From the NCBI RefSeq assembly GCF_008520305.1, contig NZ_ML703280.1:73331-137330 (forward strand): 64,000 nt of DNA. Direction: 5' to 3'. Within the stretch, counting starts at the first letter, position 1, and each line of letters starts with the position of its first letter. Shown here piece by piece: positions 1 through 64,000 of the stretch. A program made the translations under genes and the position numbers. This DNA comes from Mesorhizobium sp. SARCC-RB16n (lineage in GTDB: Bacteria > Pseudomonadota > Alphaproteobacteria > Rhizobiales > Rhizobiaceae). The notes under the pieces were generated by a model. That model was not told the DNA's origin. It did not search any database and saw nothing but the letters and a program-made list of their open reading frames with translations.

Positions 1-2926
1 AATAGCGGAAGCCGTAGAGCGTGTAGGTGCGGCCGGGTTTCAGGATCAGGCTGAACAGGCGCGGCACCACCGTGGCGGCGAGGAAGGCCACGGCGATGTA
101 GCCGAAAAGCGTGACCGTGGTGCCGATCGCCACAATGCCGATCGTCTCCTGATAGTCGTCGCCGACATTCTCCCAATAGCTGTGGAACAGAAGCGGCAGC
201 GGGGTGACGATGGCAAACAGGCCCATCAGCTGCACGGCTTCGTAGAGGAAGCGCCGGATACGGGGAGGATTGACATTGCGCACCTTGCAATAATCCGCCG
301 TGGTCGGCACCGCCGGCGATCCATGCCAGTGTTCGCCGTCCGGGATGCTTTGCCCGCGCTGCAGCGAGGAGGAATGTCCGAGCTGGCCGTCGTCGCCGAT
401 CGCGGTGTCGATGTCGAGCGTGCAGCCGACGCCCACGAAGGCATCGCGGCCGATGGTCAACGGCCCGGTGTGGATATAGCCGGCCTGGGCGCGATAGCCG
501 AGGATCAGCGATTCCTTGCGCAGGATGGTTCGGTCGCCGATCGAAATCAGGTCCGTGCACACGGGCACGGCACGGGATTCGATGACCACGTTCTTCCCTA
601 TCCTGGTTCCCAGGAGCTGCAGATACAGGCTGTAGAGCGGGCTTCCGCGGAACAGGACGACGGGTGCGGAGCGGATCAGGGTCTTGACGACCCAGAAGCG
701 ATAGTAGCGCAGGCCCCAGATCGGGAACGCTTCCGCCTTCCAGCGGCCGACCAGCACCCATTTGGCGAGAACGGCAAAGCCCGACATGCCGAAGAATACG
801 CCGCCCGAGAGCACCACGCACCTGACATAAAGCTGAAGCGGATCGTCGAGCGCGTCATAGACCCAGTTGAGGCCGCCGTTGATCGCCCACAATGCCACGT
901 AGCTGTAGGTTGCGTAAAACAGCAACTGCGCCGCGCCGCAGGTCCAGTAGACGAGGTCGGATGTCCGACGGGTGAGAACAGGCTCGTTGGTGGCCGTCGT
1001 CATCTCTTCCGCCGCGCTCAGGTGCTTGGCCAGGCGCGCCACGGTCGGATAGAGATAGATGTCGCGCATCGACGTCGTCGCCCATTCCTTGCGGGTACGC
1101 ACTCGGGCGCAGAAATGCGCCATGAGCAGCGAGTTGGCGCCGAGATCGTCGAAGAAATTGTCCTCGACGGACACGTCGTCGAATTTCAGCACGGCGCATA
1201 GCGCGTCGGCCAGGAAACGCTCGTCGTCATTGCCGGGCGGCACCATGGCGCGGTCGGCCGAAAGCCGGACGCTCGTCGGTTTGGGAAGCTGGCGAAGGTC
1301 GACCTTGTTGGAGACCGTCATCGGGATCGCCGGCAGTTCCTCCAGGTAGGAGGGCACCATGTAGTCCGGCAGCCGCCGCTTCATCGTCTGGGCAATGTCG
1401 GCGCGCGAGAGCGCCGGCTGGCCGGCCTTGGGCGCGTAATAGGCAACAAGCTCGACGCGGCCGGGCTCGATCTCCCAGGTGGTGACGGCGGCCTGCGCGA
1501 TCCCAGGCTGGTCCAGCAACACGGCCTCGATCTCGCCGAGTTCGATGCGATAGCCGCGGATCTTCACCTGGGTGTCGATGCGCCCGGCATACTCGATCTC
1601 GCCGGCATCGTTGATCCGGCCAAGGTCGCCGGTGCGGTAGATGCGCTTCGACGGGTTGTTCGGCAGGCCGAGGAAATCGGCAATGAACTTCTGTTCGGTC
1701 AGGTCCGGCCTGTTGAGATAGCCGACGGCGAGCCCAATGCCGGCAATGCCGATCTCGCCCAGTTCGCCGGGTTCGGCAAGTTGCGGCAGCGAAGGGTCGA
1801 GAATGGCGATGGAATAGGTGGGCAGCGGCGCGCCGATCGTTACCGGCCTGTCCGGCGTCAGCGCACCCATGGTTGCCGTGACGGTCGCCTCGGTCGGGCC
1901 ATAGGTGTTGAGGATCTGCCGGCCGGGCTTCGACCAGCGCACCACCAGATTGTGGGGGCAGGCCTCGCCGCCCACCAGCAAGGTGCGCAGGCTAGGCACG
2001 TCCGATGTCATGGACGACAGAAGCGTCGGGCTGCAGGCCATGCAGGTGATGTCGTGATGGCGCAGGAAATCGGCGAGTTCTTCGCCCACCAGTGGCATCT
2101 GGCCCGGTGCTGGCACGACGGTCGCGCCGGCGACGAACGGCACCCAGATCTCTTCGGACGAAAAGTCGAAGGCGATGGTCATGCCCTGGTAGACGCGGTC
2201 GCCCGGCTGGTAGCCGTAGGACGCGGCGGCGACGCGGATGAAGTTGACGAAGCTCTGGTGGCGGATGGCCACGCCCTTCGGGCGGCCGGTGGTGCCCGAG
2301 GTGTAGAGGATGTAGCAGATGTCGTCGGCTGGAGTGGGCGCCTTGTGCGGCTTCAGCGGCGCGCTGGATTGTTTGGCGATCTCGGCGGAAGCGCTGTCGA
2401 TCAACAGGTGGGGAACGGGCAGTTGACCGGCCCGCGATGCATAGGTGGCAATGGTGACGATCAGGCTGACGCTGGCGTCTTCGATGATGAGCGCCATGCG
2501 CTCTTCAGGAAACGCGGTGGCCAGCGGCACGAAGGCGGCACCCGCCTTCACCACGGCGAGCAAGGCAACATAAGTCTCGGCGGACCGGTCGAGAATGAGG
2601 CCGACCCGGTGACCCGGTTGCACGCCGCGCTTGACCAGCAGGCGGGCGAACTGGTTGGCGCGCTTGTCCAGCTCCTGATAGGTCCAGGTGCGGCCCTCGG
2701 AGATCACCGCCGGCAGCGTGGCGAATGTTTCGGCGAGTTGCTCGAAGACCTTGTCCAGCCGCTCGTCCGGCTGACCTGCCCGCGCAAAATCGGCGCCCGT
2801 CAGAACCTGCGGGTGCGCGAGCAGTTCGAGGCCGGGGGCGATCTTGACAAGCGCTTCGCCCATTTCGGGCCGGACAGGTCTTGCCTCGTCCCTGCCACAT
2901 TCGGCAATATCCGCACCGTGGTCCAT
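1..2926 (-). CDS. Pls/PosA-family NRPS-like protein (C-terminal end off the window)
   Basis: No stop codon is reached before the window edge, so the C-terminus is missing; about 975 residues are visible. An adenylation domain fills roughly residues 30-560, with the core motif YTSGTTGRP near residue 204 and YRTGDLGR near 427. A carrier domain follows with NFFDDLGANS, whose Ser599 should carry phosphopantetheine. After it come hydrophobic membrane segments (about 655-720), a hexapeptide-repeat left-handed helix of acyltransferase type (about 775-880) and further membrane segments. This order is that of the Pls/PosA family, where an activated amino acid is built into a small product such as epsilon-polylysine-like chains. 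There is no condensation domain. The ATG at 2926 gives MDHGADIAEC; a TTG two codons upstream is an alternative. The family assignment is firm; substrate and product cannot be read from the sequence. Confidence 0.88.
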   Translation of the reverse strand, partial: MDHGADIAECGRDEARPVRPEMGEALVKIAPGLELLAHPQVLTGADFARAGQPDERLDKVFEQLAETFATLPAVISEGRTWTYQELDKRANQFARLLVKRGVQPGHRVGLILDRSAETYVALLAVVKAGAAFVPLATAFPEERMALIIEDASVSLIVTIATYASRAGQLPVPHLLIDSASAEIAKQSSAPLKPHKAPTPADDICYILYTSGTTGRPKGVAIRHQSFVNFIRVAAASYGYQPGDRVYQGMTIAFDFSSEEIWVPFVAGATVVPAPGQMPLVGEELADFLRHHDITCMACSPTLLSSMTSDVPSLRTLLVGGEACPHNLVVRWSKPGRQILNTYGPTEATVTATMGALTPDRPVTIGAPLPTYSIAILDPSLPQLAEPGELGEIGIAGIGLAVGYLNRPDLTEQKFIADFLGLPNNPSKRIYRTGDLGRINDAGEIEYAGRIDTQVKIRGYRIELGEIEAVLLDQPGIAQAAVTTWEIEPGRVELVAYYAPKAGQPALSRADIAQTMKRRLPDYMVPSYLEELPAIPMTVSNKVDLRQLPKPTSVRLSADRAMVPPGNDDERFLADALCAVLKFDDVSVEDNFFDDLGANSLLMAHFCARVRTRKEWATTSMRDIYLYPTVARLAKHLSAAEEMTTATNEPVLTRRTSDLVYWTCGAAQLLFYATYSYVALWAINGGLNWVYDALDDPLQLYVRCVVLSGGVFFGMSGFAVLAKWVLVGRWKAEAFPIWGLRYYRFWVVKTLIRSAPVVLFRGSPLYSLYLQLLGTRIGKNVVIESRAVPVCTDLISIGDRTILRKESLILGYRAQAGYIHTGPLTIGRDAFVGVGCTLDIDTAIGDDGQLGHSSSLQRGQSIPDGEHWHGSPAVPTTADYCKVRNVNPPRIRRFLYEAVQLMGLFAIVTPLPLLFHSYWENVGDDYQETIGIVAIGTTVTLFGYIAVAFLAATVVPRLFSLILKPGRTYTLYGFRY

Positions 2927-3529
2927 TTCCAAACTTTCTTGTCCTGGTCGAGCTGTCACAGGCACATCCCAATCATGCCGCCGCTCAGACAGGCATTGTC
3001 GGCTGTGCCGCCGCTGCAATTTGACCGTTGTTGATGGAGGTGGAATGACCGAAGACGCCGGAATTCCGACCGGCGGTCACTGATCGCCGAGTCGCACCCC
3101 TCTTTGGCCGGCCCGTTATCACAAATTTTCCTGCCGCGCGATCATATAATTGTGGGCGCAAAGCGGACACGGGTGCATCGCCTCGGCGCCGCCGGCGGCG
3201 AGTGCCATGCCGGGCAGGGCACCGGTCCATCCGTTCGAACCTCGTTGCATTGCCTGTATCTAAACCCCCTGCACCCGTGCCGCGGCCAGATTTCCGGCCG
3301 TTGAGGGATGCTTATGCCATCCGATCTTTTCGCCAGTTTTTCTGAACTGTTGAATCTTGTTTCTGGATTGTGTCTGGGCTCTCTGCCGCATGGCGGCCGC
3401 CGGTTTCTGCCCTTCGAGAAAAAATCTCAGACCTCCCGGGAATAAAGCGTGGCCCTCGGGGGTCTTCTCTGCAAGCGGGGCAATCTTGCGGTCCGCGACC
3501 CCTAGGAAACGAAACAAGGATTTACCGAT
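2927..3529. other. Intergenic region without a convincing gene
   Basis: About 600 bp between the divergent NRPS-like gene and the DUF680 gene. Short frames exist on both strands, but they are arginine-rich and lack ribosome-binding sites. A TATAAT lies at 3145-3150 in an AT-rich patch without a good -35 partner on either strand. The stretch 3330-3440 is also AT-rich and probably holds the promoter of the downstream secreted-protein gene. Confidence 0.5.
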
Positions 3530-3751
3530 ATGACCAAGCTCGCTCTCAGCGTGGCCGCGATGTTGCTTGCCTCGAGTTCCGCCTTTGCCGGCAGCGACCA
3601 TTTCGACACCCGCGCCACCGACCAGACGCGCGCCACCGTCGACAACACATACACCGCCTCGACCGCCAAGACGGACGTGGTCCGCCATGGCATGCAGGCG
3701 GCGATGAAATCCGATGCGGACGAACCAGGCCAAGGCATCTGGGGCAACTGA
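3530..3751 (+). CDS. DUF680 small secreted protein
   Basis: A 73-residue protein with a clear Sec signal peptide (MTKLALSVAAMLLASSSAFA, cleavage after AFA) and a short mature part beginning GSDHFDTR and ending with the GQGIWGN tail. Signal peptide, GSDHF start and GxGIWG end match the DUF680 family, which I know mainly as a multicopy family of Mesorhizobium species. The function is unknown; it should be exported to the periplasm or beyond. Translation starts at ATG 3530 after an AAGGA-like site. The following gene also encodes an exported protein, about 125 bp downstream. Confidence 0.8.
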   Translation: MTKLALSVAAMLLASSSAFAGSDHFDTRATDQTRATVDNTYTASTAKTDVVRHGMQAAMKSDADEPGQGIWGN

Positions 3752-3875
3752 GTTCAGGGGTTCGGACCACCTTCGAGGTCCTGACCCCGTCCGCGATCAG
3801 GACGGAGGGCCATGTGGCGTGGCTCTCCGTCACCAGCGCCGCCACCGCCACCGCCACCCCATAGGAGAATACGCC

Positions 3876-4847
3876 ATGTTCAGCATGTCACGCCGCACAG
3901 TGCTTCAATCCGCCGCCGCCGCTGCCGCTTTCGGCCTTGCCGGCAAGCTTGAGTTCACCCGGCCCGCCTTCGCGCAGACGCCGCTGGAACCCGCCGTCGG
4001 CTTCTACAAATACACGGTTGGCGACATCGAGGTCACCGCCGTCTATGACGGCATCTGGAAGAAGCCGCACGACCCGGCCTTCATCAAGGACGTCTCCGTC
4101 GACGACACCAAGGCCGCTCTCGCCAAGGCGGGGCTGACCACCGACTTCATGCCCATTCCGCTCACCGTCGCCGTGCTCAAGATGGGCGGCAGGCTGATCA
4201 TGATGGATGCGGGCTCCGGCGTCGGCCAGTGGCAAGCCAACGCCACGCATCTGCCGGCCAACATGGCCGCCGCCGGCATCGACTACAAGGCGATCGACAC
4301 CATCATGATCTCGCATTTCCACCCCGACCATGTCTGGGGCCTGATGGAGAAGGGCACCAACACGCCGGTGTTCCCCAATGCCGAGCTGATCGTCAACGCC
4401 ACCGAATATAGCTGGTGGACCGATCCCGCCCGTCTGGCCAAGCTGCCCGAGGGCCGCAAGCCGGCGGGCAAGCGCATCGCCGAAAACTTCCCGAAATGGA
4501 AGAACTGGAAGCTGGTCGAGGACGGCGCCGAGGTCGCGCCCGGCATCCAGATCATCGGTGCACCCGGCCATACGCCCGGCCATTCCGTCTATCTCGCCAA
4601 TTCCGGCAAGGAGCAGCTGATGATCTCGGCCGACACCATGTATGTGCCGGCTCTGCTGGCGCCGCATCCGGAATGGCAGGGCAGCTACGACCAGGACGGG
4701 CCGACGGCGATCGCCACGCGCCACAAGATCATCGACCGGGTGATCGCGGACAACATCCGCATCTCCGGTTCGCACTTCCCGTTCCCAGGCACCGGCGTCT
4801 TCGTGAAAGACGGCAATGCCTATGGCTTCACTCCGGTCCAAATTTGA
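3876..4847 (+). CDS. Tat-exported metallo-beta-lactamase-fold hydrolase
   Basis: A 323-residue protein. The N-terminus MFSMSRRTVLQSAAAAAAFG carries a twin-arginine motif and an alanine-rich segment ending near FAQ, so it is probably exported folded by the Tat system. The zinc-binding signature SHFHPDHVWG (HxHxDH) lies in the first half, and GAPGHTPGHS supplies a further metal ligand. Overall it resembles the methyl parathion hydrolase/AHL-lactonase-like branch of the superfamily. The substrate is unknown; an ester or lactone is plausible. The frame is open upstream to 3714, but ATG 3876 has AGGAG 8-9 bases before it and begins the Tat signal. The stop codon is overlapped by the palindromic repeat at 4846-4988. 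Confidence 0.88.
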   Translation: MFSMSRRTVLQSAAAAAAFGLAGKLEFTRPAFAQTPLEPAVGFYKYTVGDIEVTAVYDGIWKKPHDPAFIKDVSVDDTKAALAKAGLTTDFMPIPLTVAVLKMGGRLIMMDAGSGVGQWQANATHLPANMAAAGIDYKAIDTIMISHFHPDHVWGLMEKGTNTPVFPNAELIVNATEYSWWTDPARLAKLPEGRKPAGKRIAENFPKWKNWKLVEDGAEVAPGIQIIGAPGHTPGHSVYLANSGKEQLMISADTMYVPALLAPHPEWQGSYDQDGPTAIATRHKIIDRVIADNIRISGSHFPFPGTGVFVKDGNAYGFTPVQI

Positions 4848-4988
4848 GACCGTTTGGAAACTCTACTCTGGCGGCCATCTGAAGGCGTTTTCTGCGCTTC
4901 CGTTGCTCACGGACCCAAACGTCCGCTGCGCTACGGTTCTCGAAACCACCATCAAATGACTCGCCAGAGCGAATTTCGAAACGGTCTC
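4846..4988. repeat. 143-bp imperfect palindromic element, copy A
   Basis: The ends GAGACCGTTTGGAAA (4846-4860) and TTTCGAAACGGTCTC (4974-4988) are inverted repeats, and a second paired block (CTCTGGCG/CGCCAGAG) lies just inside. The core contains CTGCGCTTCCGTTGCTCACG and CGGTTCTCGAAACCACCAT. A second element with the same size, architecture and core lies at 59126-59269. The left end overlaps the last two bases of the upstream stop codon. The whole element could fold into one long hairpin and may act as a terminator or RNA-processing site. Confidence 0.75.
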
Positions 4989-5020
4989 TCAACGTCAGCA
5001 CCCAACCAAGCGAGACAGCA

Positions 5021-5500
5021 ATGAAACAGATCCTTTTGGGCAGAAACGCCCTGTTCGGCCTGCTCGGCGCCATTGCCGTGCTGACCGTCGTTCCCGTCGC
5101 CACAATCATGCCGGCCTATGCTGTCGACGACATCGAGGGCGCCGATGCGCCCGACCTCACCGCCGTCAAGGCCAAGATCGACGCCAAGGACTACAAGGGC
5201 GCGCTGGCCGATCTGCGTGATCTGGCGCAGGACAACCAGCAGGCCGATGTCTACAATTTGCTCGGCTTCACGTTGCGCAAGACCGGCGACACCGCCACCG
5301 CACTGACCTACTACAACAAGGCGCTGGAGCTGAAGCCCGACCACAAGGCGGCCCGCGAATATCTGGGCGAGCTCTACGTCGAGACCGGCGACATGGCCAA
5401 GGCCAATGAGCAACTGGCCTCGCTGCAGAAACTCTGCCCCGCCGGCTGCGACGAGCTTTCCGACCTGCAGAAGGCCATCGACACCAAGGTGACGAAGTAG
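5021..5500 (+). CDS. Exported TPR-repeat protein
   Basis: A 159-residue protein with an N-terminal signal peptide or anchor (hydrophobic LFGLLGAIAVLTVVPVATIM, then PAYA). The mature part has about three tetratricopeptide repeats: one around DYKGALADLRDLAQDN, then VYNLLGFTLRKTGDTATALT, then AREYLGELYVETGDMAKANE. A CPAGC pair near the end could form a disulfide. The likely role is protein-protein contact in the periplasm; no partner is indicated. It is transcribed in the same direction as the hydrolase upstream but is separated from it by the palindromic element. Strong hairpins follow at 5513. Confidence 0.8.
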   Translation: MKQILLGRNALFGLLGAIAVLTVVPVATIMPAYAVDDIEGADAPDLTAVKAKIDAKDYKGALADLRDLAQDNQQADVYNLLGFTLRKTGDTATALTYYNKALELKPDHKAAREYLGELYVETGDMAKANEQLASLQKLCPAGCDELSDLQKAIDTKVTK

Positions 5501-5512
5501 CGCTACCTATTT

Positions 5513-5660
5513 CCTCTCCCCCACGGACGTGGGGGAGAGGTGGCCGCGAAGCGGCCGGATGGGGGCCTGGCACTAACCCGTCCCCCAACACCCCAGTTCG
5601 GGCGCTCGTGGCTGGCGCCCATTGCCGGAGCCGGCACCTCTCCCTCAGGCCGGCTCCGGC
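5513..5660. terminator. Hairpin cluster downstream of the TPR gene
   Basis: Three strong stems lie in the gap. The first is a perfect 13-bp stem CCTCTCCCCCACG/CGTGGGGGAGAGG (5513-5540, 2-base loop). The second is GGCCGC-GAA-GCGGCC (5542-5556). The third is GCCGGAGCCGG/CCGGCTCCGGC (5624-5660). There is no T-run. The first two belong to the 'ctcccccacg' type of intergenic repeat common in Mesorhizobium, and they probably stop or stabilise transcripts. Confidence 0.6.
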
Positions 5661-5734
5661 CCTTTCAAGCATCACTTTCGGCAAGCGCCATCCCCGCGCG
5701 TGCCCGCACGGTGTAAAAATATCGGAGCCCGACC

Positions 5735-6256
5735 ATGACCCTGAACGAACGCGCCGCGAAGCTGTACGCCCTCGCCGCCAGACTCTATGTCAGGGATGTG
5801 ATACTGCTTGTCGGGCGCCTGCTTATGTCCTTCATCTTCCTGCATGAGGGGATGACACTGGCCACCCATTTCGACGGCGCCGCCAAGGCGATGGCCGCGC
5901 AAGGCGTTGGTCTGCCGCTGTTTGTCGCCACCATCGCGTTGCAACTGGGGGCGGGGCTCTCGGTGGCGACGGGCGTGCTGACGCGGCTGGGAGCCATCGG
6001 CCTCGGCCTCTTCTGCCTGGCAACGGCCACACTGTTCCACACCAATTTCGCCAGCCAGAGCGAGTTGCTGAATTTCGAAAAGGATCTGGCGATATCAGGC
6101 GGCATGTTCGTCCTGGCCGTCGCCGGCGCCGGCCGGATCTCGCTGGACTGGCTCCTGGCTGCCTACTTGCAGCAGCGGCGGCGCGACAAGGACATGGTGG
6201 CGGCGCTGCTGGCGGTCGAGAACCAGTTTTCGCTGGAGGTGAGGCTTCCGGTTTGA
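5735..6256 (+). CDS. DoxX family membrane protein
   Basis: A 173-residue protein with four predicted membrane spans: about 20-40 (VILLVGRLLMSFIFLHEG), 58-80, 85-105 and 120-140. The pattern of a first span with a small helix, the G(A)GLSVATGVLTRLGA loop and ATLFHTNF is that of the DoxX family. DoxX proteins are named after a thiosulfate:quinone oxidoreductase subunit, but most bacterial members have no assigned reaction and are linked to redox stress. The C-terminal 30 residues are charged and probably cytoplasmic. ATG 5735 follows a GGAG about 10 bases upstream. No operon partner is obvious. Confidence 0.8.
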   Translation: MTLNERAAKLYALAARLYVRDVILLVGRLLMSFIFLHEGMTLATHFDGAAKAMAAQGVGLPLFVATIALQLGAGLSVATGVLTRLGAIGLGLFCLATATLFHTNFASQSELLNFEKDLAISGGMFVLAVAGAGRISLDWLLAAYLQQRRRDKDMVAALLAVENQFSLEVRLPV

Positions 6257-6362
6257 GGGGAGCTGAGCCCGCGCGCCGTCCACGCAGGCTTGCCGCACGC
6301 ACTGTGCTGGAACCAGCCTTGATGCTCCGCATTTCTATAAGCAGGGACTGAAGGAGCGTGAC

Positions 6363-6962
6363 GTGAAAGCGATTTTGGCACTGGTTAGCGGCTTCGTCTT
6401 GACGCTTGCGGTCTTCGGCAGTGGGCTGGGTTTTGCCGCTTGGCTGCTGGCCGCCAAGTCCCCGCATGAGGCAAGGCCGACCGTCAGCGTGGCCGAGCTG
6501 TGGACCAGGGACGCGCGGCCGGTGAACAAGGCGGCGCAAAATCTCCAGCGCCTGCCGGCGGACCAGCCCGCGCCGCCCGATCCCGTGGCCAAGGTCCAGG
6601 CACCTGACCCGACCGCGACCGGCTCGATCGCGCCGGCGACTGGAGCCGACGCGCTGCCGGCGTCCCATCTCCAGTGGTGCGCCGACCACTACCGCTCCTA
6701 CCATCCCGACGACAACAGCTACATGTCCTATAGCGGACGGCAGCGCCCCTGCGTCTCGCCCTATCTCGACGCCGGCGCCGACCAGGGTACGCAGCCTACG
6801 GCGGCGGTCAGCTATGCCGAGACGGGCGACGCCGCTTCGGCCGCCACGACGGGACTTTCGGCCGACCATGTCGATTCCTGCTTCAGCCGCTACCGCTCCT
6901 ACCGGCCTGAGGACAACAGCTACCAGCCATATTCCGGCGGACCCAGGCGCCAGTGCGAGTAG
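6363..6962 (+). CDS. BA14K-like protein with two repeats
   Basis: A 199-residue protein with an N-terminal membrane segment or signal (AILALVSGFVLTLAVFGSG) and a proline/alanine-rich linker. It has two copies of the BA14K motif, WCADHYRSYHPDDNSYMSY...RPC and CFSRYRSYRPEDNSYQPY...RQC, near residues 105-137 and 171-198. BA14K was first described as an immunoreactive Brucella protein, and related rhizobial proteins are exported or cell-surface-associated. Each repeat has two cysteines that could pair. The start is GTG 6363 with AAGGAG six bases upstream. A GGAAC-N16-CATT sequence at 6309-6333 resembles, with one mismatch, a general-stress (EcfG) promoter. Confidence 0.78.
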   Translation: MKAILALVSGFVLTLAVFGSGLGFAAWLLAAKSPHEARPTVSVAELWTRDARPVNKAAQNLQRLPADQPAPPDPVAKVQAPDPTATGSIAPATGADALPASHLQWCADHYRSYHPDDNSYMSYSGRQRPCVSPYLDAGADQGTQPTAAVSYAETGDAASAATTGLSADHVDSCFSRYRSYRPEDNSYQPYSGGPRRQCE

Positions 6963-7077
6963 CCGCCTGGTGCGGGCGCGCGTTGAAGGCGCCTTGTGAT
7001 CTCCGACGATCACGCAAATTTTTTGGATCGTTCGCACCAGCGCGGCGTTCATGCCTCACATGAGTGGAGGAATGGAT

Positions 7078-7401
7078 ATGAGCGACGACCGCGACGACAA
7101 GATCAGGACCCGCGCCTACGAGATCTGGCAACGCGAAGGCGGGGCGCATGGCGACCATGACCGCCACTGGCATCAGGCCGAAATGGAGATCGACAGGGAA
7201 GCCGCCCTGCCGCTGACGGCGGACGATGCGCTGCCGCGGACACGCGAGATCGCCAGCACGGACGTGCTGGCAGTCGAGGAGCTGGCCATGCGCGCGGGCA
7301 TATCGGGCGACGAGGCGCAGGAGCTGCTCGACCGCCTCGGCACCGACCGCGCCGCGATCGAGCAGGCCGCGCGCAGCCTCAAGGCGAGGAAGCGCGGCTA
7401 G
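7078..7401 (+). CDS. DUF2934 domain protein
   Basis: About 107 residues. The N-terminal part DKIRTRAYEIWQREGG...HWHQAEMEI is the DUF2934 signature (R-AYE-IW-G...HW-QAE). The C-terminal half (VEELAMRAGISGDEAQELLDRLG) is helical and resembles a small DNA- or protein-binding three-helix unit. The function is unknown; such genes cluster with stress-response loci in rhizobia. The frame opens at 7051, but GGAGG at 7066-7070 fits best with ATG 7078; ATG 7072 is too close to it. Confidence 0.72.
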   Translation: MSDDRDDKIRTRAYEIWQREGGAHGDHDRHWHQAEMEIDREAALPLTADDALPRTREIASTDVLAVEELAMRAGISGDEAQELLDRLGTDRAAIEQAARSLKARKRG

Positions 7402-7554
7402 GTCACGCAATTCCCGAGGGAAAAACCGTTTCACGCTTTTCCTGGAATTGCCCTGACCAGCGCACAAAAGCGCCGCGCCGCCGGCAGCCAATGCCGGCGG
7501 AGTGGTGCTTTCTGGCCGGTATTATCCCAAGGCATCAGCGACATGAAATCGGTC

Positions 7555-7579
7555 GGAACCCTTGGCCGCCTCGGAGGTT
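7555..7579 (+). promoter_or_regulatory. Candidate EcfG (general stress) promoter
   Basis: GGAAC at 7555-7559 is followed, after 16 bases, by GGTT at 7576-7579, 33 bases before the PRC-barrel start. The alphaproteobacterial EcfG consensus is GGAAC-N16/17-CGTT, so there is one mismatch. The downstream gene type makes general-stress control plausible. Confidence 0.4.
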
Positions 7580-7612
7580 CACCCTGTCCCAACCCCGAAG
7601 GAGAATGCACTC

Positions 7613-7900
7613 ATGGACCACGCCAATCACGTAAGGCTCCGCCCCGCCGAACTGACACCGGACACGCTTGAAGGCGCGGCCATCTACGGCCCCAACGACG
7701 AGAAGATCGGCTCCATCGACCATATGCATGGCAGCGGCCTGGTCGTCATCGATGTCGGCGGCTTCCTCGGCATCGGCGCCAAGCCCGTCGCCGTCGCCGC
7801 CAGCGAACTCGATTTCATGCGCGACGAGGACGGCGACGTCCACGCCGTGACCAACTGGACCAAGGACCAGCTGAAAGCCATGCCCGAACACCGCGACTGA
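7613..7900 (+). CDS. PRC-barrel domain protein
   Basis: A 95-residue soluble protein. Its core reads GAAIYGPNDEKIGSIDHMH, then GLVVIDVGGFLGIGAKPVAV and DFMRDEDGDVHAVTNWTKDQL, which is the PRC-barrel pattern found in RimM, photosynthetic reaction centre H subunits and many small stress proteins. The GFLGIG(A)KPVAV segment is typical of the stand-alone rhizobial type. The function is unknown; a binding or scaffold role is likely. ATG 7613 is chosen over the upstream 7562 because GAAGGAGA sits 8 bases before it. A candidate EcfG promoter precedes it and a terminator follows. Confidence 0.8.
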   Translation: MDHANHVRLRPAELTPDTLEGAAIYGPNDEKIGSIDHMHGSGLVVIDVGGFLGIGAKPVAVAASELDFMRDEDGDVHAVTNWTKDQLKAMPEHRD

Positions 7901-7910
7901 GAATTGAGAG

Positions 7911-7942
7911 GGGCTCGGCGACGGCCGGGCCCTTCGTCTTTT
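7911..7942 (+). terminator. Intrinsic terminator
   Basis: Stem GGGCTCGGC (7911-7919)/GCCGGGCCC (7924-7932), with one G-T wobble and a 4-base loop, is followed by TTCGTCTTTT. It lies between the PRC-barrel stop and the next small gene. Confidence 0.7.
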
Positions 7943-7957
7943 CCAAGGGAGAGACCG

Positions 7958-8107
7958 ATGATCAGGAAGCTGAAAGACGGAAAATACCGGCTTTATTCAA
8001 GGAAGAAGGACGAGAAGACGGGGAAGCGGCGGAATCTGGGGACGTTCGATACGCGGGAAGCGGCGGAGAAGCATGAGAAGGAGGTGCAGTATTTTAAGCG
8101 GGGGTGA
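7958..8107 (+). CDS. 49-residue basic protein, copy 1
   Basis: A 49-residue, strongly basic protein with the core GKYRLYSRKKDEKTGKRRNL followed by GTFDTREAAEKHEKEVQYF. The short strand-strand-strand-helix layout resembles the AP2-like or arm-type DNA-binding domains of phage integrases, so nucleic-acid binding is a reasonable guess but unproven. ATG 7958 has GGGAG upstream. A nearly identical copy lies at 8906-9055, about 950 bp away, and the similarity extends a few bases past the stop. I know similar annotated proteins from Mesorhizobium only as hypothetical. Confidence 0.65.
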   Translation: MIRKLKDGKYRLYSRKKDEKTGKRRNLGTFDTREAAEKHEKEVQYFKRG

Positions 8108-8150
8108 GGGGAATTGTTTGGTGCTCGCCCCTACATCGGCGGGCGTGCGC

Positions 8151-8648
8151 TCATTCTTTCGCCGGCTCTTCGTAGATGCCGATGATAAGCAGCCATGCGC
8201 CCGAAATGAGGAAGGCGAACAAAACGATCGCCCCAAGGGCTGCGATGTAGAGCCCTGCGCTGTGTCCGAGGACGAGCAGAATCGCGCCTGCGACTTCAGC
8301 AAGGTAACACATCGTGCCGCCCGCGAGCCGGGGGGCGGTCAGCCCGATGGAACTCATCCCCGACTTGATGGCCACGACATACCCTCTGACAAAGATGAAT
8401 GTCGCGATGAGCCACAGGAAAAGCCATTCGAGGCCGAGTGCCGGCAGATATTGACCTCCCAGAAGCGCAAGGCTGCATGCCATGAAAATCGCACTGAAGC
8501 CCGACAGCATGTTGATTGCTCGGTTCTTGTGCGTTGTGTTGCGGACAATGCGTTCGGGGTTGATCGAGATCGCGACGAAGATCAACCCGGCAAGCCCTGC
8601 CGCGCCGCCGCCGACCATGACGAAGAAATTATTCCATTGATCCAACAT
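8151..8648 (-). CDS. Hypothetical four- or five-span membrane protein
   Basis: A 165-residue protein with hydrophobic segments near residues 10-28, 50-68, 73-92, 105-127 and 132-155, so it is an integral inner-membrane protein. I do not recognise a family. ISINPERIV after the first span and the glycine-rich start (VMVGGGAAGLAGLIFVAI) are the most distinctive parts. Codon use is less GC-biased than in the neighbouring core genes. It lies antisense between the two copies of the 49-residue gene, so the unit may have arrived or been duplicated as a block. A start at 8648 gives MLDQWNNFFV. Confidence 0.6.
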   Translation of the reverse strand: MLDQWNNFFVMVGGGAAGLAGLIFVAISINPERIVRNTTHKNRAINMLSGFSAIFMACSLALLGGQYLPALGLEWLFLWLIATFIFVRGYVVAIKSGMSSIGLTAPRLAGGTMCYLAEVAGAILLVLGHSAGLYIAALGAIVLFAFLISGAWLLIIGIYEEPAKE

Positions 8649-8905
8649 GACTTGCCCCGCAGGTCTGAGCTTCAGGCGGCTCGATGGAGCCTAGCATAGC
8701 TGCGTTCTCGAACTCCACGGGGCGAGACAGCCGACCGGGAGGGCGTCGTTTGGCCGACAGGTCCGGGATCTTGCGGCCTGGCTGCGCCCATCATCGAGCA
8801 GCAATCAAGACCCCTGGATCGGCGGATGAGGTGAGGGGTGCACCTTCCCGGGGAAGGCCGATAGCCATGGGAAATTCTGATCGAGGCCAAATCCTGACTG
8901 GCGAG

Positions 8906-9055
8906 ATGATCCGCAAACTGAAAGGTGGAAAATACCGGCTTTATTCAAGGAAGAAGGACGAGAAGACGGGGAAGCGGCGGAATTTGGGGACGTTCGATAC
9001 GCGGGAGGCGGCGGAGAAGCATGAACGGGAGGTGCAGTATTTTAAAAGGGGGTGA
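8906..9055 (+). CDS. 49-residue basic protein, copy 2
   Basis: This differs from the copy at 7958 by very few residues (KGGK for KDGK, and HEREV for HEKEV), and the nucleotide sequence is nearly identical from the sixth codon to just past the stop. The frame is open upstream to 8684, but similarity to copy 1 begins at ATG 8906. Unlike copy 1 it has only a weak ribosome-binding site, so it may be poorly translated or be a duplication remnant. The function is unknown; nucleic-acid binding is possible. Confidence 0.55.
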   Translation: MIRKLKGGKYRLYSRKKDEKTGKRRNLGTFDTREAAEKHEREVQYFKRG

Positions 9056-9109
9056 GGGGGGCACGATGGGGCTCGCCATCAGCCAAAGGTAAAGGCCCCT
9101 CTCTTCAAG

Positions 9110-11767
9110 TTATAGCGATGCCAAAGACAACCATATCCCAGGCAGCATAAGCCGCTGTCCATTTTTTAACTGCAGTATTCGGGAATTCTCGCCGCTATAT
9201 AGTCCAAAATCTACGTTGCCGCCTTCGAAGACTAGGTGCTTGCCTTTTGATTTAGCGTAGCGACCAAGGCATCCGATGAAGCTTAATGGCGCAGGCTTAC
9301 TATCTTCTGGTAATACCCAATATGCTTGAGTGCCGGCGGTATCACCTGCAAGAAGGACATTTTTCAAGGTAACTTCAACTTCGTCCTCGGGAATAACAAA
9401 TCCAGAACTATGGTTTACCGTGCCCATAATTGCCCATTGATCACGCTGATGATCAGCTGGTTTGATGGGTGCGTAAATCAACTCATTCGCCAAAAGTTTT
9501 TCGAAGACATCAGCAACCGTCAACCACTCATTGTCCACGAGGCAATTTGCGATGGCCAAAGGGTCGCCGCCGAAATGTGCGGCGTGTGCCGAGATGAAAT
9601 TGCGCTCGCGAGCGTCAATGTCAGTGGCAAGCCATTTTTTGACTTGGCCAGTCGCCCATTGCTCGATGACAGGCCGCGACAGCAAGTCGCCAGAATCGCG
9701 TCGAGGTCCGCGCGGTGACAGGTCCAAACAGCCAACGAATTGCCTTCCATGGTCGACATGACCCTGTTTTTTCTTACCGAGCCCTCCAATTGTGTATACA
9801 GAAAGCTTGGCGCCAGACGGATTCAAAGATGCGCGTCCAATTATTTGCCCGTCGAAAATTATAGGTTCGATTATTTCTAAATTTTCTATAATAGCTTCAG
9901 GAATATCCTTTGTTTTTACGCCATTAATTCTCTGAAGCCAATTTTGGCCGTTTTCTTCTACCCAATTAGATGCGATTTTATGAATTTCTTCGTCAGGATC
10001 TTGTTTGATAAAAATATCAACATCGATCGCTGGGCATAGCATTTCGACGAGTTCAGGAAGAGTAAACTTCGTAGCGGGTCGCAAGTAAGATTTTCCGTCT
10101 TCGTACACCTGCGTCTGGTTGTCTCGATGCAGGATCTTGTCTTTCGTATCTGACGAGACAAAAATATCGACTACGGTAGAATAACTCATCTGGAAGTCTG
10201 AGGCGCCTTCCTTAACGATCGGACGCAACGCTAAGCCGGAACTGAAACTGAGCGTTCGTACCGCTGAAGATCCGGCGTCAAACGGTCGCGTGGTTACGTT
10301 GATTTCTTGGCTGATCATGAAGACCGAGAAAAAACCAATTCCAAAACGGCCAATCTTCTTGAAATGACTCCCGAGGAAACCCGGGCGCTCCTCCCGCAAT
10401 GTCCAAGACGACCAACCGCTTTCGCCGAAAGCTAAGAAAGGCCCTGTCAAAACCGCAGACGACATACCGATACCGTTGTCTGCCACTCGCAACCAATAAC
10501 CATTTTCCCCCGATTCATTCTGACCTGGCCGAAGGTCGATCATTAGCTTGCCGGCGAACTCACTTTCCAAAACCCTACGCGCTCTAACGGCGTCGACGGC
10601 GTTTTGTATCAATTCTCTCAGGGGGACGGTGTCGTCGTCTCCGTATAGTCCTCTGCCGCCGAACATTTGCACTATCTTGCCGGTGTCGTTGATCCGTACC
10701 TCTGCGTCGATAGGAACCCATCCGTCGGTTTGAACGTGCTTTGAAAAACGCCTAGGGTCAGAAATATCCTTAACTCTCGTGATTTCGAACGGCGGTAGGG
10801 AGGCATCACGGAGGACTTGGTCAGAGGCGCGTAATTCGCGATCAGCGGTGTTCGCGAGATCGAAAGCAATCCACCAAGCTCTCGCTTCCTTCTCATTAAA
10901 TGGCACGGAGCTGGTGACCATGAGCGCACTGGGGTCTTGGGAGTCAGGCGCAATGGACAATCGATTCTGGGCGGTCCAGTGGTCGAGGGAAGCTCCTTCA
11001 GGTTGAAGCAGGGCAAACTCGAAATCCGGTGCACGCGCAGCATCGATTTGAATCGCGTCGGCTGTTCGTATCAAAGCTGCAAGTACCATTGGACGAATTA
11101 GTCCGCGCTTATGATAAGGAGGAATAGGATTCTTCTGGCGCCCCAGGGATTCCAGCTTTGAGATGCTCCAGTGGTGGCTTGCTGCAATTTCGCCAATTAG
11201 CGGGCCGAAATGAGATCGGACCGTCGGGTCGTCAAGAAGGTAAAAATCGGCGCCAAGTACCGGGTGTTTAAATGTGGCGCTGAGAATGTTTTTTGCCTGC
11301 CGCGCGTGCAGCGCTCTCAGCACATCGAACAACACAGCCTTTCTCAGCCCAATGGATAGAGTCGCAAGGTCGTCGTTCCTATTACTTTGATCCCCCTGCA
11401 TCTTGGAGGCAAGCGCATCCTTCCATTCCGGTGTCTTGATTAGGGTCCGTATCCCGCCTTCGAAGGCAAGGACGGTATGGGCTGCGTCATGAATAAGGAT
11501 CGCGATACCGAAGATGAACGTTTCGATTGGCGACAGCTTGTATTTCTTTCCAACAATGATGTCAGCGCATTCCCATAGGCGTGTAAAGTGAGCCTCATCA
11601 TGTAGCGTCAAGCCCTCCGCATCCGCTGCGATACGCTTTGCGAGCGAACACGCGCGTTCCCAAGCAACTGAATACATTTCAACAAGATGGGTGGTCGCTT
11701 CATCATCGTCGGCGATCTTTCCAAAGGATGCGCGCCATAGCTGCGTTTTTTCGTAGGGTTTTGGCAT
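9110..11767 (-). CDS. HD phosphohydrolase-HSP90-like ATPase fusion protein
   Basis: An 885-residue protein. The N-terminal third is an HD domain with the ligands in place: H60 (HDEAHFTRLW), H93-D94 (LIHDAAH), H198-H199 (AASHHW) and D237 (LIRTADAIQID). Residues about 370-560 form a GHKL ATPase of HSP90 type: N-box LRELIQNAVDAV (E385, N389), G1 box DNGIGM (430-435) and G2 box GRFGIGF (473-479). The rest (about 560-885) is unassigned. An HD hydrolase joined to an HSP90-like ATPase suggests a nucleotide- or phosphate-ester-cleaving effector controlled by an ATP-driven clamp. HSP90-like ATPases recur in bacterial conflict and defence systems, so a defence role is inferred, not shown. Base composition is near 50% GC, well below the neighbours, which suggests transfer. 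ATG 11767 is chosen because AGGAAG precedes it; the frame is open to 11800. No partner gene is adjacent. Confidence 0.82.
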   Translation of the reverse strand: MPKPYEKTQLWRASFGKIADDDEATTHLVEMYSVAWERACSLAKRIAADAEGLTLHDEAHFTRLWECADIIVGKKYKLSPIETFIFGIAILIHDAAHTVLAFEGGIRTLIKTPEWKDALASKMQGDQSNRNDDLATLSIGLRKAVLFDVLRALHARQAKNILSATFKHPVLGADFYLLDDPTVRSHFGPLIGEIAASHHWSISKLESLGRQKNPIPPYHKRGLIRPMVLAALIRTADAIQIDAARAPDFEFALLQPEGASLDHWTAQNRLSIAPDSQDPSALMVTSSVPFNEKEARAWWIAFDLANTADRELRASDQVLRDASLPPFEITRVKDISDPRRFSKHVQTDGWVPIDAEVRINDTGKIVQMFGGRGLYGDDDTVPLRELIQNAVDAVRARRVLESEFAGKLMIDLRPGQNESGENGYWLRVADNGIGMSSAVLTGPFLAFGESGWSSWTLREERPGFLGSHFKKIGRFGIGFFSVFMISQEINVTTRPFDAGSSAVRTLSFSSGLALRPIVKEGASDFQMSYSTVVDIFVSSDTKDKILHRDNQTQVYEDGKSYLRPATKFTLPELVEMLCPAIDVDIFIKQDPDEEIHKIASNWVEENGQNWLQRINGVKTKDIPEAIIENLEIIEPIIFDGQIIGRASLNPSGAKLSVYTIGGLGKKKQGHVDHGRQFVGCLDLSPRGPRRDSGDLLSRPVIEQWATGQVKKWLATDIDARERNFISAHAAHFGGDPLAIANCLVDNEWLTVADVFEKLLANELIYAPIKPADHQRDQWAIMGTVNHSSGFVIPEDEVEVTLKNVLLAGDTAGTQAYWVLPEDSKPAPLSFIGCLGRYAKSKGKHLVFEGGNVDFGLYSGENSRILQLKNGQRLMLPGIWLSLASL

Positions 11768-11800
11768 AGCTTCCTGCTTAAGCAAAATTCCGAGTCGCAA

Positions 11801-12034
11801 AGCCGTTGTACAATAGATTTTTCTCCTAACAACCGAACGGAACTATGAAAAACGGGATTCGTAAGCGGCTAGCTAGTTTTTAAGCGACTAAGTTGGCGTT
11901 ACGTCGGCTGTGGCGAACCGCTGCGGGCACGCCCGTCCGAAAACTTCAACTTCTACCGTCATAGAATGAAGCCGAATTCCCCCTAGGGTGGTGCCAGAAA
12001 ATAGGCTTCCAACGCTTATCTCACCCCCTCCGCA
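11801..12034. other. Gap between the HD-HSP90 gene and minC
   Basis: The first ~100 bases are AT-rich like the HD-HSP90 gene and probably hold its promoter. The rest rises to chromosomal composition toward minC. I see no gene, repeat or RNA here. Confidence 0.4.
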
Positions 12035-12049
12035 TTAACCATTCGTTAA
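12035..12049. promoter_or_regulatory. CtrA box upstream of minC
   Basis: TTAACCATTCGTTAA is a perfect TTAA-N7-TTAA match to the CtrA consensus. It lies about 45 bases before the minC start. CtrA control of min genes has been reported in Sinorhizobium, so the site is probably functional. Confidence 0.65.
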
Positions 12050-12094
12050 CCATTCCCACCCTAGCGTTTACCTCTCAGTAAGGATTCGCTGGCC

Positions 12095-12937
12095 GTGACC
12101 TTTGCCGCCCCCGTCGAAACAAAATCCATTCGCTTTCGCGCCCGTTCTTTCGTGGCCTTCACGCTCACGCCGGAGGCGCCAATTGCGGCTTGGCTGGAGG
12201 GGCTGGATCACTGGATCGGCAATTCGCCGGGGTATTTTGCCGGGCGGCCGGTGGTGCTCGATTTGAACACGCTGAAGCCTGAGGTCGCCGATATCGCGCT
12301 GCTGGTCGCTTCGCTCGGTGCGCGCGGTATCCGGGTCTATGCCATCGAGCTCGAAGGCGCTTCGCTCGGGCTCGACCTGCCGCCGCTGCTCTCCGGCGCC
12401 AAGGAGGCGACTTCGGACGGCCTGCTTTCCGGCCGCAAGGGCAAGGCGGAGGCGGCTGATGAAGCCGGCAAGCTGGAGACGGTGTTTTCGGAGCGCGGCA
12501 AGGATGCCGGCAAACCCGCAGAGGGCAGGCCCATCGAAATCAAGGCCGAGGCCGGCAAGGGCAAGGCGGCCAAGGCGGCGGAAGCCGGCGCGGTGGAGGC
12601 GGTGCAGGCGGGCACGCTGATGGTCAAGTCGCCGATCCGCTCGGGCCAGTCGATCTTCCATCCGCATGGCGATGTCATCGTGCTCGGCTCGGTCGCGTCC
12701 GGCTCGGAAATCATCGCGGCGGGCTCGATCCATGTCTATGGCACGCTGCGCGGCCGGGCCATTGCCGGCTCGCAGGGCAATAGGTCGGCGCGCATCTTCT
12801 GCCGCAAGAACGAGGCGGAACTGATCTCTGTCGATGGCTGGTACACGACGGCCGAAGAGATGGAAGGCGTGTCGCGCGGCAAGGCGGTGCAGGCCTTCCT
12901 CGAGGGCGACATGCTCGCCGTCGTGCCGCTGAACTAG
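12095..12937 (+). CDS. minC: Septum site-determining protein MinC
   Basis: A 280-residue inhibitor of FtsZ assembly. The N-terminal domain (about 1-110) is the FtsZ-binding part. A lysine/alanine/glutamate-rich linker runs from about 110 to 175. The C-terminal right-handed beta-helix (TLMVKSPIRSGQSIFHPHGD, GSEIIAAGSIHVYGTLRGRA, ARIFCRKNEAELISVDGWY) binds MinD and the membrane-bound complex. Length and order fit the family. The start is GTG 12095 with TAAGGA about 10 bases upstream. minD follows after 158 bp, so minC may be transcribed with it or separately. A CtrA box lies just upstream. Confidence 0.95.
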   Translation: MTFAAPVETKSIRFRARSFVAFTLTPEAPIAAWLEGLDHWIGNSPGYFAGRPVVLDLNTLKPEVADIALLVASLGARGIRVYAIELEGASLGLDLPPLLSGAKEATSDGLLSGRKGKAEAADEAGKLETVFSERGKDAGKPAEGRPIEIKAEAGKGKAAKAAEAGAVEAVQAGTLMVKSPIRSGQSIFHPHGDVIVLGSVASGSEIIAAGSIHVYGTLRGRAIAGSQGNRSARIFCRKNEAELISVDGWYTTAEEMEGVSRGKAVQAFLEGDMLAVVPLN

Positions 12938-13095
12938 GGCGGCGCGGTGCTGACGCCCGGTTTCACGGTTCCGGCCTGGGCAGGCGCCGAGGCAAGATCG
13001 CCGCGCGCAAGCTTCGGACCGGTTTGGGATGGCATGATGGCAGGCTCTGACCGTGCGGCGCACGGCAACAACAACAGGCAACGGAGGCTTTTTCC

Positions 13096-13911
13096 ATGGG
13101 CAAGGTAGTGGTCGTCACATCGGGCAAGGGGGGCGTCGGCAAGACCACCTCGACGGCCGCACTAGGGGCCGCCGTCGCCAAGACCGGCAAGAAGGTGGCG
13201 CTGGTCGATTTCGACGTCGGCTTGCGCAACCTCGACCTGATCATGGGCGCCGAGCGGCGCGTGGTGTTCGACCTCGTCAACGTCATCCAGGGCCAAGCCA
13301 AGCTGTCGCAGGCGCTGATCCGCGACAAGCGCGTCGACACGCTGTTCCTGCTGCCGGCCTCGCAGACGCGCGACAAGGATGCGCTGACCGAGGACGGCGT
13401 CGGCGAGGTGATCGACAAGCTGCGCTCGGTCTTCGACTATGTGTTCTGCGACAGCCCGGCCGGCATCGAGCGCGGCGCGCAGCTTGCCATGCGCTTTGCC
13501 GACGAGGCGGTCATCGTCACCAATCCGGAAGTCTCGTCGGTACGCGATTCCGACCGCATCATCGGCCTGCTGGACGCCCGCACCATGCGCGCCGAGCAGG
13601 GGGAGCAGATCGCCAAGCATGTGCTGGTCACCCGCTATGACGCGGCGCGGGCCGCGCGGGGCGAAATGCTCTCGATCGACGATGTCCTGGAGATACTGTC
13701 GGTGCCGCTGCTCGGCATCATACCGGAAAGCCAGGATGTGCTGCGCGCCTCCAATCTCGGTTCGCCGGTGACGCTGTCGGAGCCGCTCAACAACGCTGCC
13801 AAGGCCTATCTCGAAGCGGCAAGGCGGCTCGAAGGCGAAGATTTGCCGGTGGTGGTGCCCTTCGAACGCAAGGGTTTCCTCGACCGTCTGCTCGGAAGGA
13901 GGGCCGCATGA
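13096..13911 (+). CDS. minD: Septum site-determining ATPase MinD
   Basis: A 271-residue ParA/MinD-type ATPase. The deviant Walker A motif [10 protein letters not shown] lies at residues 9-18. [20 protein letters not shown] and [15 protein letters not shown] cover the switch and Walker B regions. The C-terminal amphipathic helix [16 protein letters not shown] is the membrane-targeting sequence. ATP-bound MinD binds the membrane, recruits MinC, and is released by MinE-stimulated hydrolysis. The TGA overlaps the minE ATG (ATGA), so the two are translationally coupled. Confidence 0.97.
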
Positions 13912-14180
13912 GCATCCTCGACCTCTTCAAGCGGCGCACCAGCGCGCCGGTGGCGCGCGAGCGGCTGCAGGTGCTGCTCGCCTATGAGCGCCGCAGCCGT
14001 GGCCAGCCCGATCTCGTCTCCATCCTGCGCGAGGAGATCATGGCTGTGATCGCCAAGCATGTGCAGATCGACCAGGACTACCTCCAGGTCTCGATGGACC
14101 GCGGCGAGACCATGTCGACGTTGGAAATCGACATCCAGATCCCCAACAAGAGCGCCGTGCCGCTGGCCATGGCGGGGTAA
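13908..14180 (+). CDS. minE: Cell division topological specificity factor MinE
   Basis: A 90-residue protein. The N-terminal amphipathic segment SILDLFKRR binds the membrane, the anti-MinCD helix covers about residues 13-30 ([14 protein letters not shown]), and the dimerising topological domain ends with the paired strands YLQVSMDR and TLEIDIQIP. It stimulates MinD ATPase and confines MinC away from midcell. It starts inside the minD stop codon. A T-run and tandem hairpins follow immediately. Confidence 0.95.
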
Positions 14181-14227
14181 TTTTTTACCCTCCCCCTTGT
14201 GGGGAGGGTCGATCCGCATCGCGGATC
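14181..14227 (+). terminator. Terminator region of the min operon
   Basis: A run of T lies directly after the minE stop (14181-14186). Stem ACCCTCCCC/GGGGAGGGT (14187-14209, loop CTTGT) and stem GATCCGC-ATC-GCGGATC (14211-14227) follow. These are copies of a common Mesorhizobium intergenic repeat. The T-run precedes the stems, so they could instead serve a transcript on the minus strand. Confidence 0.5.
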
Positions 14228-14483
14228 GGGGTGGGGCTGCGCCACCTTCCAAAATGTAGGTTTCCATTTCATGGGGCGAGCGACCTGGGTTCTGTGGTCT
14301 CGGCGCCGCCCCACCGACACGCCTTTTACTGACGCGGGCATTGGCTGCTCGCGGCGTCCAAATCGCCAATGTCGGAAATTTACATTTCCCCCCGGGGCCT
14401 TCCCTTGCGGAATAAGCGGATGTAAGGATACATATTAGCAGTTTATTAAATATTTGGTTCTGTTGCGTAAGAGGGAGTTCCGT

Positions 14484-15950
14484 ATGAACTTCAAGAGCCT
14501 GATCAAGCGTGCTGAAGACGTAGATAACGCACTCCAGGAGCTGCAGGACGATCTGGCGGACGCCCTGGATGCCAGCCTGGACAGCGAATTCGACGAGCCG
14601 CCAAAGGGCGACGATGTCCCCGATGTCGCGTCAGGCGCCGACGCCTCGCCACCCCAAGCCGATGCGCCACAAGCGAATGCCGCGGACAATCCGGATGGGG
14701 CGGGCAACGCCGACACTGCCGAAACCGCGCCACGACTGACACCCCATGCGCAGACCCGGCTGGCGGCGCTGAATGCCTTCGAAGGGATGTTCCACGACGC
14801 CAGGGATTATCTGGACGAGATCAACGGCAAATTGTCGGAGATTTCGACCTCGCACCATCTGACGCGCGAATTCCTCAACATCCTCCACACCGACATTCTT
14901 CGCGCCAACGAGCTGGAGCTCGCAAATGCCGGCCTGATCGCGCAGCAGAGAACGCTGTCGGAAAAGCTGCACGACACAGCTGCAAAGCTGCGCGAGCGTG
15001 AAGGCGCGTGCGAATTGCTGCAGCAGCGCGAGACGAGCCTGGTCCAGGACCGGGATACGCTTCGCGCAACGCTTGCAGCGGTAAGGCTCGAACTCACGGA
15101 GACGGCCAATGCCAACGCCAAACGCGACGCCGAATTCGGCGACATCGCCAACCGGCTGACGGCCAGGACGGTCGAGGCCAACAGGCGCCTGCGCGAGAGC
15201 AAGATGCTGCGGGAGAAACATGTCAGCCTGTCGGCCGAGCTCGACAAGGTGCTGAAGCGGGAGAGCCAGGCGCGCCACAGGCTGGACGAGCTTTCCGCAG
15301 TCCACGCCAGCGAAGCAGCGCGGCTCGCCGAACTGATGGCGGCGCTCGGCAAGAGCGAGAAAGAGGAGATCCGGCTGCAGAAGGCGCTCGAGGCCACGCA
15401 GGCGAAGCTGGCGGAAAAGACCGAGTCGGCCAGCATGATGGAAGGCGACTGGGAAGCCGAACGGGCTCGCGCCCAGACGGAAATGCGTGGATTGCGGTCC
15501 GAGATACAAGATCTGGAATCGCGGCTGGAGCGGACCTCGAACGAGAACAGCGCGGCCGTCGCCGAGATCGCCAGGCTCAAGACCGAGCTGGACGACGCAG
15601 TGGCCGAAAAGAAGATCGCCGATGAGAGATTGTCCGTGCTCACGCATGAGAACGAAGCCGACAAGCTGAGCCTTTCCAGGGCGAACGCCAATCTTTCGCA
15701 GCTGGCGCTGCAACAGGCGTCGGAGGACATACAACGGGATGTCCAGCGGCAGGAATGCGAGGACCTGCGGGCAGAAATCGCGTCGCTCAACGCCCGGATC
15801 AAGGAATTGCTGCCCTACGAGCGGCTCCACAAGGTCACCAACGGCCGGTCGCGCGAGGGCGAAGTGGTCGAGATCGCCACCGTGGTGGCCGAGAAAGCCC
15901 GTGCAACGAACAGGCGGCCCATCCGCAGGAATCTGCGCGCCACGTCGTAG
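14484..15950 (+). CDS. Large coiled-coil protein
   Basis: A 488-residue protein. Residues 1-35 are acidic and helical. A low-complexity Ala/Asp/Pro linker (about 40-90) follows. From about 100 to 455 the sequence is almost continuous heptad-type coiled coil, and the tail is basic (NRRPIRRNLRATS). There is no signal peptide, membrane span or ATPase motif, so it is probably a cytoplasmic filament or scaffold. Such proteins set shape or polarity in other alphaproteobacteria, and its place next to minCDE makes a cell-cycle or envelope role attractive, but that is inference. ATG 14484 has GAGGGA 7 bases upstream; the frame is open to 14454. The upstream 270 bp is intergenic repeat plus an AT-rich promoter-like segment (14410-14460). 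Confidence 0.7.
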   Translation: MNFKSLIKRAEDVDNALQELQDDLADALDASLDSEFDEPPKGDDVPDVASGADASPPQADAPQANAADNPDGAGNADTAETAPRLTPHAQTRLAALNAFEGMFHDARDYLDEINGKLSEISTSHHLTREFLNILHTDILRANELELANAGLIAQQRTLSEKLHDTAAKLREREGACELLQQRETSLVQDRDTLRATLAAVRLELTETANANAKRDAEFGDIANRLTARTVEANRRLRESKMLREKHVSLSAELDKVLKRESQARHRLDELSAVHASEAARLAELMAALGKSEKEEIRLQKALEATQAKLAEKTESASMMEGDWEAERARAQTEMRGLRSEIQDLESRLERTSNENSAAVAEIARLKTELDDAVAEKKIADERLSVLTHENEADKLSLSRANANLSQLALQQASEDIQRDVQRQECEDLRAEIASLNARIKELLPYERLHKVTNGRSREGEVVEIATVVAEKARATNRRPIRRNLRATS

Positions 15951-16033
15951 CTCGCTTCGCGGTCGCTGGCCCCATTGCCTGGCAGCGTCCCGGCTTTGGG
16001 CTGCCTTTCACGATGCGGCCGGGCCTCACGCAA

Positions 16034-17275
16034 TCACACCGCCGCGAACACCACGGTCTGCGCCAGCCCGCCGCCCCGGCGGTTTTGCAGCGTCACGGTG
16101 CCGCCGTAGCGCTCGATGATTTCCTTGGCGATGGCGAGGCCGAGGCCGGCGCCGGGAATGGATTGCAGGCGGCCGGGGTCGACACGGAAGAAGGGCTCGA
16201 ACGCCTTGTTGATGAGGTCGGGCGGAATGCCGGGGCCGACATCCGAAATCGAGAGCACGGCGCGCTTGTCGGCGAGGTCGAGCGCGATCGTGCAGGCCTT
16301 GCCGTGGGTGGCGGCGTTGACGATCAGGTTGCGCAGCGCGCGGCGCAGGCCGAGCGCGCCGGCGCGCACCGAAACCTTGTCGAGATGCCCGATCGAGACG
16401 GAATGACCGAGCATGGTCATCTCGGCGGCGATGTCGCGCACCATCTTTTCCAGGTCCAGCGGCTCGACGGCATCCTGGTTGACCTCCTCGCGCACCAGGC
16501 GGATGGCGCTGTCGGCGATGCGGTCGAGTTCGTCGAGGTCGTGCAGCCACTTGTCGCGCTCCTCGTCGAGGAATTCGGCGCGCAGCCGCATGCGCGTCAT
16601 CGGCGTGCGCAAGTCATGGCCGGCGGCGGCCACCAGCCGCATGCGGCTCTCCATGGCCGTCTTCAGCCTGGACGAGAGCTGGTTCAGCGCATGCGCCGTA
16701 GCCTTCACCTCGGCCGAGCCCACCTCCGGCACCGGCGCCAGCACGCCGTCCGAGCCGATCTTGGAGACAGTAGCCTCCAGCATTTCGAGCGGCCGGATCA
16801 GCACCGAAGTGAAATAGACCGAGACAGCCGTGGCGCCGGCCACGATCAGCGAGATCCAGCCGGCGAGCACCAGCCATTCGCGCCTGGGCGGATCGATATG
16901 GGCAATTTCCAGGATCGCCCAACGGCTGTCGGGCAGGCGCATGGAGGCAAACTGGGTGGGGTCGTCGGCTTTCTCGCTGACGATGGCCTCGAAGTCGAAA
17001 CCTCGGCGGCGCAGCAGATCATTGAGCATCGCCGTCTCCTGCCGGTCCACCTTGCCATCGGCCGGTCGGTCGCTGAATTGCACCCGCAGCACATCGGGTA
17101 TGGGCCCCGGCAGCAGCCGCACCACGAGCTCCATCTGCTGTGCAACCCAGGGCACGACGAGTTCCGGCGGCGGCCCGCCGCCGCGCACGCTGAGCACGGC
17201 CACCGTCGCCAGGCCGACGACGCCGACGATCGAAGCAACCAGCAACAGGATGAGGCGGCGGCGCAGCGAGTTCAC
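16034..17275 (-). CDS. Sensor histidine kinase
   Basis: A 413-residue EnvZ/CpxA-like kinase. A first membrane span lies near residues 8-28 and a periplasmic sensor segment runs to about 140. A second span (LVLAGWISLIVAGATAVSVY) is followed by a HAMP linker. The H-box is VAAAGHDLRTPMTRMRLRAEF, the N-box NLIVNAATHG, and the ATP-lid motifs are DVGPGIP and GAGLGLAIAKEI. It should phosphorylate the response regulator encoded immediately upstream. The start GTG overlaps the regulator's TGA (GTGA), so the two are translationally coupled. The frame stays open far upstream, but that part only shadows the regulator gene. Confidence 0.92.
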   Translation of the reverse strand: MNSLRRRLILLLVASIVGVVGLATVAVLSVRGGGPPPELVVPWVAQQMELVVRLLPGPIPDVLRVQFSDRPADGKVDRQETAMLNDLLRRRGFDFEAIVSEKADDPTQFASMRLPDSRWAILEIAHIDPPRREWLVLAGWISLIVAGATAVSVYFTSVLIRPLEMLEATVSKIGSDGVLAPVPEVGSAEVKATAHALNQLSSRLKTAMESRMRLVAAAGHDLRTPMTRMRLRAEFLDEERDKWLHDLDELDRIADSAIRLVREEVNQDAVEPLDLEKMVRDIAAEMTMLGHSVSIGHLDKVSVRAGALGLRRALRNLIVNAATHGKACTIALDLADKRAVLSISDVGPGIPPDLINKAFEPFFRVDPGRLQSIPGAGLGLAIAKEIIERYGGTVTLQNRRGGGLAQTVVFAAV

Positions 17276-18000
17276 GCCTGCGCCTCCACCGTCTCGACCC
17301 GCGCGGTGAGCTGGTAGCCGCCATTGCGCACGGTCTTGAACAGCGGCCCGTCGCCGGTGTCGGTGAATTTGCGGCGCAGCCGGCTCATCAGCACGTCGAC
17401 CGAGCGTTCGAGCGGGTCGCGCTCGCGGCCTTGCGTGAGATCGAGCAGCTGGTCGCGCGACAGCAGCCGGCCGGGGCGGTCGAGGAAGACTTGCAACAGG
17501 TCGAATTCGGCGCCGGTGAGATCGACGGCCGCGCCTTGCGCATCCGTCACCTTGCGGGTGTCCGGCTCCAGCCTGTAACTGGCGAAGCGGTAGGCGCGGG
17601 GCGGGGGCGCGGGCGCCGCTTCCTCGGGCGTCGAGCGCCTGAGCACGGCGCGGATACGGGCGGTGAGTTCGCGCGGGTTGAACGGCTTGCCGAGATAGTC
17701 GTCGGCGCCGAGCTCCAGCCCGATGATGCGGTCGACATCTTCCTTCAGTGCCGTCAGGAGGATCACAGGGATATGCGGCTTGCGATCGCGCAAGGCGCGG
17801 CAGATGTCGAGCCCCGAACCATCCGGCAGCATGACGTCGAGCACGGTCAGGTCGAACTGGCCCGAGGCCAGCTTCTGCTCGCATTCGCGCCGGTCGGCCG
17901 CCACCGAGACGCGAAAACCTTGGCCGTCGAGATAGCGCCCGAGCAGCGTCCGGATTTCGCGGTCATCGTCGACGACGAGGATATGGGGTTGTGACTGCAT
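17272..18000 (-). CDS. OmpR/PhoB-family response regulator
   Basis: A 242-residue protein. The receiver domain begins PHILVVDDDREIRTLL, the phospho-acceptor Asp is in LTVLDVMLPDGSG, and the conserved Lys is in YLGKPFNPREL. A winged-helix DNA-binding domain follows (VDLTGAEFDLLQVFLDRPGR...SVDVLMSRLRRKF, ending NGGYQL). It is the partner of the kinase gene that overlaps its stop codon. I take ATG 18000 (MQSQPHILV); ATG 18018 is an alternative. A minus-strand TATAAT at 18038-18043 could be its -10 box. The divergent neighbour is a Spy-like periplasmic protein and the next operon is an RND pump, so envelope or toxic-compound stress is the likely input. Confidence 0.9.
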   Translation of the reverse strand: MQSQPHILVVDDDREIRTLLGRYLDGQGFRVSVAADRRECEQKLASGQFDLTVLDVMLPDGSGLDICRALRDRKPHIPVILLTALKEDVDRIIGLELGADDYLGKPFNPRELTARIRAVLRRSTPEEAAPAPPPRAYRFASYRLEPDTRKVTDAQGAAVDLTGAEFDLLQVFLDRPGRLLSRDQLLDLTQGRERDPLERSVDVLMSRLRRKFTDTGDGPLFKTVRNGGYQLTARVETVEAQA

Positions 18001-18221
18001 GTACCGTGCCTTGCCCATGATCCTGGGGCTTGTCCTGATTATAGGGAGCGCGCGCGCAAGCGGCATGGAAAATTGCAACGCAATGTTTCTGGCCGGCTCA
18101 TGGAAACATTCGGAAACAAATTGCCCTTTTGCGGAAACCTTCGGCAACACGCCGACGCGAAGCAGACAAACACGCTTCCTATCCTCCTCACGTCCAAAGC
18201 ATGGATGAAAGGAGCACCGTC

Positions 18222-18890
18222 ATGCGAAGCAGACTTCTTGCGCTCGGCCTGTTTTCCGCCGCCGCGATTCACCCCGCGCTGGCGGCGCAGCCCGATCCGG
18301 GCGCGGCACCCGGCGAGCCGCCGGTCATGGCAATGCAGGATGGCCCGGACCATGGCCCGATGCGGCATGGTCCGCAAGGTTGGGGCCCGCAGGGTTTCGG
18401 CCCCCGCCGCATGGGGCCGCCGCCGGAATTCATGCTGGCCGCCCGGCTGGCCGCGCTCGAAACCCGCGTCGGCATCCGCAGCGAACAGCTCGACGCCTGG
18501 CGCGACTACACCAGCGCGCTGCAGGCGGTGCTGTCGCCGCCGCGGCCTGATCGTGGTCCGGGCGGCACCGGCGGTCCTGGCGGGCCGGATGGCGCGCCGC
18601 AGGCGAAAGGCCCCGATGCGGGTCCTGGCGGCAAGCCCGATGCCTTCGCCTTCCAGGAAAGGTTGGCCGACGACGTCACGGCGCGCGCCGCCTCGGCCGC
18701 GAAGCTGAAGGATGCGATCGCCGAACTGCGCGCCAAGCTCACACCAGAACAACTCGAAATCCTCGCATCGGCGGAACGCCCCCACGGACCACCCCCCGGT
18801 CCCTGGGGCGGCCCGCCGAATGATGCAGTCGGTCCTGCAGGCCCGCCCAATGATGGCCTGATGTCGCCGCCCCGGCCCGGGAACGGCTGA
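18222..18890 (+). CDS. Spy/CpxP-like periplasmic LTXXQ protein
   Basis: A 222-residue exported protein. The signal peptide is MRSRLLALGLFSAAAIHPALA. The mature part has a His/Met/Gly/Pro-rich segment (DGPDHGPMRHGPQGWGPQGF) that could bind metal. Two helical blocks follow (AALETRVGIRSEQLDAWRDY and AASAAKLKDAIAELRAKLTPEQLEIL), then a Pro/Gly-rich tail. The LTPEQ element is the LTXXQ signature of the Spy/CpxP family of periplasmic chaperones and stress sensors. ATG 18222 has AAAGGAG upstream. It is divergent from the two-component genes and probably under their control, as cpxP is by CpxR in enterobacteria. Tandem hairpins follow. Confidence 0.82.
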   Translation: MRSRLLALGLFSAAAIHPALAAQPDPGAAPGEPPVMAMQDGPDHGPMRHGPQGWGPQGFGPRRMGPPPEFMLAARLAALETRVGIRSEQLDAWRDYTSALQAVLSPPRPDRGPGGTGGPGGPDGAPQAKGPDAGPGGKPDAFAFQERLADDVTARAASAAKLKDAIAELRAKLTPEQLEILASAERPHGPPPGPWGGPPNDAVGPAGPPNDGLMSPPRPGNG

Positions 18891-18905
18891 CAACTGACCG
18901 CTGCG

Positions 18906-18980
18906 CCGGCCGGCCCCGGTAGCCAACCCGTTCCTGGGCCGGCCGGTTTCCTTCCGGGATGGCGGATCGCGCCATCCCGG
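18906..18980 (+). terminator. Tandem hairpins after the Spy-like gene
   Basis: CCGGCCGGCCC (18906-18916)/GGGCCGGCCGG (18936-18946), followed by TTTC, forms an 11-bp stem. CCGGGATGGC/GCCATCCCGG (18954-18980) forms a second perfect 10-bp stem with a 7-base loop. They probably terminate the Spy-like transcript. Confidence 0.6.
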
Positions 18981-18990
18981 ATTCACCTCC

Positions 18991-19236
18991 ATGCAACAAG
19001 GCACGACAATGTGGGAAGCCCTGATGCTGCTGCGGCTGATCGCATCGGCCACCCCGAAATTTTCGCTCGGCCATGCCAGGCGCACCGGCTATCCGGCGCT
19101 GCCCAGGCGCGCCGGCCACACGGCGCTGCCGGCCGACACGCTGAAGGGCGCGATCCGGCTGAACTTCGCGGCCTGGCGCCTGTCGCTCCCGCTTTCGCAA
19201 CGGCCCGACGAAAATCATGACCGCAAGATCGCGTGA
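18991..19236 (+). CDS. Possible small protein of unknown function
   Basis: An open frame of 81 codons (ATG 18991; ATG 19009 also possible). Third positions are very GC-rich and the codons are ordinary for this genome, which supports coding, but I see no family and only a weak ribosome-binding site. The sequence is basic with one short hydrophobic stretch (MWEALMLLRLIASA). It lies between the Spy-like gene and the RND operon. It may be an unrelated small gene or chance. The remaining ~280 bp to the adaptor gene shows no other convincing frame. Confidence 0.35.
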   Translation: MQQGTTMWEALMLLRLIASATPKFSLGHARRTGYPALPRRAGHTALPADTLKGAIRLNFAAWRLSLPLSQRPDENHDRKIA

Positions 19237-19513
19237 GACTGGCAAGGCGCTTGGCATGTCGGCGCTGATCGGCATAATGACGCGAAGGGCATCGCGGCCA
19301 GCCACTCGATCCTCGGGCGCGCTCCAGCCGCGAATAAGGAGCGCGATATGAGCCGCTTCGAAGCACTGCTCAATGCCGCCCGCGGATGGGCGCGGCCCTT
19401 CGTCACGACATCGACCGTCCCTAGCCTTGCCTCCGACCGCCGGCGTTCGGCCTCGCTCCCCATGGCGCGATCCGAAGCGGTCACCGCACCTCCAGCGAAA
19501 GATCATTCAAGCC

Positions 19514-20791
19514 ATGTCCATCCAGTCTAGCCAGTCCTCCCTGCCGGTTCGCCGGCTCGCGCCCTGGACGGCCGCGCTCGCCGCGGCCCTTCTGCTGGCG
19601 GCCTGCTCACAGGAGCAAGCCAAGGCTCCCGCGGGCATGGGCGGTGTCGGCAAGCCGGAAGTCGGCGTCGTCACGGTGCATCCGCAGTCGGTGGCGATCA
19701 CAGCCGAACTGTCGGGGCGCACGGCGGCCTCGCTGATCGCCGAGGTGCGCCCTCAAGTGAACGGCATCATCCAGCAGCGCCTGTTCAAAGAAGGCAGCGA
19801 GGTGGTGGCCGGGCAGCCGCTCTACCTCATCGATCCGGCGAGCTACAAGGCAGCCTATGACAGCGCGGTCGCCGCCCAGCAGAAGGCGGAAGCGGCGGTG
19901 CCTACCGCGCAGGCGAAGTTCGATCGTTATGCAGGCCTCCTGAAGCAGAACGTTGTTTCCAAACAGGATTATGACGATGCCGCCGCCACGCTGGCGCAGG
20001 CGCAGGCGGATGTGGCTTCCGCCAAGGCCAGCGCCGAAACCGCGCGTATCAGCCTCGACCGCACTTCGATCACCGCGCCAATCGCCGGCCGCATCGACAA
20101 GTCCACGCTGACGCCGGGCGCGCTGGTCACCGCCAACCAGGAGACGGTGCTGACCACGATCCGGTCGCTCGACCCGATCAATGTCGACGTCACGCAGTCG
20201 AGCACCAACCTGCTCAATTTGCGCCAGGCGATTTCGGAAGGGCGGCTGAAGTTCAGCGGACCCAATGTCAGCGTCAAGCTGAAGCTCGAGAACGGCACCA
20301 TCTATGCGCAGACCGGCAAGATGGAATTCGCCGGCGCCAATGTCGACCAGACCACCGGCACCTTCGCCTTGAGAGCCGAGTTCCCCAATCCCGACCGCCT
20401 GCTTCTGCCCGGCATGTATGTGCGGGCGCTGGTCGAGGAGGGCGTCGCCCAGAACAGCTTCCTGGTGCCGCAACGCGGCGTCACCCGCAACACGAAGGGC
20501 GAAGCGACGGCCATGGTCATCAATGCGCAGGGCAAGGTCGAGACGCGCGTGCTCGCCGTGCGCAACACGGTCGGCAACAACTGGCTGGTCGATAGCGGTG
20601 TCGGCGATGGCGACCGCGTCATTGTCGAGGGGCTGCAGCTCGTGCGCCCCGGCGGCGATGCGACCGGCGTCGAAGTGACGATCGACGAAGCGACCGGGGA
20701 GATCAAGGACCGCGGTCAGACATCGGCCTTGCCAGCCCCATCCAAGATGGCCAGCACCGGCCAGCAGCCCGCCGCCTCGACCGGGAACTGA
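19514..20791 (+). CDS. RND efflux periplasmic adaptor (membrane fusion lipoprotein)
   Basis: A 425-residue AcrA/MexA-type adaptor. The signal ends in a lipobox, LLLAAC, with Cys31 as the lipidation site. The order is beta-barrel strand, lipoyl half ([20 protein letters not shown]), alpha-hairpin with heptads (about 115-185), second lipoyl half ([15 protein letters not shown]) and membrane-proximal domain (about 320-400). It bridges the inner-membrane pump and the outer-membrane channel. It is the first gene of a three-gene operon, 4 bp before the pump gene. The frame is open to 19373, but ATG 19514 begins the signal peptide. The regulator is probably the two-component system upstream. Confidence 0.93.
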
Positions 20792-20795
20792 GACG

Positions 20796-23700
20796 ATGTC
20801 AGGATTTTTCATCAACCGGCCGATCTTCGCCTGGGTGATCGCCATCGTGATCATGCTGGGCGGCCTGCTCGCGCTCACCACGCTGCCGATCTCGCAATAT
20901 CCGCAGATCGCGCCGACCACGGTCAATATCAGCGCCACCTATCCCGGCGCCGACGCTCAGACGGTCGAGAACTCGGTGACCAAGGTCATCGAGCAAGGCA
21001 TGACCGGCATCGACAATCTCGACTACATGACGGCGACGTCGACCTCGACCGGTTCGGCCTCGATCACGCTGACCTTCACCAGTTCGGCCAATCCCGACAC
21101 CGCCCAGGTGCAGACGCAGAACAAGCTGCAGCTGGTGCAATCGCAATTGCCGCAGGTGGTGCAGAGCAACGGCATCACCGTCTCCAAATCCTCGACCGGC
21201 TTCCTGATGGTCATCGGCTTCGTCTCCAGCGATGGCAAGATGAACTCGACCGATCTCGCCGACTATGTCGACGCCACCGTCAACGACACGCTGAAGCGCG
21301 TCGAAGGCGTCGGCTCGACGCAGCTCTTCGGCTCCGGCTATGCCATGCGCATCTGGCTCGACCCGGACAAGCTCGCCAAATACGCGCTGATGCCGAGCGA
21401 CGTGGCGAGCGCCATCGAGGCGCAGAACACGCAGGTTTCGGCCGGCCAGCTCGGCGGCCTGCCGGCGCGCAACGGCCAGCAGCTCAACGCCACGGTGACC
21501 GCCAAGAGCCGGCTGCAGACCGCGGAGCAGTTCCGCAACATTATCCTGAAGAGCCAGACAGACGGCTCGCTGGTCCGCCTCAACGATGTCGCCACCGTCG
21601 AGCTCGGCGCCAAGAGCTATACGACGCAAGCCCATTACAACGGCAAGCCGGCGGCCGGCGTCGCCATCAACCTGGCGACCGGCGCCAACGCCATCAGCAC
21701 CGCCGAGGCGGTGCGCTCGACGATCAACCGACTGAGCTCGACCTTCCCGCAAGGGGTCGAGGTCGTCTACCCCTACGACACCTCGCCCTTCGTGCGGCTG
21801 TCGATCGAGGAGGTGGTCAAGACGCTGGTCGAGGCGATCGTGCTGGTGTTTCTGGTGATGTTCATCTTCCTGCAGAATTTGCGGGCGACGATCATCCCGA
21901 CAATCGCGGTGCCGGTGGTGCTGCTCGGCACATTCGGCGTGCTCTCCTTCTTCGGCTATTCGGTCAACACGCTGACCATGTTCGCCATGGTGCTGGCGAT
22001 CGGCCTGCTCGTCGACGACGCCATCGTCGTGGTCGAGAATGTCGAGCGCGTCATGGCCGAGGAAGACCTGTCGCCGAAAGAGGCGACGCGAAAATCGATG
22101 AACGAGATCACCGGCGCGCTGGTCGGCATCGCCACCGTGCTGTCGGCAGTGTTCGTGCCGATGGCCTTCTTCGGCGGCTCCACCGGCATCATCTACCGGC
22201 AGTTTTCGGTGACCATCGTCTCGGCGATGGTGCTGTCGGTGCTGGTGGCGCTGGTGCTGACACCGGCCCTTTGCGCCACGATCCTGCGGCGCCCGAAGGA
22301 CCATGCGACGCAGACAGGCCCGTTCGGCTGGTTCAATCGGATGTTCGATCGCGGCACGACGGCCTATCGCGACGGCTCGCACGGCATCATCAACCGGTCC
22401 TGGCGCTTCCTCGCCGTGTTCCTCGCCATCGTCATCGCCGTAGGCTGGATGTTCGCCCGCCTGCCGAGTTCGTTCCTGCCGGAAGAAGACCAGGGCATCC
22501 TGATCACAAGCGTGCAGCTGCCGGTCGGCGCGACGCAGGACCGAACCGAGCGCGTTCTGGCTGAGGTGACCGATCATTATCTCAAGGACGAAAAGGATGT
22601 GGTCGACGGAGTCTTCACCGCCTCCGGCTTCGGTTTCGGCGGCGCCGGGCAGAATGTCGGCATCGGGTTCGTGCGGCTGAAGGATTTCGCCCAGCGCAAG
22701 TCGCCGGCCTCCGCGGCGCAGGCGATCGCCGGCCGCGCGATGGGCGCTTTCCGCAAGATCAGGGATGCGCAGGTCTTTGCACTCGCGCCGCCCGCCATCC
22801 AGGGTTTTGGCAACACCAACGGCTTCGATTTCTACCTGCAGGACGTCAACGGCGCCGGCCACGACGCGCTGATCCAGACGCGCAATCAGCTTCTGGGTCT
22901 TGCCGCGCAAAGCAAGCTGCTCGCCAACACGCGTCCCAACGGCCAGGAGGACCAGCCGCAATTCTCGGTCGACATCGACCAGGAAAAGGCCAGCGCGCTC
23001 GGCGTCAGCCTTGCCGACATCAACAACACGCTGTCCAGCGCCTGGGGCAGCGACTATGTCAACGATTTCATCGATCGCGGGCGGGTGAAGCCGGTCTATA
23101 TGCAGTCGGACGCGAATTTCCGCATGCAGCCGGAGGACCTCGACAAATGGCAGGTCCGCAATTCCAGCGGCGCCATGGTGCCGTTCTCGGCCTTTGCCTC
23201 CAGCCACTGGACATTCGGTTCGCCCCGGCTCGAACGCTACAATGGTTCGGCCGCGGTCGAGATCCAGGGCGCGGCGGCAGCGGGCGTGAGCTCGGGTGCG
23301 GCGATGGACGAGATCGACAAACTCGTCGCGCAGCTGCCGGCCGGCTATTCGCATGAATGGACCGGGCTGTCGCATCAGGAGCGGCTTTCGGGCAACCAGG
23401 CGATGTCGCTCTATGCGATCTCGGCCCTGGTCGTGTTCCTGTGCCTGGCGGCGCTCTATGAGAGCTGGTCGATCCCGTTCGCCGTCATGCTGTCGGTGCC
23501 GATCGGCATCTTCGGCGCGCTGGCGGCGGCAAGCCTGTTCGGCCAGACCAACGACGTCTATTTCAAGGTCGGCCTGCTGACCACGATCGGGCTGGCCGCC
23601 AAGAACGCCATCCTGATCGTCGAGTTCGCCATCGAGCGGCAGACGGCCGGCATGGGGCTGGTGGAGGCGACGCTGGAGGCGGCGCGACAGCGATTGCGGC

Positions 23701-23951
23701 CGATCCTGATGACGTCGCTGGCCTTCATCCTCGGCGTCACGCCGCTCGCGATCGCCAGCGGCGCCGGCTCGGGGGCGCAGAACTCCGTCGGCATCGGGGT
23801 GATGGGCGGCATGATCGCGGCAACCGTGATCGGTGTGTTCCTGGTGCCGCTTCTGTTCGTCACGGTGCGGCGCATCTTCAAGGGCAGGGTGGCCAAACCA
23901 GATCCCGGGCAGGATACGGGCGAAAGGCCGGTGACGGCCAACCAGCAATAA
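20796..23951 (+). CDS. RND multidrug efflux pump (HAE1 family, AcrB-like)
   Basis: A 1051-residue inner-membrane proton/drug antiporter of full family length. It begins [20 protein letters not shown]. The proton-relay aspartates are in [19 protein letters not shown] and the matching lysine is in [18 protein letters not shown]. Two large periplasmic loops lie between spans 1-2 and 7-8. It belongs to the hydrophobe/amphiphile exporter class; substrates may include antibiotics, flavonoids or bile-type detergents, but they cannot be read from sequence. It lies between the adaptor and outer-membrane factor genes with gaps of 4 and 10 bp. Confidence 0.96.
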
Positions 23952-23961
23952 GGGTCTTTAC

Positions 23962-25461
23962 ATGACAGGTTTTGAACGTGGCTCGGTGGCCGCGGAGCGG
24001 CTCATTGTGCCCATGATATCGGCTATTTTGCTCGCCGGATGCGTCGTCGGCCCGGACTATCGGACGCCCATCCTGCCGATGCCGGCAAACTGGAGCGGCC
24101 AGAAATCGACGAAGTCCGCCCAGCCGGCGCAGCTGTCGCAATGGTGGCAGCGCCTACGCGACCCGCAGCTCAACACGCTCGTCGAGGAAGCGGTCGCCGG
24201 CAATCTCGATGTCGCCAGGGCGAAGGCCAAGATCCGTGAGGCGCGCGCCAGCTACCACCAGTCCGCCGGCGCGCTGTTCCCGTCGGCCGACGGCTCGGCA
24301 TCGGCGACGCGCAACAAGACGGCCACCGCCGCGGCCGGCGGCACCGCCAGCGATGCCTACAGCCAGTACCAGGCCGGCTTCGACGCCAGCTGGGAACTCG
24401 ACCTGTTCGGCGCCAACCGCAGGGGGGTCGAGGCCGCGCGCTACGGTGTGGACGCCTCGCAGGAGGAACTGCGCTCGACGCTGCTGACGCTGGTCGGCGA
24501 TGTCGCGTCCACCTATGCCCAGGCGCGCGGCTACCAAACACGCATCGCACTCGCCCGGCGTTCGGCCGCGTCGCAGCGACAGACCGCCGAACTCACCCGC
24601 ACCATGGCGCAGGCGGGCACCGCGACCGCCGCCGATGTCGCCAAGGCGATGGGACAGGCTACCAGTACGGAGGCCGCCGTGCCGACGCTGGAGGCAAGCT
24701 ATGCCGAGGCGGTGCATCGCCTGTCGGTGCTGACCGGCCGCCCGCCGGCAGCACTCAGCGAGCGGCTGAAGCGCAGCACACCGATCCCGGCGCCAAGGCT
24801 GCCGATCCCGACCGGGATCCCCGCCGACATCCTGTTGTCGCGCCCGGATGTGCTCATGGCCGAGCGGCAATACGCGCAATACACCGCCAGGGTCGGCCAG
24901 GCCGAGGCCGCGCGCTATCCCACGGTCAGCCTGACCGGGGATATCAGCACCACGGCCTACAAGCTCGGCGATCTCGGCAAGAACTCCTCGATCGGCTGGT
25001 CCTTCGGGCCGACGCTCAGCGTGCCGCTGTTCAATGCCGGGCAGTTGAAGGCGGCCGTCGAGGTCGCCCAGGCGCAGCGTGACCAATATTTCATTGCTTA
25101 CCGGTCTTCGGTGCTGACCGCGCTCGAGGATGTCGAGAACGCGCTCGTTGCGCTGGCGCAGGAGCGTATCCGCATCAGCAAGCTTGCCTCGTCGGCGAAA
25201 TCCTATGGCGATGCGGCGCGGCTGGAAGGCACGCTCTACAAGGCCGGCGAGACCAGTCTTCTCGACGTGCTCGACGCCCAGCGCTCGCTCTACTCGGCCG
25301 AGGATTCATTGCTGCAGAGCCGCGTCCTGCTGGCGACCAACTATATTGCCCTCAACAAGGCGCTCGGCGGCGGCTGGGACGGCGCGGTCGATACCACCAA
25401 GCCCGAGATCGTCGACGTCAGGACCGGGCCACGGATAGTATCGAAGTTCACGACGCAATGA
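23962..25461 (+). CDS. Outer-membrane efflux lipoprotein, NodT family
   Basis: A 499-residue TolC/OprM-like channel. The lipobox LLAGC places the lipidated Cys27 before VVGPDYRTP, the usual start of NodT-type factors. The two internal repeats of the outer-membrane efflux domain are seen at about 70-250 and 280-470 (for example SWELDLFGANRRGVEAARY and YKAGETSLLDVLDAQRSLY). It forms the trimeric exit duct for the pump encoded just upstream. It is the last gene of the operon. Confidence 0.93.
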   Translation: MTGFERGSVAAERLIVPMISAILLAGCVVGPDYRTPILPMPANWSGQKSTKSAQPAQLSQWWQRLRDPQLNTLVEEAVAGNLDVARAKAKIREARASYHQSAGALFPSADGSASATRNKTATAAAGGTASDAYSQYQAGFDASWELDLFGANRRGVEAARYGVDASQEELRSTLLTLVGDVASTYAQARGYQTRIALARRSAASQRQTAELTRTMAQAGTATAADVAKAMGQATSTEAAVPTLEASYAEAVHRLSVLTGRPPAALSERLKRSTPIPAPRLPIPTGIPADILLSRPDVLMAERQYAQYTARVGQAEAARYPTVSLTGDISTTAYKLGDLGKNSSIGWSFGPTLSVPLFNAGQLKAAVEVAQAQRDQYFIAYRSSVLTALEDVENALVALAQERIRISKLASSAKSYGDAARLEGTLYKAGETSLLDVLDAQRSLYSAEDSLLQSRVLLATNYIALNKALGGGWDGAVDTTKPEIVDVRTGPRIVSKFTTQ

Positions 25462-25519
25462 ACAAAATGTGCAACCCGAACCATCGGCAGTCCGTTTATA
25501 GTGTCCGCGAGGCAATGAG

Positions 25520-26206
25520 ATGTCGCGTATTTACGATCTTGCATCCAATGGCGTCCGGCGTGTCTATGAAAAGCGCATAGACGCGCCGGCTATCCTCGAT
25601 GCCGCCACCGACTTTCCGAACGCGGCGAAATTCACCGCCGCCTGGCGCGGCATACGCGACGAGGCGCTCGCCGTGCGGCTGGGCCTGGCGCCGCGCTTCC
25701 ATGACATCATGCCGGAGCAGGCCGAGATTTCGGCCAATGACGGCCTCGACTGGCGCATGTTCGTGCTCAAGGCCTACGACATCGGCATCCCTGAAAACCT
25801 GGCGCGAATGCCGGTTCTGAGCCAGTTGCTCGCCGAGTGCCCGGAAGTCAAATCGGCGGCCATCTCGTTCCTGGCGCCGCGCAAGCACATTCCCAGCCAT
25901 CGCGGACCGTTTCGCGGCATCATGCGCTTTCATCTCGGCCTGGTCATTCCGCAGCAGGCCGATGGCCGCCCCGCGACCATCATGATGATCAATCATCAGG
26001 AGAAGCGAATCACGGATGGCGAAGGCATGCTGTGGGACGACACTTTCCCGCATGAGGTGATGAACAACGCCGACGAGGCGCGCATTGCGCTGCTGCTCGA
26101 CGTATGGCGTCCGGGAATGCCGCTGGACATGGAAATCCTGTCCCGGCTGATCGTGCGCGGCGTGCAGGCCGGGATGCGCCACAGGGGCGTGTCCTTCTCC
26201 GGCTGA
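25520..26206 (+). CDS. Aspartyl/asparaginyl beta-hydroxylase-like dioxygenase
   Basis: A 228-residue protein. The segments SFLAPRKHIPSHRGPFRGIM and FHLGLVIP, followed by DTFPHEVMNNADEARIALLLDVWRP, match the aspartyl/asparaginyl beta-hydroxylase fold, an Fe(II)/2-oxoglutarate dioxygenase. The His of PSHRGP and the His of FPHEVMN are the likely iron ligands, and Arg in EARIALL would bind 2-oxoglutarate. Related bacterial enzymes modify free amino acids, peptides or lipids; the substrate here is unknown. It lies 58 bp after the efflux operon, so read-through is possible. A 9-bp hairpin follows. Confidence 0.85.
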   Translation: MSRIYDLASNGVRRVYEKRIDAPAILDAATDFPNAAKFTAAWRGIRDEALAVRLGLAPRFHDIMPEQAEISANDGLDWRMFVLKAYDIGIPENLARMPVLSQLLAECPEVKSAAISFLAPRKHIPSHRGPFRGIMRFHLGLVIPQQADGRPATIMMINHQEKRITDGEGMLWDDTFPHEVMNNADEARIALLLDVWRPGMPLDMEILSRLIVRGVQAGMRHRGVSFSG

Positions 26207-26247
26207 AGGTGGCGGCCACTCCATAACGCCACATGACGGCGGGACGA

Positions 26248-26276
26248 TACCGGCCGATGCGCCGCACCGGCCGGTA
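26248..26276. terminator. Hairpin after the dioxygenase gene
   Basis: TACCGGCCG (26248-26256) pairs with CGGCCGGTA (26268-26276) across an 11-base loop. There is no T-run, so it is a terminator candidate only. Confidence 0.45.
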
Positions 26277-26340
26277 CCGACGAGGCTTCCTCAGCGCTCT
26301 TCAGCGGGTGTCATCAGCAGCTTTTCGCCTGCTTGACAGG

Positions 26341-26375
26341 CTTAATTAATTTATTAACATTAGAAAATAATAGGG
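26341..26375 (+). promoter_or_regulatory. AT-rich promoter/operator of the ROK operon
   Basis: A 35-base AT-rich island directly before the ROK regulator contains TTAATTAATTTATTAA, an imperfect palindrome, and TAGAAAATAATAGGGAGG running into the ribosome-binding site. Such composition in this GC-rich genome marks a promoter, and ROK repressors (NagC/Mlc type) bind AT-rich palindromes, so autoregulation is likely. Confidence 0.45.
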
Positions 26376-26384
26376 AGGACAAGA

Positions 26385-27515
26385 ATGGGTGTCCATCACG
26401 GAGCGATCCTGCGCATCCTGCGTGACGACGGTCCGCAGTCGCGCGCCGAACTGGCGCGGCGCACCGCGCTCTCGCCGACCGCGCTGACCCATCTGACGGC
26501 GCATCTGCTCAGGGAAGGGACGGTCGTCGAGCTCAACCAGGCCGCCGCCGGCGACGCGCCGGTCGGTCGGCCGGCTATCGGCGTCGCCTTGGTCCCGGAT
26601 GCCCTGTCCGTGGTTGGCGTGCACATCGGCGCCGGCACCATCCATGCCACGATCACCGACCTCAAGGCTTCGTCGAAAGCCATGGCCTCGCAATATTTCG
26701 ACACCGCCACCAGCGAACCGGCCGCCGTGATCGGCAAGGTGGTGCGGACCGTGGAGCAACTGATCCGCAAGACCGGTGTCGAGCGGTCCCGCCTGATCGG
26801 GCTGGGGCTCGGCGTGCCTGGTCCGGTGGACACCAAGCGACGCCGCAATTTGCAGTCGGTCAACTACGACTGGAAGGACGTGCCTTTCGCCGACGAGCTC
26901 GAAACGGCGCTCGGCATGCCGGCTGTGGTCGAGCACAATGTCAGCGCCATGGCGCTGGCGGAGTCGCGCTACGGCATCGGCCGCGACGCCACGGCGCTGC
27001 TTTACATCTACCTGCGCACCGGCCTCGGCGCCGGGCTGGTGATCAACGGCATGCCTTTCCGTCCCGGCGGCTACGGGGCCGTCGAACTCGGCCATGTCCA
27101 GGTGGTCGAGAATGGCGAGCTTTGCGCCTGCGGCAACAGAGGCTGCCTGGAGACGTTCCTGTCCGAACGGGCGCTCGCCCGCGACGCCCATATCGAGGCG
27201 ACGCATCCCAAGCGGCTGCTGGCCGAACTGGAGAAATATCCCGAGCCCTGGAACGCGGCGCTCAGGCACCTGACGACGGCGATCGCGACCGCGACCAACC
27301 TGCTCAATCCGGACCTGATCGTCTTTGGCGGCCATCTCGCCGAAGCGCCGGAAAGCTTCATCGACCATATCCGCGAGGGCGTGCCGCCCCGCGTGCTGCC
27401 GCCCATGCGCGACGTGCTGCGCATCGAACGGTCGAGCCTCGGCCCCGGTGCCGGCGCCATCGGCGCGTCCGCCGCGGCGCTCGATCATTTCTTCTATTCG
27501 GGGGTTTCGCGATGA
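26385..27515 (+). CDS. ROK family transcriptional regulator
   Basis: A 376-residue protein. The N-terminal winged helix ([20 protein letters not shown], then [13 protein letters not shown]) is followed by a ROK sugar-kinase-like domain. [20 protein letters not shown] and then GCLE form the zinc-binding ROK signature (CxCGxxGCxE). The N-terminal DNA-binding part makes it a repressor of NagC/XylR type rather than a kinase. It heads a five-gene unit with an ABC importer and a sulfatase, so its ligand is probably a sugar or a sulfated sugar-like compound. GGAGG precedes ATG 26385. The stop codon overlaps the permease start (ATGA). Confidence 0.9.
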
Positions 27516-28315
27516 GCGAGGCAGCCAAGACGACCCGTCTAGCCGGTACGCCGACGGAAGGGCAGGGCATCGACTATCCCGGCCTCGCCCTCAATCTCGT
27601 CGGGCTCGTCGCCGGTGTCGCCATCTGGTGGGCGCTGACGGCGGGCGGCGCGGTGGGCCTGCCGCCACCGCCGCAGGTGGCGGCGCGGTTCGGCGATGTC
27701 ATCGCCAGCGGGCAGCTTGCCACCGACATCATGTCAAGTTTGGCGCGTGTGCTGACCGGCTTCCTGCTCGGCGTGATCCTGGCGATCCCGGTCGGCTTCG
27801 TCATGGGCTGGTACAAGGTAGCGCGCTCGCTCATCGAGCCGTATCTGCAGTTCTTCCGCATGATCCCGCCGCTTGCGATCATTCCGCTGGCGATCGTCAC
27901 CATGGGCATCGACGAGACGCCGAAAATCTTCGTCATCTTCCTGGCCTCCTTCCTGGCCAGCGTCGTCGCCACCTATCAGGGCGTCATCAGCGTCGACAAG
28001 ACCATGATCAACGCCGCGCGGGTGCTTGGCGCCAAGGACATGACGATCTTTCTGCGCGTCATCATCCCGGCATCGACGCCGTTCATCCTGGTCGGCGTGC
28101 GCATCGGGCTTGGATCGGCCTGGGCGACGCTGGTTGCCGCCGAACTGATCGCCGCGCAGTCCGGGCTCGGCTTCCGCATGCAGCAGGCGCAGCTCTATTA
28201 CGACCTGCCGACCATCTTCGTCAGCCTGATCACCATCGGCCTGCTTGGCCTTGCGATGGATCGCATCCTGCTGGTGATCGAGCGCCGGCTCACCGTCTGG
28301 CAGGAGCGCGTGTGA
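27512..28315 (+). CDS. ABC transporter permease (SsuC/TauC-like)
   Basis: A 267-residue permease with about six spans. The EAA-type loop for ATPase contact is in [24 protein letters not shown] (quoted in part), the G-x9-I-x-LP pattern common to this family. The branch also serves aliphatic sulfonates, taurine, nitrate and thiamine precursors. ATG 27512 overlaps the ROK stop codon and its own TGA overlaps the ATPase start, which shows tight coupling. With the binding protein and sulfatase it probably imports a sulfate ester. The long open frame upstream is a shadow of the ROK gene. Confidence 0.88.
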
Positions 28316-29073
28316 TGGCCCCCAAGATCATTTTCGACAACGTCACCCGCCGCTTCGATCTCCAGGACGCCGCTTTCATCGCGCTCGATCGGCTGTCGCT
28401 CGACATCGCCGACGGCGAGTTCGTCACCGTCGTCGGCCCATCCGGCTGCGGCAAGTCGACGGCGCTCAACATCGCCGCCGGCCTGCTCAAGCCAAGCGAA
28501 GGCACCGTGCTGGTCGACGGCAAGGCGGTCGAAGGGCCGGGTCCGGAGCGCGGCATGATCTTCCAGCAATACGCGCTCTTTCCCTGGTTAACCGTTCGCC
28601 AGAATGTCGAGTTCGGGCTGCGCATCAAGGGCGAGGAGGCTTCGCGCCGGCGTGAGATCGCCGAGCGTTTCATCGACCTCGTGGGTTTGCGCGATTTCGC
28701 CGACGCGCTGCCCAAGACGCTGTCGGGCGGCATGAAGCAGCGCTGCGCCATCGCGCGCGCCTATGCGGTCGATCCATCCATCCTGTTGATGGACGAGCCG
28801 TTCGGCGCGCTCGACGCGCTGACGCGCGTGCAGCTGCAGGACCAGTTGCTCGACACCTGGAGCCGGGAGCGGCGCACGGTGATGTTCATCACCCACGATG
28901 TCGACGAGGCCGTCTATCTCGCCAACCGCGTCATCGTCATGGCGGCGCGGCCGGGCCGGCTGAAGGAGATCATCGATGTCCCGCTGCCTTATCCCAGGAC
29001 CGAGGAAATCCGGCTTTCGGCCGAGTTCATGACCATCCGCAACCGCGTCTGGCAAGCGGTGTACCACCAGTGA
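28315..29073 (+). CDS. ABC transporter ATP-binding protein (SsuB/TauB-like)
   Basis: A 252-residue ATPase. The Walker A motif is GPSGCGKST (about 43-51), the Q-loop is MIFQQYALFPWLTV, the signature LSGGMKQR, Walker B ILLMDEPFGALD, and the switch His is in FITHDVDEA. It is typical of the nitrate/sulfonate/taurine importer class. ATG 28315 overlaps the permease stop. It should form a homodimer that powers the permease. Confidence 0.93.
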   Translation: MAPKIIFDNVTRRFDLQDAAFIALDRLSLDIADGEFVTVVGPSGCGKSTALNIAAGLLKPSEGTVLVDGKAVEGPGPERGMIFQQYALFPWLTVRQNVEFGLRIKGEEASRRREIAERFIDLVGLRDFADALPKTLSGGMKQRCAIARAYAVDPSILLMDEPFGALDALTRVQLQDQLLDTWSRERRTVMFITHDVDEAVYLANRVIVMAARPGRLKEIIDVPLPYPRTEEIRLSAEFMTIRNRVWQAVYHQ

Positions 29074-29094
29074 CAGTAACAGGAGGAGAGTAAC

Positions 29095-30069
29095 GTGACA
29101 CTGACAAGACGGAACTTCATCGCATCCTCGGCGGCACTTGCCGCGTTCGCCGCAGGCGGCATTCAGGCCAAGGCGGCGGGGACGCCGGCACGCATCGGCT
29201 ACAACGGCGATTTCTGGGGCGCGAGCATCTCCGGCGTGGCCGCCGATCAAGGCTTCTACGCCAAGCACGGCGTCGACGCCAATATCAAGGTCTTCACCAA
29301 TGGTCCGATCCAGGTCCAGGCGCTGGGCGCCAACAGCCTCGAATTCGGCTATCTCGGGCCGGGCGCGCTCTGGTTGCCGGCGACCGGCAAGGCCAAGATC
29401 ATCGCCGTCAACGATGTCGGCTTCTCCGACCGGGTGATCGCGCAATCCGGCATCAAGTCGATCGCCGAGCTCAAGGGCAAGAAGGTGGCGATCGCCGCCG
29501 GCACATCGGGCGACATGCTGCTGCGGCTGGCGCTGCGCAAGGCCAACATGGCGATGACCGACCTCGACATCGTGCAGATGGACCCGAGTACCATCGTGGC
29601 GGCCTTCGCCTCCAAGCAGGTCGCCGCGGCCGGCATCTGGTATCCTTTCGTCGGCATCATCCAGAAGAGCGTTCCCGATCTGGTGGAACTGGCCAAGAAC
29701 GACGATTTCTACCCGCAGACCACTTTTCCGAGCGTCTTCATTGCCCGCAACGACCTGGTCAAGAGCAATCCCGATCTCGTCAAGAATGTGGTCCGCGCCA
29801 TCAAGGACGCGCAGGATTTCCGCGCCGCCAACCAGGACAAGGCGATAGAGATCACCTCGAAACTACTCGGCATTCCGGCCGACCAGTTGAAGACGGAGGC
29901 CGGCTACGGCCGATTCATGACCTCGGCCGAGCTCATCAAGCTGACCAAGGACGGCAGCGTGAACGGCTGGTTTAGGACGATGAACGACCTGTTCAAGACC
30001 TTCGGCAAGCTCGAAACCTCGCTCGACCCCAAGGATTACTATCTCGGCGATCAGTATATTTCAGCCTGA
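29095..30069 (+). CDS. ABC transporter substrate-binding protein (SsuA/NMT1-like)
   Basis: A 324-residue periplasmic binding protein. The start TLTRRNFIASSAALAAFAAG carries a twin-arginine-like motif, with cleavage probably after AKA. The fold is that of the sulfonate/taurine/NMT1 class (GYNGDFWGASISGVAADQGF at the start, ASKQVAAAGIWYPFV in the hinge region). The ligand is unknown; the neighbouring sulfatase suggests a sulfate ester. GTG 29095 follows AGGAGGAG. A perfect 9-bp hairpin lies in the gap before the sulfatase gene and may set the level of the downstream gene. Confidence 0.88.
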   Translation: MTLTRRNFIASSAALAAFAAGGIQAKAAGTPARIGYNGDFWGASISGVAADQGFYAKHGVDANIKVFTNGPIQVQALGANSLEFGYLGPGALWLPATGKAKIIAVNDVGFSDRVIAQSGIKSIAELKGKKVAIAAGTSGDMLLRLALRKANMAMTDLDIVQMDPSTIVAAFASKQVAAAGIWYPFVGIIQKSVPDLVELAKNDDFYPQTTFPSVFIARNDLVKSNPDLVKNVVRAIKDAQDFRAANQDKAIEITSKLLGIPADQLKTEAGYGRFMTSAELIKLTKDGSVNGWFRTMNDLFKTFGKLETSLDPKDYYLGDQYISA

Positions 30070-30089
30070 TGCCGGCTCTTGAACGCCAC

Positions 30090-30113
30090 AGGCCCCGGTA
30101 TCAGCCGGGGCCT
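30090..30113 (+). terminator. Intercistronic hairpin
   Basis: AGGCCCCGG (30090-30098) pairs perfectly with CCGGGGCCT (30105-30113) across a 6-base loop. There is no T-run. Its position after the binding-protein gene fits an attenuator or RNA-stability stem that keeps the binding protein in excess. Confidence 0.55.
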
Positions 30114-30149
30114 GCTCCTGAAAAATCATAGACCTGCGGTGAGTCCTTC

Positions 30150-31646
30150 ATGAACGTTCTCTATATCGACATCGACAGCCTGAGGCGCGACCATCTCGGT
30201 TGCTACGGCTATCATCGCAACACCTCTCCCGTCATCGATGGCCTCGCCCGCGACGGCATCCGCTTCGAGAACGTCTATGTCTCCGACGTGCCATGTCATC
30301 CGTCGCGCACGGCGCTGTGGAGCGGCCGCCACGGCATGCGCACCGGCGTGGTCGGCCATGGCGGCACCGCCTGCGAGCCGTTCCGCGAGGGTGCCGAACG
30401 CGCCTGGGCCGGCACCTTCTACGAGGAAGGCTGGATGCGCGCGCTGCGCGATCTCGGCTACCACACCACGACCATCAGCAGCTTCGGCGAACGGCATGGC
30501 TGCTGGCACTGGTATGCCGGCTTCAACGAGATCATCAATCCGGGCAAGGCCGGCATGGAGAATGCCGACGAGGTGTCGGGCCTGGCGCTCGACTGGCTGA
30601 AGCGCAATGGCTCGGCCAAGAAATGGTTCCTGCATGTCAATGTCTGGGACCCGCATACGCCCTATCGCGCGCCGGACTCCTTCGGCGATCCCTTCGCCGA
30701 TCAGCCTCTGCCGGAGTGGATGACGAAAGACGTGTTCGAGAAGAGCCATGCCGGCTACGGTCCGCACAGCCCGCAGGAACCCTCGGGCTTCGATGTCGCG
30801 TCGGGCGGATCGACATATCGGCGCATGCCGTCACCGATCGACGACATGAGCAAGGTCAAGGCCTGGTTCGACGGCTACGACACCGGCGTCCTCTACGCCG
30901 ATCACCATGTCGGTCTGATCATCGAGGAACTGAAGCGGCAGAACCTGTTCGACGACACCATCATCGTCATCGGCGCCGACCATGGCGAGAACCTCGGCGA
31001 ACTCAATGTCTGGGGCGACCACCAGACGGCGGACGAGTTCACCTGCAACGTGCCGCTGGTCATCCGCTGGCCCGGTGCCAAGGACATGCGTGGCGTGAAT
31101 TCCGGCCTGCATTATCATTTCGACTGGGCCGCCACGCTGATCGACCGGCTTGGCGGCAGCGTGCCGGCGCTTTGGGACGGGCAATCCTTCGGGACCGCGC
31201 TTGCCGCTGGCGAGGAGGGCGGGCGCGATTTCCTGGTGCTGAGCCAGGGCGCATGGGCGGTGCAGCGCGGCGTGCGGTTCCGGCTCGACGGGGCCGACTG
31301 GCTGATGCTGCGCACCTACCATGACGGCTACAAGGATTTTGGGCCTGTCAGCCTGTTCAACCTCAGGGAGGATCCGCACGAGCAGCATGACCTTTCCAGC
31401 AGCCGGGGCGACGTGGTCGATCACGCCAGCCGCCTGCTCGAGGACTGGCGCACCACGATGGCCAGGAGAAGCGACAGCGATGTCGACCCGCTGGTGACGG
31501 TGATCCGGGAGGGCGGGCCATTCCATTGCCTTGGCGAGTTGCCGGGCTACCTCGAAAGGCTGCGCCGGACCGGCCGTGGCGCGGCCGCGGCGGCACTCGA
31601 ACAGCGCCACCCGGAACCGCCACCGCGACGCAAATCGCTGAACTGA
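30150..31646 (+). CDS. Type I sulfatase
   Basis: A 498-residue alkaline-phosphatase-superfamily sulfatase. The active-site signature CHPSR (C-x-P-S-R, Cys49) would be oxidised to formylglycine by a maturation enzyme encoded elsewhere. Metal-binding residues are seen in YIDIDSLRRDHLGCYG and VIGADHGENLGE. There is no signal peptide, so it acts in the cytoplasm on a substrate brought in intact, most likely by the ABC importer upstream. The layout parallels the ats arylsulfate-ester uptake operons of pseudomonads, here under a ROK regulator. The C-terminal 30 residues are Arg/Ala-rich and probably disordered. The substrate (aryl, choline or sugar sulfate) is not determined. Confidence 0.88.
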   Translation: MNVLYIDIDSLRRDHLGCYGYHRNTSPVIDGLARDGIRFENVYVSDVPCHPSRTALWSGRHGMRTGVVGHGGTACEPFREGAERAWAGTFYEEGWMRALRDLGYHTTTISSFGERHGCWHWYAGFNEIINPGKAGMENADEVSGLALDWLKRNGSAKKWFLHVNVWDPHTPYRAPDSFGDPFADQPLPEWMTKDVFEKSHAGYGPHSPQEPSGFDVASGGSTYRRMPSPIDDMSKVKAWFDGYDTGVLYADHHVGLIIEELKRQNLFDDTIIVIGADHGENLGELNVWGDHQTADEFTCNVPLVIRWPGAKDMRGVNSGLHYHFDWAATLIDRLGGSVPALWDGQSFGTALAAGEEGGRDFLVLSQGAWAVQRGVRFRLDGADWLMLRTYHDGYKDFGPVSLFNLREDPHEQHDLSSSRGDVVDHASRLLEDWRTTMARRSDSDVDPLVTVIREGGPFHCLGELPGYLERLRRTGRGAAAAALEQRHPEPPPRRKSLN

Positions 31647-31674
31647 GGACGGCGGCGGCCTCGCCCGACCGCGG

Positions 31675-32220
31675 CTATCCGCAGCAAGGTTGCGAGCCGG
31701 CGGAAGGCTCGCAACAGGCCTTGGCTTTTCGCTCTTCCGCCAGCCAGCGGTCGCGCGGCTTGCAGCTTGCAGGCCGGGGCGAAAGCTCGACATGGACCGC
31801 GCCGTCGACCAGCCGGGGAAGGGCGGCCCGATAAAGCGCGATCGGGCGCACGCCGTCGCTGACCTCGAAGGTCAGCCGGGCGGAAGGGTCGAGATCGACA
31901 TGCTCGGTCACCTTGCGGATGATCGCCGAGAATTTCCCCGCCGGCATATGGGTGCGGTCGCCCTCGTCGACGTCCCAGAGCTGGACGAAGATCTCGGCCC
32001 AGGCTTCCGGATTGGCGCCGCAGTCCAGCGCGGCGAACGTGCCGGCCTTCACCTCGGTGACGTGGTAACCGGGTCTCACCGGCCGATCATCGTAGAAAAA
32101 CACCAACGGCCTGTCCTTGTGACCGGCCAAAAAGCCGAGCAGGCCGGCGATGGTGATGTCCTTGGGGTCACCGGTGATGGCGGGGGCGGTTTCAAATTCC
32201 CGATTGTCAGAGGCGAGCAT
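31675..32220 (-). CDS. DUF6428 family protein next to arsR
   Basis: A 181-residue soluble protein (MLASDNREFETAPAI...) that I recognise as the DUF6428 type often found beside arsR in rhizobia. The C-terminus has two cysteine pairs (KACCEPSAGSQPCCG), which could bind arsenite or another thiophilic metal. The function is unknown. The frame opens far upstream through the arsR shadow; ATG 32220 has AAGGA about 7 bases before it, whereas ATG 32244 has none. It is divergent from arsR and shares the palindromic operator at 32236-32261, so it is probably repressed by ArsR. Confidence 0.65.
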   Translation of the reverse strand: MLASDNREFETAPAITGDPKDITIAGLLGFLAGHKDRPLVFFYDDRPVRPGYHVTEVKAGTFAALDCGANPEAWAEIFVQLWDVDEGDRTHMPAGKFSAIIRKVTEHVDLDPSARLTFEVSDGVRPIALYRAALPRLVDGAVHVELSPRPASCKPRDRWLAEERKAKACCEPSAGSQPCCG

Positions 32221-32235
32221 GTGCGCTAGTCCTTG

Positions 32236-32261
32236 TTTCAACATTTCTAGGATTGTTGAAA
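32236..32261. promoter_or_regulatory. ArsR-type operator
   Basis: TTTCAACA (32236-32243) and TGTTGAAA (32254-32261) form a perfect 8-bp inverted repeat with a 10-base spacer. It ends one base before the arsR start codon and 16 bases before the divergent gene. ArsR/SmtB proteins bind such inverted repeats at promoters. Confidence 0.65.
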
Positions 32262-32262
32262 T

Positions 32263-32616
32263 ATGGATGAGCGTCAAGCCTTGTCGGCCTTCGCCGCCCT
32301 TTCGCAAGAAACACGACTGCGCATCCTGCGGCATCTGGTGATCGCGGGTCCGGATGGTGTTGCCGCAGGCGCTATCGCAGAGAAGGTCGAGGTCTCGGCG
32401 TCCAATGTGAGCTTCCACCTGAAGGAACTCGAACGGGCAGGACTGGTGAGCGTGCGGCGTGCTTCCCGTTCCATGGTCTACAGCGCCGAGTATGACGCGC
32501 TGAGCGGGTTGATCCGCTTCCTGATGGAGGATTGCTGCTCCGGAAGGCCCGAAATCTGTGCTCCGGCGCTGGCGCCGAGCTGCTGCGCGGTCGATGCGCA
32601 GGAGGTGGTTCGATGA
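32263..32616 (+). CDS. arsR: ArsR-family metalloregulator
   Basis: A 117-residue winged-helix repressor. The DNA-binding core is LSQETRLRILRHLV, then ASNVSFHLKELERAGLVSVR. The cysteines are at the C-terminus (EDCCSGRPEIC and APSCC) rather than in helix 3, a layout like that of other alternative As(III) sites. On binding arsenite it should release DNA. ATG 32263 follows the operator by one base and has no ribosome-binding site, so the mRNA may be leaderless or very short-leadered. Its TGA overlaps the aqpS start. Confidence 0.9.
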   Translation: MDERQALSAFAALSQETRLRILRHLVIAGPDGVAAGAIAEKVEVSASNVSFHLKELERAGLVSVRRASRSMVYSAEYDALSGLIRFLMEDCCSGRPEICAPALAPSCCAVDAQEVVR

Positions 32617-33320
32617 CAGTTGAACGCCAATTCGACCTGCCGCGCCGTCTGGTCGCCGAGAGCCTTGGCACGGCGATGCTGGTGGCTACGGTCGTCGGTT
32701 CAGGCATCATGGCGCGGTCGCTGACGAGCGACGGCGCACTGGCACTTCTCTGCAACACGCTGCCAACCGGTGCGAGCCTGGTCGTGCTGATCACAATCCT
32801 CGGCCCGATATCCGGTGCCCATTTCAATCCGGCCGTGTCGCTCGCCCTAACCCTTTCGCGCCGCCTGTCGGCCAGCGATTGCACCTTGTACATCCTGGCC
32901 CAACTTGCCGGCGGCATTGCCGGAACGATGATCGCTCATCTGATGTTCGGGCTGGCGCCGCTGGCGCTGTCGACGCATGGCCGCACCGGCGCCGCGCAAT
33001 GGTTTTCCGAAGGCGTTGCGACCTTCGGCCTGCTCGCCGTCATCCTGGCCGGCTTGCGCTTCGAACGCGCGGCCGTGTCCTGGCTGGTCGGCCTCTATAT
33101 CACCGCTGCCTACTGGTTCACCGCGTCGACTTCCTTCGCCAATCCCGCGGTCGCGGTGGCGAGGGCGTTCACCGACACGTATTCCGGAATCAGCCCGGCA
33201 AGTCTTCCCGGCTTCATCGCCGCCGAGTTCGCGGGCGCCGGCCTCGCCTTGGTGCTGATGACATGGCTGCTTCAGCCGCAAGCCGAAATCCAACTTCTTG
33301 CCGTCGAGGCCAGGCCATGA
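32613..33320 (+). CDS. aqpS: Aquaglyceroporin AqpS (arsenite channel)
   Basis: A 235-residue MIP channel with six spans and the two pore motifs HFNPAVSLAL and FANPAVAVARAF. In the Sinorhizobium meliloti ars operon an aquaglyceroporin replaces the ArsB pump: arsenate entering by phosphate carriers is reduced by ArsC and arsenite leaves through AqpS. The gene order arsR-aqpS-arsC here matches that system. ATG 32613 overlaps the arsR stop and its own stop overlaps the arsC start. Confidence 0.9.
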   Translation: MTVERQFDLPRRLVAESLGTAMLVATVVGSGIMARSLTSDGALALLCNTLPTGASLVVLITILGPISGAHFNPAVSLALTLSRRLSASDCTLYILAQLAGGIAGTMIAHLMFGLAPLALSTHGRTGAAQWFSEGVATFGLLAVILAGLRFERAAVSWLVGLYITAAYWFTASTSFANPAVAVARAFTDTYSGISPASLPGFIAAEFAGAGLALVLMTWLLQPQAEIQLLAVEARP

Positions 33321-33730
33321 CCGTCACGATCTACCACAATCCCGACTGCGGCACCTCGCGCAACACGCTTGCCATGATCAGGGCGAGCGGCGAGGAGCCG
33401 GTGGTCATCGAATATCTGAAACATCCACCCAGCCGGGAGCGCCTGCGCCAGCTTATTGCCGCCATGGGAATTCCGGTGCGCGCCCTGCTGCGCGAAAAGG
33501 GCACGCCCTATGCCGAGCTTGGCCTGGCTGATCCCAAATGGAACGATGAGGAACTGCTCGATGCCATGCTGGAGCATCCGATGCTGATCAACCGGCCGAT
33601 CGTCGAAACACCCAAGGGGACGCGGCTGTGCCGGCCGTCCGAGCTTGTGCTCGACCTGCTCGACCATCCGGCGACCCAGTTCACCAAGGAAGACGGCGAG
33701 GTGGTGACCGTTGACCGTGGCTTCAAGTGA
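33317..33730 (+). CDS. arsC: Arsenate reductase ArsC (glutaredoxin type)
   Basis: A 137-residue protein beginning TIYHNPDCGTSRNTLAMI, with the catalytic Cys in NPDCGTSRN, and ending with the family motif RPIVETPKGTRLCRPSE that supplies the anion-binding arginines. It reduces arsenate to arsenite using glutathione and glutaredoxin. It is coupled to aqpS by a start/stop overlap and overlaps the following MFS gene by a few codons, so four genes form one tight operon. Confidence 0.95.
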   Translation: MTVTIYHNPDCGTSRNTLAMIRASGEEPVVIEYLKHPPSRERLRQLIAAMGIPVRALLREKGTPYAELGLADPKWNDEELLDAMLEHPMLINRPIVETPKGTRLCRPSELVLDLLDHPATQFTKEDGEVVTVDRGFK

Positions 33731-34949
33731 TCGGGGCCTTTCCGACCTCGATGCCTCGGAACGCGCGCCGATAGCCGCAATTGCCGCCCTGGGGATCACC
33801 CAGATCATCGGCTACGGCACGCTCTACTACAGCTTCAGCATCCTTGCCGCCGACATGGCGAGGGATTTGGGATGGCCAACCGAATGGATTTTCGGGGCGC
33901 TTTCGGCCGCCTTGCTGGTTGGCGGCCTGACGGCGCCCTGGCTGGGACGCTGGATCGACCATTTCGGTGCCGGAAAAGTCATGACCGCCGGCTCGGTCCT
34001 GGCAGCGGCGGCACTCGCCGCCTGTGCCTGTGCTCCCACTGTCGTGGCCTTCGTGGCGGCGCTGATCGTCCTCGAAGTGGCATCGAACCTGGTGCAGTAC
34101 GGCGCCGCCTTCGCGCTACTGGTGCAGATCAGGCCGCATGCCGCGCAACGCAGCATTACCTACCTCACCCTCATTGCCGGCTTCGCGTCGACCGTGTTCT
34201 GGCCGATCACCTCGGCCTTGCATGCGTTGATGTCGTGGCAGAATGTCTATCTTGCCTTCGCCGGGCTGAACCTGCTTGTCTGTCTGCCGCTGCACGCCTG
34301 GCTTTCGCATGGACTGGCCAAGGGCAGGCGAGCGGCGAGCGCGCCGCCACGGCATATCATGGGATCGCTTCCCGCCCCGGCGCGGCCGCTCGGCCTTGCA
34401 CTGATGGTGATTGCCTTCTCGCTGCAGAACCTGATCGGCGCTGCCGTGCTGGTGCATATGGTGCCGCTGCTTTCCGGGCTTGGTCTTGGGGCGACCGCCG
34501 CGATCGTCGGAACGCTGTTTGGGCCGTCACAGGTGTTGAGCCGTTTCGTCAACATGGTGTTTGGCGGCAAGCTGTCGCCCCCGATGCTCGCGATCATCTC
34601 GGCCGGCCTGATGACGGCCGGTGTGGTCGTGCTGGATAGCACCGCCCCTTCCATTGCCGGTGCGATGGCGTTCGCCGTCATCTTCGGCATGGGCAACGGG
34701 CTTTTCAGCATCGTCACCGGCTCGCTGCCGCTCACACTGTTCGGCAGCGATGGCTATGGCCGGCTGCAAGGGCGGGTTATGTCGGCCCGACTGGTCGTCT
34801 CGGCCGTCGCGCCCTTTGCCCTGGCATTCGCCATCGTGCATATCGGCATTGCCTGGTCGCTCGGGGCGATGGCGCTTCTGGGCGGTGCCGCGCTGCTCGT
34901 CCTGGTGGCGATCACGAGACTGCCGGAGGCGCGTATCGACCGCGTGTGA
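33717..34949 (+). CDS. MFS transporter of the ars operon
   Basis: A 410-residue major-facilitator protein with about 12 spans. It begins after a short cytoplasmic leader at AIAALGITQIIGYGTLYYSF. It overlaps the end of arsC, so it is part of the ars operon. MFS proteins in ars operons export As(III), antimonite or organoarsenicals (ArsK, ArsP/ArsJ-like roles), and ArsK of Agrobacterium is a good comparison, but the family alone does not fix the substrate. GTG 33717 is my start; TTG 33711 is possible. Confidence 0.8.
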   Translation: MASSDRGLSDLDASERAPIAAIAALGITQIIGYGTLYYSFSILAADMARDLGWPTEWIFGALSAALLVGGLTAPWLGRWIDHFGAGKVMTAGSVLAAAALAACACAPTVVAFVAALIVLEVASNLVQYGAAFALLVQIRPHAAQRSITYLTLIAGFASTVFWPITSALHALMSWQNVYLAFAGLNLLVCLPLHAWLSHGLAKGRRAASAPPRHIMGSLPAPARPLGLALMVIAFSLQNLIGAAVLVHMVPLLSGLGLGATAAIVGTLFGPSQVLSRFVNMVFGGKLSPPMLAIISAGLMTAGVVVLDSTAPSIAGAMAFAVIFGMGNGLFSIVTGSLPLTLFGSDGYGRLQGRVMSARLVVSAVAPFALAFAIVHIGIAWSLGAMALLGGAALLVLVAITRLPEARIDRV

Positions 34950-35055
34950 CATCCGACGCCGTTGCCTGCCGGTTCATGCCATTTGGCCGTGCCCTCATCG
35001 AGGCATCCGCGCTGCATCACGACAGCCAGGCCCGTTCTACCCTATTGCGGTGCTG

Positions 35056-35078
35056 CCGGGCAGGTTTGCGCCTGCCGG
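35056..35078 (+). terminator. Hairpin between the MFS and EamA genes
   Basis: CCGGGCAGG (35056-35064) pairs with CCTGCCGG (35071-35078), with one bulged G. It lies 18 bases before the next start codon. It could end the ars transcript or occlude the start of the next gene. Confidence 0.4.
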
Positions 35079-35096
35079 CATGGAGGATAGCACCAA

Positions 35097-35978
35097 GTGA
35101 CATCGACGCCGGTTGCCAGCCGCGAAGCAGCACCCTTGCCCGTCGCGGCGCTGATGGGCGCGATGGTGTCGATCCAGATCGGCGCTACCTTCGCCAAGTC
35201 GCTGTTCCCGGTGATCGGCGCGCAGGGAACGACGACGATCAGGCTGGTGGTCGGCGCGCTGATGCTGATCGCGGTGCTGCGGCCCTGGCAGATGCGGCCC
35301 TCGCGCGCCACTCTGCCATGGCTCGTCGCTTATGGGGTAACGCTCTGCGCGCTCAACCTTCTGTTCTATGCCGCACTCGCCAGGATCCCGCTCGGCGTCG
35401 CGGTGGCGCTGGAGTTTTCCGGTCCGCTCCTGGTGGCCACCTTGACCTCGCGGCGCGCCACCGACTTTGCCTGGATCGCGCTGGCGGTCGCCGGCATCCT
35501 GCTGTTGTCACCCTTCATCCGTTCGCTGCAGCCGCTCGATCCGACCGGCGTGCTGCTGGCGCTGGCGGCCGGCGGCTTCTGGGCGCTCTATATCGTGCTG
35601 GCGCAGAAGGCGGGCGCGGAACTCGGCACCCGCACCACCGCCTATGGCATGGCCATCGCCGCCGTGCTGGTGCTGCCCTTCGGCATAGAACAGGCGTGGA
35701 GCGGCCTGCTCTCGCCATCGATCCTGGTCGGCGCGCTGCTCGTCGGCCTGTTCTCCAGCGCGCTGCCGTTCTTCCTGGAGATGGTGGCGCTGACCCGCAT
35801 GCCCGCCCGCATCTACGGCACGCTGACCTGCCTGGAGCCGGGGCTCGGCGCGCTGGCCGGGTTCTTGTTCCTGCGGGAAAGCCTGACCATGCCGCAACTG
35901 GCCGGCATCGCCGCCGTGATCGTCGCCGCCGCCGGTACCGCGCTCACCTCGAAGCCGCCGGTGCCTTCGCCGGAGTAG
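35097..35978 (+). CDS. EamA/RhtA-like exporter
   Basis: A 293-residue drug/metabolite transporter with two EamA repeats and about ten spans. Features such as LLFYAALARIPLGVAVALEF, LEPGLGALAGFLFLRE and GQT-like turns resemble RhtA, the threonine/homoserine exporter. It probably exports an amino acid or related compound. The start is GTG 35097 close behind a GGAGGATAGC site. It lies 147 bp after the ars operon and is not obviously part of it. Confidence 0.82.
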   Translation: MTSTPVASREAAPLPVAALMGAMVSIQIGATFAKSLFPVIGAQGTTTIRLVVGALMLIAVLRPWQMRPSRATLPWLVAYGVTLCALNLLFYAALARIPLGVAVALEFSGPLLVATLTSRRATDFAWIALAVAGILLLSPFIRSLQPLDPTGVLLALAAGGFWALYIVLAQKAGAELGTRTTAYGMAIAAVLVLPFGIEQAWSGLLSPSILVGALLVGLFSSALPFFLEMVALTRMPARIYGTLTCLEPGLGALAGFLFLRESLTMPQLAGIAAVIVAAAGTALTSKPPVPSPE

Positions 35979-36226
35979 GGGCGAGGCCGTCCCCTTCGGC
36001 CCCCGGGCAAAAACCCCGGCTGCAATCCCTGCACTGGGAATGCCGCCTACTGATCCCGTTCGGGAGCGGAGCGACCGCAAAGGGTGCAGGGAACCCCACC
36101 TACGCCCGGCCGAGCCTGCCGCCGAGCAGGTCTTGAAGGCCATGTGAAGCATAATTATATCAACAACTAAGCGTGGGTCGCACGCGAATGTAATGCTTTG
36201 GTCAAGCTTCATCTATGGAGGTTGTC
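35979..36226. other. Intergenic gap before the SPW gene
   Basis: About 250 bp. The first part is GC-rich with short G/C hairpins (35979-36020) and the last ~80 bases are AT-rich and promoter-like. There is no coding frame of note. Confidence 0.35.
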
Positions 36227-36586
36227 ATGGCTAATATGCTCATGGAAGGAAAGAAGGGCCAGGACTGGCTCAATCTGGTCCTTGCCATCTGCCTGTTCAT
36301 CTCACCTTGGATAATCGGCTTCGCCGCTGAAACCGCACCTGCATGGAACGCCTGGGTTGTTGGCGTCGTGCTGGGTGGCATGGCTCTGGCAGCGCTTACC
36401 GCATTCGCCGAGTGGGAAGAATGGGTGAGTGTCGTTCTCGGGCTCTGGCTGATCGTTTCGCCCTGGCTACTCGGTTTCATGGCGAACACACATGCGATGG
36501 CCACTGACGTCGTTCTCGGCGTTCTGGTGGTTGCCGTATCCGGTTGGGCCGTCTGGGACTTCCGTCATCCGCACGCGCACGCGTGA
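36227..36586 (+). CDS. SPW-repeat membrane protein
   Basis: A 119-residue protein with four membrane segments and two SPW motifs, LFISPWIIGFAAE and LIVSPWLLGFMAN, the hallmark of the SPW repeat family. A charged WEEW loop joins the repeats and a His-rich tail (RHPHAHA) ends the protein. The function is unknown. GGAGG at 36217-36221 fits ATG 36227; the in-frame ATG 36215 would place the site inside the gene. No operon partner is evident. Confidence 0.85.
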   Translation: MANMLMEGKKGQDWLNLVLAICLFISPWIIGFAAETAPAWNAWVVGVVLGGMALAALTAFAEWEEWVSVVLGLWLIVSPWLLGFMANTHAMATDVVLGVLVVAVSGWAVWDFRHPHAHA

Positions 36587-36870
36587 TCGGGACGGACCAA
36601 GGGTGGGGGCTCGGCGCGCGAGTGACGGGCTCCTCCCGCAGATTTGGAATGCGCGTCCGAGGTACGCGAAATTTGGGCTGGCGCTCTGTGCCGCGAGGCG
36701 ATGGGTGCCGCGCGCCGTAGAAGTTCGGTCACCGCCCCCGATTTTGTGAATGTCCGCCGGCATCCGTTGGCCGGTCCGCCCCTGCCGATCCGGCCACCGG
36801 CTTGCGATCGGGAGGCCGCGCCCATGGATTTCGGTGAGATCGAACCCATATCTTGGGTAGGAGTTTGAGC

Positions 36871-38292
36871 GTGACCTTCGCGCGGGTGGCCCTTTTCGCC
36901 GCGGCCTTCGTCGCCGTGGCTGTCGTTTCTCTCTTCCCTTCGGCCGGGAGCGAGAAGGTTGCGTTGAGCGTGGCGATCGATGGCGCCATCGGGCCGGCAA
37001 GCAGCAGGCAGCTCAAGGAAGCGCTTGATGCCGCGGCCAGGCGCGATGCCGCAGTCCTCATCTTGCAGCTCGACACGCCGGGCGGGCTGGTCACCTCGAT
37101 GCGCGAGATGATCGCCGATATCCTGGCGTCGCCGGTGCCTGTCATCGGCTATGTCGCACCGGCCGGCGGCCATGCGGCAAGCGCCGGCACCTATATCCTC
37201 TACGCCACCCATGTCGCTGTCATGGCGCCCGGCACCAATCTGGGTGCGGCGACGCCGGTGGAGATTGGCGGCTTGCCGTCGCTTCCGGGCGGCGACAAGG
37301 GCGACCAGAAGGGCGGGGGCGACCAGAAGGGCGGGGGTGACCAGAAGGGCGGGGGTGACCAGAAGGAAACCGGCGGGCGGCCGGCGGGCGACGCGATGAT
37401 GGCCAAGGTGACCAATGACGCGGTCGCCCTGATCCGCTCTCTTGCCGAACTGCGCGGGCGCAACGGCGACTGGGGCGAGAAGGCCGTGCGCGAAGCGGCG
37501 AGCCTGTCGGCCAATGCGGCATTGCAGGAACATGTGATCGATTTCGTCGCCCGCGACACCACCGAGCTGCTGCAACTTGCCGATGGGCGTACCGTCGATG
37601 TGGCCGGCAAGAAAGTGGTGCTGGCGACGAAGGGGCTACCGGTCGAGACGCTGGAACCGGGCTGGTTCATCCAGCTGCTTTCCGTCATCACCGATCCGAA
37701 CACCGCCGTCATCCTGATGCTGGTCGGCGTCTATGGCATCGTCTTCGAGTTCACCAGCCCGGGGGCCGTGGCGCCCGGCGTCATCGGCACCATCTGTCTC
37801 GTGCTCGGCCTCTATGCGCTCGATCTCCTGCCGATCAACTATACCGGGCTTGCCTTGATGCTGCTCGGCGTCGTTTTCCTCATCATCGAGGCCTTCAATC
37901 CCACCGTCGTGCTCGGGCTCGGCGGCGTGGCCGCCTTTCTGTTCGGTGCCGCCATGCTGCTGCGGGTCGAGGGGCCGGGCTTTGCCGTGTCATGGGCGAT
38001 CATCGGTCCCGCCGCCGCGCTGACGCTTGGATTGGCGCTGCTGAGCGGCACTTATCTCTGGGCGGCGCGCCGGAATCCTCCGCGCGTCGGCGGCGAAGCG
38101 ATGCGCGGCCAGCCGGCCGAGATCCTCGACTGGCAGGGCGGCGAGGGCCATGTGCTGGCCTTGGGCGAGCGCTGGCGGGCCAAGGCCGATGAACCCGTCG
38201 CGGCCGGCGACAGTGTCGAGGTGACCGACATCAGCGACCTCGTGCTGACCGTGCGGCGGCGCGACGCGGGAAGGAATGGAGCAAGGCAATGA
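36871..38292 (+). CDS. NfeD-family membrane serine protease
   Basis: A 473-residue NfeD1b-type protein. A signal or anchor segment is followed by a ClpP/crotonase-like protease domain ([16 protein letters not shown], then [13 protein letters not shown] with the catalytic Ser). Four or five spans follow (about 275-410) and a C-terminal OB-fold NfeD domain (about 410-470). It partners with the slipin encoded downstream, whose start overlaps its stop (ATGA); such pairs act in membrane quality control. A loop in the protease domain holds a tandem DQKGGG repeat. GTG 36871 has TAGGAG 7 bases upstream; TTG 36853 and 36865 are less likely. Confidence 0.9.
37301..37367 (+). repeat. 18-bp tandem repeat inside the NfeD gene
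   Basis: The unit GCGACCAGAAGGGCGGGG occurs about 3.7 times and encodes repeated GDQKGG. The in-frame unit length means copy number can change without breaking the gene; it extends a hydrophilic loop near residue 144. Confidence 0.85.
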
Positions 38293-39047
38293 ACATCGGT
38301 TATGTGGCCTACCTGCTACTTGCGGTTCTTGTGGTCATCTTCCTGTCCGCGGCCATCCGAATCCTGCGGGAATATCAGCGCGGCGTGGTCTTCACGCTCG
38401 GCCGCTTCACCGGGGTCAAGGGACCTGGCCTCATCATCCTCGTTCCCTTCGTCCAGCAGATGGTGAAGGTCGACCTGCGCGTGGTGGTGCAGGACGTGCC
38501 GCCGCAGGACGTGATTTCGCGCGACAACGTCTCGGTGAAGGTCAACGCCGTGCTTTATTTCCGCATCGTCGACGCCGAGCGGGCGGTCATCCAGGTCGAG
38601 GACTACATGGCCGCCACCAACCAGCTGGCGCAGACCACGCTGCGATCGGTGCTCGGCAAGCACGAGCTCGACGAGATGCTGGCCGAGCGCGACAGGCTCA
38701 ACAGTGACATCCAGGAAATCCTCGACCAGCGCACCGATGCATGGGGCATCAAGGTGTCCAATGTCGAGATCAAGCATGTCGACCTCAACGAGAACATGGT
38801 CCGCGCCATCGCCAAACAGGCCGAAGCCGAGCGGCTGCGGCGCGCCAAGGTGATCAATGCCGAAGGCGAGCAGCAGGCGGCGGCGAAACTGGTCGGGGCG
38901 GGCCGCATGCTGGCGGCCGAGCCACAGGCCATGCAACTGCGCTATTTCGAGGCCTTGCACGACATCGCCGGCGAGCGCTCATCCACGGTGGTGTTCCCGC
39001 TGCCGGTGGACTTGCTCAGCCAGTTCATGAAGGGGCAGGGGAAATAG
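38289..39047 (+). CDS. Slipin (SPFH/stomatin-prohibitin family)
   Basis: A 252-residue protein. One N-terminal hairpin anchor ([20 protein letters not shown]) is followed by the SPFH domain ([39 protein letters not shown]) and a coiled-coil C-terminal region ([20 protein letters not shown]). Slipins oligomerise at the membrane and are substrates or scaffolds for their NfeD protease partner. The start codon overlaps the NfeD stop. A strong symmetric hairpin follows. Confidence 0.93.
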
Positions 39048-39065
39048 GGGAGATCGGCATCGGAA

Positions 39066-39099
39066 CTGCCAATCTTCGCCTCGTGCGGAAGATTGGCAG
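39066..39099. terminator. Bidirectional hairpin between convergent genes
   Basis: CTGCCAATCTTC (39066-39077) pairs perfectly with GAAGATTGGCAG (39088-39099) over a 10-base loop. It lies between the slipin and autotransporter gene ends. The arm is related to the GCCAATCTCCCC repeat seen at 60883. Confidence 0.6.
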
Positions 39100-39147
39100 C
39101 TTCGCCGTCTTCGCCCTCGCTGCGCCAATCGTCAGACCTCCTCGTTG

Positions 39148-42100
39148 TCAGAACCTGACGCTGAGATCTGCCTTGGCGCCGTTGTCGGTGTTGTGGGCGC
39201 CGAACTGGCCGATATAGGACAGGCCGAGCGTCGCGTTGGCCGACATCGGCAGGTCGAAGCCGGCCTCGATCACCGCGCTGTCCCTGGCGACAGGCACGCC
39301 GGCGATGGCAAAGGCATTGCCCCCGGCGAAGGCGAAAATCGAGGTCGGCGTGACGTCGCCAAAGGCGTGGCGCCAGCCGAGCGTGCCGCGCGCGGTCGCG
39401 CTCATGCCGCCGAGCGCGACGTCGGTCGAGGCGCGCAGCCCGAGCGTGGTGAAGGTGGCATTGGTGCTGGATCCGGCGCTGGTCAGCGCCGCGGCGCCAC
39501 CTTGCTCGGAGAACCCGTCAGTATGCACGCTGACATAAGCGAGATTCGCGAAGGGCTCGAACTTGAAGCGGCCGGCACCAGCCTTGTAGGCGAGTTCGCC
39601 GAACACCTGCGCCGTGCCGGCGTCATAGTCAGCCGACAGTTGGTCGGCGAAGCCGTTGAAGGCTACCGAGCGTTTTGTCGAGATGTGGTTCCAGCTGTAG
39701 GCGGCGCCGGTGCGGAAGGCTATGGCGCCCCAGTTGGTGCCGCCATAGAGTCCGAGATGATAGTTGTCGGTGGCGCCGCTGGAATGGCGGTCGTCGGCAT
39801 CGAAGGACGAATGGCTGTAGCCGCCGATGATGCCGACGCGCCAGTCGCCGATCGGGCTGTCGGCGCCGACCAGGAGGCCACCGGTCGAGCGATCGAAGGC
39901 GGCGGCATTGCCGTCGCTGCCGGTCTGGCCCCAGGAGCCGAAGGCCTGGCCCCAGACGGCAAAGCGGTCGGTGTCGGCCGCCACCATTTCGGGCCCGGCC
40001 TCGCCATAGGCCATGACCGGCAATGCGGCTGCGCCGGCATCGCCAAAAGCGGCGCTGATCCGCCTGGTGGCGGCGTCGCGGATGAAGCGGCTGTCCTCGA
40101 CCAGCATGCCCTTGGCCGAGGCATGGATCTCGCCCGAGAGCTGGTCGAAGGCGTCCTGGGCGGCTGCCTCACTCGGCAAGGCAAAGATGGTATCAAAGAG
40201 CGGATTGCCGCTGCCAAGGCTTTCGGCGCCGCCGCCGGTGGCGATCTGGTTAGGCGTCAGGCCGACCGCGGCGAAGGACTTCGCCTGCACCACATCGAGA
40301 TAGACATGCGTCGGGTCGTAATTGGCGATAAGGCCAATGAAGGGGCCGGCCCCGCTGAGCGTGTAGGTGCCCATGACGCCCGCATCGGCTTGCAGCACGG
40401 TGTAGTGCGTGCCCAGCACATAAGGCGCGGCGTCCGTCTTGACAACGTCGAGGACCGCGCCGTCGGCGATCGTCGCCGTGCCCGTCGCCAGGATGAGGTC
40501 CGACTGGCCGGTCGAGGTCAGCTCGACTTGGTAGATCGAGCCCGCCGCCTGGTCGAGATTGCCCGCGACATGCAGCGTGCCGATCGAATTGCCCGGCGCG
40601 ATGATGCCGCCCGATAACGCCGTGATGCCGCCCACCGTGCCGTTGCCGCCCAGCATGCCGCCCGTGATCGTCACCAGCGAGTTGGCCAGCGAACCGTTCA
40701 CGGCTAGCCGCCCGCCGGTAACGTCGGTCGCACCGGTGAAGCCGCTCGAATCGGCGGTCAGGTTCGTCGTGCCGGCGATCTGGTTGATCGTGCCCGCGCC
40801 GCCGATCGCCGACGCGAAGGTGTAGCTTGTGTCGGTGTGGTTGAAGTTGATCGCACCCGCGCCTTGTCCGAACTGAACGCTCGCCGCATTGAGCGCGCCG
40901 GCCGCCGCCGCTGGCGATCCGCTCGCCGCTCCGATGTTCAGCGTGCCGACGGAGCCCGCCAGGAGGGCGATGTCGACCACGCCGCCGGCCGACACTGCGC
41001 CGCCATTCGCAATCGTCAGCGTGCCGGTTCCGGAATTGCCGATCCTCAGGTCGCTGCTGTCGGTCCAGATCGAGCCAGCGCCGTCGACTGTAACGACGCT
41101 GACAGAGGCCGCTTGCACACCGACAATGCCTGTGCTCGCGTTGCTGACCGCCCCACCGTTCAGGATGTTCAGAACGCCGGAGCCGAAATCACCGACAAAC
41201 AAGCCTCCGCTGTTGGTCCAGGTCGAGCCTGCGCCGGTGATCGTTGCCGTGCCGGCTGAGCCCTTACCGCTGGCTAAGGAACCATCAACGTCGCTGACTG
41301 CCCCACCGTTCGAGATCGTCAGCGTGCCGGTGCTGAATTTGCCGATCGCCAGGTCGCTGCTGTTGGCCCACGTTGAACCCGTACCGTCGATCGTCACGAT
41401 ACCGGTCGAGCCGGCCGATTCCCCGACATAGCCCTTCACGTTGCTGACGGCACCACCGTTCAGGACGTTCAGCGTGCCGCCGCCGAAATCGCCGACAATC
41501 AAGATTCCGCTGTTGGTCCAGGTCGAGCCTGCGCCAGTGATCGTTGCCGTGCCGACCGCGCCTGCTCCGCTCCCTACAATACCGTCAACGTTGCTGACCG
41601 CGCCGCCGCTCGAGATCGACAGCGTGCCCGTGCTGAGGCCGCCGACGTACAGGTCCGCGCTGGTCCAGGTCGAGCCAACGCCTGCGACGGACACCATGCC
41701 GGTCGAGCCCGCCGAATTGCCGATATAGGCCGTATGATTGCTGACAGCGCCGCCATTGGTGATCGCCAAGGCGCCGGCGCCGAAATCGCCAACAGCCAGG
41801 TTGGAGCTGTTGGTCCAGGTCGAGCCGGCACCGTCGATGAATACTATGCCGGTCGAGCCTGCTTTCGCGCCTATTGCCGCCGCGCCATTGCTGACGGTGC
41901 CGCCTTTCGAGACCGTCAACGTTCCCGTTCCCTGGTCGCCGACAGCCAGGTTGGAACTGTTTGTCCAGGTCGAGCCCGCACCGACCATCACGATGCCGTT
42001 GGAGCCCGCGTGCCAACCGATGGTGCCCATGGCATTGCTGACCGCGCCGCCATTGTTGATGTCCAGGGTGCCGGTGCCAAATTCGGCGATGTAGAGATCC

Positions 42101-42663
42101 CCACTGTTGGTCCATGTCGAGCCAGGGCCGTCCACCGTTACGGTGCCGGTGCCCAGGCCGTAGCCGACATGACCCACTGTGTCGCTCACAGCGCCGCCGC
42201 TGGAGATCGTCAAGGTGCCGGTGCTGCCGGTGCCCAAGGCAAGGAAAAGGTCCGAACTGTTGCTCCAGACGGAGCCTGCTCCAGTGACGCTCACGGTGCC
42301 GCTCGCGTTCGACACGTAGCCGAGATAGCCGGCAGTGTCGGAGAGGGTGCCGCCGTTCGTAATCGTCAGCGAGCCCGAGTAACTCGAAATGGTGCCCACA
42401 AACAGATAGTGGGCCGCCGCATTCGCCGCATCGACCACGGCCGGGTGCGGGAACACGGGATCGAGAATGACGTCGTCGCTCGATGTCGGGACAGCGGCGG
42501 GGTTCCAGTTCCCGGCGGCGAACCAGTTCGTGGAGGCGGCGCCGGTCCAGACCTCGGCTGCCGATGCAGGGATCGGCTGGCCAAGGCCGACCAGCGCAGT
42601 CGAGGTCAGCGCCAGGCATTTCAACGCGTTAGCCTTGCGGCCTCCAAATCCATTCCGCAGCAT
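39148..42663 (-). CDS. Autotransporter (type Va) with repeat-rich passenger
   Basis: About 1171 residues. A long signal peptide (MLRNGFGGRKANALKCLALT..., cleaved near ASA) precedes a passenger of beta-helix character. Nine ~49-residue repeats begin GSTWTNSSDL and contain GTGTLTISNGGAVSN, like the PEP-CTERM-associated/autotransporter repeat. A spacer ending in the HVAGNLDQ-type strand and a linker follow, then a ~280-residue autotransporter beta-barrel (from about AVWGQAFGSWGQTG) that ends ADLSVRF with the terminal aromatic residue. It is a surface adhesin or similar. ATG 42663 has AGGGGA upstream; ATG 42678 is also possible. An AraC-type regulator gene lies 206 bp upstream on the same strand. 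Confidence 0.9.
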   Translation of the reverse strand: MLRNGFGGRKANALKCLALTSTALVGLGQPIPASAAEVWTGAASTNWFAAGNWNPAAVPTSSDDVILDPVFPHPAVVDAANAAAHYLFVGTISSYSGSLTITNGGTLSDTAGYLGYVSNASGTVSVTGAGSVWSNSSDLFLALGTGSTGTLTISSGGAVSDTVGHVGYGLGTGTVTVDGPGSTWTNSGDLYIAEFGTGTLDINNGGAVSNAMGTIGWHAGSNGIVMVGAGSTWTNSSNLAVGDQGTGTLTVSKGGTVSNGAAAIGAKAGSTGIVFIDGAGSTWTNSSNLAVGDFGAGALAITNGGAVSNHTAYIGNSAGSTGMVSVAGVGSTWTSADLYVGGLSTGTLSISSGGAVSNVDGIVGSGAGAVGTATITGAGSTWTNSGILIVGDFGGGTLNVLNGGAVSNVKGYVGESAGSTGIVTIDGTGSTWANSSDLAIGKFSTGTLTISNGGAVSDVDGSLASGKGSAGTATITGAGSTWTNSGGLFVGDFGSGVLNILNGGAVSNASTGIVGVQAASVSVVTVDGAGSIWTDSSDLRIGNSGTGTLTIANGGAVSAGGVVDIALLAGSVGTLNIGAASGSPAAAAGALNAASVQFGQGAGAINFNHTDTSYTFASAIGGAGTINQIAGTTNLTADSSGFTGATDVTGGRLAVNGSLANSLVTITGGMLGGNGTVGGITALSGGIIAPGNSIGTLHVAGNLDQAAGSIYQVELTSTGQSDLILATGTATIADGAVLDVVKTDAAPYVLGTHYTVLQADAGVMGTYTLSGAGPFIGLIANYDPTHVYLDVVQAKSFAAVGLTPNQIATGGGAESLGSGNPLFDTIFALPSEAAAQDAFDQLSGEIHASAKGMLVEDSRFIRDAATRRISAAFGDAGAAALPVMAYGEAGPEMVAADTDRFAVWGQAFGSWGQTGSDGNAAAFDRSTGGLLVGADSPIGDWRVGIIGGYSHSSFDADDRHSSGATDNYHLGLYGGTNWGAIAFRTGAAYSWNHISTKRSVAFNGFADQLSADYDAGTAQVFGELAYKAGAGRFKFEPFANLAYVSVHTDGFSEQGGAAALTSAGSSTNATFTTLGLRASTDVALGGMSATARGTLGWRHAFGDVTPTSIFAFAGGNAFAIAGVPVARDSAVIEAGFDLPMSANATLGLSYIGQFGAHNTDNGAKADLSVRF
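40930..42290 (-). repeat. Nine degenerate ~147-bp repeats in the autotransporter passenger
   Basis: Each unit encodes about 49 residues with the frame GSTWTNS-DL-VGD-G-GTL-I-NGGAVSN. Units differ enough that they are old repeats, but several neighbouring units share long nucleotide stretches, which makes recombination and length change possible. Confidence 0.75.
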
Positions 42664-42869
42664 TCGATCCCCTGACATGACAGTCGTTTCACCCTGAGGC
42701 TGACATGTCATTGGCGCCCGGCCTTGTCTTGGGCAGGGCGGCACTGGAATTGGACTGGAGCGAAAAGCAGCGTCTTTTGCGCGCACTGTGGCGGTTCGGC
42801 GTCATCGGTCGCGCAGGCGCTGCGGAATCGGCCTCGCACGGGCTGGTATCGGACCGAAAGCTGCAAAAC

Positions 42870-43853
42870 TTATCTGGCGCTTGTCGGCGTATAGCCGAAG
42901 CGGCGACGAAAGCAGCGGTTGAAGTACGATACGTCGCTGAATCCGCTTGTCAGGGCGATGTCACTGACCCGCATGTCGCTGTGTAAGTGCGAGAGCATCC
43001 TGTGGGCGCTCTGCAAACGCAGTTCGAGAACGCGTTCGGAGAAGCTCATTCCCGTCTCCTGAAGGAGGTCGTGGACATAGCGCACCGACAGGCCGAGTTG
43101 TTGCGCGACACTTTGGGCGGAGATGCCGGGATCGATAAAATCCTCGGCGATCCTCGCCAGGACGGCCTCCAGCCTGGCAGCGCGCAGGCCTCGAAGCCCG
43201 GCCAGTTCAGCAGCCCGACCTTTCGCGCCGGTCGCCAGGCCGATCAGATCCACGATCGTGTCCGTCGCGTGCGTGATCAGATCCGCCGAGCCAAGCGGGC
43301 TGCCGCTTTCAAGAAGCAGGCAATAGCGTTTGAGAAGATCGAGGGCTTCGCTGTCGGCGCCGATCTTCAACCCCAGCCTGTCATCGATCTGCGGGAAGGC
43401 ACGCAGGAGGATCGCGCGTGGGACCGCCACATTCGTCCAGACATTGCTGCCGGCACAGGTCATTTTCAGAGCTTCCGATGCAGTGACAAGCACGGCCTCT
43501 CCCTGACCGACGGCGTATTCGCGGCCGACCTCTACCCCTGACAACACGGTGTCGGCCTTGTTGATCAGCAACAGATAGCCGTCACTGTCGTCATTGGCGA
43601 TGTTGCTAGCTTTCCTTGTCGCGTGCTTGATGGTTCCGGACATCCGACCGAGAACCACTGAACCGACAGCCATGGCCTCGATGGGCGCTTCGAACGGCAG
43701 GTTTTCCGGACTGCCGTATTCGACCGACAATATTTCCGCGACACGGACGTCTTGCCACAGGGAAGATCGCTCGCGTTCGTCAAGATGTGGTGACAACCGA
43801 GCCGATGAAAACACCGTCTTTCGAGACAATGGGGTACCTCGACAAGTATCCAC
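42870..43853 (-). CDS. AraC-family transcriptional regulator
   Basis: A 327-residue protein. The N-terminal ~200 residues resemble the AraC-binding-like (feruloyl/aldehyde regulator) domain. The C-terminal ~100 residues are the two-HTH AraC domain (SAQSVAQQLGLSVRYVHDLL and VSDIALTSGFSDVSYFNRCF, ending RRRFGYTP). The gene lies upstream of the autotransporter on the same strand and is divergent from a LuxR-type regulator, so it probably controls one or both. The annotated start is GTG 43853; several in-frame GTG/TTG codons lie downstream, so the N-terminus is uncertain. Confidence 0.85.
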   Translation of the reverse strand: MDTCRGTPLSRKTVFSSARLSPHLDERERSSLWQDVRVAEILSVEYGSPENLPFEAPIEAMAVGSVVLGRMSGTIKHATRKASNIANDDSDGYLLLINKADTVLSGVEVGREYAVGQGEAVLVTASEALKMTCAGSNVWTNVAVPRAILLRAFPQIDDRLGLKIGADSEALDLLKRYCLLLESGSPLGSADLITHATDTIVDLIGLATGAKGRAAELAGLRGLRAARLEAVLARIAEDFIDPGISAQSVAQQLGLSVRYVHDLLQETGMSFSERVLELRLQSAHRMLSHLHSDMRVSDIALTSGFSDVSYFNRCFRRRFGYTPTSAR

Positions 43854-43971
43854 GGCTTAAAAATATCGAACGCGATGCTTTCCATTGCGACAATAACCGG
43901 CAACACTGGCGTTCAGGCGATCAAGTTGAACCCATAGTCGAGAGCGGCCGCGACTGGCGTCATCCAAAAGT

Positions 43972-45168
43972 ATGACGTCACAAATTCCTCCGAGGCGAGA
44001 TCGGGGCGTGCCTGGAGGTGTGGTGGAAAGGCTGAGCAGCGAAGTCCTGAGTTCGATTATCGGCGATATCTATGATTGCGTTTTGAACCCGGAAGGCTGG
44101 GCCGGAGTCATGACCCACATCACGAAAGCCGTCGACGCGGCCTATACCACCATCGCCCTTGCCGGCACCGCCCATAATAGCGGCCGTTTCGCGGCTCAGT
44201 CACCTTGGGATCCCGTGCAGATGCGGGTGCTCGAGGAAGACTATGACTTTGATGGAATTCCCGGACTGAAGGCAGCGGTCGTCGGCGATGTCGACCGGCC
44301 CGTTGCGACGTTGTCGCTCATGAGCGAAAGCGAACTCCAGCTGACGCCGTTTTTTCAGAACTGGGCCAAACCACAGGGGCTGCGCGAGGCTTGCATCACC
44401 AAGTTCGTTCATACGCCGGACCGAATCGGGCTTCTGGGCTGCACCACCCGAGCCAGCAGGGGAGGTATTTCGATCGAGGAGCAGCATTTCCTGGCATTGC
44501 TCTCGCCGCATCTGCGCCGTGCTTCGCTGATCGGCGACCTGCTCGACCAGGGCCGCGTCACCACCCATCTTTATCGCCAGGCGCTCGACCATCTGGCTGT
44601 GCCTGTCGTGCTTACCCACGCCAATGGGGCAATCCTCCATGCGAATGCGGCAGCCGAACAGATGTTTTCGGTGCAGGGTCCCATTCTCTCCAGGAACGGC
44701 CTGCTCCAGGCACAGAATTCGATGGTGGCCCGCGCCCTGCTGGACGCGATCGCCAGTGCGGCGAGCGCGGATGCTTCGCTTGGCGCGCGCGGCATAGGGC
44801 TGCCTGTTTCGGCCCAGGGCCAGCCGCCCGCCGTTGCCTATGTGTTGCCGCTAACTGAAGGAACGGCGCGCGCGGTTTTCCGGCCAGCATGCGCGGCTGT
44901 GTTCATATCGACGACGACATCGGCTTCTCCCCTCCCGGAGGCCGTTCTGACCACGCTGTTCGACCTTACACCCGCGGAGGCGCGGGTGCTGCTGCGGATC
45001 GGCAGCGGATTGTCAGCCTCCAAGAGCGCGTTGTCGCTCGGCATCGGTGAAAACACCTTGAAGACCCACCTCAATCGAATTTTCGCCAAAACCGGCACGA
45101 GACGCCAAGCCGACCTCGTCAAACTCGTGTCGGACATCGGCACGCCGCTGGCGGCTCATGGACCCTGA
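43972..45168 (+). CDS. LuxR-type helix-turn-helix regulator
   Basis: A 398-residue protein. The C-terminal ~65 residues are a LuxR/GerE helix-turn-helix (LFDLTPAEARVLLRIGSGLS, ENTLKTHLNRIFAKTGTRRQ). The region about 200-260 (LDHLAVPVVLTHANGAILHA, NAAAEQMF) looks like a PAS fold. The N-terminal ~180 residues are unassigned. There is no receiver domain, so it senses a ligand or partner directly. It is divergent from the AraC gene across a 118-bp shared promoter region. Related genes in rhizobia are orphan LuxR regulators. Confidence 0.85.
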   Translation: MTSQIPPRRDRGVPGGVVERLSSEVLSSIIGDIYDCVLNPEGWAGVMTHITKAVDAAYTTIALAGTAHNSGRFAAQSPWDPVQMRVLEEDYDFDGIPGLKAAVVGDVDRPVATLSLMSESELQLTPFFQNWAKPQGLREACITKFVHTPDRIGLLGCTTRASRGGISIEEQHFLALLSPHLRRASLIGDLLDQGRVTTHLYRQALDHLAVPVVLTHANGAILHANAAAEQMFSVQGPILSRNGLLQAQNSMVARALLDAIASAASADASLGARGIGLPVSAQGQPPAVAYVLPLTEGTARAVFRPACAAVFISTTTSASPLPEAVLTTLFDLTPAEARVLLRIGSGLSASKSALSLGIGENTLKTHLNRIFAKTGTRRQADLVKLVSDIGTPLAAHGP

Positions 45169-45209
45169 AGGCGGAGCGCGTGGTCTCTACCGCCAGCGGG
45201 TCAGAGGCT

Positions 45210-46139
45210 TTACCCCCTCCAGGGCGGCTCCGGCGCGAAGCGCTTGCCGATCCAGTCGGCGAAGGCGCGGGTCTTGGCGGCTTTTCCCTTGGCCGAGGGC
45301 GTGACGACATAGACCGCGCCTTCGTCCGCCAGCGTCCACGCCTCCAGCACGGGTACCAGCCGTCCGTCGGCAAGCTCACGGCCGACCAGCCAGTCGGTGC
45401 TCATCATCAGGCCGAGGCCTTGCACGGCGGCTTCGACCAGCACCTCGGCATCGTCTGTGACCAACGGCCCGGAAACCTCGACGTGCGCGCGCCGGCCCTC
45501 GCGGTCGGTCATCTCCCAGGCCGGAAAGGTCTGGAAGCCCGAGAAGCCCAGACAGGAATGGTCGAGCAGCGCTTGCGGTGTCTCCGGCGTGCCCCTGCTG
45601 GCGAGATAGGAGGGAGCGGCGCAGAGCAGACGGCGTCGCGTCGCCACCTTGCGTGCCACCAGGCGCGAATCCTCCAGGCTGCCCAGCCGCACGGCGACAT
45701 CGAAGTTTTCGGCGACCAGATCGGTGAAGCGGTTGGAGAATTCGGCCTCGATGCGGATATCGGGAAATTCGGCAAGGAACTGAGGCAGCAGCGGCCCGAT
45801 CCACATGCGCCCGAACGTGCCGGGCAGCGCCAGTCTGAGCAGGCCGCGCGGGCGGCCACCCGCATGCGCGGACGCGACGGCCTCGGCCTCGTCGACGGCA
45901 GCGAGGATGGCGCGCACACGCACCAGGAATTCAGCGCCTGCTTCGGTCAGCGACACGCTGCGCGTCGTGCGGGAGAGCAACGTTACCCCCAGCCGCGTCT
46001 CCAGCGATTGCAAGCGCCGCGACAGGATGGTCGCGTCGCGCCCGACCCGCGCCGCCGCGCGAGTGAAGGAGCGCGCCTCCGCGATAGCGGCGAAGGCGGC
46101 CATCTCGGCAAGGGCCGCGGGTTCGTGAGATTGCTGCAT
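45210..46139 (-). CDS. LysR-family transcriptional regulator
   Basis: A 309-residue protein. The N-terminal winged helix (AAFAAIAEARSFTRAAARVG, SRRLQSLETRLGVTLLSRTT) is followed by the periplasmic-binding-protein-like effector domain. It is of the CrgA/DmlR-like branch (SGPLVTDDAEVLVEAAVQGL). It is divergent from the alcohol dehydrogenase/quinone reductase gene over a 96-bp promoter region, the usual arrangement for a LysR regulator and its target. It is convergent with the LuxR gene, 41 bp apart. Confidence 0.92.
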   Translation of the reverse strand: MQQSHEPAALAEMAAFAAIAEARSFTRAAARVGRDATILSRRLQSLETRLGVTLLSRTTRSVSLTEAGAEFLVRVRAILAAVDEAEAVASAHAGGRPRGLLRLALPGTFGRMWIGPLLPQFLAEFPDIRIEAEFSNRFTDLVAENFDVAVRLGSLEDSRLVARKVATRRRLLCAAPSYLASRGTPETPQALLDHSCLGFSGFQTFPAWEMTDREGRRAHVEVSGPLVTDDAEVLVEAAVQGLGLMMSTDWLVGRELADGRLVPVLEAWTLADEGAVYVVTPSAKGKAAKTRAFADWIGKRFAPEPPWRG

Positions 46140-46235
46140 GTTTCACAGTTCTCAATTGCAGAAAACAAGGATTATCCAGAGATAGCGCAGCAAATAGGTT
46201 CACTCAATCGACCATCGTCTGACCGGAGTCAAACC

Positions 46236-47242
46236 GTGAAAGCCATCGAACTGAGCCAGCCCAGGCTGGACGCCTTCCGCGCCGCTACCGTTGCTACCCC
46301 CGAACCGCAGCGCGGAGAGGTGCTGATACGCCAGCGTGCGGCGAGCCTCAATTTCGTCGACGCGGTGGCGAGCGGCAATTATCCCGGACCGAGCTTCCCG
46401 CTCATCCCCGTTGCCGACGGTGCCGGCGAGATCGTCGCGCTGGGCGAGGGCGTTACGATATTCGGCACCGGCGATCGCGTCGTCGCGCATGCCAAGCCGC
46501 GCTGGATCGGTGGCCGGCCGCGGCCCTATGAGATGACGCAGATGCGCGGCATCTCGCTGCCGGGGTCGCTGGCCGAATATGTCGCGCTGCCGGCCAATTC
46601 GCTCGTGCCGGTCCCGGCGCATCTCTCCTTCGAGGCGGCCTCGACGCTGCCGATCGCCGGCACCACCGCGTGGAACGCCATCCGCGCCGCCGATGTCGGG
46701 CCAGGCTCGGTGGTCGTGCTGCTTGGCACAGGCGGCGTCTCGATCTTCACCCTGCAGCTCGCGAAGGCCGCCGGCGCCACGGTCATCATCACCTCGTCAT
46801 CGGACGAAAAGCTGGAGCGGGCGAGGCGCTCGGCGCCGATCATCTCATCAACTACCGCGCGAAGCCCGACTGGGACGGCAAGGTGCTCGAACTGACCGAT
46901 GGCCTTGGCGCCGACCTTATCGTGGAGACCGGCGGCACCGCCACCTTCGCCCGCGCCGTCAACGCCACCGCGCCCGGCGGCACGCTGTTCACCATCGGCT
47001 TCGTCACCGGCGCCGAGGCCACCATCAATCTGCTGCCGATCATCATCAAGGCGCTGAAGGTGATCGGCAACAACACCGGATCCGTATCGGATCTTCTCGA
47101 CGCCGCCCGCGCCATCGGCGCGGCCCGGATCGAACCTGTTGTCGACAAGATGTTTTCACCTGATGAGGCGACCGAAGCCTACGCCCATATGGCCGCCGGC
47201 GGCCTGCATTTCGGCAAGCTGGTGTTCGGGCTGGAGTGGTGA
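46236..47242 (+). pseudogene. NAD(P)-dependent alcohol dehydrogenase/quinone reductase with a frameshift
   Basis: The gene encodes a zinc-independent MDR-family protein of about 335 residues in two frames. The first frame runs from GTG 46236 (VKAIELSQPRLDAF) through the GroES-like part and the cofactor-binding loop (VVLLGTGGVSIFTLQLAKAA) to EKLERAR. It then reads nonsense. The correct continuation ALGADHLINYR is in another frame, and restoring one base near 46826 joins the two halves. The second half is normal to the stop at 47242. It is either a recent pseudogene or a sequencing/assembly error. The likely target regulator is the divergent LysR gene. Confidence 0.85.
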
Positions 47243-47250
47243 AGCAGCCG

Positions 47251-47274
47251 ATCTCCCCCATTTGGGGGAAGATT
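47251..47274. terminator. Hairpin between convergent genes
   Basis: ATCTCCCCC followed by GGGGGAAGAT around an ATTT loop forms a stable stem between the dehydrogenase end and the molybdenum-subunit end. It is a short version of the C/G-rich repeat common in this genome. Confidence 0.5.
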
Positions 47275-47287
47275 ATTCGCTTCACCG

Positions 47288-49596
47288 TCAGATCAGCTTC
47301 TCCAGCGTGATCGGCAGATCCCTGATCCGCTTGCCTGTTGCGTGGAACACCGCGTTGGCAATGGCCGGCGCCATGCCGACGATCGCCAGTTCGCCGACAC
47401 CCTTGCCGCCGAGCACCGAGGAGTGCAGGTCGGGGATGCCGACGGAGATCACCTCGATGTCGGGAATATCGGCATTGGTCGGGACGAGGTAATCGGCGAG
47501 GTTGGTGTTGACGATGCGGCCGTGGCGGCGGTCCATGATGCCTTCTTCGAGCAGCGCCTGGCCGATGCCCATGATGATGCCGCCCTTCCACTGGCTTTCG
47601 GCCAGCTTCGGATTGTAGAGACGGCCCGAATCCAGCGCCGACACCACGCGCGAAACCCGCACCGTGCCGAAATCCTCGTCGACGCGCACCTCGACGAAAT
47701 GCGCGCACCAGGAGTGGCGGGAATAGTCGCCCTCGGTGTGCGGCAGCGCCATGGCGATGGTGGTGTAGTTCTTGTAGCGATCCTCGGCGCTCGAATGGCC
47801 GGCATGGTGTCGCCGGTCGCTTCGATGCGGTCGCGGCCGACGCTTTTGAGAAGTTCGGCGATCGAGACATCGGGGCCTTCGCCGCGTGGCGAACCGATGC
47901 GGCCATTGGCGACGACCAAAGTGTTGGCCTGCAGCGCGTTGAAGGGCGAGCGCGGATCGCTGATCGCCAGGCCGATCAGCTGGTCGAGCGCCGAGGTCGC
48001 CGCCTTATAAACCGCGCCGGTCATTACGCCGGCCAGCCGCGAGCCGCCGGCAACGCCGGCGCGGGGAAAATGGGAGTCGCCCAGTTTCACCACGACGTCG
48101 TCGGCGCTCACGCCGACCGTTTCGGCGGCGGTCTGCGCCAGGATTGTGTAGGTGCCCTGGCCCATGTCGATCGAGGAGCTTTCGACCTCGACCGAACCAT
48201 CGGCCAGGATGCGCACGATCGCTTCGCCATAGGCGCGCCGCACCGGATAGGTGCCGGCGGCGACGCCCCAGCCGATCAGCTGGTTGCCATCGCGCATAGA
48301 GCGTGGCTCAGGCGTGCGCCTGGCCCAGCCGAAGCGGTCGGCGCCCACTGCAAAAGCCTCGCGCAACTGCCTGGTCGACCAGGCTTTTTTCGCGTGCGGG
48401 TCCTGTTCGGCGTAGTTGCGCAGCCGGATTTCCAGCGGATCGATGCCGACCTCGTAGGCGAGTTCGTCGATGGCGCTTTCGATGCCGAAGGCCGATGGGT
48501 TCTCGCCCGGCGCGCGCATGGCGCCCGGCACCACCGAATTCACCCGCACGACATTCTGCTTCGAGGAGAAATTCGGCGTCGCGTACATGATCGAGGTGAC
48601 CGAGCCCAGCGGCTCGACCCACATGCCTTCGATCGATGTCTCGTTGACGCCGCGATGCACGATCGACTGGATTTTTCCGTCATGCTCGGCGCCGATCGTC
48701 ACCGTCTGGCGCGTCGCGGCGCGGCCGCCATAGCCGGTGAAGGTCTGTGGCCGCGTCATCACCAGCCGCACCGGCCAGCCGAGCATTTTCGCGGCACTTG
48801 CGGCAATCGCGCCATGACCGAGCGCCAGCGCCTTGGAGCCGAAGCCGCCGCCTATATAGGGCGACACCAGCCGCACATTCTCGAACGGCAGGCCGAACCA
48901 TTCGGCATAGGTGCGGGCCATGCCGTCCAGCCATTGGCTCGGCTCCCACACGGTGAGGTGGTCGCCTTCCCAGCGGGCGATAAGGCCATGCGGTTCCATC
49001 GGCGCCTGGTATTCGCGCGGCGTGTTGTAGGCGGCGCAGATCCGTACCGGGGCGGAGGCGAAGGCGGCAGCCGCGTCGCCCCATTCCTTGGTCATGGCGT
49101 CGACCGGAATGCCGTCGCCGGCCTTGCCGTCGCTGAGGTCGACGATGGCCGGCGTCTCTTCGTAACTGACCTTGACCATCGCTGCGGCGGCCACGGCCTG
49201 CTCGAACGTCTCGGCGACCACTGCGGCGACATGTTGGCCCGAGAAAGTGATGTCGCGCGCCAGCGGGCAGTAGGGTTTGTCGGGCGGCGGGGTACCGAAC
49301 CAGTCAGAGGCGGTTCTCAGGCTGATGATCGTGTCCGGTGTCAGCACCTTGAGTACGCCCGGCGCTGCCTCGGCCGCCTTGCTGTCGATGGCGATCACCT
49401 TGCCGGATGCGATCGTGCTTTCGACCAGCACGGCATAGGCGAGGCCTTCGAGCTGCTGCTCGACGGCGTATTTGGCGGCACCCGTGATCTTGGCCGGGCC
49501 GTCGACCCGCGACAGCCGGCCGCCGACCGCGTCCACGCCGCCGTCGGACGCATCGCCCCGTTTCGATTCACCAACTCTGATGTTGTGAACGGTCAT
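47288..49596 (-). pseudogene. PaoC-type molybdenum hydroxylase large subunit, operon 1, with a frameshift
   Basis: About 770 residues if repaired: MTVHNIRVGESKRGDASDGG at the start, then the usual xanthine-dehydrogenase a/b hammerhead (DGPAKITGAAKYAVE) and the molybdopterin-binding domains (GGGFGSKALALGHGA, PGAMRAPGENPSAFGIESAI, ending GGKGVGELAIVGMAPAIANA). The Glu of GVGE is the catalytic base. After EATGDTMP the frame breaks near 47796-47803; the continuation HSSAEDRYKNYTTIAMALPH is in the next frame and runs to the stop at 47288. One missing base (probably a C) explains it. Without correction the product lacks the part with the catalytic Glu. ATG 49596 overlaps the FAD-subunit stop. Confidence 0.88.
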
Positions 49597-50576
49597 GCCG
49601 TTTCTCCCATCTTGAGAATAGCCCGTGCGACGACGCGCGGCGCGAGTTCGATCTTGTAGCGGTTGGCGCCATGGTCGACGGCACCCTCGACGGCGAGCAG
49701 GCTGGCGGTCCGCACGGCGTTCGGCTCCAGCACCTTGCCTTTCAGCGCGGCTTCCACGGCATGCGCCCGCCAGGGTTTGGTCGCGACGCCACCAAGCGCC
49801 ACGCGAAGGTCGCGGATGGTGCGTCCGTCGGATTCCAATTCGAGCCCGACGGCGGCACTGGCCGCGGCAAATTCGTAGGACTGCCGGTCGCGGATCTTCA
49901 GGTAGGTCGAGCGGCGGGCCGCGGCGGAAGAGGGGATTTCGATGGCGGTGATCATCTCGCCCGGCTCGATCGCGTGTTCCTTGTCCGGCGTCGTGCCGGG
50001 CAGCAGGAAAAAGTCATCGACCAGGATGCGCCGATCGCCCAGATGAACCGTTGCGTCGAGGGCGACGAGCGCGGTGGCGAGGTCGCCGGGATACATGGCG
50101 ATGCAGGCTTCGCTGGTGCCAAGCACGGCATGGCCCCTGGTAACGCCGCCGATTGCCGAACAGCCGCTGCCTGATACACGCTTGTTGCAGGCGGCGAAAT
50201 TCGAGGGATCACGGAAATAGGGGCAGCGCGTGCGCTGCATCAGATTGCCGCCGATGGTCGCCATGTTGCGGATCTGCGCCGAGGCCGCTTGCCAAAGCGC
50301 CTCCGAGATGGCGGGAAAGCGGCTCTTGATGTCGTCGTGGTCGGCGACATGGCCCATTCTGGCGAGCGCGCCGAGGATGGCGCCGCGCTCGTCGATCTCG
50401 ATCCGGTCCAGCCCCCTGAGATGGGTGATGTCGACCAGCATGTCGGGCTCGGCGACGCCGCATTTGGCGAGGTCGATCAGCGTGGTGCCGCCGGCGAGCA
50501 GCATGGCGCCGGGGAGCGTGGCCGCCTGGCGGGCGGCGTCGGCCGAGGTGGCGCGAAGATAGGAAAAATCCCTCAT
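49593..50576 (-). CDS. PaoB-type FAD-binding subunit, operon 1
   Basis: A 327-residue FAD subunit of an aldehyde oxidase/xanthine dehydrogenase. The FAD loop is in LPGAMLLAGGTTLIDLAKCG and IGGNLMQRTRC. It has the extra cysteines of PaoB-type proteins (RCPYFRDPSNFAACNKRVSG, then SGCSAIGG), which in E. coli PaoB hold a [4Fe-4S] cluster. It passes electrons from the molybdenum subunit by way of the Fe-S subunit. Its start overlaps the Fe-S subunit stop and its stop overlaps the large-subunit start (ATGA each), so the operon is fully coupled. Confidence 0.9.
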   Translation of the reverse strand: MRDFSYLRATSADAARQAATLPGAMLLAGGTTLIDLAKCGVAEPDMLVDITHLRGLDRIEIDERGAILGALARMGHVADHDDIKSRFPAISEALWQAASAQIRNMATIGGNLMQRTRCPYFRDPSNFAACNKRVSGSGCSAIGGVTRGHAVLGTSEACIAMYPGDLATALVALDATVHLGDRRILVDDFFLLPGTTPDKEHAIEPGEMITAIEIPSSAAARRSTYLKIRDRQSYEFAAASAAVGLELESDGRTIRDLRVALGGVATKPWRAHAVEAALKGKVLEPNAVRTASLLAVEGAVDHGANRYKIELAPRVVARAILKMGETA

Positions 50577-51055
50577 GACGCGACCTCCAGCGCTGCCTGG
50601 CGCACGGCGGCGACAATGTGCGGATAGGCGCCGCAGCGGCAGAGATTGCCGGCCATGTATTCGCGGATTTCCTCGTCCGATCCGGCGTGGCCCTCGCGGA
50701 TGCAGGCGACCGCCGACATGATCTGGCCTGGCGTGCAATAGCCGCACTGAAAGGCGTCCTGCTCGAGGAAGGCAGCCTGCACGGGATGCAATTCGCCCTC
50801 CCGTGCAAGCCCCTCTATGGTGGTGATGGTGCGGCCCTCGGCCTGCGCAGCCAGCGTCAGGCAGGCCAGCACGCGCTCGCCGTCGACATGGACGGTGCAG
50901 GCGCCACACTGGCCATGGTCGCAGCCCTTCTTGGTGCCGGTCAGGCCGAGCCTGTCACGCAAGGCGTCGAGCAGCGTGACACGCGGTTCGAGTTCCAGCG
51001 TGTGATGCCGGCCGTTGATATCGAGATGGACGGGAATTGTGGTCTTGCTCGTCAT
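50573..51055 (-). CDS. PaoA-type [2Fe-2S] subunit, operon 1
   Basis: A 160-residue ferredoxin-like subunit. The plant-type cluster cysteines are in [18 protein letters not shown] plus a later Cys (VLACL), and the second cluster is in [12 protein letters not shown] and [10 protein letters not shown]. Unlike E. coli PaoA, I see no Tat signal, so the enzyme should stay in the cytoplasm. ATG 51055 lies 9-10 bases after GGAG within a leader that is repeated upstream of operon 2. No XdhC/PaoD-type maturation gene is present in the window. Confidence 0.93.
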
Positions 51056-51088
51056 GGGCGTCTGGCTCCAGTTGCTTGACGCTTGAGG
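51053..51088 (-). repeat. Conserved leader of the molybdoenzyme operons (copy 1; copy 2 at 54944-54978)
   Basis: From the start codon of each Fe-S subunit gene, about 35 bases upstream are almost identical in the two operons: ATGGGCGTCTGGCTCCAGTT then GCTTGACGCT and a GAGGGG stretch (plus-strand reading). This exceeds what the coding parts share, so the leader is conserved by selection, recent duplication or gene conversion. It contains the GGAG site for translation. Confidence 0.7.
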
Positions 51089-51145
51089 GGATGAATTGGA
51101 GTTAGGGTGGGGAGGATCCAACCGTTGCTTCGGGCGGACCGCTCC

Positions 51146-53404
51146 TCACCCCAGCAGGTCCTCGATCCGGATCGGAAAGCGCCGCGGGCGCACGCCGGTC
51201 GCATGCCAGACCGCATTGGCAACGGCGCCGGCGGTGCCGGTGATGCCGATTTCACCGACGCCCTTGATGCCGAGGGCGTTCACGTGAGGGTCGTCCTCGT
51301 GAACCAGCAGCGCCTCGACCGACGGCACGTCGGCATTCACCGGGACATGGTATTCGGCGAGGTTGGCATTCTGGATGCGGCCGGAGCGCCGGTCGGTGAC
51401 GGCTTCCTCATGCAGCGCGAAGGAAACGCCCCAGATCATCCCGCCATAATACTGGCTGCGCACCAGCCGCGGATTGATGACCCGTCCAGCAGCGAATGCG
51501 CCGACCAGCCGGGTGACGCGGATCTGGCCTAAATCCGGGTCGACCTTCACCTCGGCGAAGACGGCGCCGTGTGCGTGCTTGGCATAGGCCTCCTGCGACG
51601 TCGGATCCGGAGCACCCTTGCCATGGCCTTCGATCTCGGCAAGGCCCGCGCGGGCGAGGATCTCTGTGTAGCTTTCGCCGCGGCTTTCGTCGTCGCGCCG
51701 ATAGAGGCGTCCGCCGCGCGCCAGCACGCCTTCATTGCCGGCACCGAACAGGGGCGAGGCCTCGTTGCGGGTGGCGAGATCGGCAAGTCTGGCGATGACG
51801 GCCGCACCCGCATTGTGGATGGCCATGCCGGCGGTCGCCGTATGGCCCGAACCGCCGGCGATGCCCGCATTGGGCAGGTCGGAACTGCCGGCCCTGAAAT
51901 CGATCTGGTCGATGTCGAGCCCCAGCCCATCGGCTGCAATCTGGGCAAAGGCCGTCCAGGCGCCTTGCCCCATGTCCTGAGCGCCGGTCTCCATCAAGCC
52001 GCTGCCGTCGGCCCTCAGCACGGCTCGGGCCTCGGCCTGGAACATGATGGCCGGGAACGTCGCCGTGCCCATGCCCCAGCCGGTGAGGTAACCGTCCGCG
52101 TCGCGCATCCGTCGTGGCTCCAGCGGGCGGCCCGCCCAGCCAAACGCCTCGGCCGCCTGTTCGTAACATTCGCGCAGCGCCTTGGACGAGAACGGCTTGC
52201 CGGTCATCGGTTCGACTTCGGCATAATTCCTGAGCCGGAATTCCAGCGGGTCCATGCCGCAGGCATGCGCTGCCTCGTCGATGGCGCTTTCCAGCGCGAT
52301 CGAGCCGGTGGCTTCGCCGGGGGCCCGCATGAACAGCGGCGTGCCGGTGTCGAGCCGCACGGCATCGTGCGAGGTGGCGATGGCCGGGCTGGCATAGAGC
52401 GTGTGCGAGGCATCCGCCGCCGGTTCGAAGAAATCGTCGAACGTGCTCGATGTGGTCCTGGCGTGATGGGAAATCGCGGTCAGCCGCCCTTCGCCATCCA
52501 TGCCCATGCGCAATGTCTGGCGGGTCGGGGCGCGATGACCGACCGGGCCGAACATCTGCTCGCGCCGGAGCACCAGCTTGACCGGACGGCCGACAAGCTT
52601 CGCCGCCAGTATGCCCAGCACCTGCGGCCCGGAAATCATGCCCTTGGAGCCGAAACCACCACCCAGGAACGGGCTGCGGATGTGGACGTTTTGCGGCGCG
52701 ATGCCAAACAGGCCGGCGATGCGGCCCTGCGCCATGGCAAGGCCCTGGCTTGGCGTGTCGATCGACAGACGGTCGCCATCCCAGGCGGCGACGATCGCGT
52801 GGGGCTCCATGGCGTTGTGGTACTGGGCCGGCGTCTCGTAGGTCGCCTCGATCCGCGTCCTTGCCGATTCGAGGCCGGCCTCGACGTCGCCCATCTGCTG
52901 CACCGCCGGATTGCCGACGCCGACACCGCGCGGCACGAAACTTTCGGCGCCGTCGAGACCTACGCGCGCCGGCTCCGTTTCATAGCGCGGCGACAGCAGC
53001 GCCGCCCCTTCGGTCGCCGCTTCCAGCGTCTCCGCTATCACCACGGCAATGCTCTGGTTGGGATAGCGAACCCCGTCGTTCTGCAGCAGGTCGAGCCGGA
53101 ACATGAAGGGATGGTCCTTGGCATCCGGATCGGTGGCGAGCGCCGGCCGGTTCAGTGGCGTCATCACCTCGACCACGCCCGAATGCGCCTTGGCCGCCTC
53201 GATATCCAGCGAAACGACCCGGCCGCGCGCGATGCTCGAGACGGCAAGCACGGCATAGAGCATGCCGGGCGGGTGGTTATCGGCGGCGTAGCGCGCCGTC
53301 CCGGTGACTTTCAAGAATCCGTCGCGGCGGGTCAGCGGCTGGCCGATGCTGGAGCCCTGTCGCGTATGGGCGGGCTGTTGGTTGAGGCCGAGTTCAAGCG
53401 TCAT
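51146..53404 (-). CDS. PaoC-type molybdenum hydroxylase large subunit, operon 2
   Basis: A 752-residue intact paralogue of the large subunit at 47288-49596. It begins MTLELGLNQQPAHTRQG and has the a/b hammerhead at TRRDGFLKVTGTARYAA. The molybdopterin-binding glycines are in FLGGGFGSKGMISG and FMRAPGEATGSIALES, and the catalytic Glu is in IKGVGEIGITG. Divergence from operon 1 is large, so the two probably differ in substrate (aldehydes or N-heterocycles). It overlaps the FAD-subunit gene by 11 bases. It ends 91 bp before operon 1, so all six genes could share one transcript. Confidence 0.93.
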   Translation of the reverse strand: MTLELGLNQQPAHTRQGSSIGQPLTRRDGFLKVTGTARYAADNHPPGMLYAVLAVSSIARGRVVSLDIEAAKAHSGVVEVMTPLNRPALATDPDAKDHPFMFRLDLLQNDGVRYPNQSIAVVIAETLEAATEGAALLSPRYETEPARVGLDGAESFVPRGVGVGNPAVQQMGDVEAGLESARTRIEATYETPAQYHNAMEPHAIVAAWDGDRLSIDTPSQGLAMAQGRIAGLFGIAPQNVHIRSPFLGGGFGSKGMISGPQVLGILAAKLVGRPVKLVLRREQMFGPVGHRAPTRQTLRMGMDGEGRLTAISHHARTTSSTFDDFFEPAADASHTLYASPAIATSHDAVRLDTGTPLFMRAPGEATGSIALESAIDEAAHACGMDPLEFRLRNYAEVEPMTGKPFSSKALRECYEQAAEAFGWAGRPLEPRRMRDADGYLTGWGMGTATFPAIMFQAEARAVLRADGSGLMETGAQDMGQGAWTAFAQIAADGLGLDIDQIDFRAGSSDLPNAGIAGGSGHTATAGMAIHNAGAAVIARLADLATRNEASPLFGAGNEGVLARGGRLYRRDDESRGESYTEILARAGLAEIEGHGKGAPDPTSQEAYAKHAHGAVFAEVKVDPDLGQIRVTRLVGAFAAGRVINPRLVRSQYYGGMIWGVSFALHEEAVTDRRSGRIQNANLAEYHVPVNADVPSVEALLVHEDDPHVNALGIKGVGEIGITGTAGAVANAVWHATGVRPRRFPIRIEDLLG

Positions 53405-54452
53405 GACGCACTCCGGGAAGGGAGGAAAAGGGGGAAGCAGGCAGCGCGGGCATAACAGCGGGCGTTCCGGCAAGAGCGGACGTCAGCGCCCTGACGACAA
53501 TGCGGCGGGCAAGTTCGATCTTGAAGGCGTTGTCGCCGGAGGGGCTGGCGTCGGCCAACGCGGCATCAGCGGCGCGAACGAAGCTCGCCTCGTCGGCATC
53601 GGCGCCGAGCAGCACCGCTTCCGCCGAACGCGCGCGCCACGGTTTGGCTGCCACGCCGCCGAGCGCCAGCCTCGCACCGCGGATCTTGCCGCGATCGACG
53701 ACAAGCGCCGCGGCCGCCGAAACGACGGCGAAGGCATAGGAGGTGCGTTCGCGCACCTTCAGGTAGCGGGCGTGAGAGGCGAAGGACGCTGCTTGCGCCG
53801 GCAGCCGCACAGCAACGATCAGTTCGCCCGGCTGCAGCACAGTCTCGCGCTGCGGCGTGTCGCCTGGAAGCCGGTGGAATTCCTCCAGCGTCACATGGCG
53901 CCGGCCTTCCTTGCCCTCGATCTCGACCACGGCGTCCAGCGCGACCAGCGGCACGCAGAAATCGGAGGGATGGGTGGCGATGCAGGCATCGCTCCAACCC
54001 AAAATGGCGTGCAGGCGGTTCTCGCCGCCCAGTGCCGAGCAGCCGGAACCGGGTTGGCGCCTGTTGCAGGCGCTGGCGGTGTCGTAGAAGTAACTGCACC
54101 GCGTGCGCTGCAACAGATTGCCGCCGACAGTGGCGGCATTGCGAAGCTGCGCCGAGGCGCCCGAAAGCAGCGCTTCGGCCACCGCCGGATAGGCCTTGGC
54201 GAAGGCTGGATCGTGTGCGAGATCGGCATTGCGGACCAGCGCGCCGATGCGCAAGCCGCCATCATCGAGCGTTTCGATGCGATTGAGTTCCGGCAGGCGG
54301 CTAATGTCGACGATCCGTTCGGGGCTGGTGATGCCACCCTTCATCAGGTCGAGCAGATTGGTGCCACCGGCGAGATAGGCCGAACCCGGCTCTGCGGCCG
54401 CCGCAACGGCGTCGGAAATGGTGGCCGGCCTGAAGTAATCAAAGTCTCTCAT
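53394..54452 (-). CDS. PaoB-type FAD-binding subunit, operon 2
   Basis: A 352-residue FAD subunit: PGSAYLAGGTNLLDLMKGG and TVGGNLLQRTRC for FAD, then the four-Cys insert (RCSYFYDTASACNRRQPGSG, CSALGG) for a likely [4Fe-4S] cluster. It is about 25 residues longer at the C-terminus than its paralogue, with a Pro/Ala-rich tail (TPAVMPALPASPFSSLPG). Start and stop overlap the neighbouring subunit genes. The frame stays open upstream into the Fe-S gene, but ATG 54452 is the homologous start. Confidence 0.9.
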   Translation of the reverse strand: MRDFDYFRPATISDAVAAAAEPGSAYLAGGTNLLDLMKGGITSPERIVDISRLPELNRIETLDDGGLRIGALVRNADLAHDPAFAKAYPAVAEALLSGASAQLRNAATVGGNLLQRTRCSYFYDTASACNRRQPGSGCSALGGENRLHAILGWSDACIATHPSDFCVPLVALDAVVEIEGKEGRRHVTLEEFHRLPGDTPQRETVLQPGELIVAVRLPAQAASFASHARYLKVRERTSYAFAVVSAAAALVVDRGKIRGARLALGGVAAKPWRARSAEAVLLGADADEASFVRAADAALADASPSGDNAFKIELARRIVVRALTSALAGTPAVMPALPASPFSSLPGVRHDA

Positions 54453-54946
54453 GCCGCGGTCCTCCGGTCGGTTCTGGCAAGTTGTTGCTGGGCCTCCAGG
54501 ACGGCCTCCACGATGCCGCCATAGGCGGCGCAGCGGCAAATGTTGCCGCTCAGTCCCTCGCGGATGCGCTCGGGATCGTCGCCAGCCTGTCCTTCGGCGA
54601 TCAGGCCGAGCGTGCTCATGATCTGGCCGGGTGTGCAGAAACCGCACTGGAAACCGTCATGAGCGATGAAGGCGGCCTGCACCGGATGCAGTTCTTCACC
54701 GTGAGCGACACCTTCGATGGTCAGCACCTCGGCGCCGTCATGGCTGACCGCCAGCGCGAGACAGGAGTTTATGCGCTTGCCATCGACCAGAACCGTGCAG
54801 GCGCCGCACTGGCCGCGGTCGCAGCCCTTCTTCGTGCCGGTGAGCTCAAGCCGCTCGCGCAGCAGGTCGAGCAAGGTGACGCGGGTGTCGACCTCGAGTT
54901 CATGGTGGTGTCCGTTGACGGTAAGCGAGAGGGGAAGGGTGGTCAT
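54449..54946 (-). CDS. PaoA-type [2Fe-2S] subunit, operon 2
   Basis: A 165-residue subunit with [18 protein letters not shown] plus a later Cys (INSCLAL), and FQCGFCTPGQIM with GNICRCAAYG. As in operon 1, no Tat signal is seen. The open frame extends to 55114, but ATG 54946 matches the paralogue and has the same ribosome-binding context. It is the first gene of operon 2; a TetR gene is divergent with a palindromic operator between them. Confidence 0.93.
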   Translation of the reverse strand: MTTLPLSLTVNGHHHELEVDTRVTLLDLLRERLELTGTKKGCDRGQCGACTVLVDGKRINSCLALAVSHDGAEVLTIEGVAHGEELHPVQAAFIAHDGFQCGFCTPGQIMSTLGLIAEGQAGDDPERIREGLSGNICRCAAYGGIVEAVLEAQQQLARTDRRTAA

Positions 54947-55114
54947 GGGCGTCTGGCTCCAGTTGCTTGACGCTGAGGGGAATGAATTGGTGCTCTGGCA
55001 GAGAAGGACAAGGTCAGGCGACAGCCAATCCGACGCGGGTTGGGAAGGTGACAGCTTGCAGCTTCGAAAGACGTGACATACCGGGCTCCCGATTATATGA
55101 TGAAGGTTCTCCAC

Positions 55115-55138
55115 TAAAAGCGGAGGTGCCTCCGTTTA
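55115..55138. promoter_or_regulatory. Palindromic operator, probably for TetR
   Basis: CGGAGG-TG-CCTCCG (55121-55134) is a perfect palindrome flanked by TAAAAG and TTTA. It lies between the divergent Fe-S subunit and TetR genes, 60 bases before the TetR start. TetR-family repressors bind such sites and often control a divergent operon. Confidence 0.6.
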
Positions 55139-55197
55139 TCTACGTGGGGGCTGGCCAGGCATGGTTCAAGCCCCCATATCCCTGGTGGAGAAAAAAA

Positions 55198-55824
55198 TTG
55201 GCTTTTGAGCCCGTTACAACTGTCGACCAAAAACCCGCTGCCGCCGACAAGCCGTTGCGTGCCGATGCGCGGCGCAATCGCGACCGGCTGGTCGAGGTGG
55301 CGGCTTCAGTCTTCGCCGAGCGCGGCATCGACGCCTCGCTGGAGGAGATCGCGCGGCGCGCCGGCGTCGGTATCGGCACGCTCTACCGGCATTTCCCGAC
55401 GCGCGAGCATCTGGTCGAGGTGGTCTACCGCCGCGAGGCGGAGGCGCTGTGCGCCGCCGCCGGCGAGCTTACGGCAAAACATCCCTCCGATGTCGCGCTG
55501 GAAGAATGGATGCACCGCTTCGTCGACTATATCGCCACCAAGCGCGGCCTGGCGACCAGCTTGCGTATCCTGTTCACCACCAATTCGACGCTGTTTTCCG
55601 ACACGTCGGGACGGGTGTCGCAGGCCTTGCGGCAACTGGTCGAGGCGGCGGTGGCCGACGGCACGATCCGCGGCGACGTCGATGCTTCCGACGTGCTGCA
55701 TGCGCTGGGCGGTATCTACTCGGCACCCGACACGCCTGAATGGCGCGACCGCTCGCGCCGGCTGGTCAAGCTGTTGATGGACGGCTTGCGGTTCGGGGCC
55801 GTGAGGACAAAGCCGGGCGTATGA
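55198..55824 (+). CDS. TetR-family transcriptional regulator
   Basis: A 208-residue repressor. The DNA-binding domain is DRLVEVAASVFAERGIDASL then IARRAGVGIGTLYRHFPTRE, followed by an all-helical ligand domain of about 140 residues. No ATG or GTG lies in a suitable place. TTG 55198 follows GGTGGAG by 8-9 bases and gives LAFEPVTTVDQKPAAADKPL. The long open frame upstream lies in the promoter region and is not part of the gene. It probably represses molybdoenzyme operon 2 through the palindrome at 55115-55138. Confidence 0.85.
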   Translation: MAFEPVTTVDQKPAAADKPLRADARRNRDRLVEVAASVFAERGIDASLEEIARRAGVGIGTLYRHFPTREHLVEVVYRREAEALCAAAGELTAKHPSDVALEEWMHRFVDYIATKRGLATSLRILFTTNSTLFSDTSGRVSQALRQLVEAAVADGTIRGDVDASDVLHALGGIYSAPDTPEWRDRSRRLVKLLMDGLRFGAVRTKPGV

Positions 55825-55883
55825 TCTCAACACCGAAGAGCTGGGCTTGACTGATCCCAGGCAAAGCCCAGACGTCGCGGCGG

Positions 55884-56156
55884 CTACGCCTTCGCTTCGA
55901 CCAGGACCACGAGGGATTCCGGCACCACGCCGTCATGGGCCATCGCATCGGCGGCAGCCTTGCTCTGCATCATTCCCGCCAACTTAGCCATGTCGGGAAC
56001 GTCCATCATCACCGCCACCCGGGACGGGTTCTGGGGATCGATGAATGTGCGGATGTTGGTAACCCCCAGCGTACCGAAAAGCTCCGCCCGCTTGGGTGAA
56101 TTGAGCCAGTGCTTGGCATCTTTGGTGATGTTGTGGTGGGCAACGACTGTCGGCAT
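55884..56156 (-). CDS. Small conserved hypothetical protein
   Basis: A 90-residue protein: MPTVVAHHNITKDAKHWLNS at the start, a central strand (VTNIRTFIDPQNPSRVAVMM) and a C-terminal strand (ESLVVLVEAK). The alternation of strands and helices suggests a small dimeric alpha-beta barrel like the antibiotic-biosynthesis monooxygenase or YciI folds, but no catalytic residues are clear. GGGAGGAGG precedes ATG 56156. I do not recognise the family with confidence. The function is unknown. Confidence 0.65.
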   Translation of the reverse strand: MPTVVAHHNITKDAKHWLNSPKRAELFGTLGVTNIRTFIDPQNPSRVAVMMDVPDMAKLAGMMQSKAAADAMAHDGVVPESLVVLVEAKA

Positions 56157-56510
56157 GGCCTCCTCCCAAGGTGACGCCGACGGTCGAAATCCCGCCTTTC
56201 GCAGCGCTCCACCTTCGCGAGCGAGTGAGCGCCGTTTCCCTCTACCTGTCAATTAGCAATTGCTTATGCGCTTCTGGAGCGCCTTCGGCGCCATCGGCGT
56301 CGGGGCGGTGGTTCTCGTCGAGGGCGCACCAGGAGGGAGTCCTTGGCGGGACCATGTCTCGCGCCTGCCTGTGTCGCCAAGGTTTCTTCTCTTTCGATGG
56401 TTTGCGTTGGCGGTTGAGGTGCCTAGCGCGCAGATTCAAGGGACGCGCTTAAACCTTTGTTTTTGTGCATATCGTCACCCGGGACCGCCGCGTATCTCAG
56501 GCGGCATGCT
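56157..56510. other. Intergenic region without a gene
   Basis: About 350 bp with no convincing frame. A TTGACA-like hexamer on the minus strand at 56247-56252 could be part of the promoter of the gene at 55884. The stretch is slightly AT-richer around 56245-56270 and 56450-56470. Confidence 0.4.
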
Positions 56511-56774
56511 TCAATCCCGGTCCGCCTGTCTTCCCGATATCACCCGCAGCCAGGGCACCAGATGGAAGGCGCTCATCAAGAGGTACATGGCTGGCATTCC
56601 GACGATCGGCGAGGACGAGCCCATGCACAGCATCGCCCCGTCGCCGCCGGAGACGCAGGTGAGCAGCGCCATAAGGGCGAAGGTCGGTGCGGCGGCGAGG
56701 CACAGCCAGTCGGCCATGCCAAGGGTGTTTGCGGTTTCGCCGGCGCCGTGGGCGGACGTATCGATGTTGCTCAT
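56511..56774 (-). CDS. Small membrane protein
   Basis: An 87-residue protein with two membrane spans (about 23-42, LCLAAAPTFALMALLTCVSG, and 53-73, SPIVGMPAMYLLMSAFHLVP). It has a short soluble N-terminus (SNIDTSAHGAGETANTLGM) and a charged tail. The family is unknown. AAGGA precedes ATG 56774. It lies downstream of the DUF899 gene on the same strand, separated by 115 bp, and may be co-transcribed; I have seen similar pairs of small membrane protein and DUF899 gene in related genomes. Confidence 0.65.
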   Translation of the reverse strand: MSNIDTSAHGAGETANTLGMADWLCLAAAPTFALMALLTCVSGGDGAMLCMGSSSPIVGMPAMYLLMSAFHLVPWLRVISGRQADRD

Positions 56775-56889
56775 GGTCCTTCTCACTTGATGGAGTGCGG
56801 TTACGCTATTGGCACCAGCCGGGAGGCCCCCGCCTTCCGATGAGGCCCGGCGCCGCTTGCGGTGGAGCCGGGCGCTCTGGTGAAGGTTT

Positions 56890-57636
56890 CTACTGGCCGC
56901 CCTTGTCGCGGAACGCGGCCTCGCCGGCGGCGGACACTTCGGCCCATTTCTTGTCGGCCCCGGCATCGTAGTTGTCGTGCCAGTTCCACCAGCTGTAGAG
57001 CGGCGTCTGGGGATAGCCTTCGGGCGAGTCTTCCCAGACTTCCTGGCGGCCGAGCGGGGTGACATCGAGATAACTCCAGACGGTCCCCATCGCCTCGTCG
57101 CCGCGGTTGTTGATGAAGTAAGTACGGAAGATGCGGTCGCCATCATGGATGAAGACGTTGTGGCCGTGCCATTCGTCGACGCCGAAATCCTTGTCGAAGC
57201 TGTCGGTGATCGTATACCAGGGGATATCCCAGCCCATCCGCGCCTTTAGCCGCGCAATGTCGGCCTGCGGGGCGCGCGAGGCGTAGGCAAGCGTGGTGTT
57301 GCGGGCGTTGAGATGGGCGAGGTGACCGACCTGGTCGGCGCCGAGCGAGCAGCCGCGGCAGGCGTGCTCAGGCCAGCCATAGACGCCGGGCTCGAAGAAG
57401 GCGCGGTAGACGATCAGCTGGCGCCGGCCTTCGAACAGGTCGAGCAGGCTTACCTTGCCGTCGGGTCCCTCGAAAACATAAGCCTTGTCCACTTCCGTCC
57501 ATGGCATGCGCCGGCGTTCGGCAGACAGCGCGTCCCTGGCGCGCATCGTCGCCTTTTCCTTCACCAGCATCTTTTGGTGCGCGGCTTCCCAGTCTTGCCG
57601 TGAAACGATCGGTGGGGTCTTCATCGTCATGGTCAT
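56890..57636 (-). CDS. DUF899 (thioredoxin-like) protein
   Basis: A 248-residue protein: PPIVSRQDWEAAHQKMLVKE at the start and the family motif FEPGVYGWPEHACRGCSLGA, with a CxxC (CRGC) that could be redox-active. SYLDVTPLGRQEVWEDSPEG and YSWWNWHDNY at the end are typical of DUF899. The fold is related to AhpC/thioredoxin, but no reaction is proven. GGAGAAG precedes the first ATG (57636); ATG 57630 also lies in frame. A partner small membrane protein follows. Confidence 0.85.
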   Translation of the reverse strand: MTMTMKTPPIVSRQDWEAAHQKMLVKEKATMRARDALSAERRRMPWTEVDKAYVFEGPDGKVSLLDLFEGRRQLIVYRAFFEPGVYGWPEHACRGCSLGADQVGHLAHLNARNTTLAYASRAPQADIARLKARMGWDIPWYTITDSFDKDFGVDEWHGHNVFIHDGDRIFRTYFINNRGDEAMGTVWSYLDVTPLGRQEVWEDSPEGYPQTPLYSWWNWHDNYDAGADKKWAEVSAAGEAAFRDKGGQ

Positions 57637-57906
57637 TGGTCTTCTCCTTTGCCAGTCGAGGCATCGTTGCGGTGTGGTGTTGCCTGGGGATGTCGGGGAG
57701 CCGCAGGCGCGGCGGAATCCGAGAGTTCCGGCCCGGCGCAGCAGGGGTGGCGTGCGGCGTGCCTGGCCGTATCATTCGGCGCGTCGAGGTCGAGGTCGGT
57801 GGAGGCAGGCATTTTCTGGTTCTCCCTTGCTTGCTGGCGGACGGTACTGACGTAAGTTAGGGCGGCACAGCGCCGAGGTGGGAGTTACAAGTGTGACGGG
57901 ATTTGA

Positions 57907-59127
57907 ATGGACTCGCTGATCACCGCGGCGGCTCTGGCGCTGGCGACCGGCGATCCGCTCGGCGCGCTCGACCGCGTCGCCCTGCGCGAAGACGCGCCGG
58001 CGCTGGCGCTGCGCGGCATCGCCATGGCGCAGCTCGGCGACTTCGACCGCGCCAAGCTCCTGTTGCGGCGGGCCGCGCGCGCCTTCAGCCCGAAAGAGGC
58101 GGTGGCGCGCGCCAGATGCGTCGTCGCCGAGGCCGAGATCGCGCTGGTCTCGCGTGATCTCGGTTGGCCGGCCAAGGCGCTCGACGCGGCCCGCACGGCG
58201 CTGGAAAAGCATGGCGACCGGCTGAACGCGGCGCATGCCGGCCATCTCAAGGTGCGCCGCCTGCTGCTGATCGGCCGTCTCGACGAGGCCGAGCATGTGC
58301 TGGCAGGGCTCGACCCGGCACCGCTTCCGCCGGCGGCCAGGGCCGCGCACGAGCTCGCCGTCGCCGGCATCGCCATGCGGCGCCTGCGGACCAGGCCGGC
58401 GCGCGCGGCGCTGGAGTGGGCACGCCATGCCGCCCATAAGGCCGGCATTCCCGGCCTCATCGCGGAGGTCGACAGCGCATGGCTGGCGCTGGAGACACCC
58501 GCGGCGCGGCTGATCGTGCAGGGCAGGGAGCAGCCGCTGCTGCTCGAAGAGGTCGAGGCCTTGCAGGGATCGCCGGCGCTGGTCGTCGATGCTTTCCGCT
58601 ACGTGGTGCGCAGCGGCGGGGTCACGATCTCGCTGGCAAGCCGGCCGGTGCTGTTTTCGCTGGCGCGGACGCTCGCCGAAGCCTGGCCCGGGGATGTGTC
58701 GCGGGGAGAACTCGTGGCGCGGGCCTTCGGCGGCAGGCACGCCGATGAATCGCATCGCGCGCGCCTGCGCGTCGAGATCGGGCGGCTGCGCGCCGAGCTT
58801 CGCGCACTGGCCGGCATCAGCGCCACCAAGCATGGCTTCACGCTGGCGCCGCGCGAGGCGCGCGCGGTGATGGTGCTGGCGCGGCCGATCGAGGAACGGC
58901 ACGCGGCCGTACTGGCCCTGCTGGCCGATGGCGAGGCCTGGTCGAGCTCGGCCCTGGCGCTGGCGCTTGGAACCGGCCAGCGCAGCGTGCAGCGGGCGCT
59001 CGAGCCGCTTGCCGAGGCCGGGAAGGTGCAATCCTTCGGCCATGGCCGGGCGCGCCGCTGGATGACGCCGCCGGTGGCGGGTTTCACGACCACCTTGTTA
59101 CTCCCGGCGCCGCTGCCCAACGGCTAA
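57907..59127 (+). CDS. TPR and winged-helix regulatory protein
   Basis: A 406-residue protein. The first ~200 residues are alpha-helical with degenerate TPR units (ALRGIAMAQLGDFDRAKLLL; ALDAARTALEKHGDRLNAAH). The middle (about 210-310) resembles an OmpR/BTAD-like winged helix (SLARTLAEAWPGDVSRGELV; SHRARLRVEIGRLRAELRAL). A second winged-helix segment near the C-terminus (ALALALGTGQRSVQRALEPL; GKVQSFGHGRARRW) would read DNA. There is no receiver or kinase domain. It is probably a transcriptional regulator; the target is unknown. The divergent DUF899 gene lies 270 bp away. The stop codon overlaps palindromic element B. Confidence 0.72.
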   Translation: MDSLITAAALALATGDPLGALDRVALREDAPALALRGIAMAQLGDFDRAKLLLRRAARAFSPKEAVARARCVVAEAEIALVSRDLGWPAKALDAARTALEKHGDRLNAAHAGHLKVRRLLLIGRLDEAEHVLAGLDPAPLPPAARAAHELAVAGIAMRRLRTRPARAALEWARHAAHKAGIPGLIAEVDSAWLALETPAARLIVQGREQPLLLEEVEALQGSPALVVDAFRYVVRSGGVTISLASRPVLFSLARTLAEAWPGDVSRGELVARAFGGRHADESHRARLRVEIGRLRAELRALAGISATKHGFTLAPREARAVMVLARPIEERHAAVLALLADGEAWSSSALALALGTGQRSVQRALEPLAEAGKVQSFGHGRARRWMTPPVAGFTTTLLLPAPLPNG

Positions 59128-59269
59128 GGTGTGCGGATATTCAGGTGAGGCCGGCCTGCAAACGGCGGCTTCCTGCGCTTCCGGTGCTCACGTACGAAAA
59201 GTACGCTCCGCTCCGGTTCTCGGAAGCCACCATTTTCGGCGCGGCCTGACCTGAATCTCTACACACCTT
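59126..59269. repeat. 144-bp imperfect palindromic element, copy B
   Basis: The ends AAGGTGTG...GATATTCAGGT and ACCTGAATCTCTACACACCTT pair as an inverted repeat (59126-59145 with 59249-59269). The core CTGCGCTTCCGGTGCTCACG, then CGTACGAAAAGTACG, then CGGTTCTCGGAAGCCACCAT matches copy A at 4846-4988. The outer arms differ in sequence but keep the same spacing. The left end overlaps the stop codon of the upstream gene, as in copy A. Confidence 0.75.
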
Positions 59270-59327
59270 GGAACATGATTCCGAGCCGAAGGTCAGCGGG
59301 ATGACGACCCCACTAAAGGATCAAGAC

Positions 59328-59960
59328 ATGAAACATTCAGCGGCCGAAATCCTGAGGGAATACGGACCCTTTCCCGGTGCCAATACGGTGGCCGGGGTGA
59401 GCTTTGACGGCAAGAACGTCTGGTTCGCCTCGGGCGACAGGCTGAATGCCTTCGATCCGGAGAGCGGACAGGTGTTGCGTTCGATCGATGTCGCGGCACA
59501 TGCCGGCACCGCCTATGACGGCCGGCATTTCTTCCAGCTCGCCAAGGACCGCATCCAGAAGATCGATCCCGATACGGGCGAGGTGCTTTCCACCATTCCG
59601 GCCCCCGGCAATGGCGGCGATTCCGGGCTGACCTGGGCCGAGGGCACGCTGTGGGTCGGGCAGCACCGCCAGCGCAAGATCCACCAGATCGATCCCGAGA
59701 CCGGGGCGATCCTGCGCACCATCGAGTCCAACCGTTTCGTCACTGGGGTGACCTGGGTCGACGGCGAATTGTGGCACGCCACCTGGGAAGGCGACGAAAG
59801 CGATCTGCGCCGTGTCGATCCACGGACGGGCAAGGTTCTGGAGAAGCTCGACATGCCTGCCGGCATGGGCGTCTCGGGGCTGGAATCCGATGGCGGCGAC
59901 CGCCTCTTCTGCGGCAGCGGAAACGCCGGCGTGGTGAGGGCGGTGCGCCGGCCGAAATGA
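59328..59960 (+). CDS. Beta-propeller protein (YVTN/SMP-30-like)
   Basis: A 210-residue protein with about five short repeats of the pattern DPxTGEVLxxI (FDPESGQVLRSIDV; IDPDTGEVLSTIPA; IDPETGAILRTIES; VDPRTGKVLEKLDM). These form blades of a beta-propeller like glutamine cyclotransferase or SMP-30 proteins. There is no signal peptide. The function is unknown; ligand or protein binding is likely. ATG 59328 has AAAGGA 7 bases upstream. It follows palindromic element B. Confidence 0.75.
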   Translation: MKHSAAEILREYGPFPGANTVAGVSFDGKNVWFASGDRLNAFDPESGQVLRSIDVAAHAGTAYDGRHFFQLAKDRIQKIDPDTGEVLSTIPAPGNGGDSGLTWAEGTLWVGQHRQRKIHQIDPETGAILRTIESNRFVTGVTWVDGELWHATWEGDESDLRRVDPRTGKVLEKLDMPAGMGVSGLESDGGDRLFCGSGNAGVVRAVRRPK

Positions 59961-60045
59961 GGCCACGAATTTTCCCCGGCGACTGGCCGCTGCGCGATGT
60001 CGAGCCTAGATAGGCTGGACCATCCCCCCGCAAAAGGACCAGATC

Positions 60046-60876
60046 ATGCCCGAACAGATCACGTTGAACGACGGCGCCGCCATCCCCCAGCTTGGCCTTG
60101 GCGTGTGGCAGGTCGATCACGACATCACCGCGCAGGTGGTGGGCTGGGCGATCGAGGCCGGCTACCGGCTGATCGATACCGCGCAGGGTTATCAGAACGA
60201 GGAAGGCGTCGGCGAGGCGATCCGCGCCGCCGGCGTGCCGGGAAGAGACCTGTTCATCACCTCGAAGCTGCGCAACGGCGCCCACCAGCGCGACGCAGCG
60301 CTTCGTGCCTTCGACGACACGATGCAGAAGCTAGGCGTCGAGCAGCTCGACCTGTTCCTGATCCATTGGCCGGTGCCCGGCCAGGATAAATATGTCGAGG
60401 CCTGGAAGACGCTTGTCGAGTTGAAGCAGGCCGGCCGCATCAAGTCGATCGGCGTTTCGAATTTCAACAGGGATCATCTGGAGCGCATCATCGGCGAGAC
60501 GGGCGTGACACCAGTCGTCAACCAGGTGGAGCTGCATCCGCGCTTCCAGCAGCGTGATCTCAGGGAGTTTCACGCCTGTCACGACATCCATACGGAAAGC
60601 TGGAGCCCGTTGGGCAGCGGCCGCTTGCTGAGCGACCCGACCATAGCAGGCATTGCCCGCAAACACGGGAAGTCCGCCGCGCAGACCATCATCCGCTGGC
60701 ATCTCCAGCAAGGGCTGATCGTCATCCCGAAATCGGTCCGCCAGGACCGTATCGCCGCCAATTTCGATGTGTTCGATTTCGAACTGGACGCGCAGGACCT
60801 CGAGACGATCGGCGGCATGGATTCGGCCGACGGCCGTAACGGCCCGAACCCGGCGACGGCAGCATTTTTGTTCTGA
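60046..60876 (+). CDS. Aldo/keto reductase
   Basis: A 276-residue NADPH-dependent reductase of the 2,5-diketogluconate reductase (DkgA) type. The catalytic tetrad is visible: Asp and Tyr in LIDTAQGYQNEEGVG, Lys in FITSKLRN, His in DLFLIHWPVP. NADPH contacts are in VIPKSVRQDRIAANFDVFDF. Length and order are standard. It reduces small aldehydes or ketones; the substrate cannot be fixed. It lies 85 bp after the propeller gene. Confidence 0.92.
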   Translation: MPEQITLNDGAAIPQLGLGVWQVDHDITAQVVGWAIEAGYRLIDTAQGYQNEEGVGEAIRAAGVPGRDLFITSKLRNGAHQRDAALRAFDDTMQKLGVEQLDLFLIHWPVPGQDKYVEAWKTLVELKQAGRIKSIGVSNFNRDHLERIIGETGVTPVVNQVELHPRFQQRDLREFHACHDIHTESWSPLGSGRLLSDPTIAGIARKHGKSAAQTIIRWHLQQGLIVIPKSVRQDRIAANFDVFDFELDAQDLETIGGMDSADGRNGPNPATAAFLF

Positions 60877-60882
60877 GGGAGT

Positions 60883-60938
60883 GAAGCCGCCAATCTCCCC
60901 CCTCGTGGGGGAGATGCCCGGCAGGGCAGAGGGGGGGC
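60883..60938 (+). repeat. Mesorhizobium-type intergenic repeat, left copy
   Basis: GAAGCCGCCAATCTCCCCCC, then CTCGTGGGGGAGAT, then CCGGCAGGGCAGAGGGGGGG. The middle forms a stem. The inverted partner lies at 61363-61476, so the two copies frame the DUF559 gene. Confidence 0.7.
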
Positions 60939-60955
60939 ATTGTCCCGCCGGCCTC

Positions 60956-61327
60956 TCAGTCCGTATCACCCAAACCCGCCATGATTACAATATGCTGGCA
61001 GACATTGTCGATGTCGTGGATGACATCGTCAATCCAGAATCGCAGCACGGTCCAGCCGTTCTGCTCCAGACGCTTCGTCCTGACCGTGTCGTTCACTGCA
61101 AGATCTGCATCACCATGCTGCGATCCATCGAGCTCGACGACGAGCTTCTTCTGCGGGCACGTAAAGTCGGCGATATAGCCGGCAATCGGAAATTGTCTTC
61201 GAAAGCCAAGCCCCATCAGCCGATGCGCGCGAAGTTCATTCCAGAGCTTCAATTCCGCGTCGGTCATGCCCTTACGCATCGATCGAGCGTTTGCGCGGTT
61301 TTGTGGGGGCAATGGCGTGTGCGGCAT
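60956..61327 (-). CDS. DUF559 endonuclease-like protein
   Basis: A 123-residue protein: RKGMTDAELKLWNELRAHRL, GFRRQFPIAGYIADFTCPQK, LVVELDGSQH and a C-terminal RLEQNGWTVLRFW. This is the DUF559 family, whose fold is that of Vsr/restriction-type endonucleases. The Asp of ADF, the Glu of VELDG and the Gln of GSQH are candidate catalytic residues. The function is unproven; DNA cleavage or repair is plausible. The frame opens at 61447 inside the repeat, but ATG 61327 begins the conserved part. The gene is framed by inverted repeats and lies near a stand-alone HerA-like ATPase. Confidence 0.82.
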   Translation of the reverse strand: MPHTPLPPQNRANARSMRKGMTDAELKLWNELRAHRLMGLGFRRQFPIAGYIADFTCPQKKLVVELDGSQHGDADLAVNDTVRTKRLEQNGWTVLRFWIDDVIHDIDNVCQHIVIMAGLGDTD

Positions 61328-61362
61328 GGCAGCTTCGATTGTGATTGAGGTTGGCGCTCTAC

Positions 61363-61476
61363 GGCGCCCCCCTCTGTCCTGCCGGACGTTCGTCGTTCGG
61401 AAAGCCAAGCAATTGGCTTTCCGTCCGCTTCGCAGATCACTCCTCAACCCCCACGAGGGGGGAGATTGGCAGCTTC
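61363..61476 (-). repeat. Mesorhizobium-type intergenic repeat, right copy, with an insertion
   Basis: Read on the minus strand this is the same repeat as at 60883-60938 (GAAGCTGCCAATCTCCCCCC ... CCGGCAGGACAGAGGGGGGC) but split by about 60 extra bases. The insert carries a perfect 10-bp stem GGAAAGCCAA/TTGGCTTTCC (61399-61422) with a GCAA loop. Confidence 0.65.
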
Positions 61477-61487
61477 GCCTCGGCGCG

Positions 61488-61796
61488 CTAAATTCCCGAC
61501 CCGTCCAGCTGTTGCGCGTCGTCGCCTTCCCATGGCGCCGGCATCGAGGCGCCCCGGCTGAGATTGGCCGAGGGCATCGGCATCCAGCATTTCAGCTCCG
61601 GCTCGGCGTATTCGACGACGCGGCCGGGCGAGGAATCGGAGGCGCGCCAGCCTTCGTCACCGAACTGATCGGCGCGTGACCAGTAGGCGAGGTCGACTTC
61701 CGCTGGTCCCTGTTCGGACGGGCGGACCGTAACGAGTATCCGGCTGCCGTCTTTTGGCGCGCTGGACATGTGGCGCCAGCGGTCGGGCTCGTCCAT
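61488..61796 (-). CDS. Small conserved hypothetical protein
   Basis: A 102-residue protein. RWRHMSSAPKDGSRILVTVR with a later W (AYWSRADQFGDEGWRASDS) and CWMPMPSA resembles the DUF551-type pattern (a W near the start, 'P-DG--VLV', then 'W-PLP') often found in phage or accessory genes. The function is unknown. ATG 61796 has GCAGGAGG upstream; the open frame to 62105 is not coding by composition. The C-terminus (DDAQQLDGSGI) is acidic. Confidence 0.6.
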   Translation of the reverse strand: MDEPDRWRHMSSAPKDGSRILVTVRPSEQGPAEVDLAYWSRADQFGDEGWRASDSSPGRVVEYAEPELKCWMPMPSANLSRGASMPAPWEGDDAQQLDGSGI

Positions 61797-62359
61797 CGTT
61801 TTTCCTCCTGCCTTGCTGCGGGATGAAGTGTCGCCTCGCCATCGGAGGCGGTCAACCCAAACTTTGCACCACCCCCCCTGTTTCAATCGGACTGCTCGTT
61901 CCGTCTGCTCCGCGGGGAATGTACGCTGGTATCGCCAGCTCGAGGCCGTCGACGCCTGGTGTGATTCCTTCGATGGGGGGCCGCACCGCATCTGCCGCCG
62001 GTACCACCGCAGGATGCGATGACATGACGGACAGAACTGACGACCGGCGCGTACACAGAAGAACTTGAAGACGCCGGTCGCCATTTGGGGCGTTGGGTGC
62101 ATCACGTTGGGGCACGATGCAGGGTCAGGTTAGGCGGATGCCTAGTGTCCGCAATCGGAACGCCGGCCCATGGTGAACAGGTGGTTACTATCCACAGGCC
62201 AGGGCTCTAAACGCCAGGGGCCTGCCAGTTTTCGGCGGTCCATCGCGGCCTCGTCATCGTTCTCTCGGCTGTGCGCAACGCGAATCGCCGGCCATGCCAC
62301 GCTCGACGGGCCGCGGTCGGGTTGGTAAGTCCGTCTGCGAAGGAGCTGGTGAGTCTGGC
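61797..62359. other. Intergenic region without a clear gene
   Basis: About 560 bp. A plus-strand frame around 61890-62022 gives a Trp/Arg-rich stretch (NVRWYRQLEAVDAWCDSFDG) that looks protein-like but has no start or family, so it may be a decayed gene. Nothing else is supported. Confidence 0.35.
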
Positions 62360-63862
62360 ATGACCGTTGCGATCGAGATGGGACACACGACGGCGGGCGC
62401 TCCGGCGAACCTCGATCTCGAGGAGCTGCTGGCGACCCGCCTTCTGGTGCAGGGCAATTCGGGCTCCGGCAAGTCGCATTTGCTGCGGCGACTCCTGGAG
62501 CAGAGCGCGCCTTGGGTGCAGCAGACCATCATCGACCCCGAAGGCGACTTCGTTTCGCTGGGCGAACGCTACGGCCATCTGGTGATCGATGCCGAGGAGC
62601 ATACCGAGCGCGGCCTGCAGGCGGCCGGCGAGCGGGCGCGCATCCACCGTGTCTCGAGCGTGCTCAACCTCGAAGGGCTCGATGCCGAGAATCAGATGCG
62701 GCGCGCCGCCGCCTTCCTCGGTGGGCTGTTCGAGGTCGCGCGCGACCACTGGTACCCGATGCTGGTGGTGGTCGACGAGGCGCAGCTTTTCGCGCCGGCG
62801 GTGGCCGGCGAAGTGTCGGACGAGGCGCGCAAACTCTCGCTCGGCGCCATGACCAATCTGATGTGCCGTGGCCGCAAGCGGGGGCTCGCCGGCATCATCG
62901 CCACGCAACGGCTGGCCAAGCTCGCCAAGAACGTCGCGGCGGAAGCCTCCAACTTCCTCATGGGCCGCACTTTCCTCGACATCGACATGGCGCGCGCCGC
63001 CGATCTCCTGGGCATGGAGCGACGGCAGGCGGAAGCCTTTCGCGATCTGGAGCGCGGGCAGTTCATGGCGCTCGGGCCAGCGCTGTCGCGCCGGCCGCTC
63101 GGCCTGCGCATCGGCCCGACCGACACCAGCCCGCGCAACGGCACGCCCAGGCTGATGCCGCTGCCGGAGGCGGCGCTCGAGGATGCCCGCGCCATCATCC
63201 TGGCCGCCCCGCCGCCGGAAACGATGCGCGCGCCGCGCCGGGTGGCGTCGCCGGATCTGCTGGAGCAACTGATGGCGGCGAAATCGGCGCCGCGCGACAT
63301 CCGCCCCGAACCGGCGGAGCCGGCGCCCAGCGCTCAGGATCTGGCCGAACGGCGCGAGCGGATGGACCGCATCCTGCGCGCCATCCTGGCCGAACCCGAT
63401 GCGGGATTTCGCGTCATCGGCGCCCTCTACCAGGAGTTCGTCGTACGCTGCCGCATCGAAGGGCTGGCTTCGGTGGTGCCCGATCTCCAGGAATTCCGCC
63501 GCATGCTAACACGCGCCCGCGCCGGGGTGGGGTCCGACATGGCCGAGGATGGTGCGTGGCGGGATGTCTCGGTGCGTGCCTCGCTGCTGCCGGAGGACAT
63601 GCAGGGCGTGTTCATGATGATCGCGCGCGCGGCGAAGGAGGGCTGGCCGTGCCCGAGCGACGGCGCGATCGCCCGCGCCTATGGCTCGCACTCCATGCGC
63701 CGGGCCCGGCGGCTGCTCACCTATATCGAGGAGCAGGGCCTCATCGTCTGCCAGCTCGACGGCGCCGGGCGGCGTACGGTGACGCTGGTCGAACTCGCCT
63801 GGGCCACCGCACCGGGCGACCCCAACGCCGAGGGGGCGGAGCAGGGGAGCCTGGCGCTGTGA
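62360..63862 (+). CDS. Stand-alone HerA/FtsK-like ATPase
   Basis: A 500-residue P-loop ATPase. Walker A is GNSGSGKSHL (about 32-41) and Walker B MLVVVDEAQLFAP (about 134-146); GLAGIIATQRLAKLAKNVA is the sensor region, with a likely Arg finger near MCRGRKRG. This is the HerA/DUF87 class of hexameric DNA translocases. The C-terminal half (about 310-500) is helical with a winged-helix-like end. HerA usually pairs with NurA; none is adjacent, but a DUF559 protein is encoded 1 kb away. ATG 62360 is the best start although AAGGAG is 15 bases upstream. A role in DNA end processing or defence is possible but inferred. Confidence 0.82.
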   Translation: MTVAIEMGHTTAGAPANLDLEELLATRLLVQGNSGSGKSHLLRRLLEQSAPWVQQTIIDPEGDFVSLGERYGHLVIDAEEHTERGLQAAGERARIHRVSSVLNLEGLDAENQMRRAAAFLGGLFEVARDHWYPMLVVVDEAQLFAPAVAGEVSDEARKLSLGAMTNLMCRGRKRGLAGIIATQRLAKLAKNVAAEASNFLMGRTFLDIDMARAADLLGMERRQAEAFRDLERGQFMALGPALSRRPLGLRIGPTDTSPRNGTPRLMPLPEAALEDARAIILAAPPPETMRAPRRVASPDLLEQLMAAKSAPRDIRPEPAEPAPSAQDLAERRERMDRILRAILAEPDAGFRVIGALYQEFVVRCRIEGLASVVPDLQEFRRMLTRARAGVGSDMAEDGAWRDVSVRASLLPEDMQGVFMMIARAAKEGWPCPSDGAIARAYGSHSMRRARRLLTYIEEQGLIVCQLDGAGRRTVTLVELAWATAPGDPNAEGAEQGSLAL

Positions 63863-64000
63863 GAGGGCTATGAAGCGTTCAACCTCGGTCTGATCCGGCA
63901 GGCATCCTGGCAAGACCGGCCGGGGCGCGGTCGCTTATCTTTTTCGGTGAGTGCGGCACCGTGCGACTGCGGGCGCCCCTTTACTGGAGCGTGATGACAC

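What the first reader, a model, noticed from the sequence alone, without database searches (positions are those of the whole stretch)
9110..11767. HD phosphohydrolase fused to an HSP90-like ATPase in a low-GC island
Both domains keep their catalytic residues (HD: H60, H93-D94, H198-H199, D237; ATPase: E385, N389, DNGIGM, GRFGIGF). The gene is markedly lower in GC than its neighbours and stands alone next to the core min operon. The architecture suggests an ATP-gated nucleotide- or phosphate-ester-cleaving effector, possibly anti-phage. HSP90-like ATPases are known in conflict systems; the role here is inference.
Basis: partly seen in the sequence, partly recalled or inferred. Interest (0 to 1): 0.75.

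Follow-up and report, generated by a model that had tools for sequence, protein, structure and literature searches.

The report
HD hydrolase fused to HSP90-like ATPase
A lone foreign-looking gene in a rhizobial genome encodes a predicted phosphate-ester-cutting enzyme fused to an HSP90-like ATP switch; some of its relatives sit in prophages, on a plasmid or beside known anti-phage genes, so it is probably an undescribed bacterial defence protein.

Summary
It joins a Pfam HD-CE domain (residues 52-314, E 8e-44) to an HSP90-like N+middle module. Composition is foreign: GC 50.4% against 65.4% for the window outside the segment.

The family is patchy: full-length relatives in 0 of 61 genomes of the window's genus and matches in 3 of 385 of its class (one broken).

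In 27 of 27 aligned members (a chosen set) the HD residues H56, H60, H93, D94, H154, H198, D237 and the ATPase residues E385, N389, D430, G432, G434, G476, G478 are kept.

Relatives sit right behind CI-type prophage repressors, in the gpA–portal slot of a P2-like phage (a published defence hotspot), beside an integrase, on a plasmid next to a TIR-NLR, and beside Old, PD-Lambda-1, PDC-S06 and (a broken copy) LmuB-like genes. A size-matched but not lineage-matched control was nearly empty; the contrast is statistically modest.

Best reading: an ATP-gated, phosphodiesterase-type effector of phage defence or superinfection exclusion, with the hypervariable C-terminus as sensor. Nothing was tested at the bench; the substrate is unknown.

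The parts
9110..11767 (-). HD-CE / HSP90-like ATPase fusion gene, 885 aa, ATG start at 11767
10682..11767 (-). N-terminal HD-CE hydrolase part (residues 1-362): H56, H60, H93-D94, H154, H198, D237 invariant in 27 of 27; modelled alone at pLDDT 88.0, pTM 0.89; best structural neighbours PPX/GppA HD parts and cyclic-nucleotide PDEs, not decisive
10238..10687 (-). HSP90-like (GHKL) ATPase domain, about residues 361-510: E385, N389, DNGIGM 430-435, GRFGIGF 473-479
9638..10237 (-). HSP90 middle-domain-like part, about residues 511-710 (mean pairwise identity 0.24-0.25 over 21 close members)
9113..9637 (-). hypervariable C-terminal part, about residues 711-885 (mean pairwise identity 0.14-0.15; model confidence falls below 50 in 761-828 and 848-885); candidate sensor (inference)
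9060..12033 (.). lineage-specific low-GC segment (GC 0.505) between two stretches shared with relative G072
8905..9059 (.). second copy of a 155-bp element (first copy 7957-8111, 92% identical) abutting the left edge of the segment
12095..14180 (+). minC, minD, minE: core neighbours, divergent, not part of the system

Best explanation
A single-gene, horizontally moving anti-phage (superinfection-exclusion) protein. Proposed mechanism: the HSP90-like N+middle module dimerises and closes on ATP, as HSP90 does; an infection cue is read by the hypervariable C-terminal part; the clamp movement switches on the N-terminal HD domain, a metal-dependent phosphodiesterase that cuts a nucleotide, a cyclic nucleotide or another phosphate ester that the phage, or the cell, cannot spare. 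Shown: the fusion, the intact active-site residues, the foreign composition, the patchy spread, the positions in prophages and near known defence genes. Predicted: the folds. Inferred: defence function, ATP gating, sensor role of the C-terminus, chemistry and substrate.
Confidence: 0.62

Rival explanations
1. Counter-defence or signalling modulator: the HD domain destroys immune second messengers (cyclic oligonucleotides), and the prophage keeps it to protect itself or to restrain other defences rather than to stop phages.
For: Nearest structural neighbours include cyclic-nucleotide phosphodiesterases, and the ligand layout parallels the c-di-GMP phosphodiesterase PmGH; found on mobile elements.
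Against: Placed behind lysogeny repressors and beside defence genes, where exclusion genes are expected; phage anti-immune enzymes are usually small, without a large ATP switch (general knowledge, no call).
Confidence: 0.15
2. Stress-response chaperone variant: an HSP90 paralogue whose HD domain tunes nucleotide or (p)ppGpp-like signals, unrelated to phages.
For: Clear HSP90 N+middle module and HSP90-like sequence matches.
Against: Rare and patchy, foreign composition, prophage positions.
Confidence: 0.12
3. Toxin-like cargo gene that aids lysogeny or punishes loss of the element rather than sensing infection.
For: Single gene in prophages and on a plasmid.
Against: No common partner gene recurs in the clustering, although frames under 70 aa were not included there and a small antitoxin would have been missed; size and ATP switch fit a regulated sensor better (inference).
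Confidence: 0.07
4. Chance survivor: horizontally acquired DNA without present function in this strain.
For: Three relatives are broken (L003, L006/L100, G281/L088), so loss is common.
Against: The window copy is intact over 885 codons with the conserved catalytic residues.
Confidence: 0.04

Closest known systems
VcSduA (Shedu with N-terminal GHKL ATPase), PMC12137116
   Same: One protein with a GHKL ATPase and a phosphodiester-cutting effector domain; GHKL motifs kept; ATPase control of the effector is proposed there too (passages read).
   Different: There the ATPase is N-terminal and the effector a C-terminal PD-(D/E)xK nuclease; here an HD domain comes first and the ATPase is of HSP90 type with a middle domain.
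Pfam HD-CE (PF24391)
   Same: The HD part is a member well over the cut-off (150.8 bits against 27); 16 of 16 members of A3 match at E 0.001 or better.
   Different: Pfam names a domain only; no relevant paper came up for the name or accession. That CE stands for conflict effector is recalled, not checked.
HSP90/HtpG chaperones
   Same: N and middle domain fold and GHKL motifs.
   Different: 55.8 and 67.6 bits against cut-offs of 371 and 455; HD domain in front; variable, poorly modelled C-terminus.
TmtA and Type II restriction-enzyme ATPases in PADLOC
   Same: Weak matches in the ATPase part.
   Different: The matches shown for the window protein cover only residues 385-499.
HD-GYP phosphodiesterase PmGH, PMC4159591
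   Same: Order and helix positions of H189, H221-D222, H250, H276, D305 parallel H60, H93-D94, H154, H198, D237 (passages read; helices).
   Different: No second His (H277) in 21 of 27 members; His instead of Glu four places before the first ligand; no HD-GYP family among the Pfam matches.
HD domain as predicted effector in conflict systems, PMC8195603
   Same: A passage lists the nucleotide phosphodiesterase HD domain among potential enzymatic effector domains joined to TRADD-N domains.
   Different: A different architecture, without an HSP90-like ATPase in the passage seen.

Membership tests
HD-CE domain family (PF24391) | Match above the curated cut-off over the whole model | tested here: met
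   150.8 bits against 27, model 3-263 of 263
HD superfamily of metal phosphohydrolases | H...HD...D ligand set on a helical fold | tested here: met
   H60, H93-D94, D237 plus H154, H198 invariant in 27 of 27 chosen members; helical model
HD superfamily of metal phosphohydrolases | Hydrolysis of a phosphate ester | not testable with these tools
   needs purified protein
Class I cyclic-nucleotide phosphodiesterases (PF00233) | Match to the PDEase_I model and fold | tested here: inconclusive
GHKL ATPases | Motifs E..N, DxGxG, GxxGxG | tested here: met
   E385, N389, D430, G432, G434, G476, G478 invariant in 27 of 27, G473 in 24 of 27; HATPase_c_3 match in 16 of 16 members of A3
HtpG (HSP90 equivalog) | Whole-protein score above the NCBIfam cut-off | tested here: not met
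   55.8 bits against 371; the related PRK14083 model 67.6 against 455
HSP90 fold | N plus middle domain arrangement | tested here: met
Shedu (DUF4263) | DUF4263 nuclease domain | tested here: not met
   not among the four Pfam matches up to E 1
Known anti-phage systems in PADLOC-DB 2.0.0 (2023) | Whole-protein match to a defence model | tested here: not met
   only local matches, best E 3.4e-4 for the window protein and 7.9e-6 among 16 members
Anti-phage defence gene | Protection in a phage challenge | not testable with these tools
   bench test needed
Anti-phage defence gene | Genomic association with defence genes or prophage defence sites, beyond a control | tested here: inconclusive
   individual loci are clear, but the count against the control is modest, Fisher p 0.21 to 0.035

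The most novel reading that the evidence does not exclude
An undescribed class of bacterial immune proteins in which an HSP90-type ATP clamp, whose variable C-terminus senses infection, drives an HD-family phosphodiesterase: an immune sensor built on an HSP90 chassis rather than on a P-loop STAND or SMC ATPase.
Probability: 0.35. Interest if true: 0.82.

Novelty: new variant of a known kind. Interest (0 to 1): 0.62.

Why it matters
If true, HSP90-type clamps join the ATP switches known to gate immune effectors, and a named but unexplained domain (HD-CE) gains a setting in which its substrate can be sought. Prophage copies that sit behind the lysogeny repressor make the idea testable in ordinary laboratory strains.

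Tried and rejected
Core-gene reading rejected: relatives carry other genes at the minC site. Recurrent operon partner: the largest recurring neighbour groups (4-5 loci) are the prophage regulators; the others recur in 2-3 loci and none is a common partner (frames under 70 aa not included). Phage collection with the window protein: no match; with L062's protein 6 records, ATPase part only. Plasmids with L062's protein: 105 records, of which the 20 listed are the Nonomuraea, Zymomonas and Rhizobium copies already known, HtpG-type ATPase matches, and partial matches in Aliarcobacter butzleri (24%, 53% covered) and Priestia megaterium that I did not follow. E. coli genomes with L062 DNA: no match. 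The single-protein scans of genome contigs and viral contigs found nothing. Paper searches (listings and starts of abstracts seen) showed none that I recognised as describing this fusion; the library lacks most subscription journals. DefensePredictor (PMC13092281), searched by words, names 'HATPase' once, in the legend of a figure of predicted systems with unvalidated domains; I could not see whether that is this protein, and the figure is not held. PMC7159879, PMC8195603, PMC10853773, PMC3710099 and PMC7824862 were searched by words only. Foldseek of the HD model: 0 matches at E 0.001. PDB sequence search with the HD profile: one match, E 0.29. The RT-like HD-CE protein: no PDB sequence match. 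PF00233 in 31 genomes: one short match, no use. Promoter/terminator scan: no more sites than in shuffles. HD-CE in any setting: 2 of 240 and 15 of 240 genomes; of the 17 matches, five (G844, G679, G751, G774, G648) were not fetched further.

Rows left out before counts: L004/L101, L005/L102, L006/L100 are the same places; L007 and L008 gave identical scores and are counted once. L062 and L063 are close copies and were both kept. The broken copies (L003, L006/L100, L088) were left out of the 27-row alignment but kept in the 23-locus neighbour count; the six divergent loci were left out of the neighbour count. HD-CE proteins that the family profile did not reach (L095-L099) were left out of the alignment. 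The 27 rows are thus a chosen set, 21 close and 6 divergent. In one search the tool scored two candidates in most genomes, so weak or extra copies could be missed. L104 was fetched and not used.

Full report
WHAT IS THERE. The + strand of 9110-11767 does not code. The minus strand reads 885 codons from ATG 11767 to a stop at 9110. Residues 52-314 match Pfam HD-CE (PF24391, 150.8 bits, cut-off 27) and 383-497 match HATPase_c_3 (26.5 bits, cut-off 25). NCBIfam's HSP90-type models match 374-507 but far below their cut-offs. PADLOC gives only weak matches in the ATPase part.

The gene's GC is 0.504 and GC3 0.516. The window outside 9060-12033 is 0.654, six other long frames have GC3 0.74-0.89, and no 2658-bp stretch away from the gene is below 0.611. 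minC, minD and minE lie beside it in divergent orientation.

THE SITE. Mesorhizobium is my guess, from a Mesorhizobium huakuii plasmid that matches 37% of a 24-kb piece of the window at 87% identity. In these relatives the DNA from about window 12033 rightwards is shared, but the genes upstream of minC differ. In G072 the left flank up to about 8111 is shared as well, with some 10 kb of other genes between. So the gene lies in a lineage-specific segment of about 3 kb, bounded on the left by the second copy of a 155-bp element.

SPREAD. The family profile matched 33 of 61 genomes of that genus, none over the full length: the matches are mostly short ATPase-domain ones, and G225 has a divergent 955-aa HD-ATPase protein. 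In the class sample 3 of 385 genomes matched at E 1e-40, one with a broken copy; the tool scored only two candidates in most genomes. HD-CE in any setting was found at E 1e-8 in 2 of 240 genomes of the class sample and 15 of 240 of the phylum sample around the Opitutia genome (which is itself one of the 15), and in 0 of 14 control genomes. Two of the weakest of these proteins, inspected by eye, look like PPX/GppA proteins.

Relatives of the whole architecture were found in a Zymomonas plasmid and Nonomuraea, an Opitutia MAG, Pelagibacterium and Bradyrhizobium, and 14 viral contigs, two of which gave identical scores. Three relatives are broken: Rhizobium L003, where the match ends after about 130 residues beside a frame that reads like a transposase; Bradyrhizobium L006/L100, in two frames; and G281.

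A tree of 27 rows pairs Pelagibacterium with a verrucomicrobial copy (99/100). It puts the window protein with G120's copy and a viral-contig copy (100/99), inside a set of seven that holds the Zymomonas plasmid and phage L007 copies (99/98). The tool warned of long branches, among them L065 and the divergent rows.

CONSERVATION AND FOLD. In the 27-row alignment H56, H60, H93, D94, R151, H154, H198, R234, D237, E385, N389, D392, D430, G432, G434, M435, G476 and G478 are invariant; G473 is kept in 24 and H199 in 6. I chose these rows (21 close, 6 divergent), without the broken copies. Among the 21 close rows mean pairwise identity is 0.44 in the HD core, 0.46 in the ATPase, 0.24-0.25 in the middle part and 0.14-0.15 in the last 175 residues. 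The HD part alone models well (pLDDT 88.0, pTM 0.89), the whole protein less so (74.8, pTM 0.67).

NEIGHBOURHOODS. PHROGs identify the gene immediately upstream, on the same strand within 80 bp, as a CI-type repressor in L007, L062, L065 and L066; in L061 one frame lies between. In L063 the upstream gene clusters with L062's repressor but was not scanned. L010's copy lies between a gpA-type replication nickase and the portal protein, the interval that PMC9122126 describes in P2-like phages as a hotspot of anti-phage systems, holding old and tin in P2 (passages read). L057's copy adjoins an integrase. L064's lies 3 kb from one, L059's among phage head and terminase genes, L060's beside a Rha-like regulator; L009's neighbour has a weak tape-measure match and L058's tested neighbour none.

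Ten neighbour proteins that I picked for looking defence-like gave PADLOC matches to TIR-NLR (L001), LmuB (L003), PDC-S06 (L089), Old (L101) and PD-Lambda-1 (L062); L009's second ATPase matched a restriction-enzyme model; four of the ten had no match at E 1e-4.

As a less biased test, all 106 called frames of at least 150 aa within 3 kb of 23 loci were scanned at E 1e-20. The tally names PDC-S06, Old (with the related AriA, GajA and ATPase-Toprim models), PD-Lambda-1, TIR-NLR, LmuB, mad3, a SAVED-HNH/effector endonuclease and PDC-M68A; it does not tell the loci of the last three. The control, 103 frames from window 12000-64000 and five minC regions, gave one match, mad3. The sets are alike in size (38,591 and 37,681 residues) but not matched for lineage or phage content, and my frame calling is crude in GC-rich DNA. 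Fisher's p is 0.21 for 5 against 1 and 0.035 for 8 against 1: suggestive, not proof. Searching a viral collection also selects for phage settings; the informative part is the position inside the phages.

MECHANISM. Prophage genes next to the repressor are likely expressed in the lysogen, which suits exclusion of other phages. The fusion of an HSP90-type clamp with an HD phosphohydrolase suggests a switch: ATP-driven closing controls the HD site. VcSduA offers a precedent, as its GHKL ATPase and nuclease residues are both needed for protection (PMC12137116, passages read). The variable C-terminus is the likeliest sensor. All of this paragraph apart from the VcSduA result is inference.

NOVELTY. 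The HD-CE domain is named in Pfam, and GHKL-gated defence effectors are known, so I file the family as a new variant of a known kind. In ten searches of the library I recognised no paper that describes this fusion. Subscription papers are mostly missing there, and one predicted-system figure in PMC13092281 that names a HATPase could not be seen, so prior description or prediction cannot be excluded.

Noticed in passing
L095:9254-12667 (genome G702, phylum sample around the Opitutia genome): A 1137-aa frame with a YVDD stretch that reads like a reverse transcriptase in its N-terminal half and an HD-CE domain (HNEEH ... HD) towards its C-terminus; no PDB sequence match. It suggests that HD-CE may also serve an RT-based system; the RT reading is by eye only.
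   Followed up: partly
window 7957-8111 and 8905-9059: A 155-bp element in two copies, 92% identical; in relative G072 homology to both stops at the same base, and the second copy abuts the foreign segment, so it may mark a recombination breakpoint.
   Followed up: partly
L052:12180-15047 (G225, same genus as G139): A divergent 955-aa HD plus HSP90-like ATPase protein, about 19% identical to the window protein.
   Followed up: partly
L009:4817-6793: A second HSP90-like ATPase gene (HATPase_c_3, E 1.4e-16; PADLOC type II restriction-enzyme model, E 2.1e-12) about 3 kb from the family member on a viral contig.
   Followed up: partly
L060:9173-9658 and L065:12739-13254: Related small (161 and 171 aa) frames, possibly membrane proteins by my reading, antiparallel beside the family gene on two viral contigs; L060's has no Pfam or PADLOC match at E 1e-4.
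   Followed up: partly
L003:7427-9916 (Rhizobium plasmid): An SMC/LmuB-like ATPase gene 49 bp upstream of the broken copy on the same strand.
   Followed up: partly
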